Position numbers and translations under genes: made by a program. The notes under the pieces are model-generated. The model saw nothing but the letters and a program-made list of their open reading frames with translations. It searched no databases and was not told the origin of the DNA. Positions 1-64,000 of a DNA stretch of 64,000 nt are shown here, one piece after another. Source of the stretch: Bacteroidota bacterium (GTDB lineage: Bacteria; Bacteroidota; JABWAT01); the NCBI GenBank assembly GCA_023151185.1, contig JAKLJL010000002.1:507058-571057 (forward strand). The letters are read 5' to 3'. Within the stretch, counting starts at the first letter, position 1. Every line of letters starts with the position of its first letter.

Positions 1-1037
1 TTGCGGATCCGGATTCCAACCCGGTTTCCTTCCTTGGCGTAGGGCGTTTCAAGGTAAGCCATTGCAATTCCCTTTTCCAGCGTAGGAGAAAACGTCCCGG
101 AGGTTACCTCCCCGATCGGGGTTCCTTCAAGAGTTGTCACTTCATAATGACCCCGGGGAATGGCCTTCTCATCGAGAACAATCCCCATCAGCCGTTTTTT
201 CAGTCCGGATTCTTTCAGTGCAGCCAAAGCACTTCTTCCGTTAAATTCACCTTTGTCGAATTTGGTAATCCATCCCAGTCCGGCTTCAAGCGGATTCCGG
301 TCCCGGCCAATGTCATTACCATACAGGGCATAGCCCATTTCGGTCCGGAGGGTATCCCGGCACCCGAGTCCGACAGGTTCAAGCCCGAAAGGTTTTCCTG
401 CCTCAAGAAGTGTGTTCCAGACTGATTCTGCATGATCGGTATAAAAATACAGTTCAAATCCGGGTTCACCCGTATACCCCGTTCTGGAAATATACATATC
501 TGTACCGGCAAGCTTTCCGGTTACAAACCCATAATAGGGAATTTCAGCCAGATTTTCCGGGGTCAGTGGCTGGAGGATTTGTTCTGCAAGCGGGCCCTGA
601 ACTGCAAGGAGAGCTGTTTCGTCCGATTCATCCCGCAACTGGACATCACCGGCCAGGTGTTTCTTCATCCAGTCGAAATCTTTATCCTTGTTGGATGCAT
701 TGACGACCACCATAAAATAGTGGGGCAGTTTGTAAATGATCATATCATCCACAATTCCGCCGTCTTCATAACACATGGCGGTATACTGGGCCTTTCCCGG
801 AACCAGTTTGGTGACGTCGTTTGTCGAAATCCGGTTCAGGAAGGATTCGGCATCCTTTCCTTTAACTTCAATTTCCCCCATGTGCGAAACATCAAAAATT
901 CCGGCTTTTGTTCTGACCAGATGATGTTCATACACAATCCCGTTTTTATACTGGACGGGCATATCCCAACCGCCGAATTCAACCATTTTGGCTCCGGCAG
1001 CAAGGTGAAGGTGATGAAAGGGAGTTTTCTTAAGCAT
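1..1037 (-). CDS. gcvT: Glycine cleavage system T protein (aminomethyltransferase), 3' end cut by window edge
   Basis: Tetrahydrofolate-dependent aminomethyltransferase of the glycine cleavage complex; it takes the aminomethyl group from lipoyl-GcvH and releases ammonia and methylene-THF. The frame stays open from an ATG at 1037 to base 3, about 345 codons of a family that usually has about 360, so only the C-terminal end is missing. Visible family motifs are [10 protein letters not shown] near residue 21, [17 protein letters not shown], and [11 protein letters not shown] around residue 190. AAGGA lies about 11 nt before the ATG. It sits 22 bp downstream of the transketolase C-subunit gene on the same strand, so co-transcription is likely. 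Its partner gcvH is in this window at 61 kb, not adjacent. Confidence 0.95.
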
Positions 1038-1059
1038 GGATGGTCAGTCCTTCATAGGT

Positions 1060-2019
1060 TTAGATTTTTTTCCGGCTGATCGCTTTTTTTGCAGCATCTG
1101 CAAGGGCTCCGGAAGTCAGTCCGTAGGCAGACAGAAGTTCATCCGGCAAACCGGATTCACCAAACGTATCCTGAACCGCAACAATTTCGAGCGGTACCGG
1201 ATTCCGGGTTGACAGCACATGGGCAACTGCATCCCCGAGTCCGGTATGCATCTGGTGTTCTTCAGCAGTAACAACAGCCCCGGTTTTAAGGGATGACGCC
1301 GTGATGGCATCCGAATCCAGCGGTTTGATGGTATGGATATTGATTACTTCTGCTGATATTCCATCAGCTTCAAGCCGGTCGGCAGCTTCAAGTGCTTTCC
1401 AGACCAGAATACCGGTTGCAACCAGGGTTACATCAGAACCTTCTTTCAAAACAACTGCCTTCCCGATCTGGAAATCCGGGTTGATTTCGGTGAAATTGGG
1501 CTGATTCGGGCGCCCAAACCTCAGGTAAACCGGACCCTGATGACGGGCAGCGGCAAGAGTTGCAGAATAGGTTTCATTTGCGTCACAGGGAACAAGGACC
1601 GTCATCCCCGGAAGGGCCCGCATCAATCCGATATCTTCGAGTGCCTGATGCGTTGCGCCATCCTCGCCCAGTGTCAGGCCGGCATGGGAGGCACAGATTT
1701 TAACATTTAATCCAGAATAAGCCACTGATTGGCGGATCTGGTCATAAACCCGGCCGGTAGAAAATTCAGCAAAAGTTGCGGTAAAGGGGATTTTTCCGCC
1801 AATGGCAAGGCCTGCTGCTGTCCCGATCATATCCGCTTCAGCAATTCCAACAGAAAAATACCGGTCCGGATGGTTTTCGGAAAACTTTTCAAGCTTCAGC
1901 GATCCTTTCAGATCTGCGCACAATACCACAACATCCTGATTGGTTTTCCCGAGTTCGGCCATGGCCTCGCCGAATGCATTCCGGGTTGGTTTGTTATCTT
2001 TAACAGTAAATTTTGGCAT
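1060..2019 (-). CDS. Transketolase, C-terminal subunit
   Basis: Second half of a split transketolase (pyrimidine-binding plus C-terminal domain), which pairs with the N-subunit encoded just upstream to move two-carbon units in the pentose phosphate pathway. 319 aa, normal for this subunit. Family features include FGEAMAELG near the N-terminus, the segment FSVGIAEADMIGTAAGLA (conserved Glu), and a C-terminal part containing TAEEHQMHTGLGDAVA. A longer frame opens at 2061, but the ATG at 2019 is preferred: it begins MPKFTVKD and has GGAAGTAAGG just upstream, which overlaps the stop of the N-subunit gene. The two genes are 4 bp apart and presumably translationally coupled. Confidence 0.93.
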   Translation of the reverse strand: MPKFTVKDNKPTRNAFGEAMAELGKTNQDVVVLCADLKGSLKLEKFSENHPDRYFSVGIAEADMIGTAAGLAIGGKIPFTATFAEFSTGRVYDQIRQSVAYSGLNVKICASHAGLTLGEDGATHQALEDIGLMRALPGMTVLVPCDANETYSATLAAARHQGPVYLRFGRPNQPNFTEINPDFQIGKAVVLKEGSDVTLVATGILVWKALEAADRLEADGISAEVINIHTIKPLDSDAITASSLKTGAVVTAEEHQMHTGLGDAVAHVLSTRNPVPLEIVAVQDTFGESGLPDELLSAYGLTSGALADAAKKAISRKKI

Positions 2020-2023
2020 GACC

Positions 2024-2899
2024 TTACTTCCCTTCAAAAACCCGGGCAGCCGGATCGTCATAATCTTTCCAGGCAGTCGGCGAAAGCTCTGCCAACGCCT
2101 TAGCTTCCAGTTCTCTGGACGGAGGGGTTCCGTGCCATTTTGCCTGATTTTCCATAAAAGAAACCCCTTTGCTCATGATCGTGTTGGCAATGATCACTGT
2201 GGGCTTTCCGGTTCCCCGACCGGCCTTTGCGGTCTGAACTGCTGCGAAAATCTGGCTGAAATCATGTCCGTTGATTTCGATGACGTTCCAGCCGAAAGCA
2301 GTCCACTTATCCGGAAGCGGATCCAGTTTTTTTACAACTTCGGTATCTCCGTCAATCTGAAGCCGGTTCCGGTCAACAAAGGCAATCAGGTTATCAGTTT
2401 GCTGATGAGGCCCGTTCATTGCTGCTTCCCAGATCTGACCTTCATTCAGTTCGCCATCTCCCATCAGAACATAAACCCAGTCAGAACTGCCGTTCAGTTT
2501 CTGGGCAATTGCCGCACCGACTGCGACAGAAAGCCCCTGCCCCAGACTTCCTGAGGCAACCCGGATTCCCGGAAGCCCTTCCTTGGTTGCAGGATGGCCC
2601 TGCAGGCGGCTGTGAATCCGGCGAAGGGTTCCAAGTTCATTCAGCGGAAAATACCCCGTTCTGGCCAGGGCTGCATACCACACCGGCGCAATATGTCCGT
2701 TCGACAGAAAAAACAGATCCTGCCCCTGAACAGAAGGCCAAAGGCCAGGTGAATGGTTCATTTCCTTAAAGTAAAGTGCGGTAAAAATATCTGCCATTCC
2801 AAGTGATCCGCCCAGGTGGCCGGATTCAGCCGACGAGATCATCCGGATCACATCCCGTCTGAGCTGCCTTGAAATTTCTGCTAATTCTGAGTTGGTCAT
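2024..2899 (-). CDS. Transketolase, N-terminal (thiamine diphosphate-binding) subunit
   Basis: First half of split transketolase, 291 aa. The SAESGHLGGSLGMADI motif near the start and the MGDGELNEGQIWEAAM segment (the GDG...N thiamine-diphosphate/Mg2+ signature) identify it. The frame extends upstream to 3007 but that extension is unlike the family; the ATG at 2899 is preceded by AGAGGATT and starts MTNSELAEISRQL, which fits other TktN starts. It is first in a likely operon tktN-tktC-gcvT. A promoter with a G/C tract in its spacer is proposed at 2931-2959. Confidence 0.93.
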   Translation of the reverse strand: MTNSELAEISRQLRRDVIRMISSAESGHLGGSLGMADIFTALYFKEMNHSPGLWPSVQGQDLFFLSNGHIAPVWYAALARTGYFPLNELGTLRRIHSRLQGHPATKEGLPGIRVASGSLGQGLSVAVGAAIAQKLNGSSDWVYVLMGDGELNEGQIWEAAMNGPHQQTDNLIAFVDRNRLQIDGDTEVVKKLDPLPDKWTAFGWNVIEINGHDFSQIFAAVQTAKAGRGTGKPTVIIANTIMSKGVSFMENQAKWHGTPPSRELEAKALAELSPTAWKDYDDPAARVFEGK

Positions 2900-2930
2900 A
2901 ATCCTCTGGTTTAAATCTGGATAAGATATA

Positions 2931-2959
2931 AATTTACAGTATTCGGGGGGGGATTTCAA
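2931..2959 (-). promoter_or_regulatory. Candidate sigma-70 promoter of the transketolase/gcvT operon with C8 tract in spacer
   Basis: Read on the minus strand: TTGAAA (2959-2954), a 17-nt spacer (2953-2937) that contains eight consecutive C, then TAAATT (2936-2931). The start codon is 32 nt further down. A TATCTT also lies at 2928-2923 but would place the -35 inside the C run. Inferred by eye only. Confidence 0.4.
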
Positions 2960-3079
2960 ATAGTCCGGTTCTTTAACGGATGGGTTGTGATCTGACCGGG
3001 GCAGCACCGGATGCGGTGCAGGGTTAATTTTTCTGCACGTTTACCAGATTGGCACCCTTTCCTAAACCGGTTACTCAGG

Positions 3080-3433
3080 ATGAGTAAAATCCTGAAAGGA
3101 AATTCCAGGAAACGCTTTTACCTGGTTTTGTTGCCACTTTCATTGTCAGTCTTTTTTTCCTTTGACTCCTGGATTCAGCATCCGGAGCTAACGCTGCAAA
3201 ATCAAACTGAGCTTCCGGATAGTGATTTTGGTTTGATTCAGGTCGTCCGGGTAAAAAACAGCGGCCGGGAATAAACTGCCTCAACTGTGCTTGTTGAAGG
3301 TGAACTGGGGCCCGGTGATGAACTGATTGTAACAGTAGTTCTGATTGGCGAACTGGAAGCAGGAAAGACCCGTACACCTAGGGTATTTTTTCCCGGAAAT
3401 CGGCAAAAAAGGCAAGAGGAACACCAACTTTGA
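3080..3433 (+). pseudogene. DUF1573-like secreted protein, interrupted by an in-frame TAA
   Basis: From ATG 3080 the frame encodes a basic N-region and hydrophobic stretch (RKRFYLVLLPLSLSVFF), then PELTLQN...DSDFGLIQVVRVKNSGRE, which resembles the 'DFG-I...V-N-G' start of DUF1573 (ASPM/SPD-2/Hydin-like) domains. A TAA at 3272-3274 stops it. The same frame then continues for 52 codons to TGA 3433 with TVLVEGELGPGDELIVTVVL and FFPGN, which read like the 'L-PG-E--I-V' strand and end of the same domain. The simplest reading is a recently broken gene of about 117 codons. AGG abuts the ATG, a poor ribosome site. Alternatives are a genuine 64-aa secreted peptide or a sequencing error. Confidence 0.45.
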
Positions 3434-3489
3434 TCCTAAGCTGCGAAGGTGAGTACGGCCGGAAATAGTCAGGGAGGCAGTAAATTGGT

Positions 3490-3518
3490 CCGGGGGAAGC
3501 CAGAATAGTTTCCCCCGG
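3490..3518 (-). terminator. Hairpin just downstream of the S46 peptidase gene
   Basis: CCGGGGGAA (3490-3498) pairs with TTCCCCCGG (3510-3518) over an 11-nt loop, 8 bp after the peptidase stop on the minus strand. There is no strong T run, so it may stabilise the mRNA rather than terminate. Confidence 0.4.
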
Positions 3519-3526
3519 AAACCCAC

Positions 3527-5656
3527 TCATTTTACAATTGTAAGTTCATCCAGAATATTCTTCGCACCCGAAAATTTATCCAGAATGAAAAGAACATACC
3601 GGGAATCAACTGCGATTGTCCGGTTATTCGCATCCTCGAATTTCCAGTCACCGGTCAGGGCTTCCCAGACACCGTCAAAGGCGCAGCCGATCAGTTCTCC
3701 TTTTCCGTTCAGAACCGGGCTTCCCGAATTTCCGCCGGTAATGTCATTGGTGGTCAGGAAGGCAACCGGAACGTCTCCCAGTTTTTTATCTGTGTAGGAA
3801 CCGAGGTCCTTTGTTTTATGCAGGTCAATCAATTTTTTAGGATTGGCAAACGGTTCTTCACCCGATTCCTTTTCGATAACTCCTGAAAATTTGGTGATAT
3901 ATCCATAAGAAACGGCATCTCTCGGGTTATAACCCTTTACTGAACCGTAGGAAAACCGAATGGTGGAATTGGCATCCGGATAGAAGTACTTCCCTTTAAA
4001 TGCCATCATTCCCTCGATCAGGAGTCTGCGGAGTTCACTCAGATTCCGGTTGAACTCTCCTGTAAAGGCTGTGACAGAAGATAACTCTGCCTGAATAGCG
4101 GCAGCAAGTTTCAGTGCGTCATTTTCTGGTGATTTACCCGATGCAATTTCCTCAAGAAGTGCAGTAAACCCTGCTTTATCTCCCAATTTAAGTGCATTGA
4201 CAACACCCGATGCAATCTGGTCTGCACTTTGGTCTGCCGAAAGACCTGGAAGCAGGGAAAGGGCAAGAGCTTGATTTTCCGGAAGGGCAAAGGCCAGTTT
4301 CAGATTATTTCTGAGGATATTTTTTTCAATTTTGGGATTTACTTCAAGAAAAGTTTCCATGTTAGCTTCAATAAAGGAAGCCTTTATGTCCTCCGCCATC
4401 GGCTGACCGGCCAATTTCGAAATGCTTTTATTTAAACTGTTTGCAAGAGAAAACCACCGTGACCGGTTTACCCATTGTACAACGGTATTTTTTTGGTTTT
4501 TTGCTTCCAGCTTTTGGTACCAGCCACTGAATTCGTTCAGCAGGTTGCCGTATTTTGCTTTTCTTGCCGGGTCTTTTGAAACCCATTCCATAAAGGCTTT
4601 TTCTTCGGCCTGTTTTTGGGCAATCAAACCGTTTTTGCTGAGCCCTGCAATATTGCCCTCGAAATTCTTGAGAGAATTCATGTAACTTTTTACAATAGAA
4701 GCATATTCAATTTCAAGTTCTTTATCGTTTTGATAAGCCTCTTCCATTCCTTTGATTCCGGCATTCAGGGCAGCAATCGTTTGCGGATAGCTGTAATTCA
4801 GTGCAAAGGCGGTTTCAATCGAAGTTCTGTACCGGGTAGTTCTTCCCGGGTAGCCCATAATCAGCGTTACGTCGTTTTCCTTGATTCCGGAAGCCGAAAT
4901 TTTAAGAAACCGCTTAGGGACAAATGGTACGTTGGCTTCACTGTATTTCCCCGATGTTTTCCCGTCTTTGGCAGCATAAGCCCGCATTATTGAAAAATCA
5001 CCCGTATGCCGCGGCCACATCCAGTTATCCACTTCGCCACCGTACTCACCGATCGATCTGGGCGGTGCATAGACCAAACGGATATCACCAAAATTCCGGA
5101 GAACAAACAGGACATATTCATTTCCGTCATTCATCGGGACAACACGGGCATTCCGCTCGGGAAACTCGGTATATTTTTTGGTTATTGTATCCGAAATTGC
5201 CTTAAAGGCAGCTTCTCTCGACTCAAGGGTTTTGCAGGTATCCAGGGCAGCCTTTACCCGGGAAGTAACATCCAGTACCTTTTCTGTTAACCGGCCTGAA
5301 TAGCTTGATTTCAGTTCCTCTGCCTTTGTTTTGGCATGAAACCCGTTTGTAATCAGATCATTTGCAGCCGTTGAGTTCTCCTGAATTGCACCAAATGCCA
5401 CATGGTGATTCGTCAGGATCAGCCCCTCGGCAGAGACAAATTCCCCGGTTCCGCCACCCAACTGAATAATAGCCTGGTCGATGCCTTTCCCTTCTGCACC
5501 GGTTACAATTTCTCCCGGTTTAATCACCAGACCCATTGATTTTAATTTTTTCCAGTCCAGCTTATCCAGTTTGTTCAGCAGAAACATTCCTTCGTCTGCA
5601 CTGGCATTTCCGGCAGCAAGCCCGATCAGGATTACCGGAAAAAGAAACTTCTTCAT
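3527..5656 (-). CDS. S46 family dipeptidyl peptidase (DPP7/DPP11 type), periplasmic
   Basis: Chymotrypsin-fold serine exopeptidase that removes dipeptides from peptide N-termini in the periplasm; 709 aa, the usual size. Residues 1-20 form a signal peptide (MKKFLFPVILIGLAAGNASA). Proposed catalytic triad: His85 in TNHHVAFGA, Asp220 in PRHTGDFS, Ser644 in GGNSGSP. Eighteen residues after the Ser is Gly662 in AFDGVWEA, the position where characterised DPP7 has Gly and DPP11 has Arg, so a preference for hydrophobic P1 residues is inferred rather than acidic ones. ATG 5656 directly begins the signal peptide. Single gene, flanked by a pseudogene and by divergent mutS. Confidence 0.93.
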   Translation of the reverse strand: MKKFLFPVILIGLAAGNASADEGMFLLNKLDKLDWKKLKSMGLVIKPGEIVTGAEGKGIDQAIIQLGGGTGEFVSAEGLILTNHHVAFGAIQENSTAANDLITNGFHAKTKAEELKSSYSGRLTEKVLDVTSRVKAALDTCKTLESREAAFKAISDTITKKYTEFPERNARVVPMNDGNEYVLFVLRNFGDIRLVYAPPRSIGEYGGEVDNWMWPRHTGDFSIMRAYAAKDGKTSGKYSEANVPFVPKRFLKISASGIKENDVTLIMGYPGRTTRYRTSIETAFALNYSYPQTIAALNAGIKGMEEAYQNDKELEIEYASIVKSYMNSLKNFEGNIAGLSKNGLIAQKQAEEKAFMEWVSKDPARKAKYGNLLNEFSGWYQKLEAKNQKNTVVQWVNRSRWFSLANSLNKSISKLAGQPMAEDIKASFIEANMETFLEVNPKIEKNILRNNLKLAFALPENQALALSLLPGLSADQSADQIASGVVNALKLGDKAGFTALLEEIASGKSPENDALKLAAAIQAELSSVTAFTGEFNRNLSELRRLLIEGMMAFKGKYFYPDANSTIRFSYGSVKGYNPRDAVSYGYITKFSGVIEKESGEEPFANPKKLIDLHKTKDLGSYTDKKLGDVPVAFLTTNDITGGNSGSPVLNGKGELIGCAFDGVWEALTGDWKFEDANNRTIAVDSRYVLFILDKFSGAKNILDELTIVK

Positions 5657-5966
5657 TTCAAAACTCTCCGAAATTAGTTGTTTTGAAGCAAAAGGGGTGG
5701 CAAACCTACCACATTCAGATTCTGCTTCTTAGTTCAAAGTTACGCCTGAACCCGGGCAATCAGAAAAAAACAGCCTGGCCATAATCAAGTTTTAACAAAA
5801 CCGGCTGGTTTTGGCGGATTTTTCCTCTTTTCGGGCAGTATTTCTGTCAACCCGTTACGTTTTCTGCCAGGGCATGCCGGATTAAACCGGTAAATTTTCA
5901 TCCTCTTTTCATTTGTTGATTTCCGTCCCGTTCTTCATTTTTATGGTTTTGGATAAAAGACTCAGA
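5657..5966. other. Intergenic region between divergent S46 peptidase and mutS
   Basis: About 310 bp, AT-rich, must hold the promoters of both divergent genes. I see no strong paired -35/-10, no repeat and no RNA. The mutS frame is open upstream to 5913, but that extension is not family-like. Confidence 0.4.
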
Positions 5967-8582
5967 ATGAAAACAGAAACTCCCCTGATGGCACAATATT
6001 CCCGGATCAAGGCAAAATATCCGGACGTTCTTTTGCTGTTCCGAGTCGGGGATTTTTATGAAACTTTCAATGAAGATGCCAAAACCTGTTCAAAGGTTTT
6101 GGGAATCACCCTCACAAAACGCTCGAACGGTGCTGCCGGTGATACCCCGCTGGCTGGTTTCCCGTTTCATTCCGTCGAAACTTACCTGCCCCGGCTGGTT
6201 GCTGCAGGACTTAGGGTTGCGATCTGTGAACAGCTTGAAGATCCGAAACTTACCAAAACCATTGTTAAGCGGGATGTAGTTGAAGTTATTACCCCCGGTG
6301 TTACTTTCTCGGATAAACTGCTTGATCAGAAATCAAACAACTTCCTGGGGGCTCTTATTGTTGAAAAGGACCTGGCAGGATTCTCATTTGCTGATGCGTC
6401 GACTGGAGAGTTTTTTACCTGGGAAGGCCCCTTCCAACAGGTCGCCGGACTTCAGGAAATGATTCAGCCCAGAGAAATTCTGATTCCCCGGCGCCTGCGG
6501 AATGAATTTAAAATCCCGGTCAGGGCCGTTATCACCGAAAGGGATGACTGGATTTTTTCAGCCCAGCACGGAAAGGATGAACTTCTCAGACATTTTAAAA
6601 CTCATTCCCTGAAGTCCTTCGGACTTGAAACCGAACACCTTGCTATCATGTCGGCCGGGGCCATTCTTCAGTATCTCTATGAAAACCAGAAAGAAAATCT
6701 GGGGCACATCCGGAAGCTGGGACTTTATAACCCTGAAGAATTCATGGTTCTGGATCCGTCTACCAAACGGAATCTGGAACTGATTACCTCGATGCAGGGT
6801 GAAGGTCAGAAAACCGGTACTCTGATCTCGATTCTGGATGAAACTGAAACCCCGATGGGGGCTCGCCTTCTGAAAAAATGGATTTTCCAGCCGCTGAAAT
6901 CTGCTGAACCGGTCAACCGGAGGCTTTGTGCTGTTACCGAGTTTCATCGTTCCGGAACCCTTTTGGGCCAGATCCGGAACCAGCTTTCAGGATTTGCTGA
7001 TCTTGAACGGCTGGCTGCCAAACTTTCAATGGGTAAAATTTCCCCACGGGAACTGATCCTGCTGAAAGAATCACTCAGAGAACTTCCTTCGATCAGGAAA
7101 ACCCTTTCTGAATGCACGTCTGACCTAACCCGGTCCCTAAACACTGCGATTTCCGAATTGCCGGAGGCTGTTACCCTGATAGAAGAAACCCTGGTCAGCG
7201 ACCCTCCGGCTCTGATTACTGATGGCGGACTTATCCGGGAAGGATTTAATTCGGAACTCGATGAACTCAGAGACCTTGCCAAAAACGGTAAGTCCTGGAT
7301 GCAGAACCTTCAGCAGGCAGAACGGGACAGGACCGGAATTTCGAGTCTTAAAATCAATTTTAACTCGGTTTTCGGGTATTACATCGAAATTACCCGGACC
7401 AACTTTGATAAAATCCCGGAAAATTACATCCGGAAGCAAACTCTGGCTAATGCAGAACGGTTTATTACGCCTGAGCTGAAGGAAACTGAAGAAAAATTAC
7501 TCCATGCCGAAGAAAAAATGACGGCACTGGAACAGGCGTTGTTTCTTGATCTGCGGAAAAAACTTTTGACCTGGGTCGAACCGCTTCAGGAAACAGCCGC
7601 CGCCATTGCTGCTCTGGATTGCCTTTCCAATTTTGCCTTTGTTGCCCGCCGCCGGAATTATACCCGGCCCGAAGTTACCGATGGAGATGAAATTGAAATC
7701 CGGGATGGCCGCCATCCGGTTATTGAACACCTTCTTCCACCCGGAGAGGAATACGTTCCCAATGATGTGAAACTGAATTCGGAAAGTGATCAGATTCTGG
7801 TGATCACCGGGCCAAATATGAGCGGGAAGTCGTCCTTTCTGCGCCAGGCGGGGCTGATTACCCTCATGGCCCAGACCGGCTCCTTTGTTCCTGCAGCTTC
7901 CGCAAAAATCGGAACTGTTGACCGGATTTTCACCCGCGTCGGAGCAAGCGACAATCTGGCAGCCGGTGAATCAACCTTTTTGGTTGAAATGAACGAAACT
8001 GCCGCCATTCTGAATAATGCTACCAACCGGTCTCTGATCCTTCTGGACGAAATCGGACGGGGTACTTCGACCTACGACGGACTTTCGATTGCCTGGAGTT
8101 TATGCGAATTCCTGCATGAATCAGCCGGTTCAAGGGCCAAAACACTGTTCGCCACGCATTATCATGAACTGAATGAACTTGCCGCATCCTTTCCAAGAAT
8201 CCGGAATTATAACGTTGAAGTCAGGGAATATGGGGATAAAGTGATTTTTCTCCGGAAAATTATCCCGGGAGGGGCTGACCACTCTTACGGAATTCAGGTT
8301 GCTCAAATGGCCGGTCTTCCTGACGGGCTGATCCGCCGGGCGAGGGAAATTCTGACTGAACTGGAAAGGGGCGCATTTCTAACCGGAACGGAGGCCAGAT
8401 CTCACTCATCTGAAATCTACAATCCCGATGACGGATTTCAGATGACCCTGTTTGAAATTCAGGAAGCGCCGATCATCCAGGCACTTTTAAAACTGGACAT
8501 CAACCGGATGGCACCCGTTGAAGCTTTGTTAAAATTGTCTGAACTCACTTCGATGGCAAGAGCTGCAATGAAAAAGAAATGA
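5967..8582 (+). CDS. mutS: DNA mismatch repair protein MutS
   Basis: Recognises mismatches and small loops and recruits MutL; 871 aa, full length. The mismatch-reading Phe-x-Glu is at residues 31-33 in RVGDFYETF. The ATPase Walker A is GPNMSGKSS (615-623), followed by DEIGRGTSTYDGLSIA (Walker B/signature) and ATHYHEL. The ATG at 5967 (MKTETPLMAQY) is chosen over the start at 5913 because MutS proteins begin just before the 'P-M-QY' segment. It converges with the small membrane protein gene at 8586, only 3 bp separating the two stops. Confidence 0.97.
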   Translation: MKTETPLMAQYSRIKAKYPDVLLLFRVGDFYETFNEDAKTCSKVLGITLTKRSNGAAGDTPLAGFPFHSVETYLPRLVAAGLRVAICEQLEDPKLTKTIVKRDVVEVITPGVTFSDKLLDQKSNNFLGALIVEKDLAGFSFADASTGEFFTWEGPFQQVAGLQEMIQPREILIPRRLRNEFKIPVRAVITERDDWIFSAQHGKDELLRHFKTHSLKSFGLETEHLAIMSAGAILQYLYENQKENLGHIRKLGLYNPEEFMVLDPSTKRNLELITSMQGEGQKTGTLISILDETETPMGARLLKKWIFQPLKSAEPVNRRLCAVTEFHRSGTLLGQIRNQLSGFADLERLAAKLSMGKISPRELILLKESLRELPSIRKTLSECTSDLTRSLNTAISELPEAVTLIEETLVSDPPALITDGGLIREGFNSELDELRDLAKNGKSWMQNLQQAERDRTGISSLKINFNSVFGYYIEITRTNFDKIPENYIRKQTLANAERFITPELKETEEKLLHAEEKMTALEQALFLDLRKKLLTWVEPLQETAAAIAALDCLSNFAFVARRRNYTRPEVTDGDEIEIRDGRHPVIEHLLPPGEEYVPNDVKLNSESDQILVITGPNMSGKSSFLRQAGLITLMAQTGSFVPAASAKIGTVDRIFTRVGASDNLAAGESTFLVEMNETAAILNNATNRSLILLDEIGRGTSTYDGLSIAWSLCEFLHESAGSRAKTLFATHYHELNELAASFPRIRNYNVEVREYGDKVIFLRKIIPGGADHSYGIQVAQMAGLPDGLIRRAREILTELERGAFLTGTEARSHSSEIYNPDDGFQMTLFEIQEAPIIQALLKLDINRMAPVEALLKLSELTSMARAAMKKK

Positions 8583-8585
8583 CGG

Positions 8586-9077
8586 TCAGTTCCCTGCCGG
8601 TCTGGCACGATCGGTATCCTGAGCCGCCCGGATCATCCCGCCAATCATACTGAAGGCCCCGAAAATCAGCGAGGACAAAATTCCGAAAATCAGTACCCAC
8701 GGGAAGGAGAAAATTTCGGCAGGTGAAAAACCACCCGCCGAAGACTGAAAATCAGATTGATTCAATCCGAATTGGGTCATGGTGGATTCAATTTCCTGCT
8801 GCAGCGTTTCAAGCCCAACCATCTGAAGAACAAACATCTGGAAAATCAGCGAAATCAGACTGCCCACAATCCCGCTCAGAAGTCCGGCCAGAGCCCCTTC
8901 TGACAAAGAAAGGAAAGTTCCGCTGTTTTTGTGGTAGTAATAAACTGTAAAATACCCGCCGATAATAAATCCTGCACAGCAGATCAGATTAATCATCGAA
9001 ATAACAGGAAAAACCGAGATTCCTGCAGAGAGAAGTCCGCCAAACACGATCGCTTTTGTTTTAATATCCTGAAACAT
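8586..9077 (-). CDS. Small membrane protein of unknown function (DUF4199-like)
   Basis: 163 aa with four hydrophobic segments: about residues 10-29, 31-48, 62-88 and 125-148. A polar loop rich in Gln, Ser and Asn (around 93-120) lies between the third and fourth. The layout recalls DUF4199 proteins common in FCB genomes, but I cannot show homology. It overlaps the 3' end of the upstream DUF2085 gene by 17 bp, so the two are translationally coupled. Confidence 0.7.
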   Translation of the reverse strand: MFQDIKTKAIVFGGLLSAGISVFPVISMINLICCAGFIIGGYFTVYYYHKNSGTFLSLSEGALAGLLSGIVGSLISLIFQMFVLQMVGLETLQQEIESTMTQFGLNQSDFQSSAGGFSPAEIFSFPWVLIFGILSSLIFGAFSMIGGMIRAAQDTDRARPAGN

Positions 9078-9540
9078 GGTGTTCCTTTTTGATTAATGCA
9101 GAAATCAGCCAGAAGCCGGTAAAAAATCCAAAAAATATCCCGGTCATCAGCCTTACAAGGTCAGAAACCGGTTTTAATCCGGTTAAATTTAATAAAAAAT
9201 CTACGATCAGGGCCACGAATGAAACTGCCACAGCAAGCCTGATTTTTGTGTGTGCCGGGAAAAAAAATCCGGCAACTGCGCCGGTAAAAAAACCGGTATA
9301 AATGCCGGTACACCGGGTACAGACCATCAGCGCAACTCCGGAGAATTGGATACTGAAAGCCGGGTCACGGTGACAAACCGGATTTAATACCAGCGTCAAA
9401 AGGGCCTTTACCGGTTCCGGGCTGACCGGAAACCAAAACGGCCAGGTCCAGATTGCCAGAACCCAAAGAGCAGATAAACCCACCAGACCAGCGGCAAGTT
9501 TTCTTGAAGGCGGAACCAGATTTGCCGGAAAGGGGTTCAT
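9061..9540 (-). CDS. DUF2085 family membrane protein
   Basis: 159 aa integral membrane protein. The segment NPVCHRDPAFS followed by MVCTRCTGIYTGFF carries the conserved Cys-His and Cys-x-x-Cys-x-Gly-x-Tyr residues typical of DUF2085, a family without established function; the Cys/His set suggests metal or redox chemistry. Four hydrophobic stretches are visible. AAAGG lies 5 nt before the ATG. The gene starts 43 bp from the divergent PorV-like gene and overlaps the next gene by 17 bp. Confidence 0.82.
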   Translation of the reverse strand: MNPFPANLVPPSRKLAAGLVGLSALWVLAIWTWPFWFPVSPEPVKALLTLVLNPVCHRDPAFSIQFSGVALMVCTRCTGIYTGFFTGAVAGFFFPAHTKIRLAVAVSFVALIVDFLLNLTGLKPVSDLVRLMTGIFFGFFTGFWLISALIKKEHHVSGY

Positions 9541-9583
9541 TTTTTACCTTTACAATTCATTTAAAAATAACGAATTTGCCGGC

Positions 9584-10603
9584 ATGAAAAAATTATCCTT
9601 CCAACTCACAACTCTGTTATGTCTGGTTTTGATTTCTGCACCCGTCAAAAGCCAGGTTTTTGATAAATATGCCGGAGAGTTTTTAGCCGGTGGTGTCGGG
9701 GCCCGGTATCTCGGGATGGGAAATTCTGCGGTTTCCTTTGTGAGTGACCCGTTTGCGGTTTACTGGAACCCAGCAGGAATTTCCGGGCGAACCCATTCAG
9801 AAATTGCCTTTATGCATCAGGAACGGTTCTCCGGTATTGTTAAAATGGATTTTTTGGCTTTTACCTATCCGGTTTCGGATCATGAAACTGCCGGTTTTGG
9901 TATCCTCAGAAATGGAGTGGATGACATTCCGGATACACGTGAAGGCTGGAAAAACTGGGATCAGGTTTATAACCGCCCTCCGGCAGGTTATGAGCCCGGA
10001 TTCTTTAATGCCGCAGAATATGCAGTCTATGCCTCTTATGCCTCTGCATCTTGGTTTTCGTTTCCTGTCGGGCTTAATGTCAAAGGAATTTACAGAAGCT
10101 ATGGATCAGTAGCTTCAGCCTGGGGAATCGGAGTTGATGCCGGAACGATTCATCAAAATCTGTTCGGAATTGACCGTCTTTCTGCCGGACTAACAGCCCA
10201 TGACCTTACCTCAACTCTGATTACCTGGGATAACGGCACTACAGAACTGATCTCACCTTCAGTTGAGTCTGGCCTCTCCTGGACCGCCGATTTTCTTTAC
10301 GGAACCTTCCTTGTAACCGGCGGCATGATTAACCGGTTCGAAGACAGGCGGGAAACCGCACGGTTTAACATCGGCCCGGTTTCCGGCGATTTTAAAGCCG
10401 GATTGGAATATGCCTATAATGGTAAAATTGCAATTCGCGGCGGATTGAATGAACTGAACCGGGTTAACTTCGGCGCTGGTTTTAAGCTGAATTCCCTCTG
10501 GATTGATTACGCCTTTGAATCTTTCAATGGCCAAAACGATCTGGGAAATTCACACCGGGTTTCAGTTTCTCTCGAACTGGATAAATTTTCAAGAACCAGA
10601 TAA
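9584..10603 (+). CDS. PorV/PorQ family outer-membrane barrel protein
   Basis: 339 aa with a signal peptide (residues 1-23, ending VKSQ) and the family N-terminal signature GGVGARYLGMGNSAVSF followed by DPFAVYWNPAGIS. The rest is alternating beta-strand sequence such as ASWFSFPVGLNVKGIYRSYG and AAIRG-like hairpins, ending SHRVSVSLEL. Members are FadL-like barrels of FCB bacteria; PorV itself is a type IX secretion shuttle, but many paralogues have no assigned role and no other type IX gene lies here. A bidirectional terminator at 10745 separates it from the convergent cyclase gene. Confidence 0.85.
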   Translation: MKKLSFQLTTLLCLVLISAPVKSQVFDKYAGEFLAGGVGARYLGMGNSAVSFVSDPFAVYWNPAGISGRTHSEIAFMHQERFSGIVKMDFLAFTYPVSDHETAGFGILRNGVDDIPDTREGWKNWDQVYNRPPAGYEPGFFNAAEYAVYASYASASWFSFPVGLNVKGIYRSYGSVASAWGIGVDAGTIHQNLFGIDRLSAGLTAHDLTSTLITWDNGTTELISPSVESGLSWTADFLYGTFLVTGGMINRFEDRRETARFNIGPVSGDFKAGLEYAYNGKIAIRGGLNELNRVNFGAGFKLNSLWIDYAFESFNGQNDLGNSHRVSVSLELDKFSRTR

Positions 10604-10742
10604 CAGCTCTTTCTATGGGTTTCTGCCGGAAATTGCACTGGTAAGGTGCCACCCGCTGCACATCAGGTTTTCCCCAGGCTCCATCCCGGGTTTCAGGTAT
10701 CCTGATCTCCGAACTGCCAGGATATCATTTTCAACCTGGATC

Positions 10743-10775
10743 AAAAAAAAGACCGCCGGAGCGGTCTTTTTTTTT
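10743..10775. terminator. Bidirectional intrinsic terminator
   Basis: A run of A, then GACCGC (10751-10756), loop CGGA, GCGGTC (10761-10766), then nine T. It serves the PorV-like gene on the plus strand and the cyclase gene on the minus strand, whose stop codon lies in the T run. Confidence 0.9.
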
Positions 10776-13356
10776 ATTTGTGTTTCATCACGTAAACACC
10801 AGTCCAATCGGCGCCAGGAGGGTTTTCCATGAAATCATGGCACCGCTTGATGTAGGTTTTGGAGGGTCCGTCGTTTGGTTCAACGGTAAGAACCTGTTCA
10901 AAAACTTTGATTGCTTCAGAGAACTGCTGGGCATAATACAGTTTCAGCCCTTCATTGTAGATATAGGCAATTTTTTCCATATGAGTCAGGTCTTCCTCAG
11001 CAAGGCGGTCGGCCATCAACTCATAAACAGTAACCGGTTTGGTTTTTCCTTTTACCTGCAGAAGGTCAAGCTGACGGCAGAGGAACTCATCCTTTACCTT
11101 TTCGTAAGTAAATTCAGAAATCATGACCAGTGTGTCAAATTCTTTATTGGCAGGCTCAAGACGTGCTGCAAGATTAACCGAATCTCCCATGACGGTGTAA
11201 TTAAACCGGCTTGAGGACCCCATATTCCCGGCAACTACCTGCCCGGTGTTTACCCCAAATCTGGCAATCAGTCTCGGAAACCCCTGATCCACCCAGCCTT
11301 GAGCCAGAACTTTCAGTTTGGCTTGCTGTTTCATCACCGCCCGGCAGGCCAGAATGGCATGTTTTTCCTGCGGAATCGGTGCACCCCAGAACGCCATAAT
11401 GGCATCCCCGATATATTTATCAAGGGTTCCGCCAGCCTGCATGATGATATCGGTCATGGATCCCAGATATTCATTCAGCAGCACAACCAGTTCTTCAGGA
11501 GTCAGCATTTCAGAAATGGTGGTGAAGCCGGACAAATCAGAAAACATAATGGTCAGCTCAACCTTTTCTCCTCCCAACCGCACCGAGTCAGGATTTTCAA
11601 GCATTTTGTCGACAACTTCCTTGTTCACATAATGGCTGAAAATTCCTTTGATCACCTTTTTCTGCTTGCTTTCGGTCAGGTACTGGTAGGCGATTGAACT
11701 GAAATACCCTAAGATCAGCGAAGACATCAGCGGGACAACTTTTACCATGATCAGGTGCTGATTGAACAGATACTGGGCAAATCCAAGAATTCCATACCCC
11801 AGAATGCCAACAAGCAGAATATTGGCAAATTCCAGCGTTGTTTCAGCTTCGAACTTACTGCGGTGAAGCAGCCAGGCAGCAACCGCAGCCAGAATTCCGG
11901 CAGTCAGAAACGGCAAACTGAAATTGATCAGCGATATGACCGTCCAGGACTCTGCAACCGGCGGAAACAGCAGCATGGCATCATATTCAAAGACAAGAAC
12001 CAAAAGAATGTAAGCCGCCAGGTAAATTGCAGCAAAGGAGAACAGAAAATTAACCAGGAACAAAAACCAGGATGGACGGCTTTTCAGATGTTTAATCGAA
12101 GAAGTGACCAGGAAAATGGCAAAAGACACAACGAACAAAACAGAAAACAGGATCCAAAGTGGCAATGATGCAATATTGTTGCCGTCGATCAGGTTCTGAA
12201 CAGCCGTGGCGTGGATCTCGACGCCGTAAGTCAGGTTGGTTTGCTTACTGTCCCCTTTTCTGAACGGAATGGCAAGCATATCCTTATCTTCCGGGTTTGC
12301 AGATCCCACAAGAACCACTTTTCCATCGAAGGTTCCGTCGTACTTCAGAGACAGAGATTTCAGATTCTCAAGTTCTTCGTCAGATGCATTTTCATAATCC
12401 CGGGCGATTCTCTGGATTTTGGCATTATCAAAAACATCTTCCGCCCATTGGGTGTACAAGGATTCATCATTCAGAACTGAATCCACCGAAATACCGAAAT
12501 CCTCAGCAATCTGGCGGATATTGGCCTGTTCGGTATTGGTCACCATGGTGCTGTCATCCAGAACCTTATCCAAACCGATGTAAGTGAACGTTTGTGCCGG
12601 TCCGTAGTAATTCAGAAGAACGGTATAACCATCCCATTCTGGTGCGGAGTAAGATCCGATTTTAATCTGATCCTCTTCTTTTTTGATTATCAGCGGATTG
12701 TCATTTCGGCCATTTGCCTTGTTGTCCAGAAACTGAACAATTTCGAAGGCAAATGTCGGGAAGACCTGGCCATTTGAGGCAGTGTGGGTAATCGCATACC
12801 GCCGGATGTTCTCATCGCGGTCAGAAGGGACATAAATCAGGCCGAGTTTAACCCCAACCTTAATGTCATAAAAAATATTTCTCAGGTTCAGGGAGTCAGT
12901 GGTTTTTACTTCATACCGGTCTCCTGAAACACTCTCGGTTTCTGTTCGGCCGGCCAGTATGACATTGTCATAGGTAGAAAGGACTTCTTTCAGCAGCGAG
13001 TCAGATTCTTTATTTTTATAGTCTACACCATCAAATAAAATATCTATCCCGACGGCAGAAGCCCCGGCCTTGTTCATGTTCTCAATAAATTTGGCGTAAT
13101 AACTTCTTGGGAATGGATAGCTTGCCGGCAGATTATCGATGGCCCCATCATCAATCCCGATAATCACGACCTTTGATTTTTCAGCAAACCCATTAACCGG
13201 TCCTCTTTTCTCGAAGCGGTTGTCGATTGATTTCAGCTCAATATTTTCGAAAAGAGTTGTAAAGGTAAAAAGGTATGAGATCAGGACCACACCAATACTG
13301 ATCAGGAGGGCGGTGAAATAGGTGTTTTTAAAAAGATCAAACTTTGAATTTGCCAT
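10774..13356 (-). CDS. CHASE2-domain adenylate cyclase with C-terminal TPR-like tail
   Basis: 860 aa membrane class III nucleotide cyclase. Layout: a transmembrane helix at about 12-33; an extracytoplasmic CHASE2 sensor at about 40-390 (VVIIGIDD, GIDILFDG and GKVVLVGS are typical); about five further membrane helices at 400-570; a catalytic domain at about 590-790. The catalytic part has the metal Asp in FSDLSGFT and in GDAIMAFWG, the purine-reading Lys in TLDKYIGD, and YTVMGDSVNLAARLE with the transition-state Arg; Lys plus Thr indicate ATP as substrate. The tail (YYAQQFSEAIKVFEQVL) resembles one TPR. ATG 13356 (MANSKF) follows GGAG by 8 nt and is preferred to the start at 13383. Last gene of the FecR cluster. 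Confidence 0.92.
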   Translation of the reverse strand: MANSKFDLFKNTYFTALLISIGVVLISYLFTFTTLFENIELKSIDNRFEKRGPVNGFAEKSKVVIIGIDDGAIDNLPASYPFPRSYYAKFIENMNKAGASAVGIDILFDGVDYKNKESDSLLKEVLSTYDNVILAGRTETESVSGDRYEVKTTDSLNLRNIFYDIKVGVKLGLIYVPSDRDENIRRYAITHTASNGQVFPTFAFEIVQFLDNKANGRNDNPLIIKKEEDQIKIGSYSAPEWDGYTVLLNYYGPAQTFTYIGLDKVLDDSTMVTNTEQANIRQIAEDFGISVDSVLNDESLYTQWAEDVFDNAKIQRIARDYENASDEELENLKSLSLKYDGTFDGKVVLVGSANPEDKDMLAIPFRKGDSKQTNLTYGVEIHATAVQNLIDGNNIASLPLWILFSVLFVVSFAIFLVTSSIKHLKSRPSWFLFLVNFLFSFAAIYLAAYILLVLVFEYDAMLLFPPVAESWTVISLINFSLPFLTAGILAAVAAWLLHRSKFEAETTLEFANILLVGILGYGILGFAQYLFNQHLIMVKVVPLMSSLILGYFSSIAYQYLTESKQKKVIKGIFSHYVNKEVVDKMLENPDSVRLGGEKVELTIMFSDLSGFTTISEMLTPEELVVLLNEYLGSMTDIIMQAGGTLDKYIGDAIMAFWGAPIPQEKHAILACRAVMKQQAKLKVLAQGWVDQGFPRLIARFGVNTGQVVAGNMGSSSRFNYTVMGDSVNLAARLEPANKEFDTLVMISEFTYEKVKDEFLCRQLDLLQVKGKTKPVTVYELMADRLAEEDLTHMEKIAYIYNEGLKLYYAQQFSEAIKVFEQVLTVEPNDGPSKTYIKRCHDFMENPPGADWTGVYVMKHK

Positions 13357-13390
13357 CGGTTTCTCCGGTTTTCGAATCCACAATCATAGA

Positions 13391-13424
13391 AAAAAAAACG
13401 GACTCATGAAAGAGTCCGTTTTTA
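13391..13424 (-). terminator. Intrinsic terminator between the barrel gene and the cyclase gene
   Basis: ACGGACTC (13398-13405), loop ATGAAA, GAGTCCGT (13412-13419), flanked by A8 on the left and T5 on the right. On the minus strand the T run follows the stem, between the stop of the barrel gene (13445) and the cyclase start (13356). Confidence 0.85.
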
Positions 13425-13444
13425 ATGTCACGTAACAGGTTCCC

Positions 13445-15973
13445 TTAAAAAATATACTGAACCCTGAAGGTGAACAGCAGATCTGCATCTGATCCTTCAT
13501 TCAGGATAAAGTTTGCATCTGAGGTTGCAAATAGATTTTTCAGGAAGTAATACTGTGCATTGGCTCCAAAAATGTATTGGTTCACATCACTCAATGTCAT
13601 GTTGGCCCGTACATTTGCCTGAAGTTTATTATCCAGAAAACTTTTTCCTAAACTGCCTTCAAGAATATTGTAGCTTTGCTCCTTGGTGGTAAAGTACCCA
13701 TAACCGGTTATCCCTTTGGTTCCGGTGCTGTCGTTGGTAAGGACTTCCCTATATTCCGAACTGGAATTGTTGTAGGAAAGATTAAAGCTCAAATCCTGCC
13801 CGATGGTTGTACCATAGGCCAGAACGACAGACTGTACCTTTTGCTGGGCACTTGCATACCCATTCTGGAACAGGTACACTTTTTCATCTCTCAGATCCTT
13901 TTTATCTGTCAATGAGTAGGAAAGACTGGTAGTATGATACCCGTTCATCCAGCTAAAACCGTAATTGGTACTGATCTGGAAGGTGTTCGAGGCATTGTTT
14001 TGTGAGGCAACCTGGTTTTCAGGGATTTCATTCACACTCGCAAGCCGGATGTAATCGAAAGAAAGACTGGGCAGGCCGCCACCCGGGAAGAAGGAAATTC
14101 CGGTTCTGATATTGTTTCTGGCGGTGGTTCCGTCAAACTTTTTCAGCCCAATCGAATCCTGGCTAACCGGATCATACTGAACTTCAGAGAAATCTTTTGT
14201 ACCGTCGGTATTATCGTAAAGTAGATCATACCCGAATGTCAGGAACAACTTATTCTGGAATAATCTGAGGCGGTCATTAAGTTTTACTCCCTGAATATCC
14301 TTTTGGAAAAACGGAAGTCCTTCAGAGTGGTAAGAAGTTCCGTTTCTCAGATATTCAACCTTAAAGTAATTGTTCCAGTAGTTGAGTTTCATTCCGGCTA
14401 AAAAGGCAGAATAGTTCAAAATCTGACTGGTACCGGTCGGTGCGGAAATACCTGCACTTAACGGGAAGATTTGGTTTATTGTTTTGTAAGCAGAACCCAA
14501 CTGGTCCCTCATTACAGAATCAAATTGCTGGCTGGTATACTTGATATCGTTATTTTCAAGGGACAAAGCAGCATCACCGTACAATTCAAACCGGCCGTTG
14601 TCATACCTGAGCTGAGCATCTGTAGATACCACAAGATTCGCAATTGCTTCCCCGCCATATTTATTGGATGTGGTATCGTCGAGAGATCTCAGGAAACCAA
14701 GACCCCAGTTAAACCCTTGTTTTTTCGAGCCGAAACTGGTTTTAACTGCAAGCAGTTTTCTGTCATAAGCACCGCTGGAGGTCTTTTTCCGGAGAGTTGT
14801 ATTCACTGCATTTTTGGACAATACCTGGTATAGCTCTCCTTTTAGGGTTTCAATCGAGTCCTTATCGGCAATGGTACGGAGGGTAATTGTCTCGCCCTCG
14901 AATTCGGCATCAATTGCCCGCTGCTGAAACCCGTAGCCCACATCTAAATTGATGTAATCAGATTTCAGGTTAGCTTCAAAACCTCTAACCCGGGTACCAT
15001 TCATCATTAACCGGCTGAAGGAGGGGTAAGCATCTCCGAATGTCAGGTCCAGGTATTCGGTTCCAAGTTTTAAAGTGTAACGGTCAATCGCCTGTTTCTT
15101 TTTGCTTTCTTCGGAGCTTTTAAACAGGTTGATGTTGTAGGTCAGCCAATGAATATTTCCTGAAGCACTTGCATTTGCACGGTCAGTCCCTTTGGTTCTG
15201 GCTGAGGTTTTTTCATACCGGTATTCATTCCAGACGTTACCGGCGAGGGAATAATTTTGCTCGGCTTCTTCTTCCTCTTTTGCTTCCTCCTTAGAAACCA
15301 CACTGACCGACCAGGTTAAGGGGCCTACCAGGGTTCCATCTTTTAATTTGGCTTCAAAGCTGACTGATTGTTTTCCTTTTGGCGGTGTTGCAGGAAAATA
15401 ATTCAAGGCATCTGCTGTGACCGATGCATCTTTAGTTACATCAGCGCCGTTAATCGTTAACCTGACAGAAGTCAAATCAATCTGGTCGGACAGAGAATAG
15501 TAGGACAGCATGATCATAAAATCTTCAGGTGCGGATTTGGAGCCGTTTTCCCCCATCATAACCACAATGGCATCGGTAAGCCCCTTGGGAGAAATAGTCA
15601 GGTAAGCCGGATTCTGGCGGTAATTACTAACCGGGTAAGTGGCTTCACTCCCGTCATCCAGACTGGCAACAAGGTAATATTCAAGCCGTGGCGGAACGGC
15701 AAATTCCCCCGAAATAAGGTACTTCCAGGCACCTTTTTCGAACCGCATTTCAGTTTCGGTAAACTCATCATTCGGAAGCCGGTACCCGATCACCACTTTG
15801 CTGAAAGTCTGTGCCGGATTGGATGGAGTCACCAGAATGGAGAAATTCTTCCCTTCAACCGGCTGAATATCGGTCGAAACTGTAACCAGTCCGGTATTTT
15901 GAGCAAGCAGGGGGGAGGTAGTGAGGAAGAATAACATAAAAAGGCAGGATGGAATCAATTTAACGAATTTCAT
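13445..15973 (-). CDS. Outer-membrane beta-barrel protein of unknown function
   Basis: 842 aa. Signal peptide 1-24 ending LLAQ. Residues 25-230 look like beta-sandwich extracellular or periplasmic domains, followed by a charged linker (KEEAKEEEEAEQ). From about 245 on, the alternating aromatic/polar strands are those of a large barrel, with GDAYPSFSRLMMNGTRVRGFE near 315 and a C-terminal strand LFTFRVQYIF ending in Phe, as barrel substrates of BamA do. No family recognised. It lies between a FecR protein and a CHASE2 cyclase on the same strand, each junction having an intrinsic terminator, so a role in envelope sensing is a contextual guess. Confidence 0.75.
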   Translation of the reverse strand: MKFVKLIPSCLFMLFFLTTSPLLAQNTGLVTVSTDIQPVEGKNFSILVTPSNPAQTFSKVVIGYRLPNDEFTETEMRFEKGAWKYLISGEFAVPPRLEYYLVASLDDGSEATYPVSNYRQNPAYLTISPKGLTDAIVVMMGENGSKSAPEDFMIMLSYYSLSDQIDLTSVRLTINGADVTKDASVTADALNYFPATPPKGKQSVSFEAKLKDGTLVGPLTWSVSVVSKEEAKEEEEAEQNYSLAGNVWNEYRYEKTSARTKGTDRANASASGNIHWLTYNINLFKSSEESKKKQAIDRYTLKLGTEYLDLTFGDAYPSFSRLMMNGTRVRGFEANLKSDYINLDVGYGFQQRAIDAEFEGETITLRTIADKDSIETLKGELYQVLSKNAVNTTLRKKTSSGAYDRKLLAVKTSFGSKKQGFNWGLGFLRSLDDTTSNKYGGEAIANLVVSTDAQLRYDNGRFELYGDAALSLENNDIKYTSQQFDSVMRDQLGSAYKTINQIFPLSAGISAPTGTSQILNYSAFLAGMKLNYWNNYFKVEYLRNGTSYHSEGLPFFQKDIQGVKLNDRLRLFQNKLFLTFGYDLLYDNTDGTKDFSEVQYDPVSQDSIGLKKFDGTTARNNIRTGISFFPGGGLPSLSFDYIRLASVNEIPENQVASQNNASNTFQISTNYGFSWMNGYHTTSLSYSLTDKKDLRDEKVYLFQNGYASAQQKVQSVVLAYGTTIGQDLSFNLSYNNSSSEYREVLTNDSTGTKGITGYGYFTTKEQSYNILEGSLGKSFLDNKLQANVRANMTLSDVNQYIFGANAQYYFLKNLFATSDANFILNEGSDADLLFTFRVQYIF

Positions 15974-15994
15974 GTAAACAACCCTCGTCTTTAT

Positions 15995-16035
15995 AAAAAA
16001 AAAGTAACCAGAACAGCTATCTCTGTTCTGGTTAC
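15995..16035 (-). terminator. Strong intrinsic terminator after the FecR gene
   Basis: Perfect 13-bp stem: GTAACCAGAACAG (16004-16016) with CTGTTCTGGTTAC (16023-16035), loop CTATCT, followed on the minus strand by nine T. It lies between the FecR stop (16073) and the barrel gene start (15973). Confidence 0.92.
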
Positions 16036-16072
16036 GTGATTCAACACAGTTCAGCTCTGAATCAGAATTTCC

Positions 16073-16771
16073 TTATTCGGAATACTCGATTTCAAGAGTT
16101 TTAGTGGTTCCGTCGGGCATTTGAACCTCGATGGTCATTTTCTTTTTCTGGCCAGGACCATCAGTGTTCATGTTATTAAGCTGATTCTGGTCATCAGAAG
16201 ACTGGTTCCGTTTTTGGAGGGAACCGGTTTTCTTATCCAGCTCAGCAGTCTGACCGGATCCGACCTGAACTTTTTCTCCGGTAGATTTATTTTCCAGTTC
16301 AGCTTCACCGTCATTGATCAGGAGTTTATCCTTTTCATCATCAGTTGCATAACCGCCATCTGTCCCGCGGATCGAAGCCACTGAGGTTGGAGAACTGAAA
16401 CTGAAATTTTCTTCTTTCCGTTTTCTGACATCGAATCCGATCTGACCCACATCAATCTGAACGTTCTTATTGATTTTGGTACCCGACCGGTCACTGTAAA
16501 CAACCAGTTCGCTGTTTGGCCGGATTCTGAGAATGGATCCATCAAGGAACTTAACTACCGCAGAGGCTTTCTCACCGGTTTTGATGTTATCCCCGTTGGT
16601 TAGTTTATCTGCCCGTTTGGCTTCCTTCCAGGCCCCTTTTTCCGGTTTGACTTTGACTTCATTATAAACACGGGTAATCACAGCAACGTCGTCGGCAGCA
16701 AGCATGTAGAAACCGCTTGTTGCCAGTATTGCAGCGAGTCCGCCGATGAGAATGATTCCTGTTTTTTTCAT
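16073..16771 (-). CDS. Secreted FecR-domain protein
   Basis: 232 aa. N-terminal membrane anchor or signal peptide (KTGIILIGGLAAILATSGFYML), then a FecR domain at about 30-175 with its usual pattern: GDNIKTGEKASAVVKFLDGSILRIRPNSEL, VGQIGFDVRK, and FSFSSPTSVASIRGTDGGY. The C-terminal part is rich in Gln, Asn, Lys and Asp. Classical FecR regulators carry a cytoplasmic anti-sigma segment; this one has none, so it is probably a ligand- or cell-wall-binding periplasmic module. The ribosome site is GGAG 9 nt before the ATG. It follows the 368-aa secreted protein gene by 16 bp and shares its transcript. Confidence 0.88.
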   Translation of the reverse strand: MKKTGIILIGGLAAILATSGFYMLAADDVAVITRVYNEVKVKPEKGAWKEAKRADKLTNGDNIKTGEKASAVVKFLDGSILRIRPNSELVVYSDRSGTKINKNVQIDVGQIGFDVRKRKEENFSFSSPTSVASIRGTDGGYATDDEKDKLLINDGEAELENKSTGEKVQVGSGQTAELDKKTGSLQKRNQSSDDQNQLNNMNTDGPGQKKKMTIEVQMPDGTTKTLEIEYSE

Positions 16772-16787
16772 TATGCTGACTCCGTAA

Positions 16788-17894
16788 TTATTTTATACCC
16801 ATTGATTCAAGATTTGCCTGTCCGGACTGCAGTTTTTCAAGAATTGCAACCAGTTCCTGAAAGGTTACTGATTTGCCGTCAATCATAACTGTTCCTTTAA
16901 CTTTGCCTGATTTGATCTGTTCAAATAAAGAGGCATAATCATCGCCAAAAATTGCTTTCAGCTTTTCGATAATCTGATTGGCGGCCATTTCTGAGGATGT
17001 TTTTGCAACCGGGATTGTAAACCAGGTCGGACTTGCCCACACCTCTTCTGCATTCGAGGAACCCATAGTATTTACCCTTGAAGCCAGAAGAACAGCATAA
17101 ATTTTCCCTGCCTGCAGATCTGAATTCGGATAACGTCTTACTTTATCCCGGGTGATGTCTTTGTATTGAGGTGTTTTATTTTTTAAATCCTCAACCGTTT
17201 TGTCAACGGTTGGGTCAACAACAACCACCCTGACTTCAAATTCCGGGGCGTCTCCGCTCCAGGAAATAACCGGATTTCTTTCATAGATTTCAAGCGGGTC
17301 CTCCTCAAGGAAGGTGGAACCGGGACTATTGATGGCGACGAATCCAGAGGGATTGCTGAGAGATAACGTCGCGGTTGCATCCACATCATTTATTTTTAAG
17401 TGGAATGTATAGGCCCCGGCAGGAAGCGGTGCCCCAACATTGATACTGGCAACATCTGTTTTATTGAAAAGAACTTTTGCAATGTCTTCCACCTGAGGAT
17501 CACCCGACACAGTAAAGGAAAACCGGCCGTCCTCCTTCAGTGCATTCACATTGGTCATAGTAATTTTTTCACCCGGTTTCAATACAACAGGCAGTTTGTT
17601 GTACATTTTCAGCGGAAGATCGGTGCCGTTATAATCCACCCAGAACCAGGCACTTTTTGCCGGAATCAAAGCCTCTTCAGACCCTGTGTTATGAACAGTA
17701 GCTCTGAACATAACCCGGCTGGTTCCGCCTGAGGACCTTGGGTCAAATTTCATCATGTCCCCAAACCGGATTTTATCCATTGCAGGAGAGGTTATTTCGA
17801 CAGAATGGTTGATGGTCTGCGCCCATGCCATTCCGGCGATCATCAGAACCGGGAGTGTGAGACCCCATTTTCTGACACTTGTTTTAGAACTCAT
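16788..17894 (-). CDS. Secreted protein of unknown function
   Basis: 368 aa with a signal peptide (cleavage likely after GMAWA, about residue 25). The body looks like beta-sandwich domains: about 27-190 including FRATVHNTGSEEALIPAKSAWFWVDY, which reads like an Ig-like domain, and about 190-300 with ISWSGDAPEFEVRVVVVD. The C-terminus (about 305-368) is helical, with a small 'KVKGTVMIDGKSVTFQELVAIL' hairpin. AAGGAG lies 6 nt before the ATG. First gene of the FecR-barrel-cyclase cluster. I do not recognise a family. Confidence 0.75.
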   Translation of the reverse strand: MSSKTSVRKWGLTLPVLMIAGMAWAQTINHSVEITSPAMDKIRFGDMMKFDPRSSGGTSRVMFRATVHNTGSEEALIPAKSAWFWVDYNGTDLPLKMYNKLPVVLKPGEKITMTNVNALKEDGRFSFTVSGDPQVEDIAKVLFNKTDVASINVGAPLPAGAYTFHLKINDVDATATLSLSNPSGFVAINSPGSTFLEEDPLEIYERNPVISWSGDAPEFEVRVVVVDPTVDKTVEDLKNKTPQYKDITRDKVRRYPNSDLQAGKIYAVLLASRVNTMGSSNAEEVWASPTWFTIPVAKTSSEMAANQIIEKLKAIFGDDYASLFEQIKSGKVKGTVMIDGKSVTFQELVAILEKLQSGQANLESMGIK

Positions 17895-18130
17895 AAGTTA
17901 CTCCTTCGTTAAATTGATCTGATGCAAACTTACCGATAACCATTTTCTGCCATCATGATGACTGTCACAAACCCTTTAAAAACAACTGATTTTTGTGATT
18001 CGCATCATTCTGATACTAAAACTGAATTTCTAAGTCTATACAGACTGAAATATCTAATGTAAAATTAAGATTAGCAACCCCTGACGGTCATTTTTGGCAA
18101 GATTTTTCTTTTTTAAGCAGGAAACGGGGG

Positions 18131-18164
18131 AAAAAAGAGCCGCCCGGCTGATAAACCAGGCGGC
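18131..18164 (-). terminator. Intrinsic terminator of the first sodium-pump operon
   Basis: On the minus strand, GCCGCCTGG (18164-18156) pairs with CCGGGCGGC (18147-18139) with one G-T wobble, followed by TCTTTTTT. It lies 8 bp after the OadB stop at 18172. Confidence 0.88.
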
Positions 18165-18171
18165 AGAAAGG

Positions 18172-19308
18172 TCACATCATAAAACCAAGAAGAATACCGG
18201 CTGCAACGGCACTTCCGATTACGCCGGCTACATTGGGGGCCATGGCATGCATAAGAAGGTGGTTTTTCGGATCATATTCCAACCCGACAATCTGGGAAAC
18301 CCGGGCACTGTCCGGGACCGCCGAAACACCGGCATTACCAATCAATGGGTTGATTTTATTATCCCCTTTGAGGAAAAGATTCAGCAATTTGGCAAACATA
18401 ATTCCGCCAGCAGTCGCAACCATGAAAGACAAAGCTCCCAGTACAAAAATCAGGACAGATTTGGGGGTCAGGAAGGTTGTAGCCTGGGTCGATGCGCCAA
18501 CTGTCAGTCCGATCAGAATGGTGACCACATCAATCATGGGCTTTGCTGCAGTATCGGCCAGCCGTTTGGTTACTCCGCTTTCCTTCAGCAGGTTTCCGAA
18601 AAACAGCATTCCCAGCAAAGGCATTGCACTTGGAGAGATAAAGGTTGTGAGCAAAAGTCCAACAATCGGGAACAGGATTTTTTCCAGTTTTGAAACAGTT
18701 CTTGGCGGTTTCATCCGGATCACCCGTTCTTCAGGCGTTGTCAGCAGCCTCATGATCGGTGGCTGAATCAGGGGTACCAGCGCCATATAAGAGTAGGCCG
18801 AAATGGCAATTGCCCCGATTAATTCTGGTGCAAGCTTGGAGGCCAGAAAGATGGCAGTGGGTCCGTCGGCCCCACCGATAATCCCGATAGCTGCCGCTTC
18901 CTCCGGTGAAAACCCCAAAACAATTGCGCCCATCAGGGTTGCAAAAATTCCCAGTTGCGCTGCCGCACCCAGAAGCAGAAGTTTCGGGTTTGAAAGGAGG
19001 GTTGAAAAATCAAGCATAGCCCCGATTCCCAGGAAGATCAGTGGCGGGTAAATTCCTTTCAGTACCCCGAAATGGAGATAATTCATGACTGATCCCGGCT
19101 CATAAATCCCGACCTGCAGATTGGCATTTTCAAGGAACGGAACATTCCCGACCAGAATACCGAATCCGATCGGGATCAGCAGAAGAGGTTCATATTCCTT
19201 TTTAATGGCAAGGAAGATAAACAGCAGCCCGATGGCCAACATCACAATATGGCCAATGGTGAAATTGGCGAAGGCAGTAAGGGTAAAAAATTTCTCCAGA
19301 CCCGACAT
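18172..19308 (-). CDS. Sodium-pumping acyl-CoA decarboxylase beta subunit (OadB/MmdB/GcdB family), copy 1
   Basis: 378 aa membrane subunit that decarboxylates carboxybiotin and exports Na+. About eleven hydrophobic segments. Family landmarks are [20 protein letters not shown] (with the essential Asp of the Na+ site), [20 protein letters not shown] and [15 protein letters not shown]. Ribosome site GGAGG 7 nt before the ATG, overlapping the end of the biotinyl subunit gene 2 bp away. Last gene of operon 1 (alpha-gamma-biotinyl-beta). The paralogue at 25336 has the same motifs but clearly different loops, so this is an old duplication rather than a recent repeat. Confidence 0.95.
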
Positions 19309-19310
19309 GA

Positions 19311-19754
19311 TCAGCCTCCGATTTCAATCAGAAGGTCACCTTCAAGCACAGAATCCCCTTTTTCAACCCGTACCGAGGTAACAGTTCCCTCCTTATCCGA
19401 ATTGATGGTGTTTTCCATTTTCATGGCTTCAAGAACAATCAGTCTGGACCCAACCCGGACTGCATCGCCGGGTTTAACATGGACTTCGAGAACTGTTCCC
19501 GGAAGGGGTGATTTGATTCCGCCTGTCCCCTTTCTTTCGGTCGGTTTCGCAGTCCGTACTGTCGATTTTTCCATGTCAGTAGAGGGCACTGCCTCCTTCC
19601 GGACGAGAACGGGGGTTTTGGTTGTTTTTACCTCACGGTCAATTTCGACTGTGTAGGGCGTTCCGTTGACCTCGATTGTGGCTTTTGCGCCGTCAATGGA
19701 CTGGATTTCAACTTCGTAATTATTTCCGTTGATTGAAAATTTAAAGTTTTTCAT
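19311..19754 (-). CDS. Biotinyl (lipoyl-like) carrier subunit of the sodium-pumping decarboxylase, copy 1
   Basis: 147 aa. Carries CO2 as carboxybiotin from the carboxyltransferase to the membrane beta subunit. Residues 1-45 form a small beta domain, 46-80 a flexible charged linker with Pro and Thr, and 80-147 the biotinyl domain with Lys112 in LEAMKMEN. The linker is shorter and less Pro/Ala-rich than in copy 2 (26481). It lies 5 bp downstream of the gamma-like gene and 2 bp upstream of oadB. Confidence 0.93.
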
Positions 19755-19759
19755 ACTGG

Positions 19760-20248
19760 TTACGCCCTTTTTGATGGTGTCCGCTGAGGCATCTGGCGGA
19801 GGTTATAGATTTTAGAGTTCCAGGGTGAGTAGGTTCTTGCCACTTTCCGGATGGTCAAAACGGTATTTTCCTCGTCACGCAGTTGGTGCAGATATAAATG
19901 AAGTGCCATTGCAATGGCGGCATTGACTTCCCCCGAAACACTCAGATCCGTTCCCTTCGGAACGTCTTCATTTGTTTCCTTCATCACCTTTTTCCTGGAC
20001 CAGTTGTTGATCCGGTTTGAGATAAAAGCAAAGGTGAGATAAAGAAAGGTCAGGGAAAGAAAAACTATTCCCATTCCAATCAGAGAAATCATGACCGGAT
20101 TTCCGTTTCCGTTGATATCAAGAGACCAGAGCCGTTCAAAATAAACACCCAGTTCATCTACATTGGTTGTATGATGGGCAGGCGCCGTTTTCATGGCCGC
20201 CTTCAATGAATCGGCCGCAGCAGTTTGCATAATCAGAAAAGTCAGCAT
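19760..20248 (-). CDS. OadG-like gamma subunit of the sodium-pumping decarboxylase, copy 1
   Basis: 162 aa. A hydrophobic N-terminus (TFLIMQTAAA) is followed by a short periplasmic part, one strong transmembrane helix (PVMISLIGMGIVFLSLTFLYLTFAF) and a cytoplasmic tail ending PWNSKIYNLRQMPQRTPSKR. The helix plus short tail is the OadG plan; in known enzymes this subunit anchors the complex. ATG 20248 is chosen because GAGGGA, which overlaps the TGA of the upstream alpha gene, lies just before it; the upstream extension to 20275 would overlap that gene. Longer than the copy-2 gamma (117 aa). Confidence 0.85.
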   Translation of the reverse strand: MLTFLIMQTAAADSLKAAMKTAPAHHTTNVDELGVYFERLWSLDINGNGNPVMISLIGMGIVFLSLTFLYLTFAFISNRINNWSRKKVMKETNEDVPKGTDLSVSGEVNAAIAMALHLYLHQLRDEENTVLTIRKVARTYSPWNSKIYNLRQMPQRTPSKRA

Positions 20249-20255
20249 CTGTCCC

Positions 20256-21809
20256 TCACAGCGGAATATTGGCATGTTTTTTCGGAAGGTTGGTATCCTT
20301 CTTGGTAGCCAGTGACTGAAGTGCCCTGATCACTCTGAACCGGGTATTCCGGGGTTCAATCACATCATCAATATATCCCAGATTTGCGGCGATGTACGGA
20401 TTGGCAAATTTATTCCGGTAGTCCTCCTCCTTCGAGGCAAGGAAGGCCGTCTTTTCTGCAGGATCAGAAATTGCAGCAACCTCTTTCTGATAAATGATTT
20501 CTGCTGCGCCTTTGGGCCCCATAACTGCAATTTCTGCTGTCGGCCAGGCATAATTGATATCGCCTCTGAGGTGTTTCGAACTCATCACATCATAGGCACC
20601 GCCATAAGCCTTTCTCAGAATCACCGTTACTTTAGGTACCGTGGCTTCCCCATAGGCAAAAAGCAGTTTGGCGCCATGAAGGATAATGCCGCCGTATTCC
20701 TGTGCAGTTCCCGGCAGGAATCCGGGAACATCCACCAAAGTCACAAGCGGGATGTTAAAGGCATCACAAAACCTGACAAACCGGGCTGCTTTCCGGCTGG
20801 AATTAATGTCGAGAACTCCGGCCAGATACTTCGGCTGATTGGCAACAATACCGACGGCTGTCCCGTTGAACCGGGCAAATCCGGTAATGATATTCGGGGC
20901 AAAGCTTTCGTGTACTTCCAGAAATTCACCCAGATCCACAATCCGGTGAATGACATCTTTGACATCATAGGGTTTTGCCGGGTTGTCGGGTATGATTTCA
21001 TTGAGCACTGGATCAAGTCGGTCGACCGGATCTTCATTCGGGACAAAAGGCGGTTCTTCCAGATTGTTCTGCGGCAGGTAACTGACCAGTTTCCGGATCA
21101 GCAAAATCCCGTCCTTTTCAGAATCCACAGCGAAGTGGCAAACACCCGATTTGGTGGCATGGACTTCGGCACCACCCAGTTCCTCATCGGTCACGTCTTC
21201 ACCGGTTACCGTTTTAACCACTTTCGGCCCGGTCAGGAACATGTTTGAGGTTCCCTTCGACATGATAATGAAGTCCGTCAAGGCCGGAGAGTAAACTGCG
21301 CCACCGGCACACGGACCAAAAATAGCCGAAATCTGCGGGACTACACCTGAAGCCAGAATATTCCTTTCGAAAACTTCTGCATAACCGGCAAGAGATTTCA
21401 CTCCCTCCTGAATTCTGGCGCCGCCTGAATCATTCAGCCCAATAACCGGTGCTCCGGTTTTGGTAGCTTTATCCATGATTTTACAGATTTTCTGTGCATA
21501 CATTTCTGACAGGGATCCGCCGAAAACAGTAAAATCCTGCGCAAACACATAGACCATCCGGCCATCAATGGTGCCATAACCGGTCACGACACCATCGGTC
21601 AAAAACTGCTGACCTTCCAGGCTGGGCTCCCGGTGGGTAACAAACATATCAAATTCTTCAAAGGAACCTTCATCCAGAAGAAGTTCTATTCTCTCCCTTG
21701 CGGTATATTTTCCTTTGTTATGCTGGGATTCGATGCGTTTTTCACCGCCGCCAAGTCTTGCCTTGGCCCGCAAATCGAGCAGTTCTTTTATTTTTTCCTG
21801 GATCAGCAT
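20256..21809 (-). CDS. Carboxyltransferase alpha subunit, methylmalonyl-CoA decarboxylase/propionyl-CoA carboxylase beta family, copy 1
   Basis: 517 aa. Transfers the carboxyl group from an acyl-CoA to biotin. Two crotonase-like halves with the acyl-CoA motifs GGARIQEGV and [14 protein letters not shown], and biotin-side motifs [16 protein letters not shown] and [19 protein letters not shown]. Asp407 follows GGAY; in studied propionyl-CoA carboxylases Asp at this place goes with propionyl/methylmalonyl-CoA, so methylmalonyl-CoA is the likely substrate (inference). The downstream gamma, biotinyl and beta genes and the lack of a biotin carboxylase in the operon mark it as decarboxylase rather than carboxylase. 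First gene of operon 1. Confidence 0.93.
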
Positions 21810-22160
21810 GGATGTAGACCTATCTGGTTTTGTTGTTTGGGTTTCCCTGAAGTAAGAAACTTTTGTGATGTTGTTCTGAAAAGCGATTGCGAACCAACAG
21901 ACGGACCTGTTTTTCTCCGGGCAAGTTAACTATCCTAAAAAAACCCTACAATATCTTTTTATTTTGGTTTGATTAAAATTCGGCAGAAAGTGGCCTCAAA
22001 CTCGAAAAGATCAAGCCTATATTTAATGCATTTATAATGTTTTGTTCTTGCTTTTAGACTTTTTTAAACCTTCGCACCCAATTTTTCCCCTTTTCAATTG
22101 GGATTTCCCTTATTTTCGTCATCAAATTACCCTATCTTTCCCAAAAGAAACAGGATTAAA
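21810..22160. other. Intergenic region between divergent decarboxylase operon 1 and sensor kinase
   Basis: About 350 bp, strongly AT-rich in the middle (around 21940-22060). It must carry both promoters. I could not pick a convincing -35/-10 pair for either gene and saw no clear operator palindrome. Confidence 0.4.
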
Positions 22161-25100
22161 ATGGGATTTTTAAGGCTTTTACTCCCTTTCATTAGTTTTC
22201 TATTAGCACCGGCCTTGGTTTCGGCTCAGCAGGAAGCCGGATTGCCTTTCATAAAACAGTTCAGATCCTCTGACTTTAAGGCACCTGATCAGATCTGGAC
22301 CGGAACGGCTGCACCGGATGACCGGGTTCTTTTTGGGACATCCGGTATTCTGCTTGTATTCGACGGGCAGGAATTTCAGGCCATTCCCACACCGGGAAAC
22401 CGAACCCTCAGGACGGTAAAGGCCCTGCCGGACGGCAACACATACTGGGGGACCAGCAGTGATTTTGGCCGGTTGGACATCAGTCCGGAAGGAAAAATCT
22501 CCTTTGTTTCCTTTGCGGATTCCCTGCCGGAAAGCCAGAGGAAGTTCGGCTCTGTTTTTTCAATTTCAGGCAGCAAAAACTCCATCTGGTTCAGGTCCGG
22601 GAAAAACCTTTTTTTTTGGAACGGGAAGGAAATCCGCCGGATCAGAAAACAGGGAAATATCGACGTTCTGATGCAAATCGGAACCGGCATTTACGGTTCG
22701 GAAGATCAACGGGGGCTTTTCAGACTGCAGGATACAGTTTCGGTGGTTTTGCCAGGAACCCTGGACCTGTCAAAAGATTATGTCACTGCCCTGCTTCCGT
22801 TCCAAAACGGAAAAATCCTGACGGTGGCCGAGAAAGGCGGACTACAGATTTATGACCCGGTAACCGGCAAACTTTCCCTTCTTCCGGATGGCAAACATAA
22901 GCCGATGATTGACGGACGGATTTATGGCGGACTCCGGCATACCAACGGGCACTTTCTGATCTGGACTCTTGCAGCCGGGATTTTTGAGTTTTCTGAATCC
23001 GGGATTTTCATCCGGCAGCTAACCGAAAGTCAGGGGTTGCCCGGAAATAATATTAAGCACGTTTTTGAAGACCCGGCCGGGAATCTCTGGGCTACAACCG
23101 AAACCGGTATTGCCTATCTGGAATATGCCAGCCCGGTCAGTGTTTTTGATTCCCGGTCCGGAATAAAAGGAATTGTTCACGCAGTCCAGCGCCACAATGG
23201 AATTCTGTATGCGGGAACCGGTGACGGACTGTTTATGCTTCACCCTGGAAATTCCAACTCAGGCGGACTTGCCTTTTCCGAAAAAATTCCCGGGCTGCAG
23301 GCTCAGGTTTTTGGCTTAACCCCCTATCAGAATCAATTGCTTGCAGCGACCGGGGACGGTATTTTCCGGATTTACCCAACCTGGAAAAAATTAAACCCTG
23401 CACGGAGTTCTGTGCTGTTCCCGGTTCCGGGAAAACCAGGCCTGTTTCTGGCAGGAACACTCGGGGGCGCCGGGCTGCTGGATCTGACCCGCCAAAAAGG
23501 TCCGGTTCTGAAGCCATTGAAAAGCCCGCCGGATATCCGGTCGTTTTCTGTTGCCGGAAGTGGGTCCTATTGGGTAGGTACCCATTCAAATGGACTGTTC
23601 AAACTTGACCTGACCCTCAGCCCGGGTGATACCTCCTCAACACTATCCCAGCCGGATTCGAGCAATTGGTTTACCGAAGGAACTGTTTTCACGGGGGATT
23701 CCGGACCTGCTCCGCTTTTTTCGACTTCACAGGGAATCTGGCACTGGAAGGACGGAAGATTTATTCCGGCAGTCTTTTCAGGATTCAACCCGGATGCACC
23801 TGTTTTGTCTTCGGCTCTGTTCAGGTACCTCCACTCAGGAACGCTCCTGCTTGCTGCTGAGCAGGATTCCATTTTCGGAGAAAACCTCCTGCTAACCGGC
23901 CCGGATCCCTTTCACGGGAATCTTCAGCGGCTGAATGGAAACCTGTTTAAGTCAATTTTTGAAGAACCGGATGGGACACTCTGGATAGGAACCCAGGGTC
24001 AGTTATTCCGGGTTGTTCCCGGGTCCGGTTCGCTCAGGGAAACTCCTTTCCGGGTATTGTTCAGGGAAATCAGGACGGGTGCCGGGTTTAGACTTCCGCT
24101 TTCTGACACACTGGAAACCCATCCGGAACTTGATTGGGATGGTAACGAACTAACCTTCCGGATTTCTGCCCGTGATTACACCACCTCTGATGGTGTTCAG
24201 TTCCGGTACCGGCTCGAAACGTCCGGGACCGGCTGGTCGTCATGGACCAGCAGCCGGGAAGTCCGGTTTTCCAATCTCTGGCCGGGAAACTATACCCTTG
24301 TTGCACAGGCCAGGTCAGCATCCGGAAAGCTTTCCCTTCCGGCAGAATACAGGTTCACAATCCGGAATCCCTGGTATTTTTCATGGCTTTTTATTCTGCT
24401 TTGGATACTCCTTTTCATCGGGCTGACCGCCGGATTTGTCCGGTTAAAAACTCTCAGGCTCCAGCGTAAAAACCGGGACCTGGAACAAAAAGTACTGGAT
24501 AAAACCCGGGAATTGCTTCTCCATGAAAAAATGGCTGCGGTCGGGCGGATTTCAGGCGGACTTGCCCATGAAATCAACAATGCGCTTGCCATTATTTCTT
24601 CCAACCTGTACCTGGTCAGGACTTATCTTTCTGTTCAACCGGGAAGAAAAAAACCAGATCTCGGCGTGGAAGAACTGAATGATATTGATACTGCCATCCG
24701 CGGAGCAGAAACCGGCAGTTACCGGATTCAGGAAATAATTGAAAGTCTTAAAAAGGCTGCAAACCCGCATCAGACAGAAAAAGCCTTTATTCAGGTGGAT
24801 CCAACCATCCGCACCATTATTGACCTTTACCTGCAGCCAGACCCCAAAACTGAAATTCGGGTGTCGGGAGGCGTCCAGTCCAAACTTGGCTGCAACCCGG
24901 GATTATTCAGCCTGGCCATCTTTAACCTGCTCCATAATGCTCTTGATGCCTTGAATTCTTACCGGAAGAAAATCGGGGATCCCGGTTTTGCCGGGCAGGT
25001 TCTGGTTGAAACCCGTACGGAACCCCTGAAACCCGGGCTTTTAATTATCCGGATTTCTGATAATGGTCCCGGAATTCCGGCAGAATACCATAACCGGGTT

Positions 25101-25262
25101 TTTGATCCGTTTTTTACCACCAAGGAAGTTGGGTCCGGCAGGGGGCTGGGTCTGTATGAAGTTTATGCTATCATCAATGGAATGGGAGGCCGGATCACTC
25201 TTGAACCTGAGGAAGGACGGGGAACTGTCTTCACGCTTGAACTTCCGTTTCAGAAACCGTAA
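22161..25262 (+). CDS. Membrane sensor histidine kinase with reg_prop beta-propeller and Y_Y_Y domain
   Basis: 1033 aa. Signal peptide 1-24 (ending LVSAQ). Residues about 30-640 form a periplasmic two-component-regulator propeller made of repeats such as GLPGNNIKHVFEDPAGNLWATTETGIAYLE and GTLWIGTQGQLFRV. A Y_Y_Y domain (FRYRLETSGTGWSSW...PGNYTLVAQA) precedes one transmembrane helix at 738-760. The kinase core has phospho-acceptor His803 in GLAHEINNALA, LLHNALDAL (N box), ISDNGPGIP, DPFFTTKE and GSGRGLGLY. There is no receiver or DNA-binding domain, so it is not a full hybrid HTCS; no partner regulator lies adjacent (a lone receiver is at 32.2 kb). ATG 22161 has AGGA 7 nt upstream. It lies between two sodium-pump operons. 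Confidence 0.93.
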   Translation: MGFLRLLLPFISFLLAPALVSAQQEAGLPFIKQFRSSDFKAPDQIWTGTAAPDDRVLFGTSGILLVFDGQEFQAIPTPGNRTLRTVKALPDGNTYWGTSSDFGRLDISPEGKISFVSFADSLPESQRKFGSVFSISGSKNSIWFRSGKNLFFWNGKEIRRIRKQGNIDVLMQIGTGIYGSEDQRGLFRLQDTVSVVLPGTLDLSKDYVTALLPFQNGKILTVAEKGGLQIYDPVTGKLSLLPDGKHKPMIDGRIYGGLRHTNGHFLIWTLAAGIFEFSESGIFIRQLTESQGLPGNNIKHVFEDPAGNLWATTETGIAYLEYASPVSVFDSRSGIKGIVHAVQRHNGILYAGTGDGLFMLHPGNSNSGGLAFSEKIPGLQAQVFGLTPYQNQLLAATGDGIFRIYPTWKKLNPARSSVLFPVPGKPGLFLAGTLGGAGLLDLTRQKGPVLKPLKSPPDIRSFSVAGSGSYWVGTHSNGLFKLDLTLSPGDTSSTLSQPDSSNWFTEGTVFTGDSGPAPLFSTSQGIWHWKDGRFIPAVFSGFNPDAPVLSSALFRYLHSGTLLLAAEQDSIFGENLLLTGPDPFHGNLQRLNGNLFKSIFEEPDGTLWIGTQGQLFRVVPGSGSLRETPFRVLFREIRTGAGFRLPLSDTLETHPELDWDGNELTFRISARDYTTSDGVQFRYRLETSGTGWSSWTSSREVRFSNLWPGNYTLVAQARSASGKLSLPAEYRFTIRNPWYFSWLFILLWILLFIGLTAGFVRLKTLRLQRKNRDLEQKVLDKTRELLLHEKMAAVGRISGGLAHEINNALAIISSNLYLVRTYLSVQPGRKKPDLGVEELNDIDTAIRGAETGSYRIQEIIESLKKAANPHQTEKAFIQVDPTIRTIIDLYLQPDPKTEIRVSGGVQSKLGCNPGLFSLAIFNLLHNALDALNSYRKKIGDPGFAGQVLVETRTEPLKPGLLIIRISDNGPGIPAEYHNRVFDPFFTTKEVGSGRGLGLYEVYAIINGMGGRITLEPEEGRGTVFTLELPFQKP

Positions 25263-25313
25263 AAACAAAAAACCCCGGTGCAGCAGACAATGGCCTGTGC
25301 ATCCCGGGGTACA
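25262..25313 (-). terminator. Intrinsic terminator of the second sodium-pump operon
   Basis: ACCCCGGTGCA (25273 on) pairs with TGCATCCCGGGGT (to about 25310), with a TG/AT bulge. On the minus strand a T-rich run (TTTTTTGTTTTT) follows. It lies just after the OadB copy-2 stop and converges on the kinase gene end. Confidence 0.8.
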
Positions 25314-25335
25314 GAACACCAAAGGGATGTGGTGT

Positions 25336-26469
25336 TTATTTTCCTAAAATGGCCAGGAGAATACCGGCTGCAATGGCAGTTCCAACAACACCGGCAACGT
25401 TCGGTCCCATGGCGTGCATGAGCAGATAGTTGTTCGGGTTATATTCCTGCCCGACATTATGAGAAACCCGTGCGGCCATCGGAACGGCAGAAACACCGGC
25501 TGATCCGATCAGCGGATTGATCTTCCCGCCCGTCATCCGGTACATGATTTTCCCGATAATCAGCCCGCCGACCGTCGACATTCCAAAGGCAACGACACCA
25601 AGAGAAATGATCTTGAGGGTTTCAATTTTCAGAAACTGATCTGCAGCCATCGTAAGTCCCACACAGGTACCCAGGAAAAACGTCACAATATTGATCAGTT
25701 CATTTTGGGCCATATTGGTCAGACGTTCAACCACACCAGATTCCCTGAGCAGATTTCCACCCATCAGCATGGCCAAAAGCGGTGCAGCCGGCGGCACAAT
25801 GAAGACACCGACCACGGTTACTGCCAGCGGGAAGATGATTTTGATCTTTTTGGAAACCGGTTTTACCGGAGGCATTTCTACGGCACGTTCCTTATCCGTT
25901 GTCATCAGCCGCATAATCGGGGGCTGAATAAGCGGAACCAGAGCCATGTAAGAGTAGGCTGCCACTGCAATCGGACCCAACAGGTGAGGTGCCAGTTTCA
26001 GAGTCAGATAAATTGCCGTCGGCCCGTCAGCACCGCCAATAATTCCGATCGCGGCAGCTTCCTGAAGGTTAAACCCAAGTGCAACCGCAGCAAGCAGCGC
26101 TGCAAATACACCAAACTGTGCACCTGCCCCAATGAGGAATGTCTTGGGTGACGCAAGTAAGGGGCCAAAATCGGTCATTGCCCCGATTCCAAGGAAAATG
26201 AGCGGGGGAAATATTTCCAGTTCAATTCCCTTCGAAAGGTAATAGTACAACCCGCCGATTTCATTCCCGTGAGGAACTGTCAACAGGCCGTTTCCGGGCA
26301 GGTTGGTCAGAAAAGCGCCCAGCCCGATTGGCAGAAGCAGGAGGGGTTCAAACCCCTTTTTAATTGCCAGCCAGATCAGAACAGAGGCCACAACAAGCAT
26401 CAGGACCTGGCCCCATTCAAGCTGCCAGTAGCCCATACCATGAATGAACTTTAGAAAATTTTCGTACAT
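25336..26469 (-). CDS. Sodium-pumping acyl-CoA decarboxylase beta subunit (OadB family), copy 2
   Basis: 377 aa multi-helix membrane subunit. Same landmarks as copy 1: [20 protein letters not shown] (Na+-site Asp), [41 protein letters not shown]-terminus MYENFLKFIHGMGYWQLEWG differs from copy 1. It is the last gene of operon 2 (epimerase-alpha-gamma-biotinyl-beta), 11 bp after the biotinyl gene. Function: decarboxylation of carboxybiotin coupled to Na+ export across the inner membrane. Confidence 0.95.
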   Translation of the reverse strand: MYENFLKFIHGMGYWQLEWGQVLMLVVASVLIWLAIKKGFEPLLLLPIGLGAFLTNLPGNGLLTVPHGNEIGGLYYYLSKGIELEIFPPLIFLGIGAMTDFGPLLASPKTFLIGAGAQFGVFAALLAAVALGFNLQEAAAIGIIGGADGPTAIYLTLKLAPHLLGPIAVAAYSYMALVPLIQPPIMRLMTTDKERAVEMPPVKPVSKKIKIIFPLAVTVVGVFIVPPAAPLLAMLMGGNLLRESGVVERLTNMAQNELINIVTFFLGTCVGLTMAADQFLKIETLKIISLGVVAFGMSTVGGLIIGKIMYRMTGGKINPLIGSAGVSAVPMAARVSHNVGQEYNPNNYLLMHAMGPNVAGVVGTAIAAGILLAILGK

Positions 26470-26480
26470 ATCAGTACCGG

Positions 26481-26882
26481 TTATTCAAAAGTGACCAGAA
26501 CCTGGCCGGATTCAATCGTATCACCCACTTTAACATGGATGGTTTTAACCTTTGCATTGAACGGGCAGGACACATTGGTTTTCATTTTCATTGCTTCCAT
26601 CACAAAAAGAACATCCTTCATTTTCACATCCTGTCCTTCTTTGATGGGGATTTCGAGCATCACACCGTTCATGGGTGACTGAAGGCTTTTAGCATCAGCC
26701 GGAACCTGGGCACGGGGCGCAGTTGCAGGAGCTGCAGCCGGTCTGGGTGCCGCAACCGGTGTATTAATGCTGTAGGAAGTTGGCGGATACAACGGCTGGG
26801 GTTCCATCGCTTCGTCATCAGAAACCACTTCAACATCGACTTCGTACCGTTTTCCATTCACGGTGATCATGAGCTTTTTCAT
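26481..26882 (-). CDS. Biotinyl carrier subunit of the sodium-pumping decarboxylase, copy 2
   Basis: 133 aa. N-terminal beta segment (MITVNGKRYEVDVEVV), a Pro/Ala-rich flexible linker at about 40-63 (PVAAPRPAAAPATAPRAQ), and a biotinyl domain with Lys99 in VMEAMKMKTNV. The long swinging linker is typical of sodium-pump biotin carriers. AAGGA lies 8 nt before the ATG, overlapping the TAA of the gamma gene. Confidence 0.94.
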   Translation of the reverse strand: MKKLMITVNGKRYEVDVEVVSDDEAMEPQPLYPPTSYSINTPVAAPRPAAAPATAPRAQVPADAKSLQSPMNGVMLEIPIKEGQDVKMKDVLFVMEAMKMKTNVSCPFNAKVKTIHVKVGDTIESGQVLVTFE

Positions 26883-26893
26883 TGGTAATATCC

Positions 26894-27247
26894 TTATTTT
26901 CTTAAATTAATCTGGTGAGATCTCATATGTGTTGAACGGCCGCTTGACCGCCATGCCGTGGTGGACTTCCCACCTAAAAACTGAATTTTCCTGATGATTA
27001 CACTTTTATGAAGTGTCGCCTCAATTGCCGCAGAAAGAACCGCAACCAGTTCATCATTCACTTCATCCGGGGCTTCTTCTGATTCAATTTTTTTGGAATA
27101 ATTCGTAATCTTTTTGCGGTTCGAATATTCATCAGCAAATTTGAAGCACCAGATCATTCCTGCCAGCAAAGCAAGAGCCGAAAAAACGACACTGATCCCG
27201 ACAACCATAATAAGAAGGGCTTCAAAAAACAAATCTGCATTGAACAT
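26894..27247 (-). CDS. OadG-like gamma subunit of the sodium-pumping decarboxylase, copy 2
   Basis: 117 aa. One transmembrane helix (ALLIMVVGISVVFSALALLAGMIW), a charged cytoplasmic linker, and a C-terminus with WRSSGRSTHMRSH, the family's usual W-x-x-x-GR tail that in some members helps bind a metal. AAGGAG 5 nt before the ATG. It lies between the alpha and biotinyl genes of operon 2. Confidence 0.88.
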   Translation of the reverse strand: MFNADLFFEALLIMVVGISVVFSALALLAGMIWCFKFADEYSNRKKITNYSKKIESEEAPDEVNDELVAVLSAAIEATLHKSVIIRKIQFLGGKSTTAWRSSGRSTHMRSHQINLRK

Positions 27248-27256
27248 GTATGCTCC

Positions 27257-28810
27257 TTAGAGTGGAATCAGTCCGTGCTTTTTCTGAGGGCGGAGATCCC
27301 GTTTATTTTTAAGTGATTCAAGCGCAACAGAAATGTAGGCTCGGGTTGTTTTGGGTTCGATAACCGCATCAACCATCCCTCGGGAGGCTGCCTGGTAAGG
27401 TGTACTGAACTTATTCTTGTACTCTTCGATGAGTTCTTTCCGTTTTGCCTTCGGGTCCTCGGCAGTTTTTAGTTCATTTCTGTACAGAACCGATACGGCA
27501 CCTTCTGCTCCCATAACAGCAATTTCAGCAGTTGGCCAGGCCGCAACCCGGTCTGCACCCAATGACTTTGCACTCATGGCAAGATAGGCACCGCCATATG
27601 CCTTCCTGACTACAATGGTTATTTTGGGAACCGTGGCAGCAGAAAGAGAGAACAGCATTTTAGCACCGTGACGGATAATTCCGCCAAATTCCTGTTCAAC
27701 ACCCGGCAGATATCCGGGAACGTCGACAAAGGAAATAATCGGGATGTTAAAGGCGTTGCAGAACCGGATAAACCGGGCGGCCTTGTCAGAAGCATCAATA
27801 TCAATAGCCCCAAACATTTCATTAGGCTGGTTGGCAAAAACCCCGACAACCTGACCGTTCACTCTCGCAAAGCAGGTAATCATGTTTTTAGCATAGTGAG
27901 CATGAACTTCAAAAATGCTTCCCTGATCGAAAATCCGGTTCAGGATTTCAAACATGTCATATGAATCACGTGAATCATCAGGAACCACTTTATTCAGGGC
28001 TTCATCTTCAATCATCAAAAGACCGTCGGTTGGGATTCCCGGTGCCTCTTCCATGTTGTTGGAAGGCAGGTAACTGAGCAGTTTCTGGACTATTTCCATC
28101 GCTTCGGCATCATCCCGGGCAATGAAGTGCACGTTTCCTGATTGGGAAGCCTGAGCATGGGCACCGCCAAGTTCCTCGGCTGAAATCACTTCTCCGGTCG
28201 CCTGCTTAATGACTTCGGGGCCGGCAATGAACAATTGCCCGGTTCCCTGAACCATGACAATAAAATCCATCAGAGCAGGTGAATAAGCAGCCCCACCGGC
28301 ACAAGGTCCTGCAACAACCGCAATCTGGGGCACGACCCCGGAAAGGAGGGTATTGTAATAAAAGATTCTGCCGTATCCTTTCAGAGAGTCAACCCCTTCC
28401 TGAATACGGGCGCCGCCGGAGTCATTGATGGAAACATAGGGAGCACCGGCTTTTAGGGCCATATCCATCATTTCACAGATTTTCCAGGCGTGCATATCGC
28501 CGACAGACCCGCCCATGACGGTAAAATCCTGGCTTGAAGAATAGACAAGCCGGCCGCCGATTGCACCCAGCCCTGTTACAACACCATCAGCCGGGATATC
28601 TTTATCCTGCAGACCAAATAAAGTTGCCCGGTGTTCGGCAAAGCGGTAAAGTTCATCATAAAACCCGTTGTCATACATCAAATGCAGACGTTCGCGGGCC
28701 GTCATTTTCCCGGCTTTATGCTGGGCCTCCAGGCGATCCTTTCCGCCGCCCAACAGGACATGCTGGGTTTTTTCCCGGAGGTGTTTAATTTTATCACTGA
28801 CAGTTTTCAT
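27257..28810 (-). CDS. Carboxyltransferase alpha subunit of the sodium-pumping decarboxylase, copy 2
   Basis: 517 aa, same length and fold as copy 1, with [39 protein letters not shown] and [19 protein letters not shown]. At the residue after GGAY it has Leu410 where copy 1 has Asp407; this position governs acyl-CoA choice in studied homologues, so the two enzymes may use different substrates. Against that, the methylmalonyl-CoA epimerase gene lies 30 bp upstream in the same operon, which favours methylmalonyl-CoA here. The substrate is therefore open. No biotin carboxylase in the operon. Confidence 0.92.
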   Translation of the reverse strand: MKTVSDKIKHLREKTQHVLLGGGKDRLEAQHKAGKMTARERLHLMYDNGFYDELYRFAEHRATLFGLQDKDIPADGVVTGLGAIGGRLVYSSSQDFTVMGGSVGDMHAWKICEMMDMALKAGAPYVSINDSGGARIQEGVDSLKGYGRIFYYNTLLSGVVPQIAVVAGPCAGGAAYSPALMDFIVMVQGTGQLFIAGPEVIKQATGEVISAEELGGAHAQASQSGNVHFIARDDAEAMEIVQKLLSYLPSNNMEEAPGIPTDGLLMIEDEALNKVVPDDSRDSYDMFEILNRIFDQGSIFEVHAHYAKNMITCFARVNGQVVGVFANQPNEMFGAIDIDASDKAARFIRFCNAFNIPIISFVDVPGYLPGVEQEFGGIIRHGAKMLFSLSAATVPKITIVVRKAYGGAYLAMSAKSLGADRVAAWPTAEIAVMGAEGAVSVLYRNELKTAEDPKAKRKELIEEYKNKFSTPYQAASRGMVDAVIEPKTTRAYISVALESLKNKRDLRPQKKHGLIPL

Positions 28811-28840
28811 GGATGGTTTCTTTTCTTTTATGGGAAAAAA

Positions 28841-29245
28841 TCAGGGTTTTTCACAAAATTCTGTTAAAACACCGAAGGTTGATTTCGGGTGCAGGAAAGC
28901 AATATTTAACCCTTCAGCACCTTTTCTGGGAGCTTTATCAATCAATTGAATTCCCTTTGATTCAACTTCGGCAAGGCTATTGGCAACACCATCGACCGCA
29001 AATGCCAGGTGGTGGATTCCCTCTCCCTTTTTTTCAATGAATTTGCCGACAGGACCTTCGGGATCGGTTGATTCAAGAAGTTCAATTTTAGTCTGGCCAA
29101 CCATAAAGAAAGCGGTTTTTACCCGCTGATCCTTAACTTCCTCAACCGCATAGCATTTTAGCCCCAGAACATCTTCATAGTACCGGATGGATTCTTCCAG
29201 ATTTTTAACTGCAATTCCGAGATGTTCAATATGGGAAATTGTCAT
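28841..29245 (-). CDS. mce: Methylmalonyl-CoA epimerase
   Basis: 134 aa vicinal-oxygen-chelate (glyoxalase-fold) enzyme that interconverts (S)- and (R)-methylmalonyl-CoA. Starts MTISHIEHLGIAVKNLEESIRYYEDVLG (metal His in IEHLGIAV), then FMVGQTKIELLE, a GIHHLAFAVDGV metal site and a C-terminal LHPKSTFGVLTEFCE with the metal Glu. AAGGAG lies upstream of the ATG. As first gene of operon 2 it links the sodium pump to the methylmalonyl-CoA mutase route (succinate/propionate). Confidence 0.95.
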   Translation of the reverse strand: MTISHIEHLGIAVKNLEESIRYYEDVLGLKCYAVEEVKDQRVKTAFFMVGQTKIELLESTDPEGPVGKFIEKKGEGIHHLAFAVDGVANSLAEVESKGIQLIDKAPRKGAEGLNIAFLHPKSTFGVLTEFCEKP

Positions 29246-29332
29246 GACTCTGTCTCCTTAAATCATTTTATATCTTTTTGCGGGTTTCGTTTCCGATGTT
29301 TCGATAAAACCGCTTCCGATCGTTAATTTTGA

Positions 29333-29348
29333 CGGTACAAAGGTACCG
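29333..29348. promoter_or_regulatory. Inverted repeat upstream of the epimerase operon
   Basis: CGGTAC, spacer AAAG, GTACCG: perfect 6-bp arms about 90 bp upstream of the mce start. It could be an operator, but nothing else supports that. The surrounding 29246-29557 interval (312 bp) holds this repeat and the promoter at 29497. Confidence 0.25.
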
Positions 29349-29496
29349 AAACCCTTTATTTCCCTCAATTTGATTTCATGAGGATTTGATTATAAAAAGT
29401 CCTGTTTGTCTGAAATAACCTGCGTGCAGATCTGCCTTAAAAACTCAGGTCTCCAGCCGGCTCAATAAATTATAATTTGCTTTTAAGTAATGGGTA

Positions 29497-29526
29497 TTGA
29501 ACAAATAATTCCGGCAGGTGTATATT
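29497..29526 (+). promoter_or_regulatory. Candidate sigma-70 promoter of the M49 peptidase gene
   Basis: TTGAAC (29497-29502), 18-nt spacer, TATATT (29521-29526), 31 nt before the ATG at 29558. Confidence 0.5.
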
Positions 29527-29557
29527 CACATCTTCAACTGATCGCGGATTCCTAACC

Positions 29558-31603
29558 ATGAACTACCTCCTCACCTTATTCACAACTTCACTAATGGTAT
29601 TAACCCTTTCCTCCTGTAAAGATAAAGCTCCCGACCCGGCACCATTTACGGTACAAACCGAACAGTTTGCCGATCTCAAGGTTCTCAGGTACCAGGTTCC
29701 CGGGTTTACTGAACTGACACTGAATCAAAAGCTTCTGGTTTATTACCTGTATGAAGCCGCACTTTCAGGACGCGATATTTTTTATGATCAGAACAGCCGT
29801 CACAATCTTTCTGTCAGAAAAACACTCGAAATCATCGTTTCAAACTACTCCGGCGATAAAACCAGTTCCGAATGGAATCAGTTTATGGTTTACACCAAAC
29901 GGGTCTGGTTTTCAAACGGAATTCACCACCACTATTCCAACCTCAAATTCTTCCCGGAATGCTCCAGGGAGTATTTTAAGTCTCTGATACAGGCTCTTCC
30001 GGATGCAAAGTTTCCGCTTCATGACGGCGAATCGGCGGCTGACTTCGCCGAAAGAATAACCGACGTTGTCTACAATCCTGACATCGCACCCAAACGGACA
30101 AACAAGGACCCCAAAGACGACCTGGTTAAAACATCGGCCAATAACTTTTATGAGGGTGTCAGTCAAAAGGAAGTCGAAGAATTTTACAGCCGGATCACCG
30201 ATAAAAACGACACGACCCCAATTTCTTACGGGTTGAACAGCAAACTGATCAAAGAAGCCGGGATTATCAAAGAACGGCTTTATAAATCGGGCGGAATGTA
30301 CAGTCAGGCCATCGACAATATTATTTACTGGCTCGAAAAGGCCGAAACCGTTGCCGAAAATGACCAGCAAAAACTGGTTATTTCTACCTTGATCGAGTTT
30401 TACAAAACCGGCTCTCTGGCCAAGTTTGATGAATACAGCATTGCCTGGGTTAAAAACAATGACTCACGGGTTGATTTTGTAAACGGGTTCATTGAAACCT
30501 ACCTGGACCCGATGGGAATGCGGGGATCCTTTGAATCCATGGTTTCGATCAAAGATCCGGAAGCCAGCAAACGGATCGAGGCCATCAGCCGGGAAGCCCA
30601 GTGGTTCGAAGATAAGTCGACTATTTCAGATAAGTTTAAAAAGAAAAATGTGAAGGGGATTCAGGCGCGGGTCATAACCGTTGTTGTTGAATCGGGCGAT
30701 GCTGCACCTTCTACACCGATTGGAGTAAACCTTCCGAATGCAAACTGGATCCGGAAGCATCATGGATCCAAGTCGGTTAATCTGGGTAATATTGTGGATG
30801 CCTATGACGAGGCCGGCCGGTCAAGCGGAATGCTCGAAGAATTCTGTTCCTCTCAGGAAGAAATTGAATTGGCCAAAAAATGGGGGGCACTCGGTAACAA
30901 TCTCCATACCGATCTGCATGAAGTTATCGGCCATGCATCCGGTCAGATCAATCCGGGGATTGGAACCCCGAGAGAAACTCTCAGAAATTATGCATCAACC
31001 ATTGAGGAAGCCCGGGCTGACCTGGTGGCATTGTATTATATCATCGATCCCAAGCTGGTTGAAATCGGGGTTGCGGCTTCCACAGATGTTGGTAAGTCTG
31101 AATTCAACAGTTACATCCGTAACGGACTCATGACCCAGTTGGTCAGACTGAAACCGGGTGAAGATATTGAAGAGGATCACATGAGAAACCGGCAGCTTAT
31201 TGCTGCATGGGCTTATGAAAAAGGACTTTCTGACAACGTAATTGAAAAAATAAGCCGGGACGGCAAGACCTATTTCGTCATCAACAACTATGAGAAACTT
31301 AGAGATCTTTTTGGTCAGCTTCTTGCTGAGATGCAGAGAATAACCTCTGAAGGCGATTTTGAGTCAGCCCGGAAACTGGTCGAAACCTATGGAGTAAAAG
31401 TTGACCCTAACCTCCATCAGGAAATTTTGAACCGGTATAAAAAACTGAACATTGCACCTTACGCCGGGTTTATTCAACCCAAACTGACACCGGTTATGGA
31501 AGGTGATCAGATCAGGGATATCCAAATCAGTTACCCGGATGATTTTACAAAGCAAATGATGGAATACGGAAAGGAGTACTCGTTTCTGCCGGTTATCAAC
31601 TAA
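29558..31603 (+). CDS. Lipoprotein dipeptidyl peptidase III (M49 metallopeptidase)
   Basis: 681 aa zinc exopeptidase removing dipeptides from short peptides. The zinc motif is HEVIGH (His454, Glu455, His459), the M49 form of HExxGH, with the third ligand in EEARAD (Glu483/484). A lipoprotein signal (MVLTLSSC, Cys at about 20) means it is membrane-anchored on the periplasmic side or at the outer membrane, unlike the cytosolic eukaryotic enzyme. Together with the S46 peptidase at 3.5 kb it suggests periplasmic peptide use. Its last codon region overlaps the convergent apaG gene by 4 bp. Confidence 0.93.
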   Translation: MNYLLTLFTTSLMVLTLSSCKDKAPDPAPFTVQTEQFADLKVLRYQVPGFTELTLNQKLLVYYLYEAALSGRDIFYDQNSRHNLSVRKTLEIIVSNYSGDKTSSEWNQFMVYTKRVWFSNGIHHHYSNLKFFPECSREYFKSLIQALPDAKFPLHDGESAADFAERITDVVYNPDIAPKRTNKDPKDDLVKTSANNFYEGVSQKEVEEFYSRITDKNDTTPISYGLNSKLIKEAGIIKERLYKSGGMYSQAIDNIIYWLEKAETVAENDQQKLVISTLIEFYKTGSLAKFDEYSIAWVKNNDSRVDFVNGFIETYLDPMGMRGSFESMVSIKDPEASKRIEAISREAQWFEDKSTISDKFKKKNVKGIQARVITVVVESGDAAPSTPIGVNLPNANWIRKHHGSKSVNLGNIVDAYDEAGRSSGMLEEFCSSQEEIELAKKWGALGNNLHTDLHEVIGHASGQINPGIGTPRETLRNYASTIEEARADLVALYYIIDPKLVEIGVAASTDVGKSEFNSYIRNGLMTQLVRLKPGEDIEEDHMRNRQLIAAWAYEKGLSDNVIEKISRDGKTYFVINNYEKLRDLFGQLLAEMQRITSEGDFESARKLVETYGVKVDPNLHQEILNRYKKLNIAPYAGFIQPKLTPVMEGDQIRDIQISYPDDFTKQMMEYGKEYSFLPVIN

Positions 31604-31998
31604 GAGTCTGGCTGGTCGGAGACCAGGACAAACCGGTCAATGGCAACATCAAATTCGACGCCTTCGTGAGAAATAAACTGGTAGGAGCCCTCCATGGTGC
31701 CCCAACTGGTATTCAACGGGCAGAAACTGGTGTATTCAAATTGTTCTCCCGGTTGCAAAACCGGAGTTTTCCCTATGACACCGGGGCCGGTAACTTCCTC
31801 GGTTTCACCTTCAGAATTTATTATGACCCAGTGTCTGGAAAGAAGCTGAACCGGGTGCTCACTTTCATTGGCAATCTGGATGCGGTAAGCAAAGAAATAT
31901 TTACCTTCCTGAGGAACTGAACTTTCCGGAATATATTCCGGAAATGTCCTGACCCGGATGCCGGAGGTGACTTTTTCAGAAGTGATACACTTATTCAT
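31600..31998 (-). CDS. apaG: ApaG-domain protein (DUF525)
   Basis: 132 aa single-domain ApaG/F-box-associated beta-sandwich. Family segments: YFFAYRIQIANES, VQLLSRHWVIINSEG, GVIGKTPVLQPGEQFEYTSFCPLNTSWGTMEGSY. Biochemical role unsettled; the fold binds phosphate-containing ligands. AAAGGAG lies 5 nt before the ATG. It ends inside the convergent DPP III gene (4-bp overlap). Confidence 0.95.
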   Translation of the reverse strand: MNKCITSEKVTSGIRVRTFPEYIPESSVPQEGKYFFAYRIQIANESEHPVQLLSRHWVIINSEGETEEVTGPGVIGKTPVLQPGEQFEYTSFCPLNTSWGTMEGSYQFISHEGVEFDVAIDRFVLVSDQPDS

Positions 31999-32035
31999 TT
32001 TTCTCCTTTTTGGGAAATTAACATCACCGGCCGGA

Positions 32036-32067
32036 TTAAAAATTCCCTTCAGTAGCTGAAGGAAATT
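32036..32067 (-). terminator. Intrinsic terminator upstream of apaG, ending an uncharacterised minus-strand transcript
   Basis: AATTCCCTTCAG (32041-32052), loop TAG, CTGAAGGAAATT (32056-32067), followed on the minus strand by five T. A 60-codon minus-strand frame (start 32215, beginning MLGPVSILGAEF) ends in the T run. The signal could close a transcript of the NUDIX gene, a small RNA, or act as an attenuator 38 bp before apaG. Confidence 0.6.
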
Positions 32068-32214
32068 GTTTACTGCCCTGTTTCATGCTAATTTCAGAAA
32101 AGATGGTTTGATATTCTTTGTTTTTCATAATATTTTGACTCAACTCAACCCGGGCGGTTGCCTTCCAGATGCTAACCCGGAATTCAGCCCCCAAAATGGA
32201 AACAGGACCCAACA

Positions 32215-32583
32215 TTGGCACATAAAATACTGATCGTCGATGATGAAGAAATGATCAGGGATCTGCTGATTGATATCGTTGATACCCTTGATCTGGCAAG
32301 TGATGCTGTTTCTGACGGTGAACTGGCCCTTCAGGCGCTGGCTGCAGATCAAGAAATCGGGCTGGTCATACTCGATATGAATATGCCGGTTATGAGTGGC
32401 CGGGAATGTTACCACCAGCTCAGAAAAACGTTTCCTGTGCTTCCGGTTATCCTCAGTTCCGGCATGGATCAGGATGAAACCGAACGGCAGTTTGGTCCGG
32501 ATAAAAACCTGTACTTCATTCAGAAACCCTATTCGCTTGCCAAAATCTCAGGATTGATTCAGTCTATTTTATCGGTTGAGTGA
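32215..32583 (+). CDS. Single-domain response regulator (CheY-like receiver)
   Basis: 122 aa receiver only: acidic pair Asp10/Glu11 region in ILIVDDEE, phospho-acceptor Asp54 in VILDMNMP, Ser81/82 in ILSSG in place of the usual Thr, and Lys104 in FIQKPYS. No output domain, so it acts by protein contact. The start is TTG at 32215, with ACAGGA 8 nt upstream; no in-frame ATG precedes the receiver fold. The 3' end overlaps the convergent NUDIX gene by 15 bp. No kinase is adjacent; the orphan kinase at 22.2 kb is a possible but unproven partner. Confidence 0.88.
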   Translation: MAHKILIVDDEEMIRDLLIDIVDTLDLASDAVSDGELALQALAADQEIGLVILDMNMPVMSGRECYHQLRKTFPVLPVILSSGMDQDETERQFGPDKNLYFIQKPYSLAKISGLIQSILSVE

Positions 32584-33219
32584 GGCCAGAAAGGCTTCCC
32601 TGCTCGATTCTGACACCGGAACATCCTGAAAGCGGTTACCGGCAACACTTTCGATCAGTTCTCTGATTACATCGCCTGTCATTCCCCAGATAACTTCCCG
32701 GTCATACTTCCAGAAATGCATTTTATGAATGAATTTCTGGTGCTCCCAATTTTCTATTCTTACATTCACCGGGGACGCCAGCCAATTCAACGGAACGTAA
32801 AAAATACGGGCTATCTCCTCATTTTCGACTGAAAACAGACCTTCAGGAAGGGTTTTAATATAGCCGACGAACGGAGTAACACAAAAATCAGAAATGGTGA
32901 GCCGGTCAGACAGACGCCCGATTATCCGAACAGAGCCCGGTTGGATACCGGTTTCTTCTTCAAGTTCCCGAAGTGCCGCAGCCTCCGGGCCGGAATCACC
33001 CGGGTCCTGCATTCCACCGGGAAATGCCACCTGGCCCTGATGGGTTTTCACTTTCATACTGCGACGGGTTAAAATCAAAACCGGTTCACCGCCTAATTCG
33101 GTGACTGGAACCAATACTGCTGCCTGATGAAATCCTTCTGGGCGTGACGGGATAGGTTGATGCCGGTACTCGGCAAGCTTCCCCGAAATCATCCGGGTTG
33201 TTATCTGTTCTGACCTCAT
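32569..33219 (-). CDS. NUDIX hydrolase, coenzyme A diphosphatase-like
   Basis: 216 aa. The Nudix box runs GGMQDPGDSGPEAAALRELE then EETGI (REx2EExG core). Just before it, LTRRSMKVKTHQGQVAFPGG matches the extra motif that marks CoA pyrophosphatases (NUDT7/NudL group). Likely splits CoA or oxidised CoA to phosphopantetheine and ADP. Convergent with the receiver gene (15-bp overlap); divergent from the glnE-like gene. Confidence 0.9.
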   Translation of the reverse strand: MRSEQITTRMISGKLAEYRHQPIPSRPEGFHQAAVLVPVTELGGEPVLILTRRSMKVKTHQGQVAFPGGMQDPGDSGPEAAALRELEEETGIQPGSVRIIGRLSDRLTISDFCVTPFVGYIKTLPEGLFSVENEEIARIFYVPLNWLASPVNVRIENWEHQKFIHKMHFWKYDREVIWGMTGDVIRELIESVAGNRFQDVPVSESSREAFLASLNR

Positions 33220-33339
33220 TCTGCAAAAGTACCGGAAACCGGAGTTCCTTACAAAAAATCTGCATCCCGGATCTGAATAATATCGGTCGGGGAAACATTG
33301 ATTTTGTTCATCGGCAGGAATTTGCTAAACTTGCCTGCA

Positions 33340-36015
33340 ATGGAACCTGATCACTATCTCCCAGATTTAACCGAATACAGATCCTGTTTTGACTCGGCCG
33401 CAAGGTTTGACTCCTTTTCGGGCAGATTCAGAGAGTTATTTTACCAGCATCCCCACCCTGAAAAAAGCCTTTCTCAATTCAAACGGATAGTTGCTCATTC
33501 ACTTTCCAAAGTAATTTTACTGCGGTCACTTGAAGAAAATCCCGGACATTTCAGACTGCTGTCCCTTCTGATTCTGAAAAGTGACTATTTCACAGACTGC
33601 CTGGTCAGGGATCCCCATTTATTTTCCTGGCTGAAGGATTCAGGACTACTGACCGGTCGTTTTCCTGCCGGAAAAATTGAAAAAGACACCACACGGGCGA
33701 TTGAAAGTTCAGACATCCGTGCCACCAGGCTCTCACTTCTCAAGCAGATTCACAGGCGGTATCTGGTTACCATTGGGGCCCGTGACCTGCTCGGGCTGGA
33801 TTCAGTCGGTGAAACAACCTCCCTACTGACTATTTTGGCCGATTCAGTACTGACCTGCATTCACCAGCTTTTAAACCGGGAATATTTCAGGGAAACACCG
33901 GTTCCTGCCTTCACTGTACTTGCTTTGGGAAAGTATGGCGGCAGAGAACTAAACTACAGTTCTGATATTGATCTGATGGCCATCTGCGATCTGGATGGGG
34001 AACTGGAATGGCGGGGCCGGACTCTGCTGGTTTCGGATGTTCTTGTCAGGTGGATTCAGACTTTTGTGGATATTCTGAGTCAGCCCGATGCCGATGGCTT
34101 TTTTTACCGGGTTGATTTCCGGCTTCGCCCCGACGGGGAATTTGGACCGCTGGTTCCAACAGCCAATGGTGCTCTGGACTATTATTTTTCGAGAGGCAGG
34201 ACCTGGGAACGGCAAATGCTGCTGAAAATACGGCCGGTTTTAGGGGATTACGATCTGGCCAACCGGTTCCTCACCGGCATCAGGTCCTTTATTTTCAATC
34301 CGCTGCGTCAGGTAATGGGGATTGAACATTTTCATCAGTCACTTGAAGCCGTCCATGAAAACCAGGGATTCAATCTGAGGAACATCAAAACAACACCCGG
34401 CGGAATTCGGACTGTCGAATTTTTCTGTCAGACCATTCAGTTAGAAATCGGCGGGCAGCATCCTGATCTATGGAACGGGAATACACTGGAAGTCCTGGAG
34501 TATCTGAGCAACTCGGGACTTATCCGGGAAGAGGATGCCGGAATTCTTGCAGAGAATTACCAATTTTACCGCCGGCTTGAGCATCATCTTCAGTTTTTCC
34601 AAAATCTGCAAACGCATGAGATTCCAAAACCGGGGCCTGACTTTCAGGATTTTTCCGCCAGGTTTTCATCTGATCCGGCTGAAGCACTCGAGGAAAAAAT
34701 TACCGGTTCTTTGAAAAAGGTCACCGAAACTGCCGGTTATTACTTCCCGGCACCGATCCGGACTGAACAGGAATCCCACCCGGTCCTCACCCTGCTTAAC
34801 CAATGGGGAGAGTTGCCCAAACCAGTCAGAGAACTGATTTTGGAGAAAAATTTTACCCGGGTTCCTTCTGTTGTGACTTCGCTTGACCGGATTTTTAAAG
34901 CATTCCCCAGCCCGGCTTCCCTGCTTCAGCTCTGGATCAGTGAACCTGCCTTCGTGAAACATATCCTGAGGGTTCTGGACCAGGCACCGGTTGTGACCTC
35001 CCGCCTGATTTCGATGCCGGATATCTGGGAAGGATTAATTTTAAACCGGCACCCTGATCTTTATCTTGAAGATGACCTGCATCGGTTTCAGGTTTATTCT
35101 GAAATCTGGGGAATTTTGGGATATCTGACGGGCAGGCTAACTCTTGACCAGTTTCTTCAATTGAATTCCGGAATGATGAAAACCGTCATCCGGAAGCGGT
35201 TTTCCGAAACCCCGGGAATTCCATCCGACCTGCTACTGATTGCTCTCGGCAAGACTGCGACCGGTGAATCGGGTCCCGGCAGCGATGCAGATCTGGTTGC
35301 CTTTTCTGACCGTCAGGCCCCGGCAGAATCAGTTCAGGCTTTTAAACTTGCAGCTTCGAAACTGACGGAATATACTCCATACGGCATTCATTTTCAGGTT
35401 GACTTCCGCCTTCGCCCTGAAGGAAAAAATGCACCTGTTCTGCCGGAATTGGCGGCATCACTCTCCTATTACAAAAACCGGGCGGATTATTGGGAATTTC
35501 AAACCTTTACCCGGGCCAGTCTGATATCGGGAAGCGAAACCCTGTTTTCCGGTTTTCTGAATGATCTAACCGCCATTTTTCAAGACCGAAAGTCCCAGTT
35601 GAAACCCAGATTCACCCAGCTTCGTCAGATGCGGATGAACCAGCATAAATCGGACCCGTCTGCCCTTTCACTAAAAAAAGATGCCGGGGGGCTTCTCGAC
35701 ATTGAAAGCCTGCTTCAGCACCTTTGCCTGCAGGCCGGCTTTCCGTTCACTGCGTTATCAGGTAAACCGGTATCGGGTCTTTCAGCACTGCTTCAAAGCC
35801 GGGGATCAGACGACCGGCTGAACAGATTAACTCTGCTTTACAGGGAATACAGACGTTTTGAAACGGAGCAAAAGCTTTCAGATCAGTTCAGATCGGGGTT
35901 GTTTTCACCCAAAACACACTGGATCTCGACGGTAATTCCGGACTTTGCAACGCTTAAAAATTTCATTTCAGAATCAAAACAACTGACCGAAGAACTTATC
36001 AGGGAAAACACATGA
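33340..36015 (+). CDS. glnE: GlnE-like glutamine synthetase adenylyltransferase
   Basis: 891 aa with two nucleotidyltransferase modules, as in GlnE: ALGKYGGRELNYSSDIDLMA (about residues 195-215) and ALGKTATGESGPGSDADLVA (about 625-645), each with the metal-binding Asp-x-Asp. Each is followed by an inactive-looking helical segment (DFRLRPDGEFGPL and DFRLRPEGKNAPV). In known systems it adds and removes AMP on glutamine synthetase; neither glnA nor a PII gene is in this window. A TTG at 33298 would add 14 residues; ATG 33340 (MEPDHYLPD) is my choice, without a clear ribosome site. Its stop overlaps the next ATG by 4 bp. Confidence 0.88.
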   Translation: MEPDHYLPDLTEYRSCFDSAARFDSFSGRFRELFYQHPHPEKSLSQFKRIVAHSLSKVILLRSLEENPGHFRLLSLLILKSDYFTDCLVRDPHLFSWLKDSGLLTGRFPAGKIEKDTTRAIESSDIRATRLSLLKQIHRRYLVTIGARDLLGLDSVGETTSLLTILADSVLTCIHQLLNREYFRETPVPAFTVLALGKYGGRELNYSSDIDLMAICDLDGELEWRGRTLLVSDVLVRWIQTFVDILSQPDADGFFYRVDFRLRPDGEFGPLVPTANGALDYYFSRGRTWERQMLLKIRPVLGDYDLANRFLTGIRSFIFNPLRQVMGIEHFHQSLEAVHENQGFNLRNIKTTPGGIRTVEFFCQTIQLEIGGQHPDLWNGNTLEVLEYLSNSGLIREEDAGILAENYQFYRRLEHHLQFFQNLQTHEIPKPGPDFQDFSARFSSDPAEALEEKITGSLKKVTETAGYYFPAPIRTEQESHPVLTLLNQWGELPKPVRELILEKNFTRVPSVVTSLDRIFKAFPSPASLLQLWISEPAFVKHILRVLDQAPVVTSRLISMPDIWEGLILNRHPDLYLEDDLHRFQVYSEIWGILGYLTGRLTLDQFLQLNSGMMKTVIRKRFSETPGIPSDLLLIALGKTATGESGPGSDADLVAFSDRQAPAESVQAFKLAASKLTEYTPYGIHFQVDFRLRPEGKNAPVLPELAASLSYYKNRADYWEFQTFTRASLISGSETLFSGFLNDLTAIFQDRKSQLKPRFTQLRQMRMNQHKSDPSALSLKKDAGGLLDIESLLQHLCLQAGFPFTALSGKPVSGLSALLQSRGSDDRLNRLTLLYREYRRFETEQKLSDQFRSGLFSPKTHWISTVIPDFATLKNFISESKQLTEELIRENT

Positions 36016-37049
36016 AATCAATCATTCTGCTTTTTATAACGGCCTTTTCTGCCTTAACCGCCCGGGCAGGTCAGGATACTCTTTTTGTCGGATGGTATAA
36101 TGTTGAAAATCTGTTCGACCCCATCAACAACCCAAACGCTTATAACCAGGCTGAGGGAAACGGGGATGATGAATACATTCCCGGATCAAAATCAGACTGG
36201 ACGGCTGAACGGTATGAAACCAAACTGAAAAACCTGGCCTGGGTTATCAACAGCATGAATAACGGAAAAGGCCCCGATGTACTGGGAGTTTGTGAAGTTG
36301 AAAATCAGAATGTTCTCTGGGATCTGATCAACAAGTATCTGGATATCAAGACTTACAGCCTGGTTTATAAAGAAAGTCAGGACGGAAGAAGTATTGATGT
36401 TGCCCTTATTTACCGGAATGACAAACTGAAATGGGATTGGATGAAAGCCTACAGTGTCCAGATCGAGGAAAACAAACGGCCAACCCGGGATGTCATTTTT
36501 GCAAAATTCACGTCAAACGGGCTGCCGGTTTATTTTTCTGTCAATCACTGGCCGTCAAAAAGCGGTGGTGCTGAGGCGTCTGAACCGTACCGGGAAAAAG
36601 CTGCAGAAAGAACCCGTGAAGGAGTTTCTGAAATTCTGGCCTCCGATCCTGCAGCCGACATTCTTCTGATGGGTGATTTCAACTGCAACCCCGATGAAAG
36701 CCCGTTGCAAAAGACCCTCGGGGCACTTTCTGTTTCGGATGCCGGGAAAAATCCAGCCGGACTTTACAATCTGACCTGGCCGTTATGGAATCCGGAAACC
36801 ACCGGAACTCTGCAGTATAAAGGAAAATGGGATCTGATCGACAATTTTATCGGATCGTCAGGACTGCTTGATAAAAAGGGATTTCGCTTTCTGGACGGAT
36901 CTGTTTCAATTATCAACAATCCGGAACTGAAGGAAAAGGAAGGAAAATATGCCGGCTCTCCGTTCCGGACCTATGCCGGAGCTAAATACCTTGGCGGATA
37001 TTCTGACCACTTTGCAATTACACTGAAACTGGTTACTAGTGATAAATAG
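36012..37049 (+). CDS. Secreted endonuclease/exonuclease/phosphatase family protein
   Basis: 345 aa. Signal peptide 1-20 (ending TARAGQ). The EEP fold is shown by WYNVENLFD, LGVCEVENQNVLWDL (metal Glu), FSVNHWPSKSGG (catalytic His), LLMGDFNCNPDE (Asp/Asn) and YSDHFAITL (final Asp-His). Probably a periplasmic or secreted nuclease or phosphodiesterase; the natural substrate cannot be told. ATG overlaps the glnE stop (ATGA), so it is translationally coupled, although functions look unrelated. Confidence 0.88.
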   Translation: MKSIILLFITAFSALTARAGQDTLFVGWYNVENLFDPINNPNAYNQAEGNGDDEYIPGSKSDWTAERYETKLKNLAWVINSMNNGKGPDVLGVCEVENQNVLWDLINKYLDIKTYSLVYKESQDGRSIDVALIYRNDKLKWDWMKAYSVQIEENKRPTRDVIFAKFTSNGLPVYFSVNHWPSKSGGAEASEPYREKAAERTREGVSEILASDPAADILLMGDFNCNPDESPLQKTLGALSVSDAGKNPAGLYNLTWPLWNPETTGTLQYKGKWDLIDNFIGSSGLLDKKGFRFLDGSVSIINNPELKEKEGKYAGSPFRTYAGAKYLGGYSDHFAITLKLVTSDK

Positions 37050-37075
37050 GTTAAAAAAATAAGATTTTGGAATTA

Positions 37076-37204
37076 TTTACAGACTTCCCTCTTTTTTAAA
37101 AAGGGATTGGGGATGGTTTCCAATGGATTTTGAGAAAACATCCAAACTAATTCTTTCCGAAGGTATCCGGGAAATTCTTCCTTTTATAGGAGGGGAACTG
37201 TAAA
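37076..37204. repeat. MITE-like element with imperfect terminal inverted repeats
   Basis: The left end reads TTTACAGACTTCCCTC then TTTTTTAAAAAGGG; the right end, read on the other strand, is TTTACAGTTCCCCTCC then TATAAAAGG. The outer seven bases match exactly and the rest match with small gaps. 129 bp, non-coding, in the gap between the nuclease and MFS genes. No clear target duplication and no second copy noticed in this window. Confidence 0.4.
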
Positions 37205-37244
37205 GTTTTAACCTGTAAGTGGTAATAAGTCCAAGTTTATAAAC

Positions 37245-37271
37245 AAAAAACCCGTCAAAAACGGGTTTTTT
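37245..37271. terminator. Bidirectional intrinsic terminator
   Basis: AAAAAACCCGT (37245-37255), loop CAAAA, ACGGGTTTTTT (37261-37271). Placed between the convergent nuclease and MFS genes. Confidence 0.9.
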
Positions 37272-37291
37272 TGTTTGTCTGTAAGAAAGTA

Positions 37292-38608
37292 TCAGGCTTT
37301 AACGTCGTGAGTATCTTTAACAAAGACAACCGTCACACCGGCCAGCGCCATAGAAACACCTGCCACACCCAGCATCCAGACCGGATCGCTTCCCAGCCAT
37401 CCCAGAATCAGGGAGCCTAGGAAACCCGCAGCAATCTGCGGAATGGTAATAGTTGCATTGAAAATCCCCATGTAAACCCCCATTTTTGAAGCAGGCAGGG
37501 CAGCAGACAGGATCGCATAGGGCATAGCCAGAATTGCAGCCCAGGCTATTCCAACTCCCAGCATGGAAACAAATAATCCATACTGATCTCCGATAAAGAC
37601 AATCGAAAAAAGTCCGGCGCCACCAGCCAGAAGAGAGAAACTGTAAATGGTTTTCCGGCCAAAAGTACCTGCCAGTTTGGGTAAAGCAAGTGAGTAAAGT
37701 GCTGCGAAAACACTGTAGACCGCAAAAATAACCCCGGTCCAGTTACCAGCTTCATTAAATTCCTTCGAGAGGGAATCTGTTGTTCCCCAGATATTGGAAG
37801 CAATTCCGGATGTTGTGTAAACCCACATCAGGAACAGTGAAAACCAGGAGAAGAACTGGACAATCCCAAGTTCATACATGGTCGCCGGAATGGTTTTCAG
37901 AATGTCGATAAAAGAGGATTTTTCCTTTTCTTCGCTGGTAATGTTGTTGTATTTTTCGTATTCCTCCGGTGGAAATTCCTTGGTTGTAAAGGCCGTCCAG
38001 AGTACTGAAATCAAAAGTGCAGACCCTCCAAAATAAAAGGCCCAGATGACCGAGTCAGCTACTTTCTCTCCGGCCCCCGGCTCATTGGCAACACCAGCCC
38101 AGGTCAGAACAAACGGAAGCAGTGACCCGACAACAGCCCCGACATTGATGAGAAAGCTCTGAATGGAATATCCGATATTTCTCTGTTCATCATTAACCAT
38201 ATCCCCGACCAGGGCTCTGAACGGCTGCATGGTCACATTAAAGGCTGTATCCATCAGCAACAGCATGGTTGCTCCAAAAAACACACCCGGCAGCAGATAG
38301 GAAAAGGCCTCAGAGTTAGGCATAAAAAACATAGCCAAAGCCGAAACAATGGCACCGCCCAGAATAAAAGGAACCCGGCGGCCCAGTCGGGTCCAGGTTT
38401 TATCACTCGACAGACCGACAATCGGCTGAACCAGAAGTCCGGCAAACGGTGCAGCAAGCCAGAAATAGCTAAGCTGGTGAACATCTGCCCCTAAGGCAGA
38501 AAGAATCCGGCTGGTATTCCCATTCTGAAGCGAATAGCCAATCTGCACACCCAGAAAGCCAAAGCTTAAGTTCCAGATTTGCCAAAAAGTGAGTTTGGGT
38601 TTAGTCAT
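37292..38608 (-). CDS. MFS transporter, SLC45/sucrose-maltose type
   Basis: 438 aa, about twelve hydrophobic segments. The loop 2-3 motif SDKTWTRLGRRVPFILGG, the N-terminal FWQIWNLSFGFLGVQIGYSLQNGNTSRI and a long central cytoplasmic loop (residues about 195-230, PPEEYEKYNN) match bacterial proteins annotated as sugar (maltose/sucrose-like) H+ symporters. The substrate is inferred from family only. ATG 38608 has AGGGA about 10 nt upstream; the frame's upstream extension to 38662 is not membrane-like. Single gene behind recQ. Confidence 0.85.
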   Translation of the reverse strand: MTKPKLTFWQIWNLSFGFLGVQIGYSLQNGNTSRILSALGADVHQLSYFWLAAPFAGLLVQPIVGLSSDKTWTRLGRRVPFILGGAIVSALAMFFMPNSEAFSYLLPGVFFGATMLLLMDTAFNVTMQPFRALVGDMVNDEQRNIGYSIQSFLINVGAVVGSLLPFVLTWAGVANEPGAGEKVADSVIWAFYFGGSALLISVLWTAFTTKEFPPEEYEKYNNITSEEKEKSSFIDILKTIPATMYELGIVQFFSWFSLFLMWVYTTSGIASNIWGTTDSLSKEFNEAGNWTGVIFAVYSVFAALYSLALPKLAGTFGRKTIYSFSLLAGGAGLFSIVFIGDQYGLFVSMLGVGIAWAAILAMPYAILSAALPASKMGVYMGIFNATITIPQIAAGFLGSLILGWLGSDPVWMLGVAGVSMALAGVTVVFVKDTHDVKA

Positions 38609-38697
38609 AACTTGTTTCCCTTTGTTAAAAATTGCCGGGTAAAGGTAGGCTGAACCGATCACTTTTGCAACCAGCAGCCCGTAAAAGCGGTTTCAGT

Positions 38698-40152
38698 CTA
38701 TCCGGCTGAACCGGACTGGCAGGTATCGCATTGCCCGCAGGGTTTCCCGTCAGGATACCCGAACCAGGATTCCAGAAACTGGCGCCTGCAGCCGTCCTCC
38801 CTTACATAGCTGAGAATGGCGTAGAGCTTTTTCCTGTCCATATCCAGTTTTTTCTTCAGGTAAGTTTCATCATCCAGTTCTTCAGGCAGATCAGCAACAA
38901 TTTCCAGGTTTCGTTTTTCGAGAGAACCAGCAGTTACTCCAAACCGGTCCAGAATTCCAAGAGCAGTCTCAATCCGGAAATCCTTTTTCGATTTGAAATG
39001 AAGCTGTTCCCTTAAAAAATCAATTCCGATTGCATTCACCTCAAGGGAAGACACCGCCAGCAAACTGTATAAACGATAGTAAAATCCGGCATCCGGATTT
39101 GCCCATCTCAGAAACTCGTGCTGTGTTTCCAGATCTTCCTGCTGGTAAATCAGTAAACATAAAGCTGGATTCCCATCCCGGCCGGCCCTCCCGGTTTCCT
39201 GATAGTAGCTTTCGGGTGATCCTGGAACTTCGGCATGAATCACAAACCGGATATCCGGCTTATCAATTCCCATCCCAAACGCATTGGTAGCCAGAATCAG
39301 AGAATCCGAACCGGAAATAAAGTCCCTTAAAACCCGTTTCCGGTGCTGATCAGTCAGCTTGCCGTGATAAGTTAAATGAGGAATGCCCCGGCTTTGAAGC
39401 CAGTGACTGAATTTTTCAAGTGTCGAAATCAGGGAAAAATAAATTATCCCGGTACCCGGGTAGGTGTTTCTTGCGGAAAGGATGAGTTCCTGCCTGGATT
39501 TTTCATCCCAGACTTCTGCAACTTCAAGTTTAAGATTTTCCCGGCGGATTCCATCCGAAAAAATACGGGTTGTTTCCGGATCAAGATTCAGTTTTTTAAG
39601 GATATCTTTCTGAACCTCATGAGTTGCTGTTGCCGTCAGTGCCAGCGTAAGGGGATTTCCGATCAGAGCTCTGAATTCACCGATTCTGGAATAATCCGGA
39701 CGAAAATCATGCCCCCATTCTGAAATACAATGGGCTTCATCAATAGCCAGAAGGTCAATTCTGGCCATCCGGATTGCCTCGGCGAATTCCGGTTTTCTGA
39801 ACCGTTCGGGGGTGACATAAAGCAGCTTCAGTTTACCGTCGATGAACTGCCGGACCCGTTTCTCCCTGTCCTCCCGTGAAACTGTTGAATTGATGTAAGA
39901 AGCGGCAACACCCCGTTTTCGTAATGCATCCGCCTGATCCTGCATGAGGGCAATCAGCGGGCTGATCACCAAAGTGCCTCCTTCAAAGCACAGAGCCGGA
40001 ATTTGATAGCACAATGATTTACCGCCGCCTGTCGGCATCAGAACCAAGGCCGGTAATTGGTCATCGACCAGCCTGCGGATGATATCCTGCTGTTTGCCCC
40101 TGAAGGAGTCAAATCCGAACACTGACTTAAGAATTTTGCCGGGATCCTGCAA
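38698..40152 (-). CDS. recQ: ATP-dependent DNA helicase RecQ, short form lacking HRDC
   Basis: 484 aa superfamily 2 helicase. Walker A PTGGGKSLCYQIP, DEAH in AIDEAHCISEWGHDFRPDY, motif III LTATAT, motif VI QETGRAGRDG, and a C-terminal zinc site (CRRQFLESWFG...CGQCDTC). It ends there, so the winged-helix is short and the HRDC domain absent, as in several FCB RecQ paralogues. The start is probably TTG at 40152 (MQDPGKILKSVFG) because AGGAGG lies 5 nt before it; another TTG at 40176 has no such site. Divergent from tetR. Confidence 0.92.
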   Translation of the reverse strand: MQDPGKILKSVFGFDSFRGKQQDIIRRLVDDQLPALVLMPTGGGKSLCYQIPALCFEGGTLVISPLIALMQDQADALRKRGVAASYINSTVSREDREKRVRQFIDGKLKLLYVTPERFRKPEFAEAIRMARIDLLAIDEAHCISEWGHDFRPDYSRIGEFRALIGNPLTLALTATATHEVQKDILKKLNLDPETTRIFSDGIRRENLKLEVAEVWDEKSRQELILSARNTYPGTGIIYFSLISTLEKFSHWLQSRGIPHLTYHGKLTDQHRKRVLRDFISGSDSLILATNAFGMGIDKPDIRFVIHAEVPGSPESYYQETGRAGRDGNPALCLLIYQQEDLETQHEFLRWANPDAGFYYRLYSLLAVSSLEVNAIGIDFLREQLHFKSKKDFRIETALGILDRFGVTAGSLEKRNLEIVADLPEELDDETYLKKKLDMDRKKLYAILSYVREDGCRRQFLESWFGYPDGKPCGQCDTCQSGSAG

Positions 40153-40279
40153 AGCACCTCCTGTTTCACTCTGCAAAAATCAGCTTTTATCTGTCCGTTC
40201 TAAAATCCTGTCCGTAAAAAACCAATCCGGGAATGAAAATTCCGGATTTTTGAATCAGGGAAAAAAACAATAAACACTA

Positions 40280-40308
40280 TTGACTTACTAAACACTGTTC
40301 AGTATCTT
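40280..40308 (+). promoter_or_regulatory. tetR promoter with embedded 17-bp palindromic operator
   Basis: TTGACT (40280-40285), 17-nt spacer, TATCTT (40303-40308), 20 nt before the tetR start. The perfect palindrome ACTAAACACTGTTCAGT (40287-40303; half-sites ACTnAACA/TGTTnAGT) fills the spacer and touches the -10. A near-identical site precedes tolC at 40963, so this is very likely the TetR operator and gives autoregulation. Confidence 0.75.
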
Positions 40309-40328
40309 CGTTTCCGAAAGGATTTACT

Positions 40329-40946
40329 ATGTCCATTGCGGAACGGAAAGAACGGGAAAAACAGGAAATGAAAAACCTGATCATCCAGGGAGCCATGGAG
40401 GTTTTTCTGGAACTGGGGTATGAAAAAACCTCGATCAGGACCATTGCTGACCGGATTGACTACAGCCCGGCAACAATTTACCTGTATTTCAAGGATAAAG
40501 ATTCTCTGTTTCTGGAAGTTCAGCACGTTTCATTCGGACTGCTGATTCAGGAAATGGCCGGCCTTGCAGATCTGGACGATCCGGTTTCCCAGCTCAGGGA
40601 AATGGGCTACCGGTATCTTCAGTTTGGAATTGAACATCCGGAGCATTATGACCTGATGTTCATTATCAATGATCCGCTGGTTTGTCTGATGGAAGATGAA
40701 AAGGAATGGCACAACGGGCACCAGATGTATCAGGTTCTGGTCGGCGTGGTTGAAAGATGCATTCAGTGCAACCTGATCCGGATGACGGATCCGCAACTGG
40801 CCACATTAATGATCTGGTCAACTGTTCACGGTCTGGTTGCTCTTCACTGCCGGAACCGGTTATGGGCGGTAGGAATTTCGCCCGAAACCATGCCATCAAT
40901 CGGAAAATCTTACATCGATCAGTTTATTGAAACCATCCGGACTTAA
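40329..40946 (+). CDS. TetR family transcriptional repressor of the efflux operon
   Basis: 205 aa. Helix-turn-helix at about residues 28-55: ELGYEKTSIRTIADRIDYSPATIYLYFKDKDSLF is the classical TetR DNA-binding pattern. The ligand-binding part (about 60-200) is helical with two Cys-containing segments and LMIWSTVHGLVALHCRNRL. AAAGGA lies 7 nt before the ATG. It lies 51 bp upstream of tolC on the same strand; matching operators at both promoters indicate repression of itself and of tolC-MFP-RND, relieved by an efflux substrate. Confidence 0.93.
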   Translation: MSIAERKEREKQEMKNLIIQGAMEVFLELGYEKTSIRTIADRIDYSPATIYLYFKDKDSLFLEVQHVSFGLLIQEMAGLADLDDPVSQLREMGYRYLQFGIEHPEHYDLMFIINDPLVCLMEDEKEWHNGHQMYQVLVGVVERCIQCNLIRMTDPQLATLMIWSTVHGLVALHCRNRLWAVGISPETMPSIGKSYIDQFIETIRT

Positions 40947-40962
40947 AAAAATTTTCCCTCCA

Positions 40963-40979
40963 ACTAAACAGTGTTCACT
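40963..40979. promoter_or_regulatory. Second TetR operator, upstream of the efflux operon
   Basis: ACTAAACAGTGTTCACT: same half-sites as the tetR operator with one arm mismatch. It directly precedes a -10-like TATATAAA (40979-40986) and lies 19 bp before the tolC start. Confidence 0.72.
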
Positions 40980-40997
40980 ATATAAACAACGGATACC

Positions 40998-42344
40998 ATG
41001 AAAACACACTTCACTTTTCTGTTTGTAATTCTGCAAACGGTCTCAGGTTTGGGCCAGACACCCGTTCTGGATGCCTATTTGGCACGGGGACTGGAACAAA
41101 ACAAATCACTGCGGCAAGCCTCCCTTCTGAAGGAAAAAGAACTGTTTGCCAACCGGGAGGCCATCAGCCTTTTCTTTCCCACAGTTACGGCCGGCGGCGA
41201 TTATCTTGACGCATCCGGTGGGCGGTCGATTACCTTTCCGGTGGGTGATCTGATGAATCCGGTTTACTCGGCATTGAATCAAATGACCGGAACGCAATCC
41301 TTCCCTACCATCCAAAATCAGGAATTTCAGTTGAATCCCGAAAATTACTATGATGCCAGAGTCAGGGTTAGTGTGCCGCTGGTCAACACAGATATCTGGT
41401 ACAATCATCAGATCAGATCCGGAATGCTTGATCTGCAGACGGCCGAAGAAAATCTGGTACGCCAGGCGGTTTCTGCTTTGATCAAAACCCGGTACTTCCA
41501 GGCCATTCAGGCCCATGAAGCGGTGAAGATTGTTGAAAAGGGTGTCGGAACGGCCCGGGAAAACCTCAGAATCACCGAAAAACTGAAGGAAAACGGACTG
41601 GCTGCTGCTTCAGCACTTTCCCGGTCCCGCAGTGAAGTTTCCAGGCTGGAAACTCTTCTTCAGGAACAGCAAATTCTGGCAGAAACGGCACGTGCCCAAT
41701 TCAATCAGACTGTCGGCCTGGCCTCCGAAACACCGCTTGAAACTGACAGCCTGGTGGTAGCAGAAAGACTCAGCTTTCCCGAACCGGAGTCACTCCAGCA
41801 ACCCAGGGAAGAAATCAAAAAACTGGAAGCATCCGTCCGGATCCGGAATTCAGAAAACAGCTTAAACTCGGCGTTCTGGATTCCGAAAGTGGCTGCATTC
41901 GCAGATATCGGATCGCAGGGAACCGACTGGAAGTTTAATGAATCAACTCGGTACACTCAGGTCGGCCTGACTTTATCCTGGTCGCTGAATACAGGACTGG
42001 GAGACTACTGGAAAATCAGACAGTCCTCCTCCGGGGTGGAGGCAGCCCGCCTCCAGCTTGCTGATTTTGCTGAACAGCTCCAGATCGAATCTGACGCCAT
42101 CCGGAAAAATTACCTGCTTTCACTGAAGCAGTATCAAAGCCGGAAATCAGAAAAACTGGCTGCCTCAGAGTATTACCGTGAAATCAGTCTGAAATATCAA
42201 GCCGGGAACGCCTTATTTATTGAATTACTGGATGCTCAGAACCAACTGATTTCTGCCGGACTGCAACAGAATATCGCCTATTATCAAGTGCTGATCCGGC
42301 TGGCAGATTACCGGCGGGTCACCGGAAACCTTTCCTCATTTTAA
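40998..42344 (+). CDS. TolC-family outer-membrane efflux protein
   Basis: 448 aa. Signal peptide 1-19 (ending GLGQ), then two repeats of the long coiled-coil and barrel plan; typical segments are the N-terminal DAYLARGLEQNKSLRQA and the C-terminal EISLKYQAGNALFIELLDAQNQLISAG. Forms the outer-membrane duct of the tripartite pump whose adaptor and RND pump are encoded next. 14 bp separate it from the adaptor gene. Confidence 0.92.
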   Translation: MKTHFTFLFVILQTVSGLGQTPVLDAYLARGLEQNKSLRQASLLKEKELFANREAISLFFPTVTAGGDYLDASGGRSITFPVGDLMNPVYSALNQMTGTQSFPTIQNQEFQLNPENYYDARVRVSVPLVNTDIWYNHQIRSGMLDLQTAEENLVRQAVSALIKTRYFQAIQAHEAVKIVEKGVGTARENLRITEKLKENGLAAASALSRSRSEVSRLETLLQEQQILAETARAQFNQTVGLASETPLETDSLVVAERLSFPEPESLQQPREEIKKLEASVRIRNSENSLNSAFWIPKVAAFADIGSQGTDWKFNESTRYTQVGLTLSWSLNTGLGDYWKIRQSSSGVEAARLQLADFAEQLQIESDAIRKNYLLSLKQYQSRKSEKLAASEYYREISLKYQAGNALFIELLDAQNQLISAGLQQNIAYYQVLIRLADYRRVTGNLSSF

Positions 42345-42364
42345 AACAGAAACAGGATGTGAAT

Positions 42365-43441
42365 ATGACAACTTTGAACCGGCTTTTCAGCCAAAGAACT
42401 CTGGTCTTTTATATACTTGCCATCACCTCAGCTATTTCCCTGCTGGTCTGGATGACCGCCTGCCAAAGCAAAGCCGAAGGAGAACCTGTTTCAGGTGATG
42501 ACCCTGTTGCCGTTCAGATGGCGCCGGTCAGCCGGGTAACTGACTCACAGCCAATTTGGGTTTCTGGTGTGATTTCGGGAAAAGAGGAAGCTAAACTCTC
42601 CTTTAAAACCGGCGGAATCATCCGGGATATACCCGTAAGTGAAGGGCAGACAGTTAAAAAAGGACAACTGCTGGCCACTCTTGATCTGACCGAAATCGGT
42701 GCCCTTGCCGTCCAGGCTGATGAAATGGTGCAGAAGGCCGAACGGGACCTGCAGCGGGCAGAAAAACTCTACCGTGATTCAGTGATCACCCGTGAACAAA
42801 TTGAAAATGCCCGGACCGGGTACACAGTGGCTCAGAAAAACCGTGACATTGCCGGTTTTAACCGGGAATATTCTGAAATCAGGGCGCCATTCTCAGGGAA
42901 GGTTTTGGTTAAACTCATGGCAAAGGGAGAACTGGCAGGCCCGGGTGCTCCCGTCCTGATTCTCTCTTCCTCGGATGCCGGAAACTGGATTCTGAAAACC
43001 GGGATAACCGATCAGGACTGGGTCCGGATTTCAGTCGGGTTAAAGGCTCAGGTCATCCCGGATGCTACGAAGGACACACTTCAGGCCAGGGTTACCTCGG
43101 TTTCAGACGGAGTCAGTCCCGTTTCAGGATTGATTTCGGCAGAACTGACTTTAGACCAACCAAAATCAAAACTGGCTTCCGGCCTTTTTGCATCCGCCAA
43201 AATACTAACCGGTACCTCAAGCTTTCTGGCCGTCCCGATTGAAGCTCTTGTTGAAGGAAACCAGAATGATGCCTTCGTTTATACCGTTTCAGATGGAAAA
43301 GCTGTCCGGATTCCGGTTCAGGTCGCCTATCTGGCCGGAAACCAGGCGGTTATCCGGAAAGGGCTTGAAGGGGTATCAGAAGTTGTAACCCGCGGATCCG
43401 CATTTCTGACCGGCGGAATTCCGGTTCAGGTTAATAACTGA
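42365..43441 (+). CDS. RND efflux adaptor (membrane fusion protein), lipoprotein
   Basis: 358 aa. Lipobox-like MTAC near residue 36, then the HlyD/MFP plan: barrel-sandwich half GIIRDIPVSEGQTVKKGQLLATLD, an alpha-hairpin (about 115-150, KAERDLQRAEKLYRDSVITREQIENA), the second lipoyl half IRAPFSGKVLVKLMAKGELAGPG, beta-barrel and membrane-proximal domains. A GTG at 42359 is possible but ATG 42365 has the better AGGA spacing (7 nt). 13 bp before the RND pump gene. Confidence 0.92.
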   Translation: MTTLNRLFSQRTLVFYILAITSAISLLVWMTACQSKAEGEPVSGDDPVAVQMAPVSRVTDSQPIWVSGVISGKEEAKLSFKTGGIIRDIPVSEGQTVKKGQLLATLDLTEIGALAVQADEMVQKAERDLQRAEKLYRDSVITREQIENARTGYTVAQKNRDIAGFNREYSEIRAPFSGKVLVKLMAKGELAGPGAPVLILSSSDAGNWILKTGITDQDWVRISVGLKAQVIPDATKDTLQARVTSVSDGVSPVSGLISAELTLDQPKSKLASGLFASAKILTGTSSFLAVPIEALVEGNQNDAFVYTVSDGKAVRIPVQVAYLAGNQAVIRKGLEGVSEVVTRGSAFLTGGIPVQVNN

Positions 43442-43454
43442 CAGGGAGACTGAC

Positions 43455-46400
43455 ATGAAGTGGATAGAATTTGCGGTTAAAAATTACCGGTTTACCCTGA
43501 TCACCTTTTTAGGAGCTTTATCACTGGGAATTTACTCTCTGATGACCATGCCCCGGGGTGAAGATCCAGAAACCCACATGCCGGCGTTTGTTATTACGGC
43601 TGTTTACCCGGGTGCCTCCCCTGCCGATATGGAAGAACAGGTTGCAGAACCGATTGAAAACAAAATTCATGAACTGAAAAACATCAATAAACTGACCAGC
43701 GATTGTTACGACGGCTTGTGTGTAATTTACACGGAATATGAATTTGGGGTGGACCCTGAAGAAAAACTGCAGGAGCTGACCCGGGTGGTCAACTCAGCAG
43801 AAAATGAACTCCCGAAAGATCTGGCTGTTTTGAAAATATCTCAATGGTCACCACTGGACGTCAGTATTTACCAAATCGGATTTACTAGTGAAACGGCCTC
43901 CTTTTCTGAATTGAAAAAGCAAACCGATGACCTTAAGGATAAACTGGAGAAAATCCAGTCTATCCGGAATGTCAAAATCTGGGGGTTGCCTGAACAGGAA
44001 GTCCGGGTAGAACTTCGGCCTGAAAAAATGGCACAGTACCAGGTCCCGGTTCAGGCCGTATTGGGTGCACTCGAAAGCGAAGCTGTGAATATTCCCGGTG
44101 GAACAGTAACTGCCGGAAGCCGGAAGTTTAATGTAAAAACCTCTGGCAACCTGGCTTCGGCAGAAGATGTTGGCAACACAGTCGTTTTTTCGGAAGGCGG
44201 CAAAACCCTCCGGCTGAAAGATCTGGCAAACGTGTCGCTGGCCTATCAGGAAAGAACCCACCTAACCCGGCAGAACGGCTTCAGATCAGTCTTTCTGACG
44301 GTTAATATGAAAGAAGGAAAAAATATTCTGGCCATTGAAGACGAGGTTAATCCGGTTCTGGACTCCTTTGAAAAAAGCCTTCCTCCAACCGTCAGAATGG
44401 AGAAAATTTTTATTCAGTCCGATAGTGTCAAAACCCGGCTGCTTCGCCTGGCCACTGATTTTACCATTGCCATTTTACTTGTGCTTTTAACCTTGCTGCC
44501 GCTTGGTGGCCGGGCTTCACTGGTCGTTATGATTTCCATTCCGCTTTCTCTGGCAATCGGGCTGACGATTGTAAACCTGCTGGGTTTCACGATCAACCAG
44601 CTTTCCATTGTGGGGATGATAATTGCACTCGGACTGTTGGTTGATGACAGCATTGTGGTCGTAGAAAATATTGAACGGTTTCTCAGGAAAGGGACAACTC
44701 CGTTTCAGGCAGCCATCCAGGCAACAGGTCAGATCAGTTCGGCAGTTGTCGGGACGACCATTTTGCTTATTTTGTCTTTCGTCCCGCTGGCCTGGTTACC
44801 CGGCGGCGCCGGCGATTTTATTAAAAGCCTTCCGGTGGCTGTAATGGCCACTGTTTTTGCCTCAATGCTGGTATCCTTGACCATTGTCCCGTTTCTGGCA
44901 AGCAAACTCCTGACAAAACACAAAAATCCGGAAGGTAACTTTGCACTGAGGACCCTGAAAAAACTCATTGCCGGTTCGTATTCCAAAGTTCTGGACAGGT
45001 CGCTTCAAAACCCGAAAACAACGTTGGTTTATGCCGGTCTGATTTTTACCGGGTCGCTTTTTTTGATTCCTGTTGTCGGGACAAGCCTGTTTCCAAAATC
45101 AGAACGGCCCATGTTCCGGATCGAGATTTCCACACCCGAAGGAACCAGTCTGCAGGCAACTGACTCAGTTGCCTATTGGGTCGAATCAGTAATCCGGACT
45201 GAACCGCTTGTTGAAAAATTTTCAACCAATGTGGGCAAAGGAAATCCGCAGGTTTATTATAATGTCATGCAGAATAATGAAGCCGAAAATTTTGCCGAGA
45301 TTTTCATTCAGTTGAAACAGGTCGAGACCTCTGAGAAAAATGAAGTCATCAGTTCACTGCGTGAAAAACTAAAATTCTATCCGAATGCAAAAATCCAGGT
45401 TAAGGACTTTGAACAGGGAACCCCGATTGAGGCCCCGATTGCCTTCCGGATTGTTGGAGAAAATCTGGATACTCTCAGAAAGGTTGCTTTCGATATTGAA
45501 GATATTCTCAGAAAAACCGACGGAACCCTGTATGTTACCAATCCGCTTCAGATTCTTCCGACCGACCTTCGGGTTAAAATCAACCGTGAAAAAGCGGGCC
45601 TGATGGGAATTCCTGCTGCAACAGTTGACCAGATCGTCAGAATGGGGATCTCCGGACTTCAGACCGGTTTTATCCGGGATGAAGCGGGCGATGAACATCC
45701 GGTGGTGGTAACCATGCCCAAGACAGGAAGAACCCAGGATTTATCCGTTTTTGACCGTCTCTATGTATCCAACCTTCAGGGCACCCAGATCCCGCTGAAA
45801 CAAATTGCTACCGTTCAGATGGAGACTTCCCCCAACCAGATCCGGCATTATATGAAAGAACGGTTTGCGGTTGTTTCAACCTTTGTAAAACCGGGCATCA
45901 ACGTGGCTGAAAAAAACGCTGAAATAGTCGGTAAACTGGAAGCTTACCGGTGGCCAAACGGGTTCACCTATCAGATCAGTGGCGAAGAAGAAAGCCGGAA
46001 TGAGAGTTTTGGCGGAATCGGGACAGTCGTTTTGCTGACCATTTTCGGGTTTATCGGGGTCCTGATTCTCGAGTTTAAAACCTTTAAAAGTATCCTTATT
46101 GTGCTGTCAGTTGTACCGCTCGGGATGGTTGGTGCCATTTTAATGCTCCTGATTTCGGGTGAAACATTTTCCTTCACGGCCACAATCGGGATGATTGCCC
46201 TTGTTGGTCTGGAGATAAAAAATTCTCTGTTGCTGGTGGATTTTACCAATCAGCTCAGAAAAAACGGCAGATCGCTTGAAGAAGCCATCCGGGAGGCAGG
46301 CGAAATCCGGTTCATTCCGATTCTGCTCACAACCATTACCGCAATCGGGGGATTATTGCCCCTGGTAATTGAGTATAACCAACTCTATTCACCGCTTGCC

Positions 46401-46499
46401 CTTGTATTGATTGGGGGGCTGATCAGTTCGACCCTGCTGGCAAGACTGGTCACACCGGTCATGTATAAAATCCTGCCCCCTCAAATCCAGGAGGATTAA
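43455..46499 (+). CDS. RND family efflux pump, inner-membrane permease
   Basis: 1014 aa proton-driven exporter. Twelve membrane helices in the 1+5+1+5 pattern with two large periplasmic loops. Helix 4 has IALGLLVDDSIVVVENIERF with the proton-relay Asp pair; N-terminus FAVKNYRFTLITFLGALSLGIYSLMTMPRGEDPE is typical of the HAE/AcrB-like group. The cargo (drugs, solvents, bile salts) cannot be told from sequence. GGGAG lies upstream of the ATG. Last gene of the TetR-controlled operon, closed by a terminator at 46502. Confidence 0.95.
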   Translation: MKWIEFAVKNYRFTLITFLGALSLGIYSLMTMPRGEDPETHMPAFVITAVYPGASPADMEEQVAEPIENKIHELKNINKLTSDCYDGLCVIYTEYEFGVDPEEKLQELTRVVNSAENELPKDLAVLKISQWSPLDVSIYQIGFTSETASFSELKKQTDDLKDKLEKIQSIRNVKIWGLPEQEVRVELRPEKMAQYQVPVQAVLGALESEAVNIPGGTVTAGSRKFNVKTSGNLASAEDVGNTVVFSEGGKTLRLKDLANVSLAYQERTHLTRQNGFRSVFLTVNMKEGKNILAIEDEVNPVLDSFEKSLPPTVRMEKIFIQSDSVKTRLLRLATDFTIAILLVLLTLLPLGGRASLVVMISIPLSLAIGLTIVNLLGFTINQLSIVGMIIALGLLVDDSIVVVENIERFLRKGTTPFQAAIQATGQISSAVVGTTILLILSFVPLAWLPGGAGDFIKSLPVAVMATVFASMLVSLTIVPFLASKLLTKHKNPEGNFALRTLKKLIAGSYSKVLDRSLQNPKTTLVYAGLIFTGSLFLIPVVGTSLFPKSERPMFRIEISTPEGTSLQATDSVAYWVESVIRTEPLVEKFSTNVGKGNPQVYYNVMQNNEAENFAEIFIQLKQVETSEKNEVISSLREKLKFYPNAKIQVKDFEQGTPIEAPIAFRIVGENLDTLRKVAFDIEDILRKTDGTLYVTNPLQILPTDLRVKINREKAGLMGIPAATVDQIVRMGISGLQTGFIRDEAGDEHPVVVTMPKTGRTQDLSVFDRLYVSNLQGTQIPLKQIATVQMETSPNQIRHYMKERFAVVSTFVKPGINVAEKNAEIVGKLEAYRWPNGFTYQISGEEESRNESFGGIGTVVLLTIFGFIGVLILEFKTFKSILIVLSVVPLGMVGAILMLLISGETFSFTATIGMIALVGLEIKNSLLLVDFTNQLRKNGRSLEEAIREAGEIRFIPILLTTITAIGGLLPLVIEYNQLYSPLALVLIGGLISSTLLARLVTPVMYKILPPQIQED

Positions 46500-46501
46500 A
46501 A

Positions 46502-46545
46502 AAAAGCAGTCCTGATTCCGGATCTGGATCCGCAGGACTGCTTTT
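46502..46545. terminator. Intrinsic terminator of the efflux operon
   Basis: Perfect 13-bp stem AAAAGCAGTCCTG (46502-46514) with CAGGACTGCTTTT (46533-46545). It follows the RND stop by a few bases and is symmetric, so may also act on htpG read-through. Confidence 0.92.
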
Positions 46546-46610
46546 ATCATTTTCACTAAATCACCCCGGCAGGTTCAGAAGCCTTCCGGGGTAATAACCG
46601 GGGCTGCAGA

Positions 46611-48464
46611 TTAGCTCAGCAGTGACATCAGCTTATTATTCCGGCGAACAAAAGCACTCATCCGGGCTCCATTAAGCGGTGCCTGTGCCATGGATGCCAG
46701 ATCCCAAACCTGCTCGGCAAGTTCTTTCACCAGTTCCGGACGGGTTCCCTCCAGAATCAGCATTTTTCGCACCAGATCGTTGTTGACATTGACCACCAGC
46801 GTAGATTCATCGAACAGGTCGTCTGTAGATTTATCCCCCTGCATAACGGTCATCGCCTTCATCATTTCTTTCAGCCGGCGGCTTTCTTCCGAGACAATCA
46901 CTTTCGCAGGAATGTCAGAAGAAGTCAGGTTTTCAACAGATATTTTTACTTTTTCATTCGGAATGATGCTCCTGAAAACTTTTTCGAGCACCGAGGCCTG
47001 TTCCTTATTCACTTCTACAGTAAGTGCATTCGGGTTGATCAGTTTATCAACCACATTGGCATCAACACGGGTGAATTTAACGTCGGTACGTTTTCTTTCA
47101 AGAGCAGAGATGAAATGGTTATCGATCAGGTGGTCCAGAACAACTGCCTGATACCCTTTTTCATTAACCTGGTCGAGATAAGTTGCCTGCTTATCTTTAT
47201 CGTTTGTATAAAGAATAACCACCTTATCCTGATCCCCTTTTTGGGTTTCCTTATTGGCTTCGGTGTATTCCTTAACAGAGACAAAGCCGCCATCGGGCTT
47301 TTCCAGCAGGACTGCATCCTGAACCCGGTCGAGGAAACTTTCATCGGTAACCATGCCGTACTTTACAAACGGCGCAATATCCTTCCAGTATTTCTCATAG
47401 TTGGCCCGGTCATTCTGGTGCAATTCGTTCAGTTTATCGGCTATTTTCTTGGTAATGTGACCCGAAATTTTCTTGACATTCCGGTCGTTCTGCAGAAAAC
47501 TGCGGCTCACGTTCAGAGGAATATCCGGTGAGTCAATAACCCCTCTGAGCAGCGTCAGAAATTCAGGCAGAATGTCATTCACATTGTTGGATACATAAAC
47601 CTGCTGGCAGTACAACTGAATCTGGCCTTTATTGATCTCCATTTCGTTCACAATTTTCGGAAAATAGAGAATTCCCGTCAGACGGAAAGGGTAATCAACA
47701 TTCAGGTGGATCCAGAATAAAGGGTCAGGACCATACCCGTGCAGCTTATGATAAAATTCCCGGTATTCCTCTTCTTTAACTTCAGACGGCGCCTTAATCC
47801 AGGCCGGATGGGTTTCATTGATGACTTCGCCTTCAAATTCAACTTCAACCGGCAGGAATCGGCAGTATTTATTCAGAATTTCTTTGATTTTGTAGGATTC
47901 CAGAAAATCTTCATTGTCTTTATCAACATGAAGAATAATTTCAGTACCCCGGTCAGATTTATCAGAGGCATCAATCGTGAATTTGGTTGACCCGTCCGAG
48001 ACCCAATGCGCAGCCGGAGTCCCAGTATAGGATTTGGTATGGATCTCTACGGTTTCCGAAACCATAAAGGCTGAATAAAAGCCAAGTCCGAAATGCCCGA
48101 TTATTCCAGAATTGGCATCATCCTTTTTATACTTGGCAACAAATTCTTCTGCACCCGAAAACGCAATCTGGTTAATATATTTTTTGATTTCTTCGGAGGT
48201 CATTCCGATTCCGTCATCCTTAATCCGGATTTCCTTTTTATCCTTATCAAAAGATACAACCACTTTTCCCTTCACTTCCCCCGAATATTCACCAAGGGAA
48301 GACAGGTGTTTCAGTTTGGAAACTGCATCGACGCCGTTGGAAACCAGTTCCCTCAGGAAGATTTCATGATCGGCATACAGCCATTTTTTTATGATCGGAA
48401 GAATGTTCTCGGTATGAATCGAAATTTCGCCGGTTTCAGCAGCCAGCTTTTCTTTTTTTGCCAT
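46611..48464 (-). CDS. htpG: Molecular chaperone HtpG (Hsp90)
   Basis: 617 aa, full length. N-terminal ATPase: ELVSNGVDAVSKL (Mg2+ Asn, though Asn-Gly-Val replaces the commoner Asn-Ala-Ser), IKDDGIGMT, and GLGFYSAFMVS lid region. Middle-domain Arg in VSRSFLQNDRNVKKI, then a C-terminal dimerisation domain. ATG 48464 (MAKKEKLAAETGEISIHTE) has AAAGGA 7 nt upstream; the upstream extension to 48488 is rejected. A GC-rich stem (46563-46590) lies after the stop but has no clear T run. Single gene. Confidence 0.96.
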   Translation of the reverse strand: MAKKEKLAAETGEISIHTENILPIIKKWLYADHEIFLRELVSNGVDAVSKLKHLSSLGEYSGEVKGKVVVSFDKDKKEIRIKDDGIGMTSEEIKKYINQIAFSGAEEFVAKYKKDDANSGIIGHFGLGFYSAFMVSETVEIHTKSYTGTPAAHWVSDGSTKFTIDASDKSDRGTEIILHVDKDNEDFLESYKIKEILNKYCRFLPVEVEFEGEVINETHPAWIKAPSEVKEEEYREFYHKLHGYGPDPLFWIHLNVDYPFRLTGILYFPKIVNEMEINKGQIQLYCQQVYVSNNVNDILPEFLTLLRGVIDSPDIPLNVSRSFLQNDRNVKKISGHITKKIADKLNELHQNDRANYEKYWKDIAPFVKYGMVTDESFLDRVQDAVLLEKPDGGFVSVKEYTEANKETQKGDQDKVVILYTNDKDKQATYLDQVNEKGYQAVVLDHLIDNHFISALERKRTDVKFTRVDANVVDKLINPNALTVEVNKEQASVLEKVFRSIIPNEKVKISVENLTSSDIPAKVIVSEESRRLKEMMKAMTVMQGDKSTDDLFDESTLVVNVNNDLVRKMLILEGTRPELVKELAEQVWDLASMAQAPLNGARMSAFVRRNNKLMSLLS

Positions 48465-48565
48465 ATAAGTTCCTTTCGTTGTTGTCACGATGTCAGATCA
48501 ACTGTCAAAGTGGAATTAATTCCGGACGGCGGGGCCAGTTAGCTAAAACTGTACCAAATTTTTAT

Positions 48566-49123
48566 TCAGGATTCCGGTGACCAGGAAAACGGGTATTGGT
48601 GGGGAATATCAGAGGGTTCAAAGGCAATCCGGACGGTGAGTCCTTCTTTCGTGAGGATTCTGAAGGCCCGGCCGGGTCCCAGTTCGGGTGACAGGACCGA
48701 CCAGGGCGCACCGGTATTTGCAGAAAAGGCTGCAGATAACTGAAACCCGGAGCTCTGAATCAGAGTATTGGAAGGCTGGACCAGGTAAAGCACTGCCGGA
48801 TTCCAGTCAGAATCGGGTTCAGAAACGACCATAAACGGAACGCTTTTTTTCCCTGATGTGCTTTCTGAAGTAAAGTAATAGATCCCGTCCTGAGTGATTC
48901 CTGTCGATTTCAGAGACATCAGGGTCACGCCGTCAGGACCGTAAAAAGGCAAAACCTGATCCCAGCCTTTGGGCCCGGCAATATTCAGAATCAAATTACC
49001 CGGCATCAGAATAACATCAGCATCCAGAAGATTCCGGTTCAGTCCACCCGGAACCGGTCCAAGAGAAAGAGACAGGTTTTGGGAAAATGAAAATCCTTCA
49101 AAAAAGGACAGGATTCCCTTCAT
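48566..49123 (-). CDS. Hypothetical protein translationally coupled to rfbC
   Basis: 185 aa, no signal peptide and no membrane segment. Composition is beta-rich with many Pro and Gly (LSLSLGPVPGGLNRNL, GPKGWDQVLPFYGPDG, ITQDGIYYF, PFMVVSEPDSDWNPA). It gives the impression of the C-terminal half of a larger beta-sandwich protein, but there is no upstream frame to extend it because rfbC lies immediately upstream with a TGATG overlap. Function unknown. Confidence 0.6.
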   Translation of the reverse strand: MKGILSFFEGFSFSQNLSLSLGPVPGGLNRNLLDADVILMPGNLILNIAGPKGWDQVLPFYGPDGVTLMSLKSTGITQDGIYYFTSESTSGKKSVPFMVVSEPDSDWNPAVLYLVQPSNTLIQSSGFQLSAAFSANTGAPWSVLSPELGPGRAFRILTKEGLTVRIAFEPSDIPHQYPFSWSPES

Positions 49124-49683
49124 CAGGGATTCCAGACGGCATTGATTTCAGCTTCAGAAAGGTGAAAGCCCGCTTTATCTTTTGCAGAAAGTTTTTCCGG
49201 GTCAGGTAAAACTGGCCATTCAATCCCGATTTCCGGATCATTCCAGAGAATTGATTTTTCGGCCTGCGGGGCATAGTAGGCAGTACATTTATAAGAAAAT
49301 TCTGCTGTATCCGAAAGAACCAGGAATCCGTGAGCAAATCCGGCAGGAATGTACATCATTTTTTTGTTTTCTTCGGATAAAATCACTCCGAAATACTTAC
49401 CAAAGGTGGGTGATCCTCTCCGAATGTCGACGGCTACATCATAAACTTCACCAACCGGTACCCTGACCAGTTTGCCCTGTGCAAAGGGATCAAGCTGATA
49501 GTGAAGTCCCCTTAGTGTTCCTTTTCCTGACCGGCTGACATTATCCTGAATAAAGTCTCCGGGGATTCCACCAGAGACAAAAAGGTCTTTCCGGTAACTT
49601 TCCATGAAAAAACCCCGGTGATCGCCAAAAACCTTTGGTTGAATGACAATGACTCCCGGTAAGGGTGTAGATAGAAATTCCAT
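49123..49683 (-). CDS. rfbC: dTDP-4-dehydrorhamnose 3,5-epimerase
   Basis: 186 aa cupin-fold epimerase of the dTDP-L-rhamnose pathway for surface polysaccharide. Catalytic His61 in LRGLHYQ, Asp in VAVDIRRGSPTFGK, Tyr in YKCTAYYAP; starts VIVIQPKVFGDHRGFFMESY. A strong GGAGGAGG precedes the ATG. The other rhamnose genes (rfbA, B, D) are not here, so this copy stands alone. Confidence 0.95.
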   Translation of the reverse strand: MEFLSTPLPGVIVIQPKVFGDHRGFFMESYRKDLFVSGGIPGDFIQDNVSRSGKGTLRGLHYQLDPFAQGKLVRVPVGEVYDVAVDIRRGSPTFGKYFGVILSEENKKMMYIPAGFAHGFLVLSDTAEFSYKCTAYYAPQAEKSILWNDPEIGIEWPVLPDPEKLSAKDKAGFHLSEAEINAVWNP

Positions 49684-49800
49684 AATATCCTCCTCCAGTA
49701 AAGATCACTTTTTTAAAATTGAGATTCCAGTTTTGACATGAAAGGTGAAACCTTTTGTCTGATACTGTACTTTTGCAACTCAAATTTTGGATAGTACCAC

Positions 49801-50490
49801 ATGAAAGAAAAAGCAGTCATCCTGGTATCAGGCGGCATGGATAGTTGTGTGACCCTTGCCGAAGCAATAGAGGAAGGTTACGATCCGTGCCTTCTTCATG
49901 TTAATTATGGTCAGCGGACGGAAAAGAGAGAATTAAAGGCATTCAGGGATATTGCCCATCATTATCACATCAGGCATACACTGGTTACCGACATCCATCA
50001 TCTGGTAAAAATCGGTGGGTCTTCGCTGACTGATTCCCAAATTGTAGTCTCGGTGGCTGACCTGAATTCCCGGGATATCCCATCCAGTTACGTTCCCTTC
50101 AGGAATGCCAATATTTTAAGTATTGCCGTATCCTGGGCAGAGGTGCTGGGAGCCGGTGCTATCTTTATCGGGGCTGTAGAAGAGGATTCATCGGGATATC
50201 CCGATTGCCGTAAAAACTTTTTCACACAATTTGAAAAAATGGTAGACCTGGGAACGAAGCCTGAAACCCGGATTTCCATAAAAACTCCGATTATCAGCCT
50301 GAAAAAATCTGAAATCGTGAAACGGGGGCTGTTCTTAAATGCACCGCTCGACCTGACCTGGTCCTGCTATCAATCAGAAGAAGAAGCCTGCGGGATTTGT
50401 GATTCGTGTGCCCTGCGCCTCCGGGGATTCCATCAGGCAGGACTTGAAGATCCGATTCCCTATATTCAAAGACCGGATTATGAGGATTGA
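49801..50490 (+). CDS. queC: 7-cyano-7-deazaguanine synthase QueC
   Basis: 229 aa ATP-dependent enzyme turning carboxy-deazaguanine into preQ0 for queuosine. P-loop SGGMDS at residues 10-15, [13 protein letters not shown], and the C-terminal zinc site C-x8-CGICDSC-x-LR. No preQ1-type riboswitch is visible upstream; a small palindrome AAAGGT-GAA-ACCTTT lies at 49741-49755. The 11-mer GTGAAACCTTT occurs on both sides of the gene (49745 and 50497). Confidence 0.95.
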
Positions 50491-50496
50491 AAAAAA

Positions 50497-50616
50497 GTGA
50501 AACCTTTGCCCAGGAGGTTCCGTACAACCCCTAAGAGTGTTGAACGAATCTCCTCCAAGAGCAAGCACAGAAACCCCGGCCGGCAGGTACCCAAGAAATC
50601 TGCCGGCCTTTTTTTT
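50497..50616 (+). ncRNA. Candidate structured RNA ending in a strong terminator, downstream of queC
   Basis: Between the queC stop and the terminator lie about 90 nt without a reading frame that can fold: GGAGG (about 50514) with CCTCC (about 50552) as an outer stem and CAAC with GTTG as an inner one (loop CCCTAAGAGT). It ends in a terminator: GGCCGGCAG (50578-50586) with CTGCCGGCC (50600-50608) and eight T. It lacks SRP, RNase P, tmRNA or known riboswitch signatures that I can recall. It may simply be a structured queC 3' UTR. Confidence 0.35.
50578..50616 (+). terminator. Intrinsic terminator after queC
   Basis: Nine-bp GC-rich stem (50578-50586 with 50600-50608), 13-nt loop, T8 at 50609-50616. 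Confidence 0.93.
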
Positions 50617-50688
50617 GCCCATCCCCTTCAGTGATACCCGGCCTTAATCTCTGCAAATAGCAGGAAAAACTTCATTTTCACGGACCCT

Positions 50689-50937
50689 TCAGCCCAACCT
50701 GATTTTCATCACCAGGATATACACTGCCAATATCAGGGTAACTGAATTTGCCAGAATGATCGACAGGGCACCAACCAGCAAACCGTATATCAGCCACAGG
50801 GCAAGACCGGAACAAAAAACCACATACATTCCCAGAGAAATACTTCGGGTATCCCGGGTTTTCCGGATGTGAAGAACCTGGGGTACAAAGGAAACCGTTG
50901 TACAAACTCCAGCTAAAATTCCAATTAATTCAGTCAT
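50689..50937 (-). CDS. SemiSWEET-type sugar transporter (MtN3/PQ-loop)
   Basis: 82 aa with three transmembrane helices, a single MtN3 unit that works as a dimer. The helix-1 motif SFVPQVLHIRKTRDTRSIS contains the conserved Pro-Gln, followed by LGMYVVFCSGLALWLIYGLL and the third helix with the binding-site Asn (ILANSVTLILAVYILVMK). Facilitated diffusion of small sugars is the family role. It lies 9 bp downstream of the PNP-motif protein gene, same strand. Confidence 0.92.
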   Translation of the reverse strand: MTELIGILAGVCTTVSFVPQVLHIRKTRDTRSISLGMYVVFCSGLALWLIYGLLVGALSIILANSVTLILAVYILVMKIRLG

Positions 50938-50946
50938 AGAACAACG

Positions 50947-51528
50947 TCAGGGTGAGAGTAAAATATCGCCGTAAGAGATCAGGGATGAGCAAAAATCAGT
51001 TGCAAGCGGAGAGTCAACCACGTAAATCCGTTTAAGTCCGGTTACCGGTGTTCCGCCTTCGGGAGTCAGGCGGTTAAAATCGACCGGCAATGTCCATATT
51101 CCCGTATCCGGAGTCGTTTTCGGACGGCCGATATTGGGAATGAGGCTAACCCAGTTTCCTTTTGGGTCCTGAGCAATGATGTCGATGTTTGAAAGCTGAC
51201 CACCAATCAGGTCGAAAATATTGATGTTTAGTGAAATGGACCGGATTCGGGCCGGGTTCGGGAAGGCAGGGGTCACCGAGACATAAATTGAATATTTCGG
51301 ACTGATCCGCCAGTCATCTTTATCCGTTTCCTGAATAACTCCTTCTGTATTGGTTTTGGTAAACCCCGATACAGCTTCTGTTTCAAAATCACAGGCATCG
51401 ACCTGTTTAAAAGACTCACACCCTTCCGGCAAACAAAATGCCGGAAGGGCAATCAGAAAGTATTTAATACCCGTTTTTAATAAGGTCCCGGGCAATAACG
51501 ATATGCTGAACTTCAGATGTTCCCTCAT
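50947..51528 (-). CDS. Hypothetical exported protein with PNP motif, start uncertain
   Basis: A hydrophobic N-terminal segment (KYFLIALPAFCLPEGC) looks like a signal or lipoprotein peptide with Cys in GC-E. The body has YVSVTPAFPNPARIRSISLNINIFDLIGG, a PNP motif preceding a beta strand like those of Ig-like C-terminal domains of FCB secreted proteins, and a paired-Cys tail (ATDFCSSL). The end of the acyl-CoA dehydrogenase gene overlaps: ATG 51528 would overlap by 65 bp; TTG 51495 or even ATT 51468 are alternatives closer to the hydrophobic segment. No assigned function. Confidence 0.6.
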   Translation of the reverse strand: MREHLKFSISLLPGTLLKTGIKYFLIALPAFCLPEGCESFKQVDACDFETEAVSGFTKTNTEGVIQETDKDDWRISPKYSIYVSVTPAFPNPARIRSISLNINIFDLIGGQLSNIDIIAQDPKGNWVSLIPNIGRPKTTPDTGIWTLPVDFNRLTPEGGTPVTGLKRIYVVDSPLATDFCSSLISYGDILLSP

Positions 51529-52612
51529 AAATTTCAGTAATTTTGGCATCACGCAGCATCCGTTCAACGTGATACTCTTTTACGTACCCATAGCCGCCGT
51601 GAACCTGAATAGCTTCCAGCGCAACTTTAACAGCAGTTTTGGAGGCAAACAATTTACACATCGCCGATTCTCTGCTGTATTTACGGTGTTCATCCTTCAT
51701 GGAAGCTGCCTTCATGATCAGTAATTCGGCTGCATCTGTTTCCATTGCCATTTCGGCAAGTTTCCACTGAATGGCCTGAAAGTTACTGATTTCCTGCCCG
51801 AATTGCTTCCGTTCTTTAGAATAATTCAGGGCTCTTTCAAGTGCCCCTTTTGCAATGCCAAGCGCCTGAGATGCAATTCCGATCCGGCCGCCATCCAATG
51901 ACTGCATCGCAACCCGAAACCCATCCCCCTCGTTCCCGAGCATATCAGAATGGGAAACCCGCATATCTGTAAACCCAAGAGAACACGTATCCGAGCCTCT
52001 GATTCCCAGTTTTTTTTCCTTCTTGAGGACGGCAAATCCCGGGGTACTCCGATCCACAATAAAGCAGGAAATCCCATGACTTTTATTCACCTTGTCGGTT
52101 GAAGCAAAAACCAGATAGAGATCTGCATTTTCACCGTTGGTAATCCAGTTTTTAGCTCCGTTGATAACCCAGAAATCTCCATCCCGCACGGCAGTTGTTG
52201 CCTGATTCGAAGCATCAGAACCAGCATTGGGTTCAGAAAGGGCAAAGGCACCCAGCTTTTTCCCAGAGGCCAATGGTTTCAGGTATTTTTCTTTTTGCTC
52301 AGGGGTCCCGAATTCATTCAGCCCCCAGCAAACCAGAGAATTATTGACTGACATGACAACTGCGGCAGAAGCATCCACTTTGCTGATTTCGGTCATAGCC
52401 AGAACATAGGAAACCGCATCCAGACCGGCTCCTCCCCATTCTTCGGGAACCATCATCCCCATAAAGCCAAGTTCACCCATTTTCCGGATCTGCTCCCGTG
52501 GAAATTTCTCCTGTTCGTCCCGGTCAATTACCCCCGGCAGCAATTCTTCTTCTGCAAATTGCCGGGCTGTATCCCGGATCATAATCTGGTCTTCTGTCAA
52601 ATTAAAGTTCAT
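51464..52612 (-). CDS. Acyl-CoA dehydrogenase (short-chain/butyryl-CoA type)
   Basis: 382 aa FAD enzyme oxidising short-chain acyl-CoA to enoyl-CoA (or the reverse with electron bifurcation in fermenters). Segments: FALSEPNAGSDASNQ, WVINGAKNWITNGENADLY, ALDGGRIGIASQALGIA-like stretch, and the catalytic Glu in ITEIYEGTSEVQ. ATG 52612 (MNFNLTEDQIM) is chosen, 22 nt after the dehydrogenase stop; the longer frame to 52687 would overlap that gene. Third gene of the thiolase-hbd-acd operon. No etfAB or enoyl-CoA hydratase lies beside it. Confidence 0.94.
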   Translation of the reverse strand: MNFNLTEDQIMIRDTARQFAEEELLPGVIDRDEQEKFPREQIRKMGELGFMGMMVPEEWGGAGLDAVSYVLAMTEISKVDASAAVVMSVNNSLVCWGLNEFGTPEQKEKYLKPLASGKKLGAFALSEPNAGSDASNQATTAVRDGDFWVINGAKNWITNGENADLYLVFASTDKVNKSHGISCFIVDRSTPGFAVLKKEKKLGIRGSDTCSLGFTDMRVSHSDMLGNEGDGFRVAMQSLDGGRIGIASQALGIAKGALERALNYSKERKQFGQEISNFQAIQWKLAEMAMETDAAELLIMKAASMKDEHRKYSRESAMCKLFASKTAVKVALEAIQVHGGYGYVKEYHVERMLRDAKITEIYEGTSEVQHIVIARDLIKNGY

Positions 52613-52634
52613 GGTTTTTTCTTTCTTTTTCTGG

Positions 52635-53483
52635 TCAGGAATAAGTATAGAAGCCCTTGCCTGTTTTTTTACCGAGATGCCCGGCATCTACCATTTTAAC
52701 AAGCAGGGGGCAGGGTCTGTATTTTGAATCAGAGAAACCATCGTGAAGGATTCTCATGATGGCCAGACACACGTCCAGCCCGATGAAATCAGCCAGTTGA
52801 AGCGGTCCCATGGGATGGGCCATTCCCAGTTTCATGATTGAATCAACTGCTTCAGGCGTTGCAACCCCTTCATAGACTGTAAAAATGGCTTCGTTGATCA
52901 TGGGCATCAGTACCCGGTTCGAAATAAACCCTGGTGCATCGTTAACCTCGACCGGGACCTTTTCCAGCAGAAGTGTCCAGTTTTTCACTTTTGAGCAGGT
53001 TTCTTCTGAAGTTGCATACCCGCGGATGATTTCAACCAGTTTCATAACCGGAACCGGATTCATGAAATGCATCCCGATCACCTTTTCAGGTCGCCTGGTA
53101 ACTGCTGCAATCTGCGTAATACTGATCGAAGAGGTATTGGTCGCCAGAATACACCCGGCATCTGAGTGCTGATCAGCAAGCTTAAAAATTTCCTTTTTTA
53201 CGGAAGGATTTTCAGTCGCTGCTTCGACAATTAAATCCTTTCCGGGAGCAGCCTCAGCCAGATTGGTGGACAGGGAAATTCTGGATAAAGTTTCAGTTTT
53301 TTGCTGCTCAGACAGCAGTCCTTTTTTGACCTGCCGGTCCAGATTTGCAGCAATGATACCGACCGCCTTTTCAAGCACCTGAATCTGAACATCGACAAGT
53401 GCAACCTGAAAACCGGCCTGTGCAAAGACATGGGCAATTCCGTTTCCCATGGTACCGGCCCCGATAACAACAATTTTTTCCAT
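52635..53483 (-). CDS. 3-hydroxybutyryl-CoA dehydrogenase
   Basis: 282 aa NAD(P)-dependent oxidoreductase. Rossmann start VVIGAGTMGNGIAHVFAQAG, SSISITQIA, catalytic His in GMHFMNPVPVMKLVE, and DAPGFISNRVLMPMINEA. AAAGGA 6 nt before ATG 53483, overlapping the thiolase stop region (11 bp apart). Works with the neighbouring thiolase and acyl-CoA dehydrogenase in C4 acyl-CoA conversion. Confidence 0.95.
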   Translation of the reverse strand: MEKIVVIGAGTMGNGIAHVFAQAGFQVALVDVQIQVLEKAVGIIAANLDRQVKKGLLSEQQKTETLSRISLSTNLAEAAPGKDLIVEAATENPSVKKEIFKLADQHSDAGCILATNTSSISITQIAAVTRRPEKVIGMHFMNPVPVMKLVEIIRGYATSEETCSKVKNWTLLLEKVPVEVNDAPGFISNRVLMPMINEAIFTVYEGVATPEAVDSIMKLGMAHPMGPLQLADFIGLDVCLAIMRILHDGFSDSKYRPCPLLVKMVDAGHLGKKTGKGFYTYS

Positions 53484-53493
53484 ATCAGTCCTT

Positions 53494-54672
53494 TCAGATC
53501 CGGTCAATCAGAACGGCAGATGCTTCACCCCCGCCGATACAGATTGCAGCCATTCCCCTTTTCTTATTGTGGGTATGAAGGGCATGAACCAGAGTGACCA
53601 GAATTCTGGCACCAGAGGCCCCGATCGGATGGCCAAGGGCAACCGATCCGCCATTAACATTGATTTTTTCAAGCGGAATGTTCAGTTCATTTTTCGCTGC
53701 CAGTGTGACGACTGCAAACGCCTCATTTATTTCAAAAAGATCGACTGACTCAAGTGAAGCAGACACTTTTTTCAGCGCTTTCGGGATAACATCAACCGGT
53801 GCAGTTGTAAACCACTCGGGTGCTTTTGCTGCCGACGCCTGTGAAACGATTCTGGCCAGTGGCTTTACTCCAAGTGAGGCAGCCTTTTCCTCCGACATCA
53901 GTATCAGCGCAGCGGCACCATCATTGATTGATGAGGCATTTGCTGCAGTAACGCTTCCGTCTTTTTTAAATACTGGTTTTAACTGCGGGATTTTTTCAAA
54001 TTTTACACGGGCCGGTTCTTCATCGGTATCCAGAAGGGTCACCTGACCTTTTTTGTCTTTCATCTCGACGGGAACAATCTCATTTTTAAACTTACCTGTT
54101 TGGATTGAATCCAGAGCAAGCTGATAACTCCGGATGGTGAATTCATCCTGGGCCTCCCGGTTAATTTTGCAGGTATCGGCACAAAGTTCAGCCAGAACAC
54201 CCATATGCTCACCAGTGTAAGGATTCAGCAGCCCGTCATGGAGCATGGTGTCCAGAATTTGCCCATGTCCCATCCTGTAGCCGGCCCTGGCCTTATCCAA
54301 AACATAGGGAGAGTTGGTCATTGATTCCATTCCGCCTGCTATAACAACTTCTGCATCGCCGGTAGCAATAGCCTGAACACCAAGCATCACCGCTTTTAAA
54401 CCCGACCCGCAGACTTTATTGATCGTCATACACTCAACCGAAACCGGCAACCCGGCTTTCAATGCTGCCTGACGGGCAGGAGCCTGCCCGGCACCACCGG
54501 TTAACACATTTCCCAGAATCAGTTCATTAACTTCTGTAGGGTCCAGATTGATCCGGCTCAATGCACCGCGGATTGCGATGGCCCCGAGTTCAATTCCGGA
54601 AAGATCGGCGTACATACCCTGAAAGGAACCGATTGGTGTTCTGACAGCAGAAACGATGACGACTGGTTTCAT
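53494..54672 (-). CDS. Acetyl-CoA C-acetyltransferase (thiolase)
   Basis: 392 aa. Condenses two acetyl-CoA or cleaves acetoacetyl-CoA. Acyl-accepting Cys88 in INKVCGSGLKAV, catalytic His in NVNGGSVALGHPIGASGAR, and the second Cys in CIGGGEASAV. First gene of the thl-hbd-acd operon. Together these cover three of the four steps between acetyl-CoA and butyryl-CoA; crotonase is missing here. Confidence 0.95.
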   Translation of the reverse strand: MKPVVIVSAVRTPIGSFQGMYADLSGIELGAIAIRGALSRINLDPTEVNELILGNVLTGGAGQAPARQAALKAGLPVSVECMTINKVCGSGLKAVMLGVQAIATGDAEVVIAGGMESMTNSPYVLDKARAGYRMGHGQILDTMLHDGLLNPYTGEHMGVLAELCADTCKINREAQDEFTIRSYQLALDSIQTGKFKNEIVPVEMKDKKGQVTLLDTDEEPARVKFEKIPQLKPVFKKDGSVTAANASSINDGAAALILMSEEKAASLGVKPLARIVSQASAAKAPEWFTTAPVDVIPKALKKVSASLESVDLFEINEAFAVVTLAAKNELNIPLEKINVNGGSVALGHPIGASGARILVTLVHALHTHNKKRGMAAICIGGGEASAVLIDRI

Positions 54673-54796
54673 AAAAACTCCAAAAATGGGAAAATCCGGT
54701 CCGGCCGGAATCCATTAAAAAAAAGTAGTTCAGATTGCGATGATTGTACGGCAAAAATGAGAAGGATAACGGGAAAAAACAACAAAGGAAATCGAT

Positions 54797-55774
54797 TCAG
54801 CGTTTTTCTGCGGTCTTTTGGTCTTCCTGCCGGTTTTCGAAAGACTCGTAGGCATTGATGATTTCCTTAACCAGCCGGTGCCTGACCACATCGGCTTTAT
54901 CGAGATACATAAAGGCAATTCCCTCTACATGCTGGAGGATACTTTGAATTTTTACGAGCCCCGACTGTTTTTTATCGGGGATATCAATCTGGGAAATATC
55001 GCCGGTAATAACTGCTTTCGAATTCAGCCCCAGCCGGGTCAGAAACATTTTAAGCTGAGTCTGAGTCGTATTCTGGGCTTCATCAAGGATAACAAAGGCA
55101 TTATTCAGCGTCCTGCCGCGCATGAAGGCAAGCGGAGCAATTTCGATAATATCCTTTTCCAGATATTCCTTAACCTTTTCAGGCGGGAGCATATCATTCA
55201 GGGCATCATATAAGGGCCGAAGGTAAGGGTCCACTTTTTCCTTCATATCTCCAGGGAGAAAACCCAGACTTTCGCCGGCTTCGACAGCCGGGCGGGCCAG
55301 AATGATCCGGGTGACATCCCGGTTTTTTAATGCTGCAACCGCAACGGCAACGGCTAAATAAGTTTTACCTGTCCCAGCCGGACCAATTGCGAAAACAATA
55401 TCATTGGAAGCAATCTTTTTAAGGTATTCCTTCTGCCCTTCAGTTTTGCACCTGATCGGCTCATTCCGGGTAAACAGAACAACATTATCAAAATCATCGC
55501 GGGTGACCGTCTTGCCAACTGAGACAAGATCCAGAACAGTCGATACATCGGCTTCTGTAACCTGCCCGTGCTTCCCGGCAATAAACCCCAGTTCAGCAAA
55601 AACCTTTTCAATGGCTCTCAGGTCATCCAGTTCTCCTTTTGCCGTGAGAGTTGCACCTCTGACCGAAATCTGGGCATTTTCAAAAAAGCCAGCTATTTTT
55701 TTCAGGTTTCGGTCGTTGGTACCCAGTAACTGGGTAGGGTTAAGAGAGCCGAGATCAATCTTTTTTTGCTGCAC
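54797..55774 (-). CDS. phoH: PhoH-like ATPase
   Basis: 325 aa PhoH protein: an N-terminal KH-like part (about 15-90) and a RecA-like ATPase with Walker A GPAGTGKTYLAVA, Walker B FVILDEAQNTT and the SR-type TQLKMFLTRLG. Often linked to RNA processing with YbeY, which is not found here. The start is GTG at 55774, with AAAGGA 7 nt upstream; the longer frame from TTG 55792 would begin inside the T run of the preceding terminator. Confidence 0.93.
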   Translation of the reverse strand: MQQKKIDLGSLNPTQLLGTNDRNLKKIAGFFENAQISVRGATLTAKGELDDLRAIEKVFAELGFIAGKHGQVTEADVSTVLDLVSVGKTVTRDDFDNVVLFTRNEPIRCKTEGQKEYLKKIASNDIVFAIGPAGTGKTYLAVAVAVAALKNRDVTRIILARPAVEAGESLGFLPGDMKEKVDPYLRPLYDALNDMLPPEKVKEYLEKDIIEIAPLAFMRGRTLNNAFVILDEAQNTTQTQLKMFLTRLGLNSKAVITGDISQIDIPDKKQSGLVKIQSILQHVEGIAFMYLDKADVVRHRLVKEIINAYESFENRQEDQKTAEKR

Positions 55775-55790
55775 GGATTTTTCCTTTAAC

Positions 55791-55824
55791 AAAAAAGCCC
55801 ATTCACTTTTGGCGAATGGGCTTT
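55791..55824 (-). terminator. Intrinsic terminator after the LysM gene
   Basis: AAAGCCCATTC (55794-55804), 9-nt loop, GAATGGGCTTT (55814-55824), then six T on the minus strand. It ends 17 bp before the phoH start codon, so phoH needs read-through or a promoter inside it. Confidence 0.9.
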
Positions 55825-55864
55825 CAAAGTTCCTGAATTTAATCAGTTTCAGAGATCATTCAGA

Positions 55865-56533
55865 TCAGTTTGCCTTAGGGATAGTCAGAACCTGGCCAGG
55901 ATAGATCAGGTTTGGATCCTTGATTTTGTCTTTGTTGGCATTGTAGATCGAAGGCCATTTAAACGGATTGTCGTAAATGGTCTTTTTCTTGGCAATGTTC
56001 CACAAGCAATCACGGTCTTTAGCCCAGGTACCGACTGAATAAGTTTGGGTAGTTGGCTGAACTTTGCGCAGTTTGTCGATTTGGGCTACCATACCTTCAA
56101 TTCTGCGGGCATTGTCCGGCAAAAGGCTCAGTTTGTTCATTCTGAGTTTATTCAGATCAGCTTCAATAACATCAAGTTCAGCACGGCGGGCATACAGTTC
56201 GTCGTTAGACAGGGCAGCCAGTTGCTTGATTCTGTTTTCGATAGCATCCAGTTCCTTGCCATAAGCTGCTTTGGAATCTTTGCTGGCCTGAACCAGAGCA
56301 AGAATTTCATCTTCAGTTTTAGCAATGGAGGCTTTGGTCTGATCCAGTTTAGCCTTCAGATTTTTGCCATCTTCCTTGCAGGCAGCTTCTTTGGCTTTAA
56401 GAACGTTCAGTGTGGAATCAGCAGCTTTCATTTGCTTTTCCCAGTCTGCATATTCTACTTTTCTTTCCTGAGCAATGGCGCTGGCAGAAAAAGCAAAAGC
56501 AGCAACGATAGAGAGAATGAGTGTTTTTTTCAT
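55865..56533 (-). CDS. Secreted coiled-coil protein with C-terminal LysM-like domain
   Basis: 222 aa. Signal peptide 1-21 (ending AIAQ), a long charged coiled coil at about 28-160 (Lys/Glu/Leu heptads), and a LysM-like module at about 165-222: YSVGTWAKDRDCLWNIAKK ... WPSIYNANKDKIKDPNLIYPGQVLTIP. The inserted PFKW segment and extra residues make it the extended LysM form. Likely binds peptidoglycan. It follows the small lipoprotein gene by 34 bp on the same strand. Confidence 0.88.
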   Translation of the reverse strand: MKKTLILSIVAAFAFSASAIAQERKVEYADWEKQMKAADSTLNVLKAKEAACKEDGKNLKAKLDQTKASIAKTEDEILALVQASKDSKAAYGKELDAIENRIKQLAALSNDELYARRAELDVIEADLNKLRMNKLSLLPDNARRIEGMVAQIDKLRKVQPTTQTYSVGTWAKDRDCLWNIAKKKTIYDNPFKWPSIYNANKDKIKDPNLIYPGQVLTIPKAN

Positions 56534-56567
56534 TTAGATAAACTCCTTGAAATCTTAGGTGCCTGAA

Positions 56568-56897
56568 TTACTTTTTCTTGCCGGCTTTTTTAGGATCGAC
56601 AGGCGGAGGAGGAGGTAAAAACGCATCCGGGTTGAATGTGGTTAGACCCTTCTCAACAAATGCCTTTTCATCCTGCAGTTTTTTAAGCTGGCCTTCAGCT
56701 TCAGCAACCTGAGAATTGGTGGCAGCGTTTTCGTTGTTGCATGTTGCAATGGCTTCTCTCATCTTTTTGACTTCTGCGTTTTTCGCATCAAGAGCAGCCA
56801 GGTCTTCAGGAGATGCATACTTGGTACATCCCGAAAAAACAACTGCAGAAAGGAGGAGGGCAGAGCCAATCGTAAGAATTGTTCTGGTTTTGCGCAT
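56568..56897 (-). CDS. Small coiled-coil lipoprotein with Pro/Lys-rich tail
   Basis: 109 aa. Lipobox VVFSGC with Cys at about 24, a coiled-coil region (30-85; DLAALDAKNAEVKKMREAI, VAEAEGQLKKLQDEKAF), then LPPPPPVDPKKAGKKK. The plan (lipid anchor, helix, Lys C-terminus) is like Braun's lipoprotein, although no sequence homology is claimed. With the LysM neighbour it may tie the outer membrane to the wall. Own promoter at 56952. Confidence 0.82.
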   Translation of the reverse strand: MRKTRTILTIGSALLLSAVVFSGCTKYASPEDLAALDAKNAEVKKMREAIATCNNENAATNSQVAEAEGQLKKLQDEKAFVEKGLTTFNPDAFLPPPPPVDPKKAGKKK

Positions 56898-56951
56898 CAG
56901 GTGATCTCCCTTGAGTAAACTAGTTTTTTTGGTTAGGAAAAATGCTTGACA

Positions 56952-56980
56952 AAAATAACCTTATGGTCTTTTAAAGTCAA
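56952..56980 (-). promoter_or_regulatory. Sigma-70 promoter of the lipoprotein-LysM operon
   Basis: Minus strand: TTGACT (56980-56975), 17-nt spacer, TATTTT (56957-56952), about 55 nt before the ATG. The same hexamers and spacing are seen before accB, and the ten bases TTGACTTTAA are identical in both. Confidence 0.65.
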
Positions 56981-57012
56981 GGAAATCCGGAATCTTCACC
57001 CTTGCGGGTGGG

Positions 57013-57708
57013 CTATTTAGGGTCAAAATAACCCATTTGTGCCAGAGACGAAAAGGACCTCCCGCCTATAACCACATGATCCAGAACTGAAATTCCCAAT
57101 ATCTTCCCTGATTCAATCATTTTTTCTGTCAGACGGAGGTCTTCCTGGCTGGGCGACGGGTTACCGCTTGGGTGGTTGTGCATCAGGATAACTGAATTTG
57201 CTTTTGCGTCAATGGCAGGTTTAAACACTTCACGGGGGTGGGCCAGTGATTGATTCAGAGTTCCTGAAGAAACCGGTTTGTGGGCAAGAACCTGATTTGC
57301 CGTATCCAGCAGCAAAACCGAAAAAACTTCATGGGAATAATCAGAGTACCGGATTCCAAAATGCTGAAAGACATCCTCCGGGCTTTTTATTACAATCATT
57401 TTATCCGGAGCAGACATGGAAATCCGTTTACCCAGTTCAATTGCTGCCAGAAGAGTAACGGCCTTAGCCTCCCCCATCCCTTTCTGGGTTATGAGATCGG
57501 CAAGGGTGGCTTTACCGAACCGGTTCAGGTTTCCAAAGTCGTTCAGGATTTTCCGGGCCAGATCAAGTGCTGACAGGTTTTGAATTCCGGTACCGAGCAG
57601 AATGGCAACCAGTTCAGAATCGCTGAGGCTTTCTGGACCCCGGGAGGCCAGTTTTTCACGGGGTCTGTCTCCTTCCGGCCAGTCACGGATGGGTGTAAAG
57701 GTTTTCAT
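57013..57708 (-). CDS. radC: RadC-family JAB-domain protein
   Basis: 231 aa. N-terminal helix-hairpin-helix part (RPREKLASRGPESLSDSELVAILLGTG) and a JAB/MPN metalloprotease-like fold with HNHPSGNPSPSQEDLRLTEKM and a preceding catalytic Glu region (SVLLLDTANQVL). Biochemical role unsettled; the old link to recombination repair is weak. Its ATG overlaps the stop of the receptor gene by 4 bp. Confidence 0.94.
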   Translation of the reverse strand: MKTFTPIRDWPEGDRPREKLASRGPESLSDSELVAILLGTGIQNLSALDLARKILNDFGNLNRFGKATLADLITQKGMGEAKAVTLLAAIELGKRISMSAPDKMIVIKSPEDVFQHFGIRYSDYSHEVFSVLLLDTANQVLAHKPVSSGTLNQSLAHPREVFKPAIDAKANSVILMHNHPSGNPSPSQEDLRLTEKMIESGKILGISVLDHVVIGGRSFSSLAQMGYFDPK

Positions 57709-59441
57709 GGCCCAACCGGTACAAATTCACCATTTTCATATCTGAAAAAACTGACAGCCTGATTCGCTGCAGTTCCGTTAAACCAAATGCGGTTTCGCAA
57801 AGCCAGAAGGGCCGGAAGGTTTTTAATTTCCAGGGGTGAAAGTCCGTTTTCTGATGATTTGCCCGCAAGCGCAGTTAGTAAAATTACACAGTCAGCCCCC
57901 CTGGTAGCCAGATCATCAGGTGAAGCACCAAATTTAGCCAAATAGGCGTTCCGGAACCCGGTACTGCCGGTTTTTAAGGTGTCCCGGTCCGTTTCTTCTG
58001 CGAGAAAAAACCCGGTTAACTGATTCCGGTATTTTTTAAACAGCATCCGGTTATCCCAGGGAGTGTTGCCAGCATAGGTCCCGAAAAGTTTGCTGTAGCT
58101 TAGCTGGGAAACAATCATTTCTGCCTGTTCGGCATCCGAAACAGGAGCATAAATGACATCAATCCAGGTTGGTTCTTCGGGATCTTCCTTTTCTTTGATT
58201 CCGGAAAAGGCCGGCACATATCTGCGGATATCAACACTTCCCTCTTTATAGAACCCCTTTTTAATATCGGATCCTTTAAATTTTTCAAATACTTTCCCAA
58301 AAGCATCTGCCATGACCTGAGCATCCGATCCTTCTTCAGCAATCAGAAGAACCTGATATTTCTGCTTTTTTTCAAGAAGGGGAAGAAGATGTTCTGCAGT
58401 TTGCCTGCCTCTGCTTTCAAGCGGCGGATTTAATCCAAAAAACCATTCTGAGTTTCTGTACAGGTCGTCATCCGTGGCAGTAGGAGAAAAAAATGGAATT
58501 TTCCCGGATAGTGCAACCGGTTTAACTTTCTCGCACTCATCGCTGAAAACCGGGCCGATAACCAGGTCGGGCTTTTCTTCCGAAATCAGACTCCTGGCCT
58601 GTGTTTCGGCAAAATCAGGGTCCCCTTTCGTATCCCGGATAACCAAGGTAAGAGCAAGACCGGATTCCTGAAAAGAAACCGCCGTCTGAGCCATAAATCC
58701 CTTCAGAATCTGCCTGCCGATTTCAGCACGGGCCCCGGGGGTTGCTGAAGCAGCATCCAGGGGAAGCAGTAAACCAACTTTCAGCTTGATTTTACGGGAA
58801 CTGGTTTGATCAGAAACCCGGGCAATTGAATTGGAAATGGTTTCCGCAGAAACTGATTTTTTGCCGAGCCAGGCAGTAACTCTGGCCAGACGGTCTTCTC
58901 TTTGCCCTTTCCTGATCAGCAGATTAATCAACGCCGGATGGTCGGATACCGGATAAAAGGCCAGTTCCTGAAACAGGTCATCGAGTGTAAGCCGGTAGAG
59001 AACAAGTCCCTCGGTAAGAGGTAAAAGGGTACCGGTGGCAGCGGTGTTCAGGTCTATGGCCGTCAGCCAGGCACGAAGGGCTTTCCCCGGCTGATTCAGG
59101 GAAGCAAGGGCTGCTCCTCCTTCGTAAAAAATTTCCTGACTGAGTGGTGAATTTTCTTTCAGTGCCTGAAACCTATCAAACAATCCGGCTGCTTCGTCAA
59201 AACGTCCCAACCGGTTCAATGCCCTGAGGCGCAACAGCGTATGGTCCGGATTCCCGGGCAACCCGGCCGTTTTTTCAAGTACAGAAGCAGCCTGGCGGAA
59301 ATCGCCGGATGAATAAAACTTCCAGGCATCCCGCAGGGTAGTCTGACTTACAGCCGGGCCTGTCAGTAAAAAAAGAAAGGGTAAAACAGCGAAGAATTTA
59401 TTCCCATTCAATGGTTGCAGGCGGTTTAGAACTGATGTCAT
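57705..59441 (-). CDS. TPR plus type-I periplasmic-binding domain receptor (LpoA/ABC substrate-binding-like)
   Basis: About 578 aa. Signal peptide near the N-terminus ([18 protein letters not shown]), helical TPR-like repeats at about 30-190 ([39 protein letters not shown]), then a Leu/Ile/Val-binding type-I domain from [12 protein letters not shown], with [26 protein letters not shown] and [15 protein letters not shown] plus PBP-I is the LpoA layout, but no amino-acid ABC permease lies beside it, so ligand sensing or cell-wall enzyme activation is as likely as uptake. The start is uncertain: ATG 59441 overlaps guaA by 44 bp; TTG 59411 is an alternative. Confidence 0.75.
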
Positions 59442-60942
59442 AAGCCACACGGTTAACCCCTTTCACTTCATTGATAATTCGGTTAGATACAGCCCCGAGA
59501 AAATTGTAATCCAGTTTTGCCCAGTCTGCCGTCATTCCATCCACCGAGGTTACTGCCCTGAGAACCACGGTATTCTCATAGGTCCGTTCATCTCCCATTA
59601 CCCCGACCGACTGAATCGGTAAAAGGACAGCAAATGCCTGCCAGGTCTGGTCATAAAATCCCTTCCCCCGCAGTTCAGAAATGAAAATATGATCTACTTC
59701 CTGCAGCAGCCTGATTTTTTCGGGTGTGACATCCGAAATAATCCGGATGGCCAGCCCCGGTCCGGGAAACGGATGTCTTTGAACGATGCCGGCCGGAATT
59801 CCAAGCTGGTTTCCGATCAGGCGGACTTCATCTTTAAACAATTCCCTGAAAGGTTCCAAAAGTTTTAAATTCATTTTTTCAGGAAGGCCGCCCACGTTGT
59901 GATGTGATTTAATGGTCACACTGGGCCCTTTAAATGAAACGGATTCGATGACGTCGGGGTAGAGGGTTCCCTGACCCAGCCACCGGGCACCCTGAACCTT
60001 TTTGGCTTCTGCATCGAAAACATCCACAAAAAGTTTTCCGATAATTTTCCGCTTTTTCTCAGGATCAGTCACACCCGCAAGTTCAGTTAAAAACAAGTCA
60101 TGGGCATTGATGACCTTCAGCTTGATTTTAAACTGATCCCGGATGGTCCTTTCTACTTCCTCAGCCTCATTTTTCCTTAAAAGCCCATGATCCACAAAAA
60201 TACAGTTCAACTGGTCCCCGATGGCTTCGTGGATGAGAACAGCTGCAACAGTGGAATCCACCCCGCCCGATAGCCCGAGGATCACCTGATCCTGACCAAC
60301 CTGACGGCGGATTTCTTCTGTTTTAGTTTGAATAAAGGACTCAGGTGTCCAGTCCTGCCTGCAGCCGGAAACTTCCACAACAAAGTTTCTGAGCAGATCA
60401 GAGCCAAATTCAGAATGCACAACTTCTGGATGGAACTGAACGCCATACCACTTTCTGGACGGATCTTCTATTATGACGTAAGGGGCATTTTCTGTCGATG
60501 CAACCGGAAGAAAACCGGCCGGAGGTGCAGTGAGATGATCACCATGACTCATCCAGACCTGAAACTGATCAGGTAAACCGGAGAGCAGACGGGAACCGGT
60601 TTTTTTTAGGGTAATCCGGGCCTTTCCAAATTCACGGCGGGCTGCAGGGTCTACTTTTCCGCCGAAAAGATGCGCAAGAACCTGCATTCCGTAACAAATT
60701 CCCAGAACCGGAACTCCGGTTTCAAATACGGACTGATCGGGAAGCGGGGATCCCTCCTGATACACACTGAACGGACTTCCGCTCAGGATAATGCCTTTCG
60801 GTTTCAGGATTTCAATGGCCCTTACGGCCTGATTAAACGGGTGAATTTCGCAATAAACCTGATGCTCACGTACCCGCCGTGCAATCAGTTGCGTATACTG
60901 GCTTCCAAAATCTAAAATCAGAATGCTGTCGGGATGGTTCAT
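59398..60942 (-). CDS. guaA: GMP synthase (glutamine-hydrolysing)
   Basis: 514 aa. Class I amidotransferase with Cys83 in LGICYGMQ and His/Glu in [10 protein letters not shown], an ATP-pyrophosphatase P-loop [13 protein letters not shown], and the C-terminal dimer domain ending KPPATIEWE. Converts XMP to GMP. ATG 60942 ([18 protein letters not shown]) is the family start; the frame extends upstream to 61011 across a terminator, so the extension is rejected. Confidence 0.97.
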
Positions 60943-60997
60943 ATTCTGCCGGAAAAATAAAACGGTAAAAATACGACCGGGAACGTCAAGAAAAAAC

Positions 60998-61023
60998 AAA
61001 AGGCTGTCCATTGACAGCCTTTT
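60998..61023 (-). terminator. Intrinsic terminator of the accB-accC-gcvH operon
   Basis: AAAAGGCTGTC (60998-61008), loop CATT, GACAGCCTTTT (61013-61023); on the minus strand it ends in T4 then GTTTTTTC. Between the gcvH stop and the guaA start. Confidence 0.9.
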
Positions 61024-61061
61024 TCAGGTTCGAAACCGGATTAACCTGGGTCAGGAAAGTT

Positions 61062-61439
61062 TTATCCCACCAGAGTCTGGTAATCTGCAGCAGAAAGAAG
61101 CTGGGCTGCCTGAGACGGGTTGGTCAGTCTGATTTTTACCATCCAGCCTTTTCCGTAGGGATCAGAATTGACAACCGAAGCATCTGAAGCCAGGTTTTCA
61201 TTTACTTCAAGGATGGTTCCGGAAACCGGCATAAACAAATCAGAAACCGTTTTCACAGCTTCAATAGTGCCAAAAATGGCATGTTCGCTGATTTGGGAAC
61301 CGGCCGGTTTCAGATCCACATAGATAATATCACCCAATTCCTGCTGGGCAAATTCTGTAATTCCGACAACGCCGGTATCACCTTCCAGCCGGATCCACTC
61401 ATGGTCTTTGGTATATTTCAATTCAGACGGGAAATTCAT
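61062..61439 (-). CDS. gcvH: Glycine cleavage system H protein
   Basis: 125 aa lipoyl carrier. [21 protein letters not shown] start, lipoyl-Lys63 in [18 protein letters not shown], and the WMVKIRL segment near the C-terminus. AAAGGA lies 7 nt before ATG 61439; the longer frame to 61502 would overlap accC. It is the third gene of accB-accC-gcvH, away from gcvT at the left end of the window. Confidence 0.96.
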
Positions 61440-61461
61440 TTTTTGGTCCTTTTCAGATTTT

Positions 61462-62802
61462 TCAGGATTCCGGGTCCCACTTTTCAAGAAACTTGGTATC
61501 AAATTTACCTGACCGGAACAGTTTTGATCTCATTACCTTTTTATGGAACGGAATCGTGGTTTTAACACCTTCAATTACAAATTCGTCTAAAGCTCTGAGC
61601 ATTTTATTCATAGCTTCCTCACGGGTTTCGCCCTTCACAATCAGTTTCCCGATCATGGAATCATAATTCGGCGGGATCATGTATCCGCTGTAGGCGTGGC
61701 TGTCGACACGGACTCCCCTTCCGCCGGGGATGTGGAAACTGGTAATCTTACCGGCTGACGGTCTGAAGTCGAAGTCGGGATCTTCGGCGTTAATACGGCA
61801 TTCGATCGCATGTCCGGCCGGAACCAGATTTCCGGTTGTCAGTTTTTCTCCTGCAGCCATTCTGATCTGTTCACGGATGAGATCCAGTCCTGTTACTTCT
61901 TCGGTTACCGGATGTTCGACCTGAATCCGGGTATTCATTTCCATAAAGTAAAAATGTCCGTGTTTATCCAGCAAAAACTCAATCGTTCCTGCACCTTCGT
62001 AATTAACCGCCCTGGCTCCTTTAATCGCAGCTTCGCCCATAGCCTTCCGGATTTCGGGCGTTACGGCAGGTGATGGCGATTCTTCGATCAGTTTCTGATT
62101 TCTCCGCTGAACAGAACAATCCCGTTCCCCAAGATGAATCACATTTCCGTGCTGATCGCCTAAAACCTGAATTTCGACGTGGCGGGGTTCCTCAACAAAT
62201 TTTTCGATGTAGACAGCCCCGTTTCCGAAAGCAGATTCAGCTTCTGTCCGGGCAGTAGTAAATAATTTATCGAAATCTTTCGGGTCGGTCACAATCCGCA
62301 TTCCCCGGCCGCCGCCGCCGGCAGTGGCCTTAACAATTACCGGATATCCGACTTTCTGTGCAACCTTCCGGCCTTCTTCAACCGTATCAACCAGGCCATC
62401 AGACCCCGGGACAACCGGAACGCCGGCAGCTTTCATGGTATCTTTGGCGAAAGCTTTGTCTCCCATTGATTTAATCATTTCGGGAGACGGCCCGATAAAT
62501 TTGATCCCGTGAGAGTGACAGATTTCAGAAAAATCTGCGTTTTCGGAAAGGAATCCGTAACCGGGATGAATGGCATCAGCACCGGTTATGCCAGCAGCAG
62601 AAATAATTCTGGAGATATTCAGGTAGGATTCTTTTCCCGGGGGTGGACCGATGCAGACAGCTTCATCTGCAAAACGGACGTGAAGGGATTCGGCATCTGC
62701 AGTTGAGTAAACAGCCACAGTTTTGATGCCCATTTCCTTGCAGGTCCGGATAACCCGAAGGGCAATTTCGCCCCGGTTTGCGATCAGTATTTTATTAAAC
62801 AA
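61462..62802 (-). CDS. accC: Biotin carboxylase subunit of acetyl-CoA carboxylase
   Basis: 446 aa. N-terminal Rossmann part [25 protein letters not shown]-grasp with [56 protein letters not shown]. Carboxylates biotin on AccB with bicarbonate and ATP. 15 bp downstream of accB. The carboxyltransferase genes accAD are not in the window; the two sodium-pump alpha subunits are a different class. Confidence 0.96.
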
Positions 62803-62817
62803 AGGCTCAACTCCGAC

Positions 62818-63315
62818 TTATTTTACCGGCTCAACCAAAAACAGGACCTGGCCGTACTCGACCGGCTGGCCGTTTTCAACCATGATTTTTACCAGTTTGC
62901 CCGAAACATCCGACTCAATTTCATTCATCAGTTTCATGGCTTCAATGATGCAGAGAACATCACCTGGTTTAACCATATCACCGGGTTTGCAATAGGCTTC
63001 TGCATCAGGAGCCGGTGATTTGTAATAGGTCCCGACAATGGGAGACTTTATTTCATGGTATGTGGTTGGTTTGGATGCTGCTTCAGCGGCAGGGGCCGAA
63101 ACAGGGGCGGCGGCAGCAGGAGCAGGCGCCGGGGTCGGAACAGGTGCCGCTACCGGCGGGATGAAAGCCTGTCCAGGGAAAATCTGCTGAGGAGAAACAA
63201 GGGCACCACGATTCTTTCTGACTGTAATTTTGAAGTCCTCACGTTCAATTCTGACTTCATCTACGTTGCTGTCATCAACCATCTTAATGAGCAGACGGAT
63301 ATCTTTTAAGTCCAT
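62818..63315 (-). CDS. accB: Biotin carboxyl carrier protein
   Basis: 165 aa. N-terminal segment [20 protein letters not shown] typical of AccB, an Ala/Pro-rich linker at about 52-82, and the biotinyl domain with the thumb [15 protein letters not shown] and biotin-Lys128 in [16 protein letters not shown] 63315 has GAGGATC directly upstream; the frame start at 63324 is less likely. First gene of accB-accC-gcvH with its own promoter at 63372. Confidence 0.96.
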
Positions 63316-63371
63316 GATCCTCACTTATTTTTTGGGTTAAAAACCCCGGATTTCCGGGATGATGAAGGGCG

Positions 63372-63400
63372 AAAATACCTTTCCCCCCCCTTAAAGTCAA
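63372..63400 (-). promoter_or_regulatory. accB promoter with G8 tract in the spacer
   Basis: Minus strand: TTGACT (63400-63395), 17-nt spacer containing eight consecutive G (63390-63383), TATTTT (63377-63372), 57 nt before the ATG. Hexamers and spacing equal those of the lipoprotein promoter at 56952. Confidence 0.65.
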
Positions 63401-63560
63401 GAAACCAAGTCCGGCCCGATCCCACAGTTACCGGCCTGAACGAAGATGGAAGCAATTGCTTTTCTTCCAAATGAAATTTAATTTGCAGCAAAATTCAAAA
63501 CTGTAAAAAATATTACTCCGCCGGCTTTTTAGTGGCCAGAATGCGGTTCCGGAGGCCCTT

Positions 63561-64000
63561 ATGACAACTTCCCTCAATCACCTTCATGTTCCTGCAGATA
63601 CCGTTCATGAGACTTTGAAGAAACATCTGCTGGTAGACGGATTTGATCTTGTTCTTGACCTGGAAAACAGCCAGGGGTCAGTAATTGCTGATAAACGGTT
63701 TGGAAGGAAGTTTATTGACTTTTTTACCTTTTTTGCCTCAAACCCGATTGGTTTTAATCACCCGGCCATTGCCGGAGATGAGGAGTTTAAAAAACGGATT
63801 TTAAGGGCTGCACTTGTTAAACCCAGCAATTCAGATGTGTATACAGAAGAAATGGCCGAGTTTGTGGGAACTTATTCCCGGGTTGGAATTCCCTCCTGGC
63901 TGCCGCACCTCTTTGTAATAGATGGCGGTACCCTGGGTGTTGAAAATGCCCTAAAAGTGGCCTTCGACTGGAAAGTAAGGAAGAATTTTGAAAAAGGTCA
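63561..64000 (+). CDS. lat: L-lysine 6-transaminase, 3' end cut by window edge
   Basis: 146 codons of a class III PLP aminotransferase that runs off the right edge. HVPADTVHETLKKHLLVDGFDLVLDLE, FIDFFTFFASNPIGFNHPAI and the later GGTLGVENALKVAFDWK match lysine epsilon-aminotransferases, which make aminoadipate semialdehyde in lysine breakdown. The PLP-Lys lies beyond the window. GGAGG 5 nt before the ATG at 63561. Divergent from accB across 245 bp, in which no plus-strand promoter was convincing. Confidence 0.92.
   Translation, partial: MTTSLNHLHVPADTVHETLKKHLLVDGFDLVLDLENSQGSVIADKRFGRKFIDFFTFFASNPIGFNHPAIAGDEEFKKRILRAALVKPSNSDVYTEEMAEFVGTYSRVGIPSWLPHLFVIDGGTLGVENALKVAFDWKVRKNFEKG

What the first reader, a model, noticed from the sequence alone, without database searches (positions are those of the whole stretch)
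10774..17894. Four-gene FecR / outer-membrane barrel / CHASE2 cyclase cluster with terminators between genes
A secreted beta-domain protein, a FecR-domain protein, an 842-aa barrel protein and a CHASE2 adenylate cyclase lie in a row on one strand. FecR and CHASE2 proteins often occur together, but the barrel and the secreted protein are unassigned. Two strong intrinsic terminators (16004-16035 and 13398-13419) stand between the last genes, so the cluster should make graded amounts: most of the secreted and FecR proteins, least of the cyclase. The whole could be an envelope-to-cAMP signalling route.
Basis: partly seen in the sequence, partly recalled or inferred. Interest (0 to 1): 0.6.

Follow-up and report, generated by a model that had tools for sequence, protein, structure and literature searches.

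The report
Conserved envelope-to-cAMP gene cluster
Four neighbouring genes (a secreted two-domain protein, a periplasmic FecR protein, a large outer-membrane barrel and a membrane enzyme that makes cAMP) travel together across the Bacteroidota and related phyla, and they look like a signalling line from the cell surface to cAMP whose surface half is shared with a family of secreted bacterial toxins.

Summary
Four genes lie in a row on the minus strand, with two strong terminators between the last genes. The same order (called S368-FecR-BAR-CYC here) was found with all four genes recognised in 28 of 41 barrel-bearing loci. It also occurs in Calditrichota and partly in Spirochaetes. So it is a real, widespread module.

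CYC is a CHASE2 class III cyclase with all catalytic residues. Upstream of S368, all four genomes of this lineage carry two CRP-like sites at fixed distances from a TAnnTTTG box, and the genome encodes a CRP-type regulator. This suggests cAMP feedback on the operon.

FecR-CHASE2 pairs are already known, and S. meliloti NsrA (barrel) to CyaK (CHASE2 cyclase) is an experimental analogue. What is new: S368 is distantly related to the TANFOR domain of Bacteroidetes polymorphic toxins (profile-profile probability 99.5%). BAR-family barrels sit near 41 of 69 large TANFOR/S368-like genes, always on the same strand. BAR is therefore the likely outer-membrane partner of such proteins, here wired to a cyclase.

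Both terminators recur in all four lineage members; graded output is plausible but unmeasured. Verdict: new variant of a known kind.

The parts
17994..18009 (.). distal CRP-like site; TGTGATTCGCATCATT on + strand, centred 107.5 bp upstream of S368 ATG
   Evidence: conserved at exactly 69.5 bp from the TAnnTTTG box in 4/4 genomes of the lineage
17954..17969 (.). proximal CRP-like site; TGTGACAGTCATCATG on - strand, centred 67.5 bp upstream of S368 ATG
   Evidence: exactly 29.5 bp from the TAnnTTTG box in 4/4 genomes; the only pair within 100 bp in the whole genome
17925..17932 (-). TAnnTTTG box (TAAGTTTG), candidate Bacteroidota-type -7 promoter element
   Evidence: present in 4/4 genomes (0.16 expected per 200 nt)
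16788..17894 (-). S368: signal peptide, TANFOR-like domain, Ig/Fn3-like domain, long helix, small C-terminal domain
   Evidence: model; hhalign to TANFOR 99.5%
16073..16771 (-). FecR-domain periplasmic protein, N-terminal signal or anchor (residues 6-24)
16004..16035 (-). intrinsic terminator between FecR and BAR
   Evidence: also in G001-G003 and in L044, L048, L059, L065
13445..15973 (-). BAR: signal peptide, periplasmic Ig-like domains (about 30-225), outer-membrane barrel of roughly 26 strands (about 242-842)
   Evidence: (AF2 pLDDT 82)
13394..13423 (-). intrinsic terminator between BAR and CYC
   Evidence: 4/4 in this lineage, absent elsewhere
10774..13356 (-). CYC: CHASE2 periplasmic sensor, membrane helices, class III cyclase domain, TPR-like segment, conserved C-terminal tail (start corrected from 13383)
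10743..10774 (+). bidirectional terminator closing the cluster against the convergent PorV-like gene

Best explanation
The four genes form one conserved trans-envelope signalling unit. BAR is an outer-membrane barrel with a periplasmic Ig-like part that exports or displays S368, a TANFOR-like secreted protein. FecR in the periplasm reads the state of BAR/S368 and passes it to the CHASE2 domain of CYC in the inner membrane, which sets cAMP output. cAMP-CRP then acts back on the operon through two CRP sites placed at about -42 and -82. Terminators after FecR and after BAR lower the amounts of barrel and cyclase relative to the secreted and FecR proteins. Shown here: gene order, conservation, domain content, catalytic residues, terminators, spacing of CRP-like sites, S368-TANFOR relation, barrel-TANFOR co-location. 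Inferred: BAR-S368 export, FecR as relay, direction of regulation, graded amounts.
For: Order S368-FecR-BAR-CYC in 28/41 fetched BAR loci and in named Ignavibacteria, Melioribacteraceae, Balneolaceae and Calditrichota contigs; FecR, BAR and CYC with a partial S368 in one Spirochaetes contig, and BAR-CYC alone in another. Lineages with BAR elsewhere still keep an S368-like protein and a CHASE2 cyclase. FecR proteins of six loci carry copies of BAR's N-terminal Ig domain. CYC metal, purine and transition-state residues invariant in 28/28. S368 profile overlaps TANFOR hits in the same proteins and aligns at 99.5%. 41/69 large S368-like proteins have a BAR-family hit within 15 kb, all same strand; the small barrels are BAR homologues, E 2.5e-46. 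CRP-like sites at fixed spacing in 4/4; CRP-type regulator in the genome. Precedent: NsrA barrel to CHASE2 cyclases to Clr (PMC7529298, PMC13001267).
Against: No functional data. The BAR family occurs with TANFOR-like giants and no cyclase, so sensing is not its general role. Each CRP-like site has 2 mismatches to TGTGAN6TCACA, a best match as good arises in 15-17% of shuffles of a single upstream region, and 24 of 30 upstream regions gave no site better than P 0.05. Foldseek hits of BAR to ushers are weak in TM-score (0.26-0.33 by query length). The Ig-like second domain could inflate some S368 profile hits.
Confidence: 0.6

Rival explanations
1. BAR is only the secretion or assembly channel for S368, and FecR-CYC monitors general envelope state; the four genes are co-transcribed for convenience, not as one signalling line.
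For: BAR-family barrels accompany TANFOR-like proteins with no cyclase nearby; BAR sits apart from S368-FecR in several families.
Against: The four-gene order persists across many families and into other phyla, and FecR shares BAR's Ig domain in six loci.
Confidence: 0.25
2. A receptor system in which BAR is a surface receptor for an external ligand, as NsrA is for a plant protein, and S368 is an accessory surface protein rather than cargo.
For: NsrA precedent (PMC7529298, PMC13001267); a deltaproteobacterial FecR-TPR protein with a barrel-like C-terminus next to a CHASE2 cyclase (L129).
Against: BAR's tie to TANFOR-like secreted proteins points to a partner made by the cell itself. Homology of BAR to NsrA was not tested.
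Confidence: 0.2
3. S368 and the TANFOR-like proteins leave the cell by the type IX system, and the adjacent barrel has another job such as anchoring.
For: The genome has 129 type IX sorting tails; the authors who described TANFOR toxins proposed type IX export (PMC7073777).
Against: None of the 129 tails lies in the four genes; the adjacent same-strand barrel is a tight and specific association.
Confidence: 0.2

Closest known systems
FecR / CHASE2 adenylate cyclase clusters (Campylobacterota, PMC9239204; the Burkholderia CHASE2 kinase with LysM-FecR protein, PMC5192318)
   Same: FecR-domain protein next to a CHASE2 signalling enzyme
   Different: here an outer-membrane barrel and a TANFOR-like secreted protein are fixed members; no phosphodiesterase, kinase or LysM part
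Sinorhizobium meliloti NsrA - CyaK/CyaD1/D2 - Clr pathway (PMC7529298, PMC13001267)
   Same: outer-membrane barrel, CHASE2 cyclase, CRP-family regulator
   Different: NsrA is one protein with a C-terminal barrel (residues 600-1200); here barrel, FecR and S368 are separate genes; sequence homology not tested
TANFOR polymorphic toxins of Bacteroidetes (TIGR02542, PMC7073777)
   Same: S368 N-terminal region is distantly homologous; relatives sit next to BAR-family barrels
   Different: S368 is 368 aa with no toxin domain and does not hit the curated model; a barrel partner is not mentioned in that paper
Chaperone-usher ushers PapC/FimD and MtrB (fold level)
   Same: top Foldseek hits of the BAR model; large barrel
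   Different: no sequence match, no usher Pfam domain, low TM-score; likely shared barrel geometry only
FecI-FecR-FecA transenvelope regulation
   Same: FecR domain between an outer-membrane barrel and the inside of the cell
   Different: no ECF sigma factor in the cluster, no cytoplasmic anti-sigma part in FecR, no TonB-dependent receptor domains in BAR; output is a cyclase

Membership tests
FecR-CHASE2 cyclase clusters | CHASE2 sensor fused to class III cyclase | tested here: met
FecR-CHASE2 cyclase clusters | intact catalytic residues (two D, K, T, N, R) | tested here: met
   28/28
FecR-CHASE2 cyclase clusters | FecR protein encoded in the same cluster | tested here: met
FecR-CHASE2 cyclase clusters | cAMP actually made | not testable with these tools
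   needs an assay
Fec sigma/anti-sigma systems | ECF sigma gene beside FecR | tested here: not met
   no such ORF in the cluster
Fec sigma/anti-sigma systems | N-terminal cytoplasmic anti-sigma part in FecR | tested here: not met
   hydrophobic segment at residues 6-24, only 5 residues before it
Fec sigma/anti-sigma systems | TonB-dependent receptor as barrel | tested here: not met
   no Pfam or NCBIfam match in 34 BAR members apart from one weak CE2_N hit
TANFOR toxins (TIGR02542) | match to the curated model | tested here: not met
   none of 28 S368 proteins
TANFOR toxins (TIGR02542) | homology of the N-terminal region | tested here: met
   hhalign 99.5%, E 1e-22; same coordinates in six proteins
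TANFOR toxins (TIGR02542) | C-terminal toxin domain | tested here: not met
   no such domain in S368
Type IX secretion substrates | Por_Secre_tail at the C-terminus | tested here: not met
   129 tails in the genome, none in these four genes
Chaperone-usher ushers | usher sequence domains | tested here: not met
Chaperone-usher ushers | same fold | tested here: inconclusive
   Foldseek E 5.5e-10 but TM 0.26-0.46 and rmsd about 16-27
NsrA-type receptors | sequence homology of the barrel | not tested
   no NsrA sequence fetched; source paper not held

The most novel reading that the evidence does not exclude
BAR-family barrels are the dedicated outer-membrane export/display partners of TANFOR/S368-type proteins, an undescribed two-partner-like secretion route of Bacteroidota and neighbours, and in this operon the route is wired through FecR to a CHASE2 cyclase so that the cell senses export or engagement and answers with cAMP-CRP feedback.
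Probability: 0.3. Interest if true: 0.82.

Novelty: new variant of a known kind. Interest (0 to 1): 0.62.

Why it matters
The signals read by CHASE2 domains and by stand-alone FecR proteins are largely unknown. A fixed barrel and a fixed secreted partner give a concrete hypothesis that can be tested by gene removal. The barrel link also offers a candidate export partner for TANFOR proteins, whose route out of the cell is an open question (PMC7073777 only proposes type IX). The conserved CRP-type promoter makes the whole loop measurable with one reporter.

Tried and rejected
Fec-type sigma/anti-sigma system: rejected (no sigma gene, no cytoplasmic part, no TonB receptor domains). Usher membership from Foldseek: rejected as a family claim (no sequence support, low TM). 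Viral fold library: nothing useful. PDB sequence search with BAR: only an Ig-like domain of peptidylarginine deiminase. Sigma-70 promoter scan: no excess (16 found, 15.5 expected). The search for related loci with the BAR alignment failed (no conserved stretch); the cyclase alignment was used instead. The upstream neighbours dxr-rseP (13 loci) and alanine racemase in other phyla look like plain synteny and were not taken as parts. The proximity count was taken from hit lists that are cut off, so 41 of 69 is a lower bound; at least one of the 28 'without' does have a barrel (G250:C12, L169).

Full report
What is there. The window holds four genes in a row on the minus strand: S368 (17894-16788), FecR (16771-16073), BAR (15973-13445) and CYC (13356-10774; the listed TTG start at 13383 is less likely, because relatives start at the conserved MA...). 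FecR has the FecR domain; CYC has CHASE2 and a class III cyclase domain; BAR and S368 match no Pfam or NCBIfam family above cut-off. BAR and S368 start with signal peptide-like segments, and CYC has the helices expected for an N-terminal anchor, a periplasmic CHASE2 domain and a membrane block before the cyclase (the S368 signal peptide is read by eye). The residues that bind metal, purine and the transition state are invariant in 28 of 28 relatives, so the cyclase should be active, most likely on ATP (K and T at the purine positions, as in class IIIb enzymes; family knowledge).

Is the neighbourhood conserved? Yes. The barrel was found in 78 of 296 genomes of the phylum with the single sequence. 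In 41 loci (the window and 40 others, fetched because they carry BAR), 28 have all four genes in the order S368-FecR-BAR-CYC on one strand; two more have it with the FecR gene probably missed by the ORF caller; three are partial or at contig ends; eight have BAR without the cyclase. Named contigs show it in Ignavibacteria, Melioribacteraceae, Balneolaceae and Calditrichota; in Spirochaetes one contig has FecR, BAR and CYC with a partial S368 and another has BAR-CYC alone. Outside these groups FecR-CYC pairs occur without BAR. In seven of the eight BAR-without-cyclase genomes an S368-like protein and a CHASE2 cyclase are still present elsewhere; where the S368 locus was fetched, S368 and FecR are paired.

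What S368 is. The S368 profile also finds the N-termini of very large proteins (about 900-6400 aa) in other Bacteroidota. In six proteins the same stretch is hit by TIGR02542, the TANFOR model, and a direct profile comparison gives 99.5% probability, E 1e-22. S368 itself does not pass the curated TANFOR model, so it is a relative, not a member. TANFOR proteins were described as polymorphic toxins of Bacteroidetes with a signal peptide and an unknown way out of the cell, with type IX secretion proposed (PMC7073777). The AF2 model of S368 (mean pLDDT 81) shows two Ig/Fn3-like sandwiches, a long helix and a small C-terminal part.

What BAR is. The AF2 model (mean pLDDT 82) is a large barrel of roughly 26 strands behind a periplasmic Ig-like region. 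Best PDB fold hits are pilus ushers and MtrB, with low TM-scores, so this says large barrel and little more. The informative result is where its relatives sit: of 69 S368/TANFOR-like domains in proteins of 540 aa or more, 41 have a BAR-family hit within 15 kb, all 41 on the same strand and 32 within 3 kb. The expected figure for one random pair in a 4 Mb genome is below 1%. The small barrels (about 560-690 aa) are clear BAR homologues (hhalign 100%, E 2.5e-46). In two loci barrel and S368-like domain are in one protein (L159, L168). The TANFOR paper does not mention a barrel. I therefore propose that BAR-family barrels are the outer-membrane partners of TANFOR/S368-type proteins. This is inferred from co-location, not shown.

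The FecR link. FecR proteins in L062-L065, L096 and L097 carry extra copies of BAR's N-terminal Ig domain, and in a deltaproteobacterium (L129) a FecR-TPR protein with a barrel-like C-terminus lies next to a CHASE2 cyclase (the barrel reading of its last 540 residues is by eye). Both suggest that FecR and barrel work in one place. The known precedent is S. meliloti, where the barrel NsrA is needed for CHASE2 cyclases CyaK and CyaD1/D2 to respond, with output through the CRP-family regulator Clr (PMC7529298, PMC13001267). FecR-CHASE2 clusters were noted in Campylobacterota and Burkholderia.

Regulation. Upstream of S368 two sites TGTGA-N6-TCAT lie at 17969-17954 and 18009-17994. In all four genomes of this lineage both are kept, although the region has diverged, at exactly 29.5 and 69.5 bp from a TAnnTTTG box. 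With a start about 12-13 bp downstream of the first base of the box (family knowledge of Bacteroidota promoters), the sites centre near -42 and -82, usual positions for CRP-type activation. The motif occurs 19 times in the genome against 3 for the reversed control, and this is the only close pair; the full CRP consensus occurs at 7 places against 1. The genome encodes a CRP-type regulator with the FGE...RSA and SRETISR signatures, related to solved CRP/FNR-family regulators including E. coli CAP, and in all 11 cNMP-binding proteins and 7 cyclases. In other families CRP-like sites upstream of S368 reach P 0.05 in 6 of 30 regions, about 1.5 expected: suggestive only.

Terminators. The FecR>BAR terminator is present in 4/4 genomes of the lineage and in four loci of other families; the BAR>CYC terminator is present in 4/4 of the lineage and in none of the others, where the gap is usually under 30 nt. 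Only about 30-50 nt remain between hairpin and next start, so a separate promoter after each hairpin is unlikely and read-through is the simplest reading. This supports lower output of BAR and CYC than of S368 and FecR, without numbers.

Verdict. A real, widespread module; the signalling reading is likely, the wiring order is inferred. It is a new variant of FecR-CHASE2 envelope signalling, with an unexpected tie to the TANFOR export problem.

Noticed in passing
17964-18004: An inverted repeat GTCACAAA...TTTGTGAC spans the inner halves of the two CRP-like sites and could also fold as a hairpin or serve another regulator.
   Followed up: partly
9584-10603: A PorV/PorQ-family gene (NCBIfam PorVQ2/PorV_fam) lies convergent to the cluster and recurs near it in 12 of 41 loci.
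   Followed up: partly
L039, L044-L047, L052, L057-L059, L062-L065: dxr and rseP lie directly upstream of S368 in most of the 13 loci that hold them; plain synteny or a link to envelope proteolysis.
   Followed up: no
L162-L166: S368-FecR pairs that stand apart from the barrel; in the two loci scanned (L162, L164) a queG-like gene is close by.
   Followed up: partly
L074 and L075 (G000): Two further CHASE2 proteins in the same genome, one a cyclase, not beside BAR or S368.
   Followed up: no
G000 whole genome: 129 type IX sorting-tail hits: a very large type IX secretome.
   Followed up: partly
window 18172-21809 and 25336-26469: Two genes for Na+-pumping decarboxylase beta subunits, the first with likely carrier and carboxyltransferase genes beside it.
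   Followed up: no
L159 5357-8407, L168 5010-7721: Single proteins that fuse an S368-like domain to a BAR-like barrel.
   Followed up: partly
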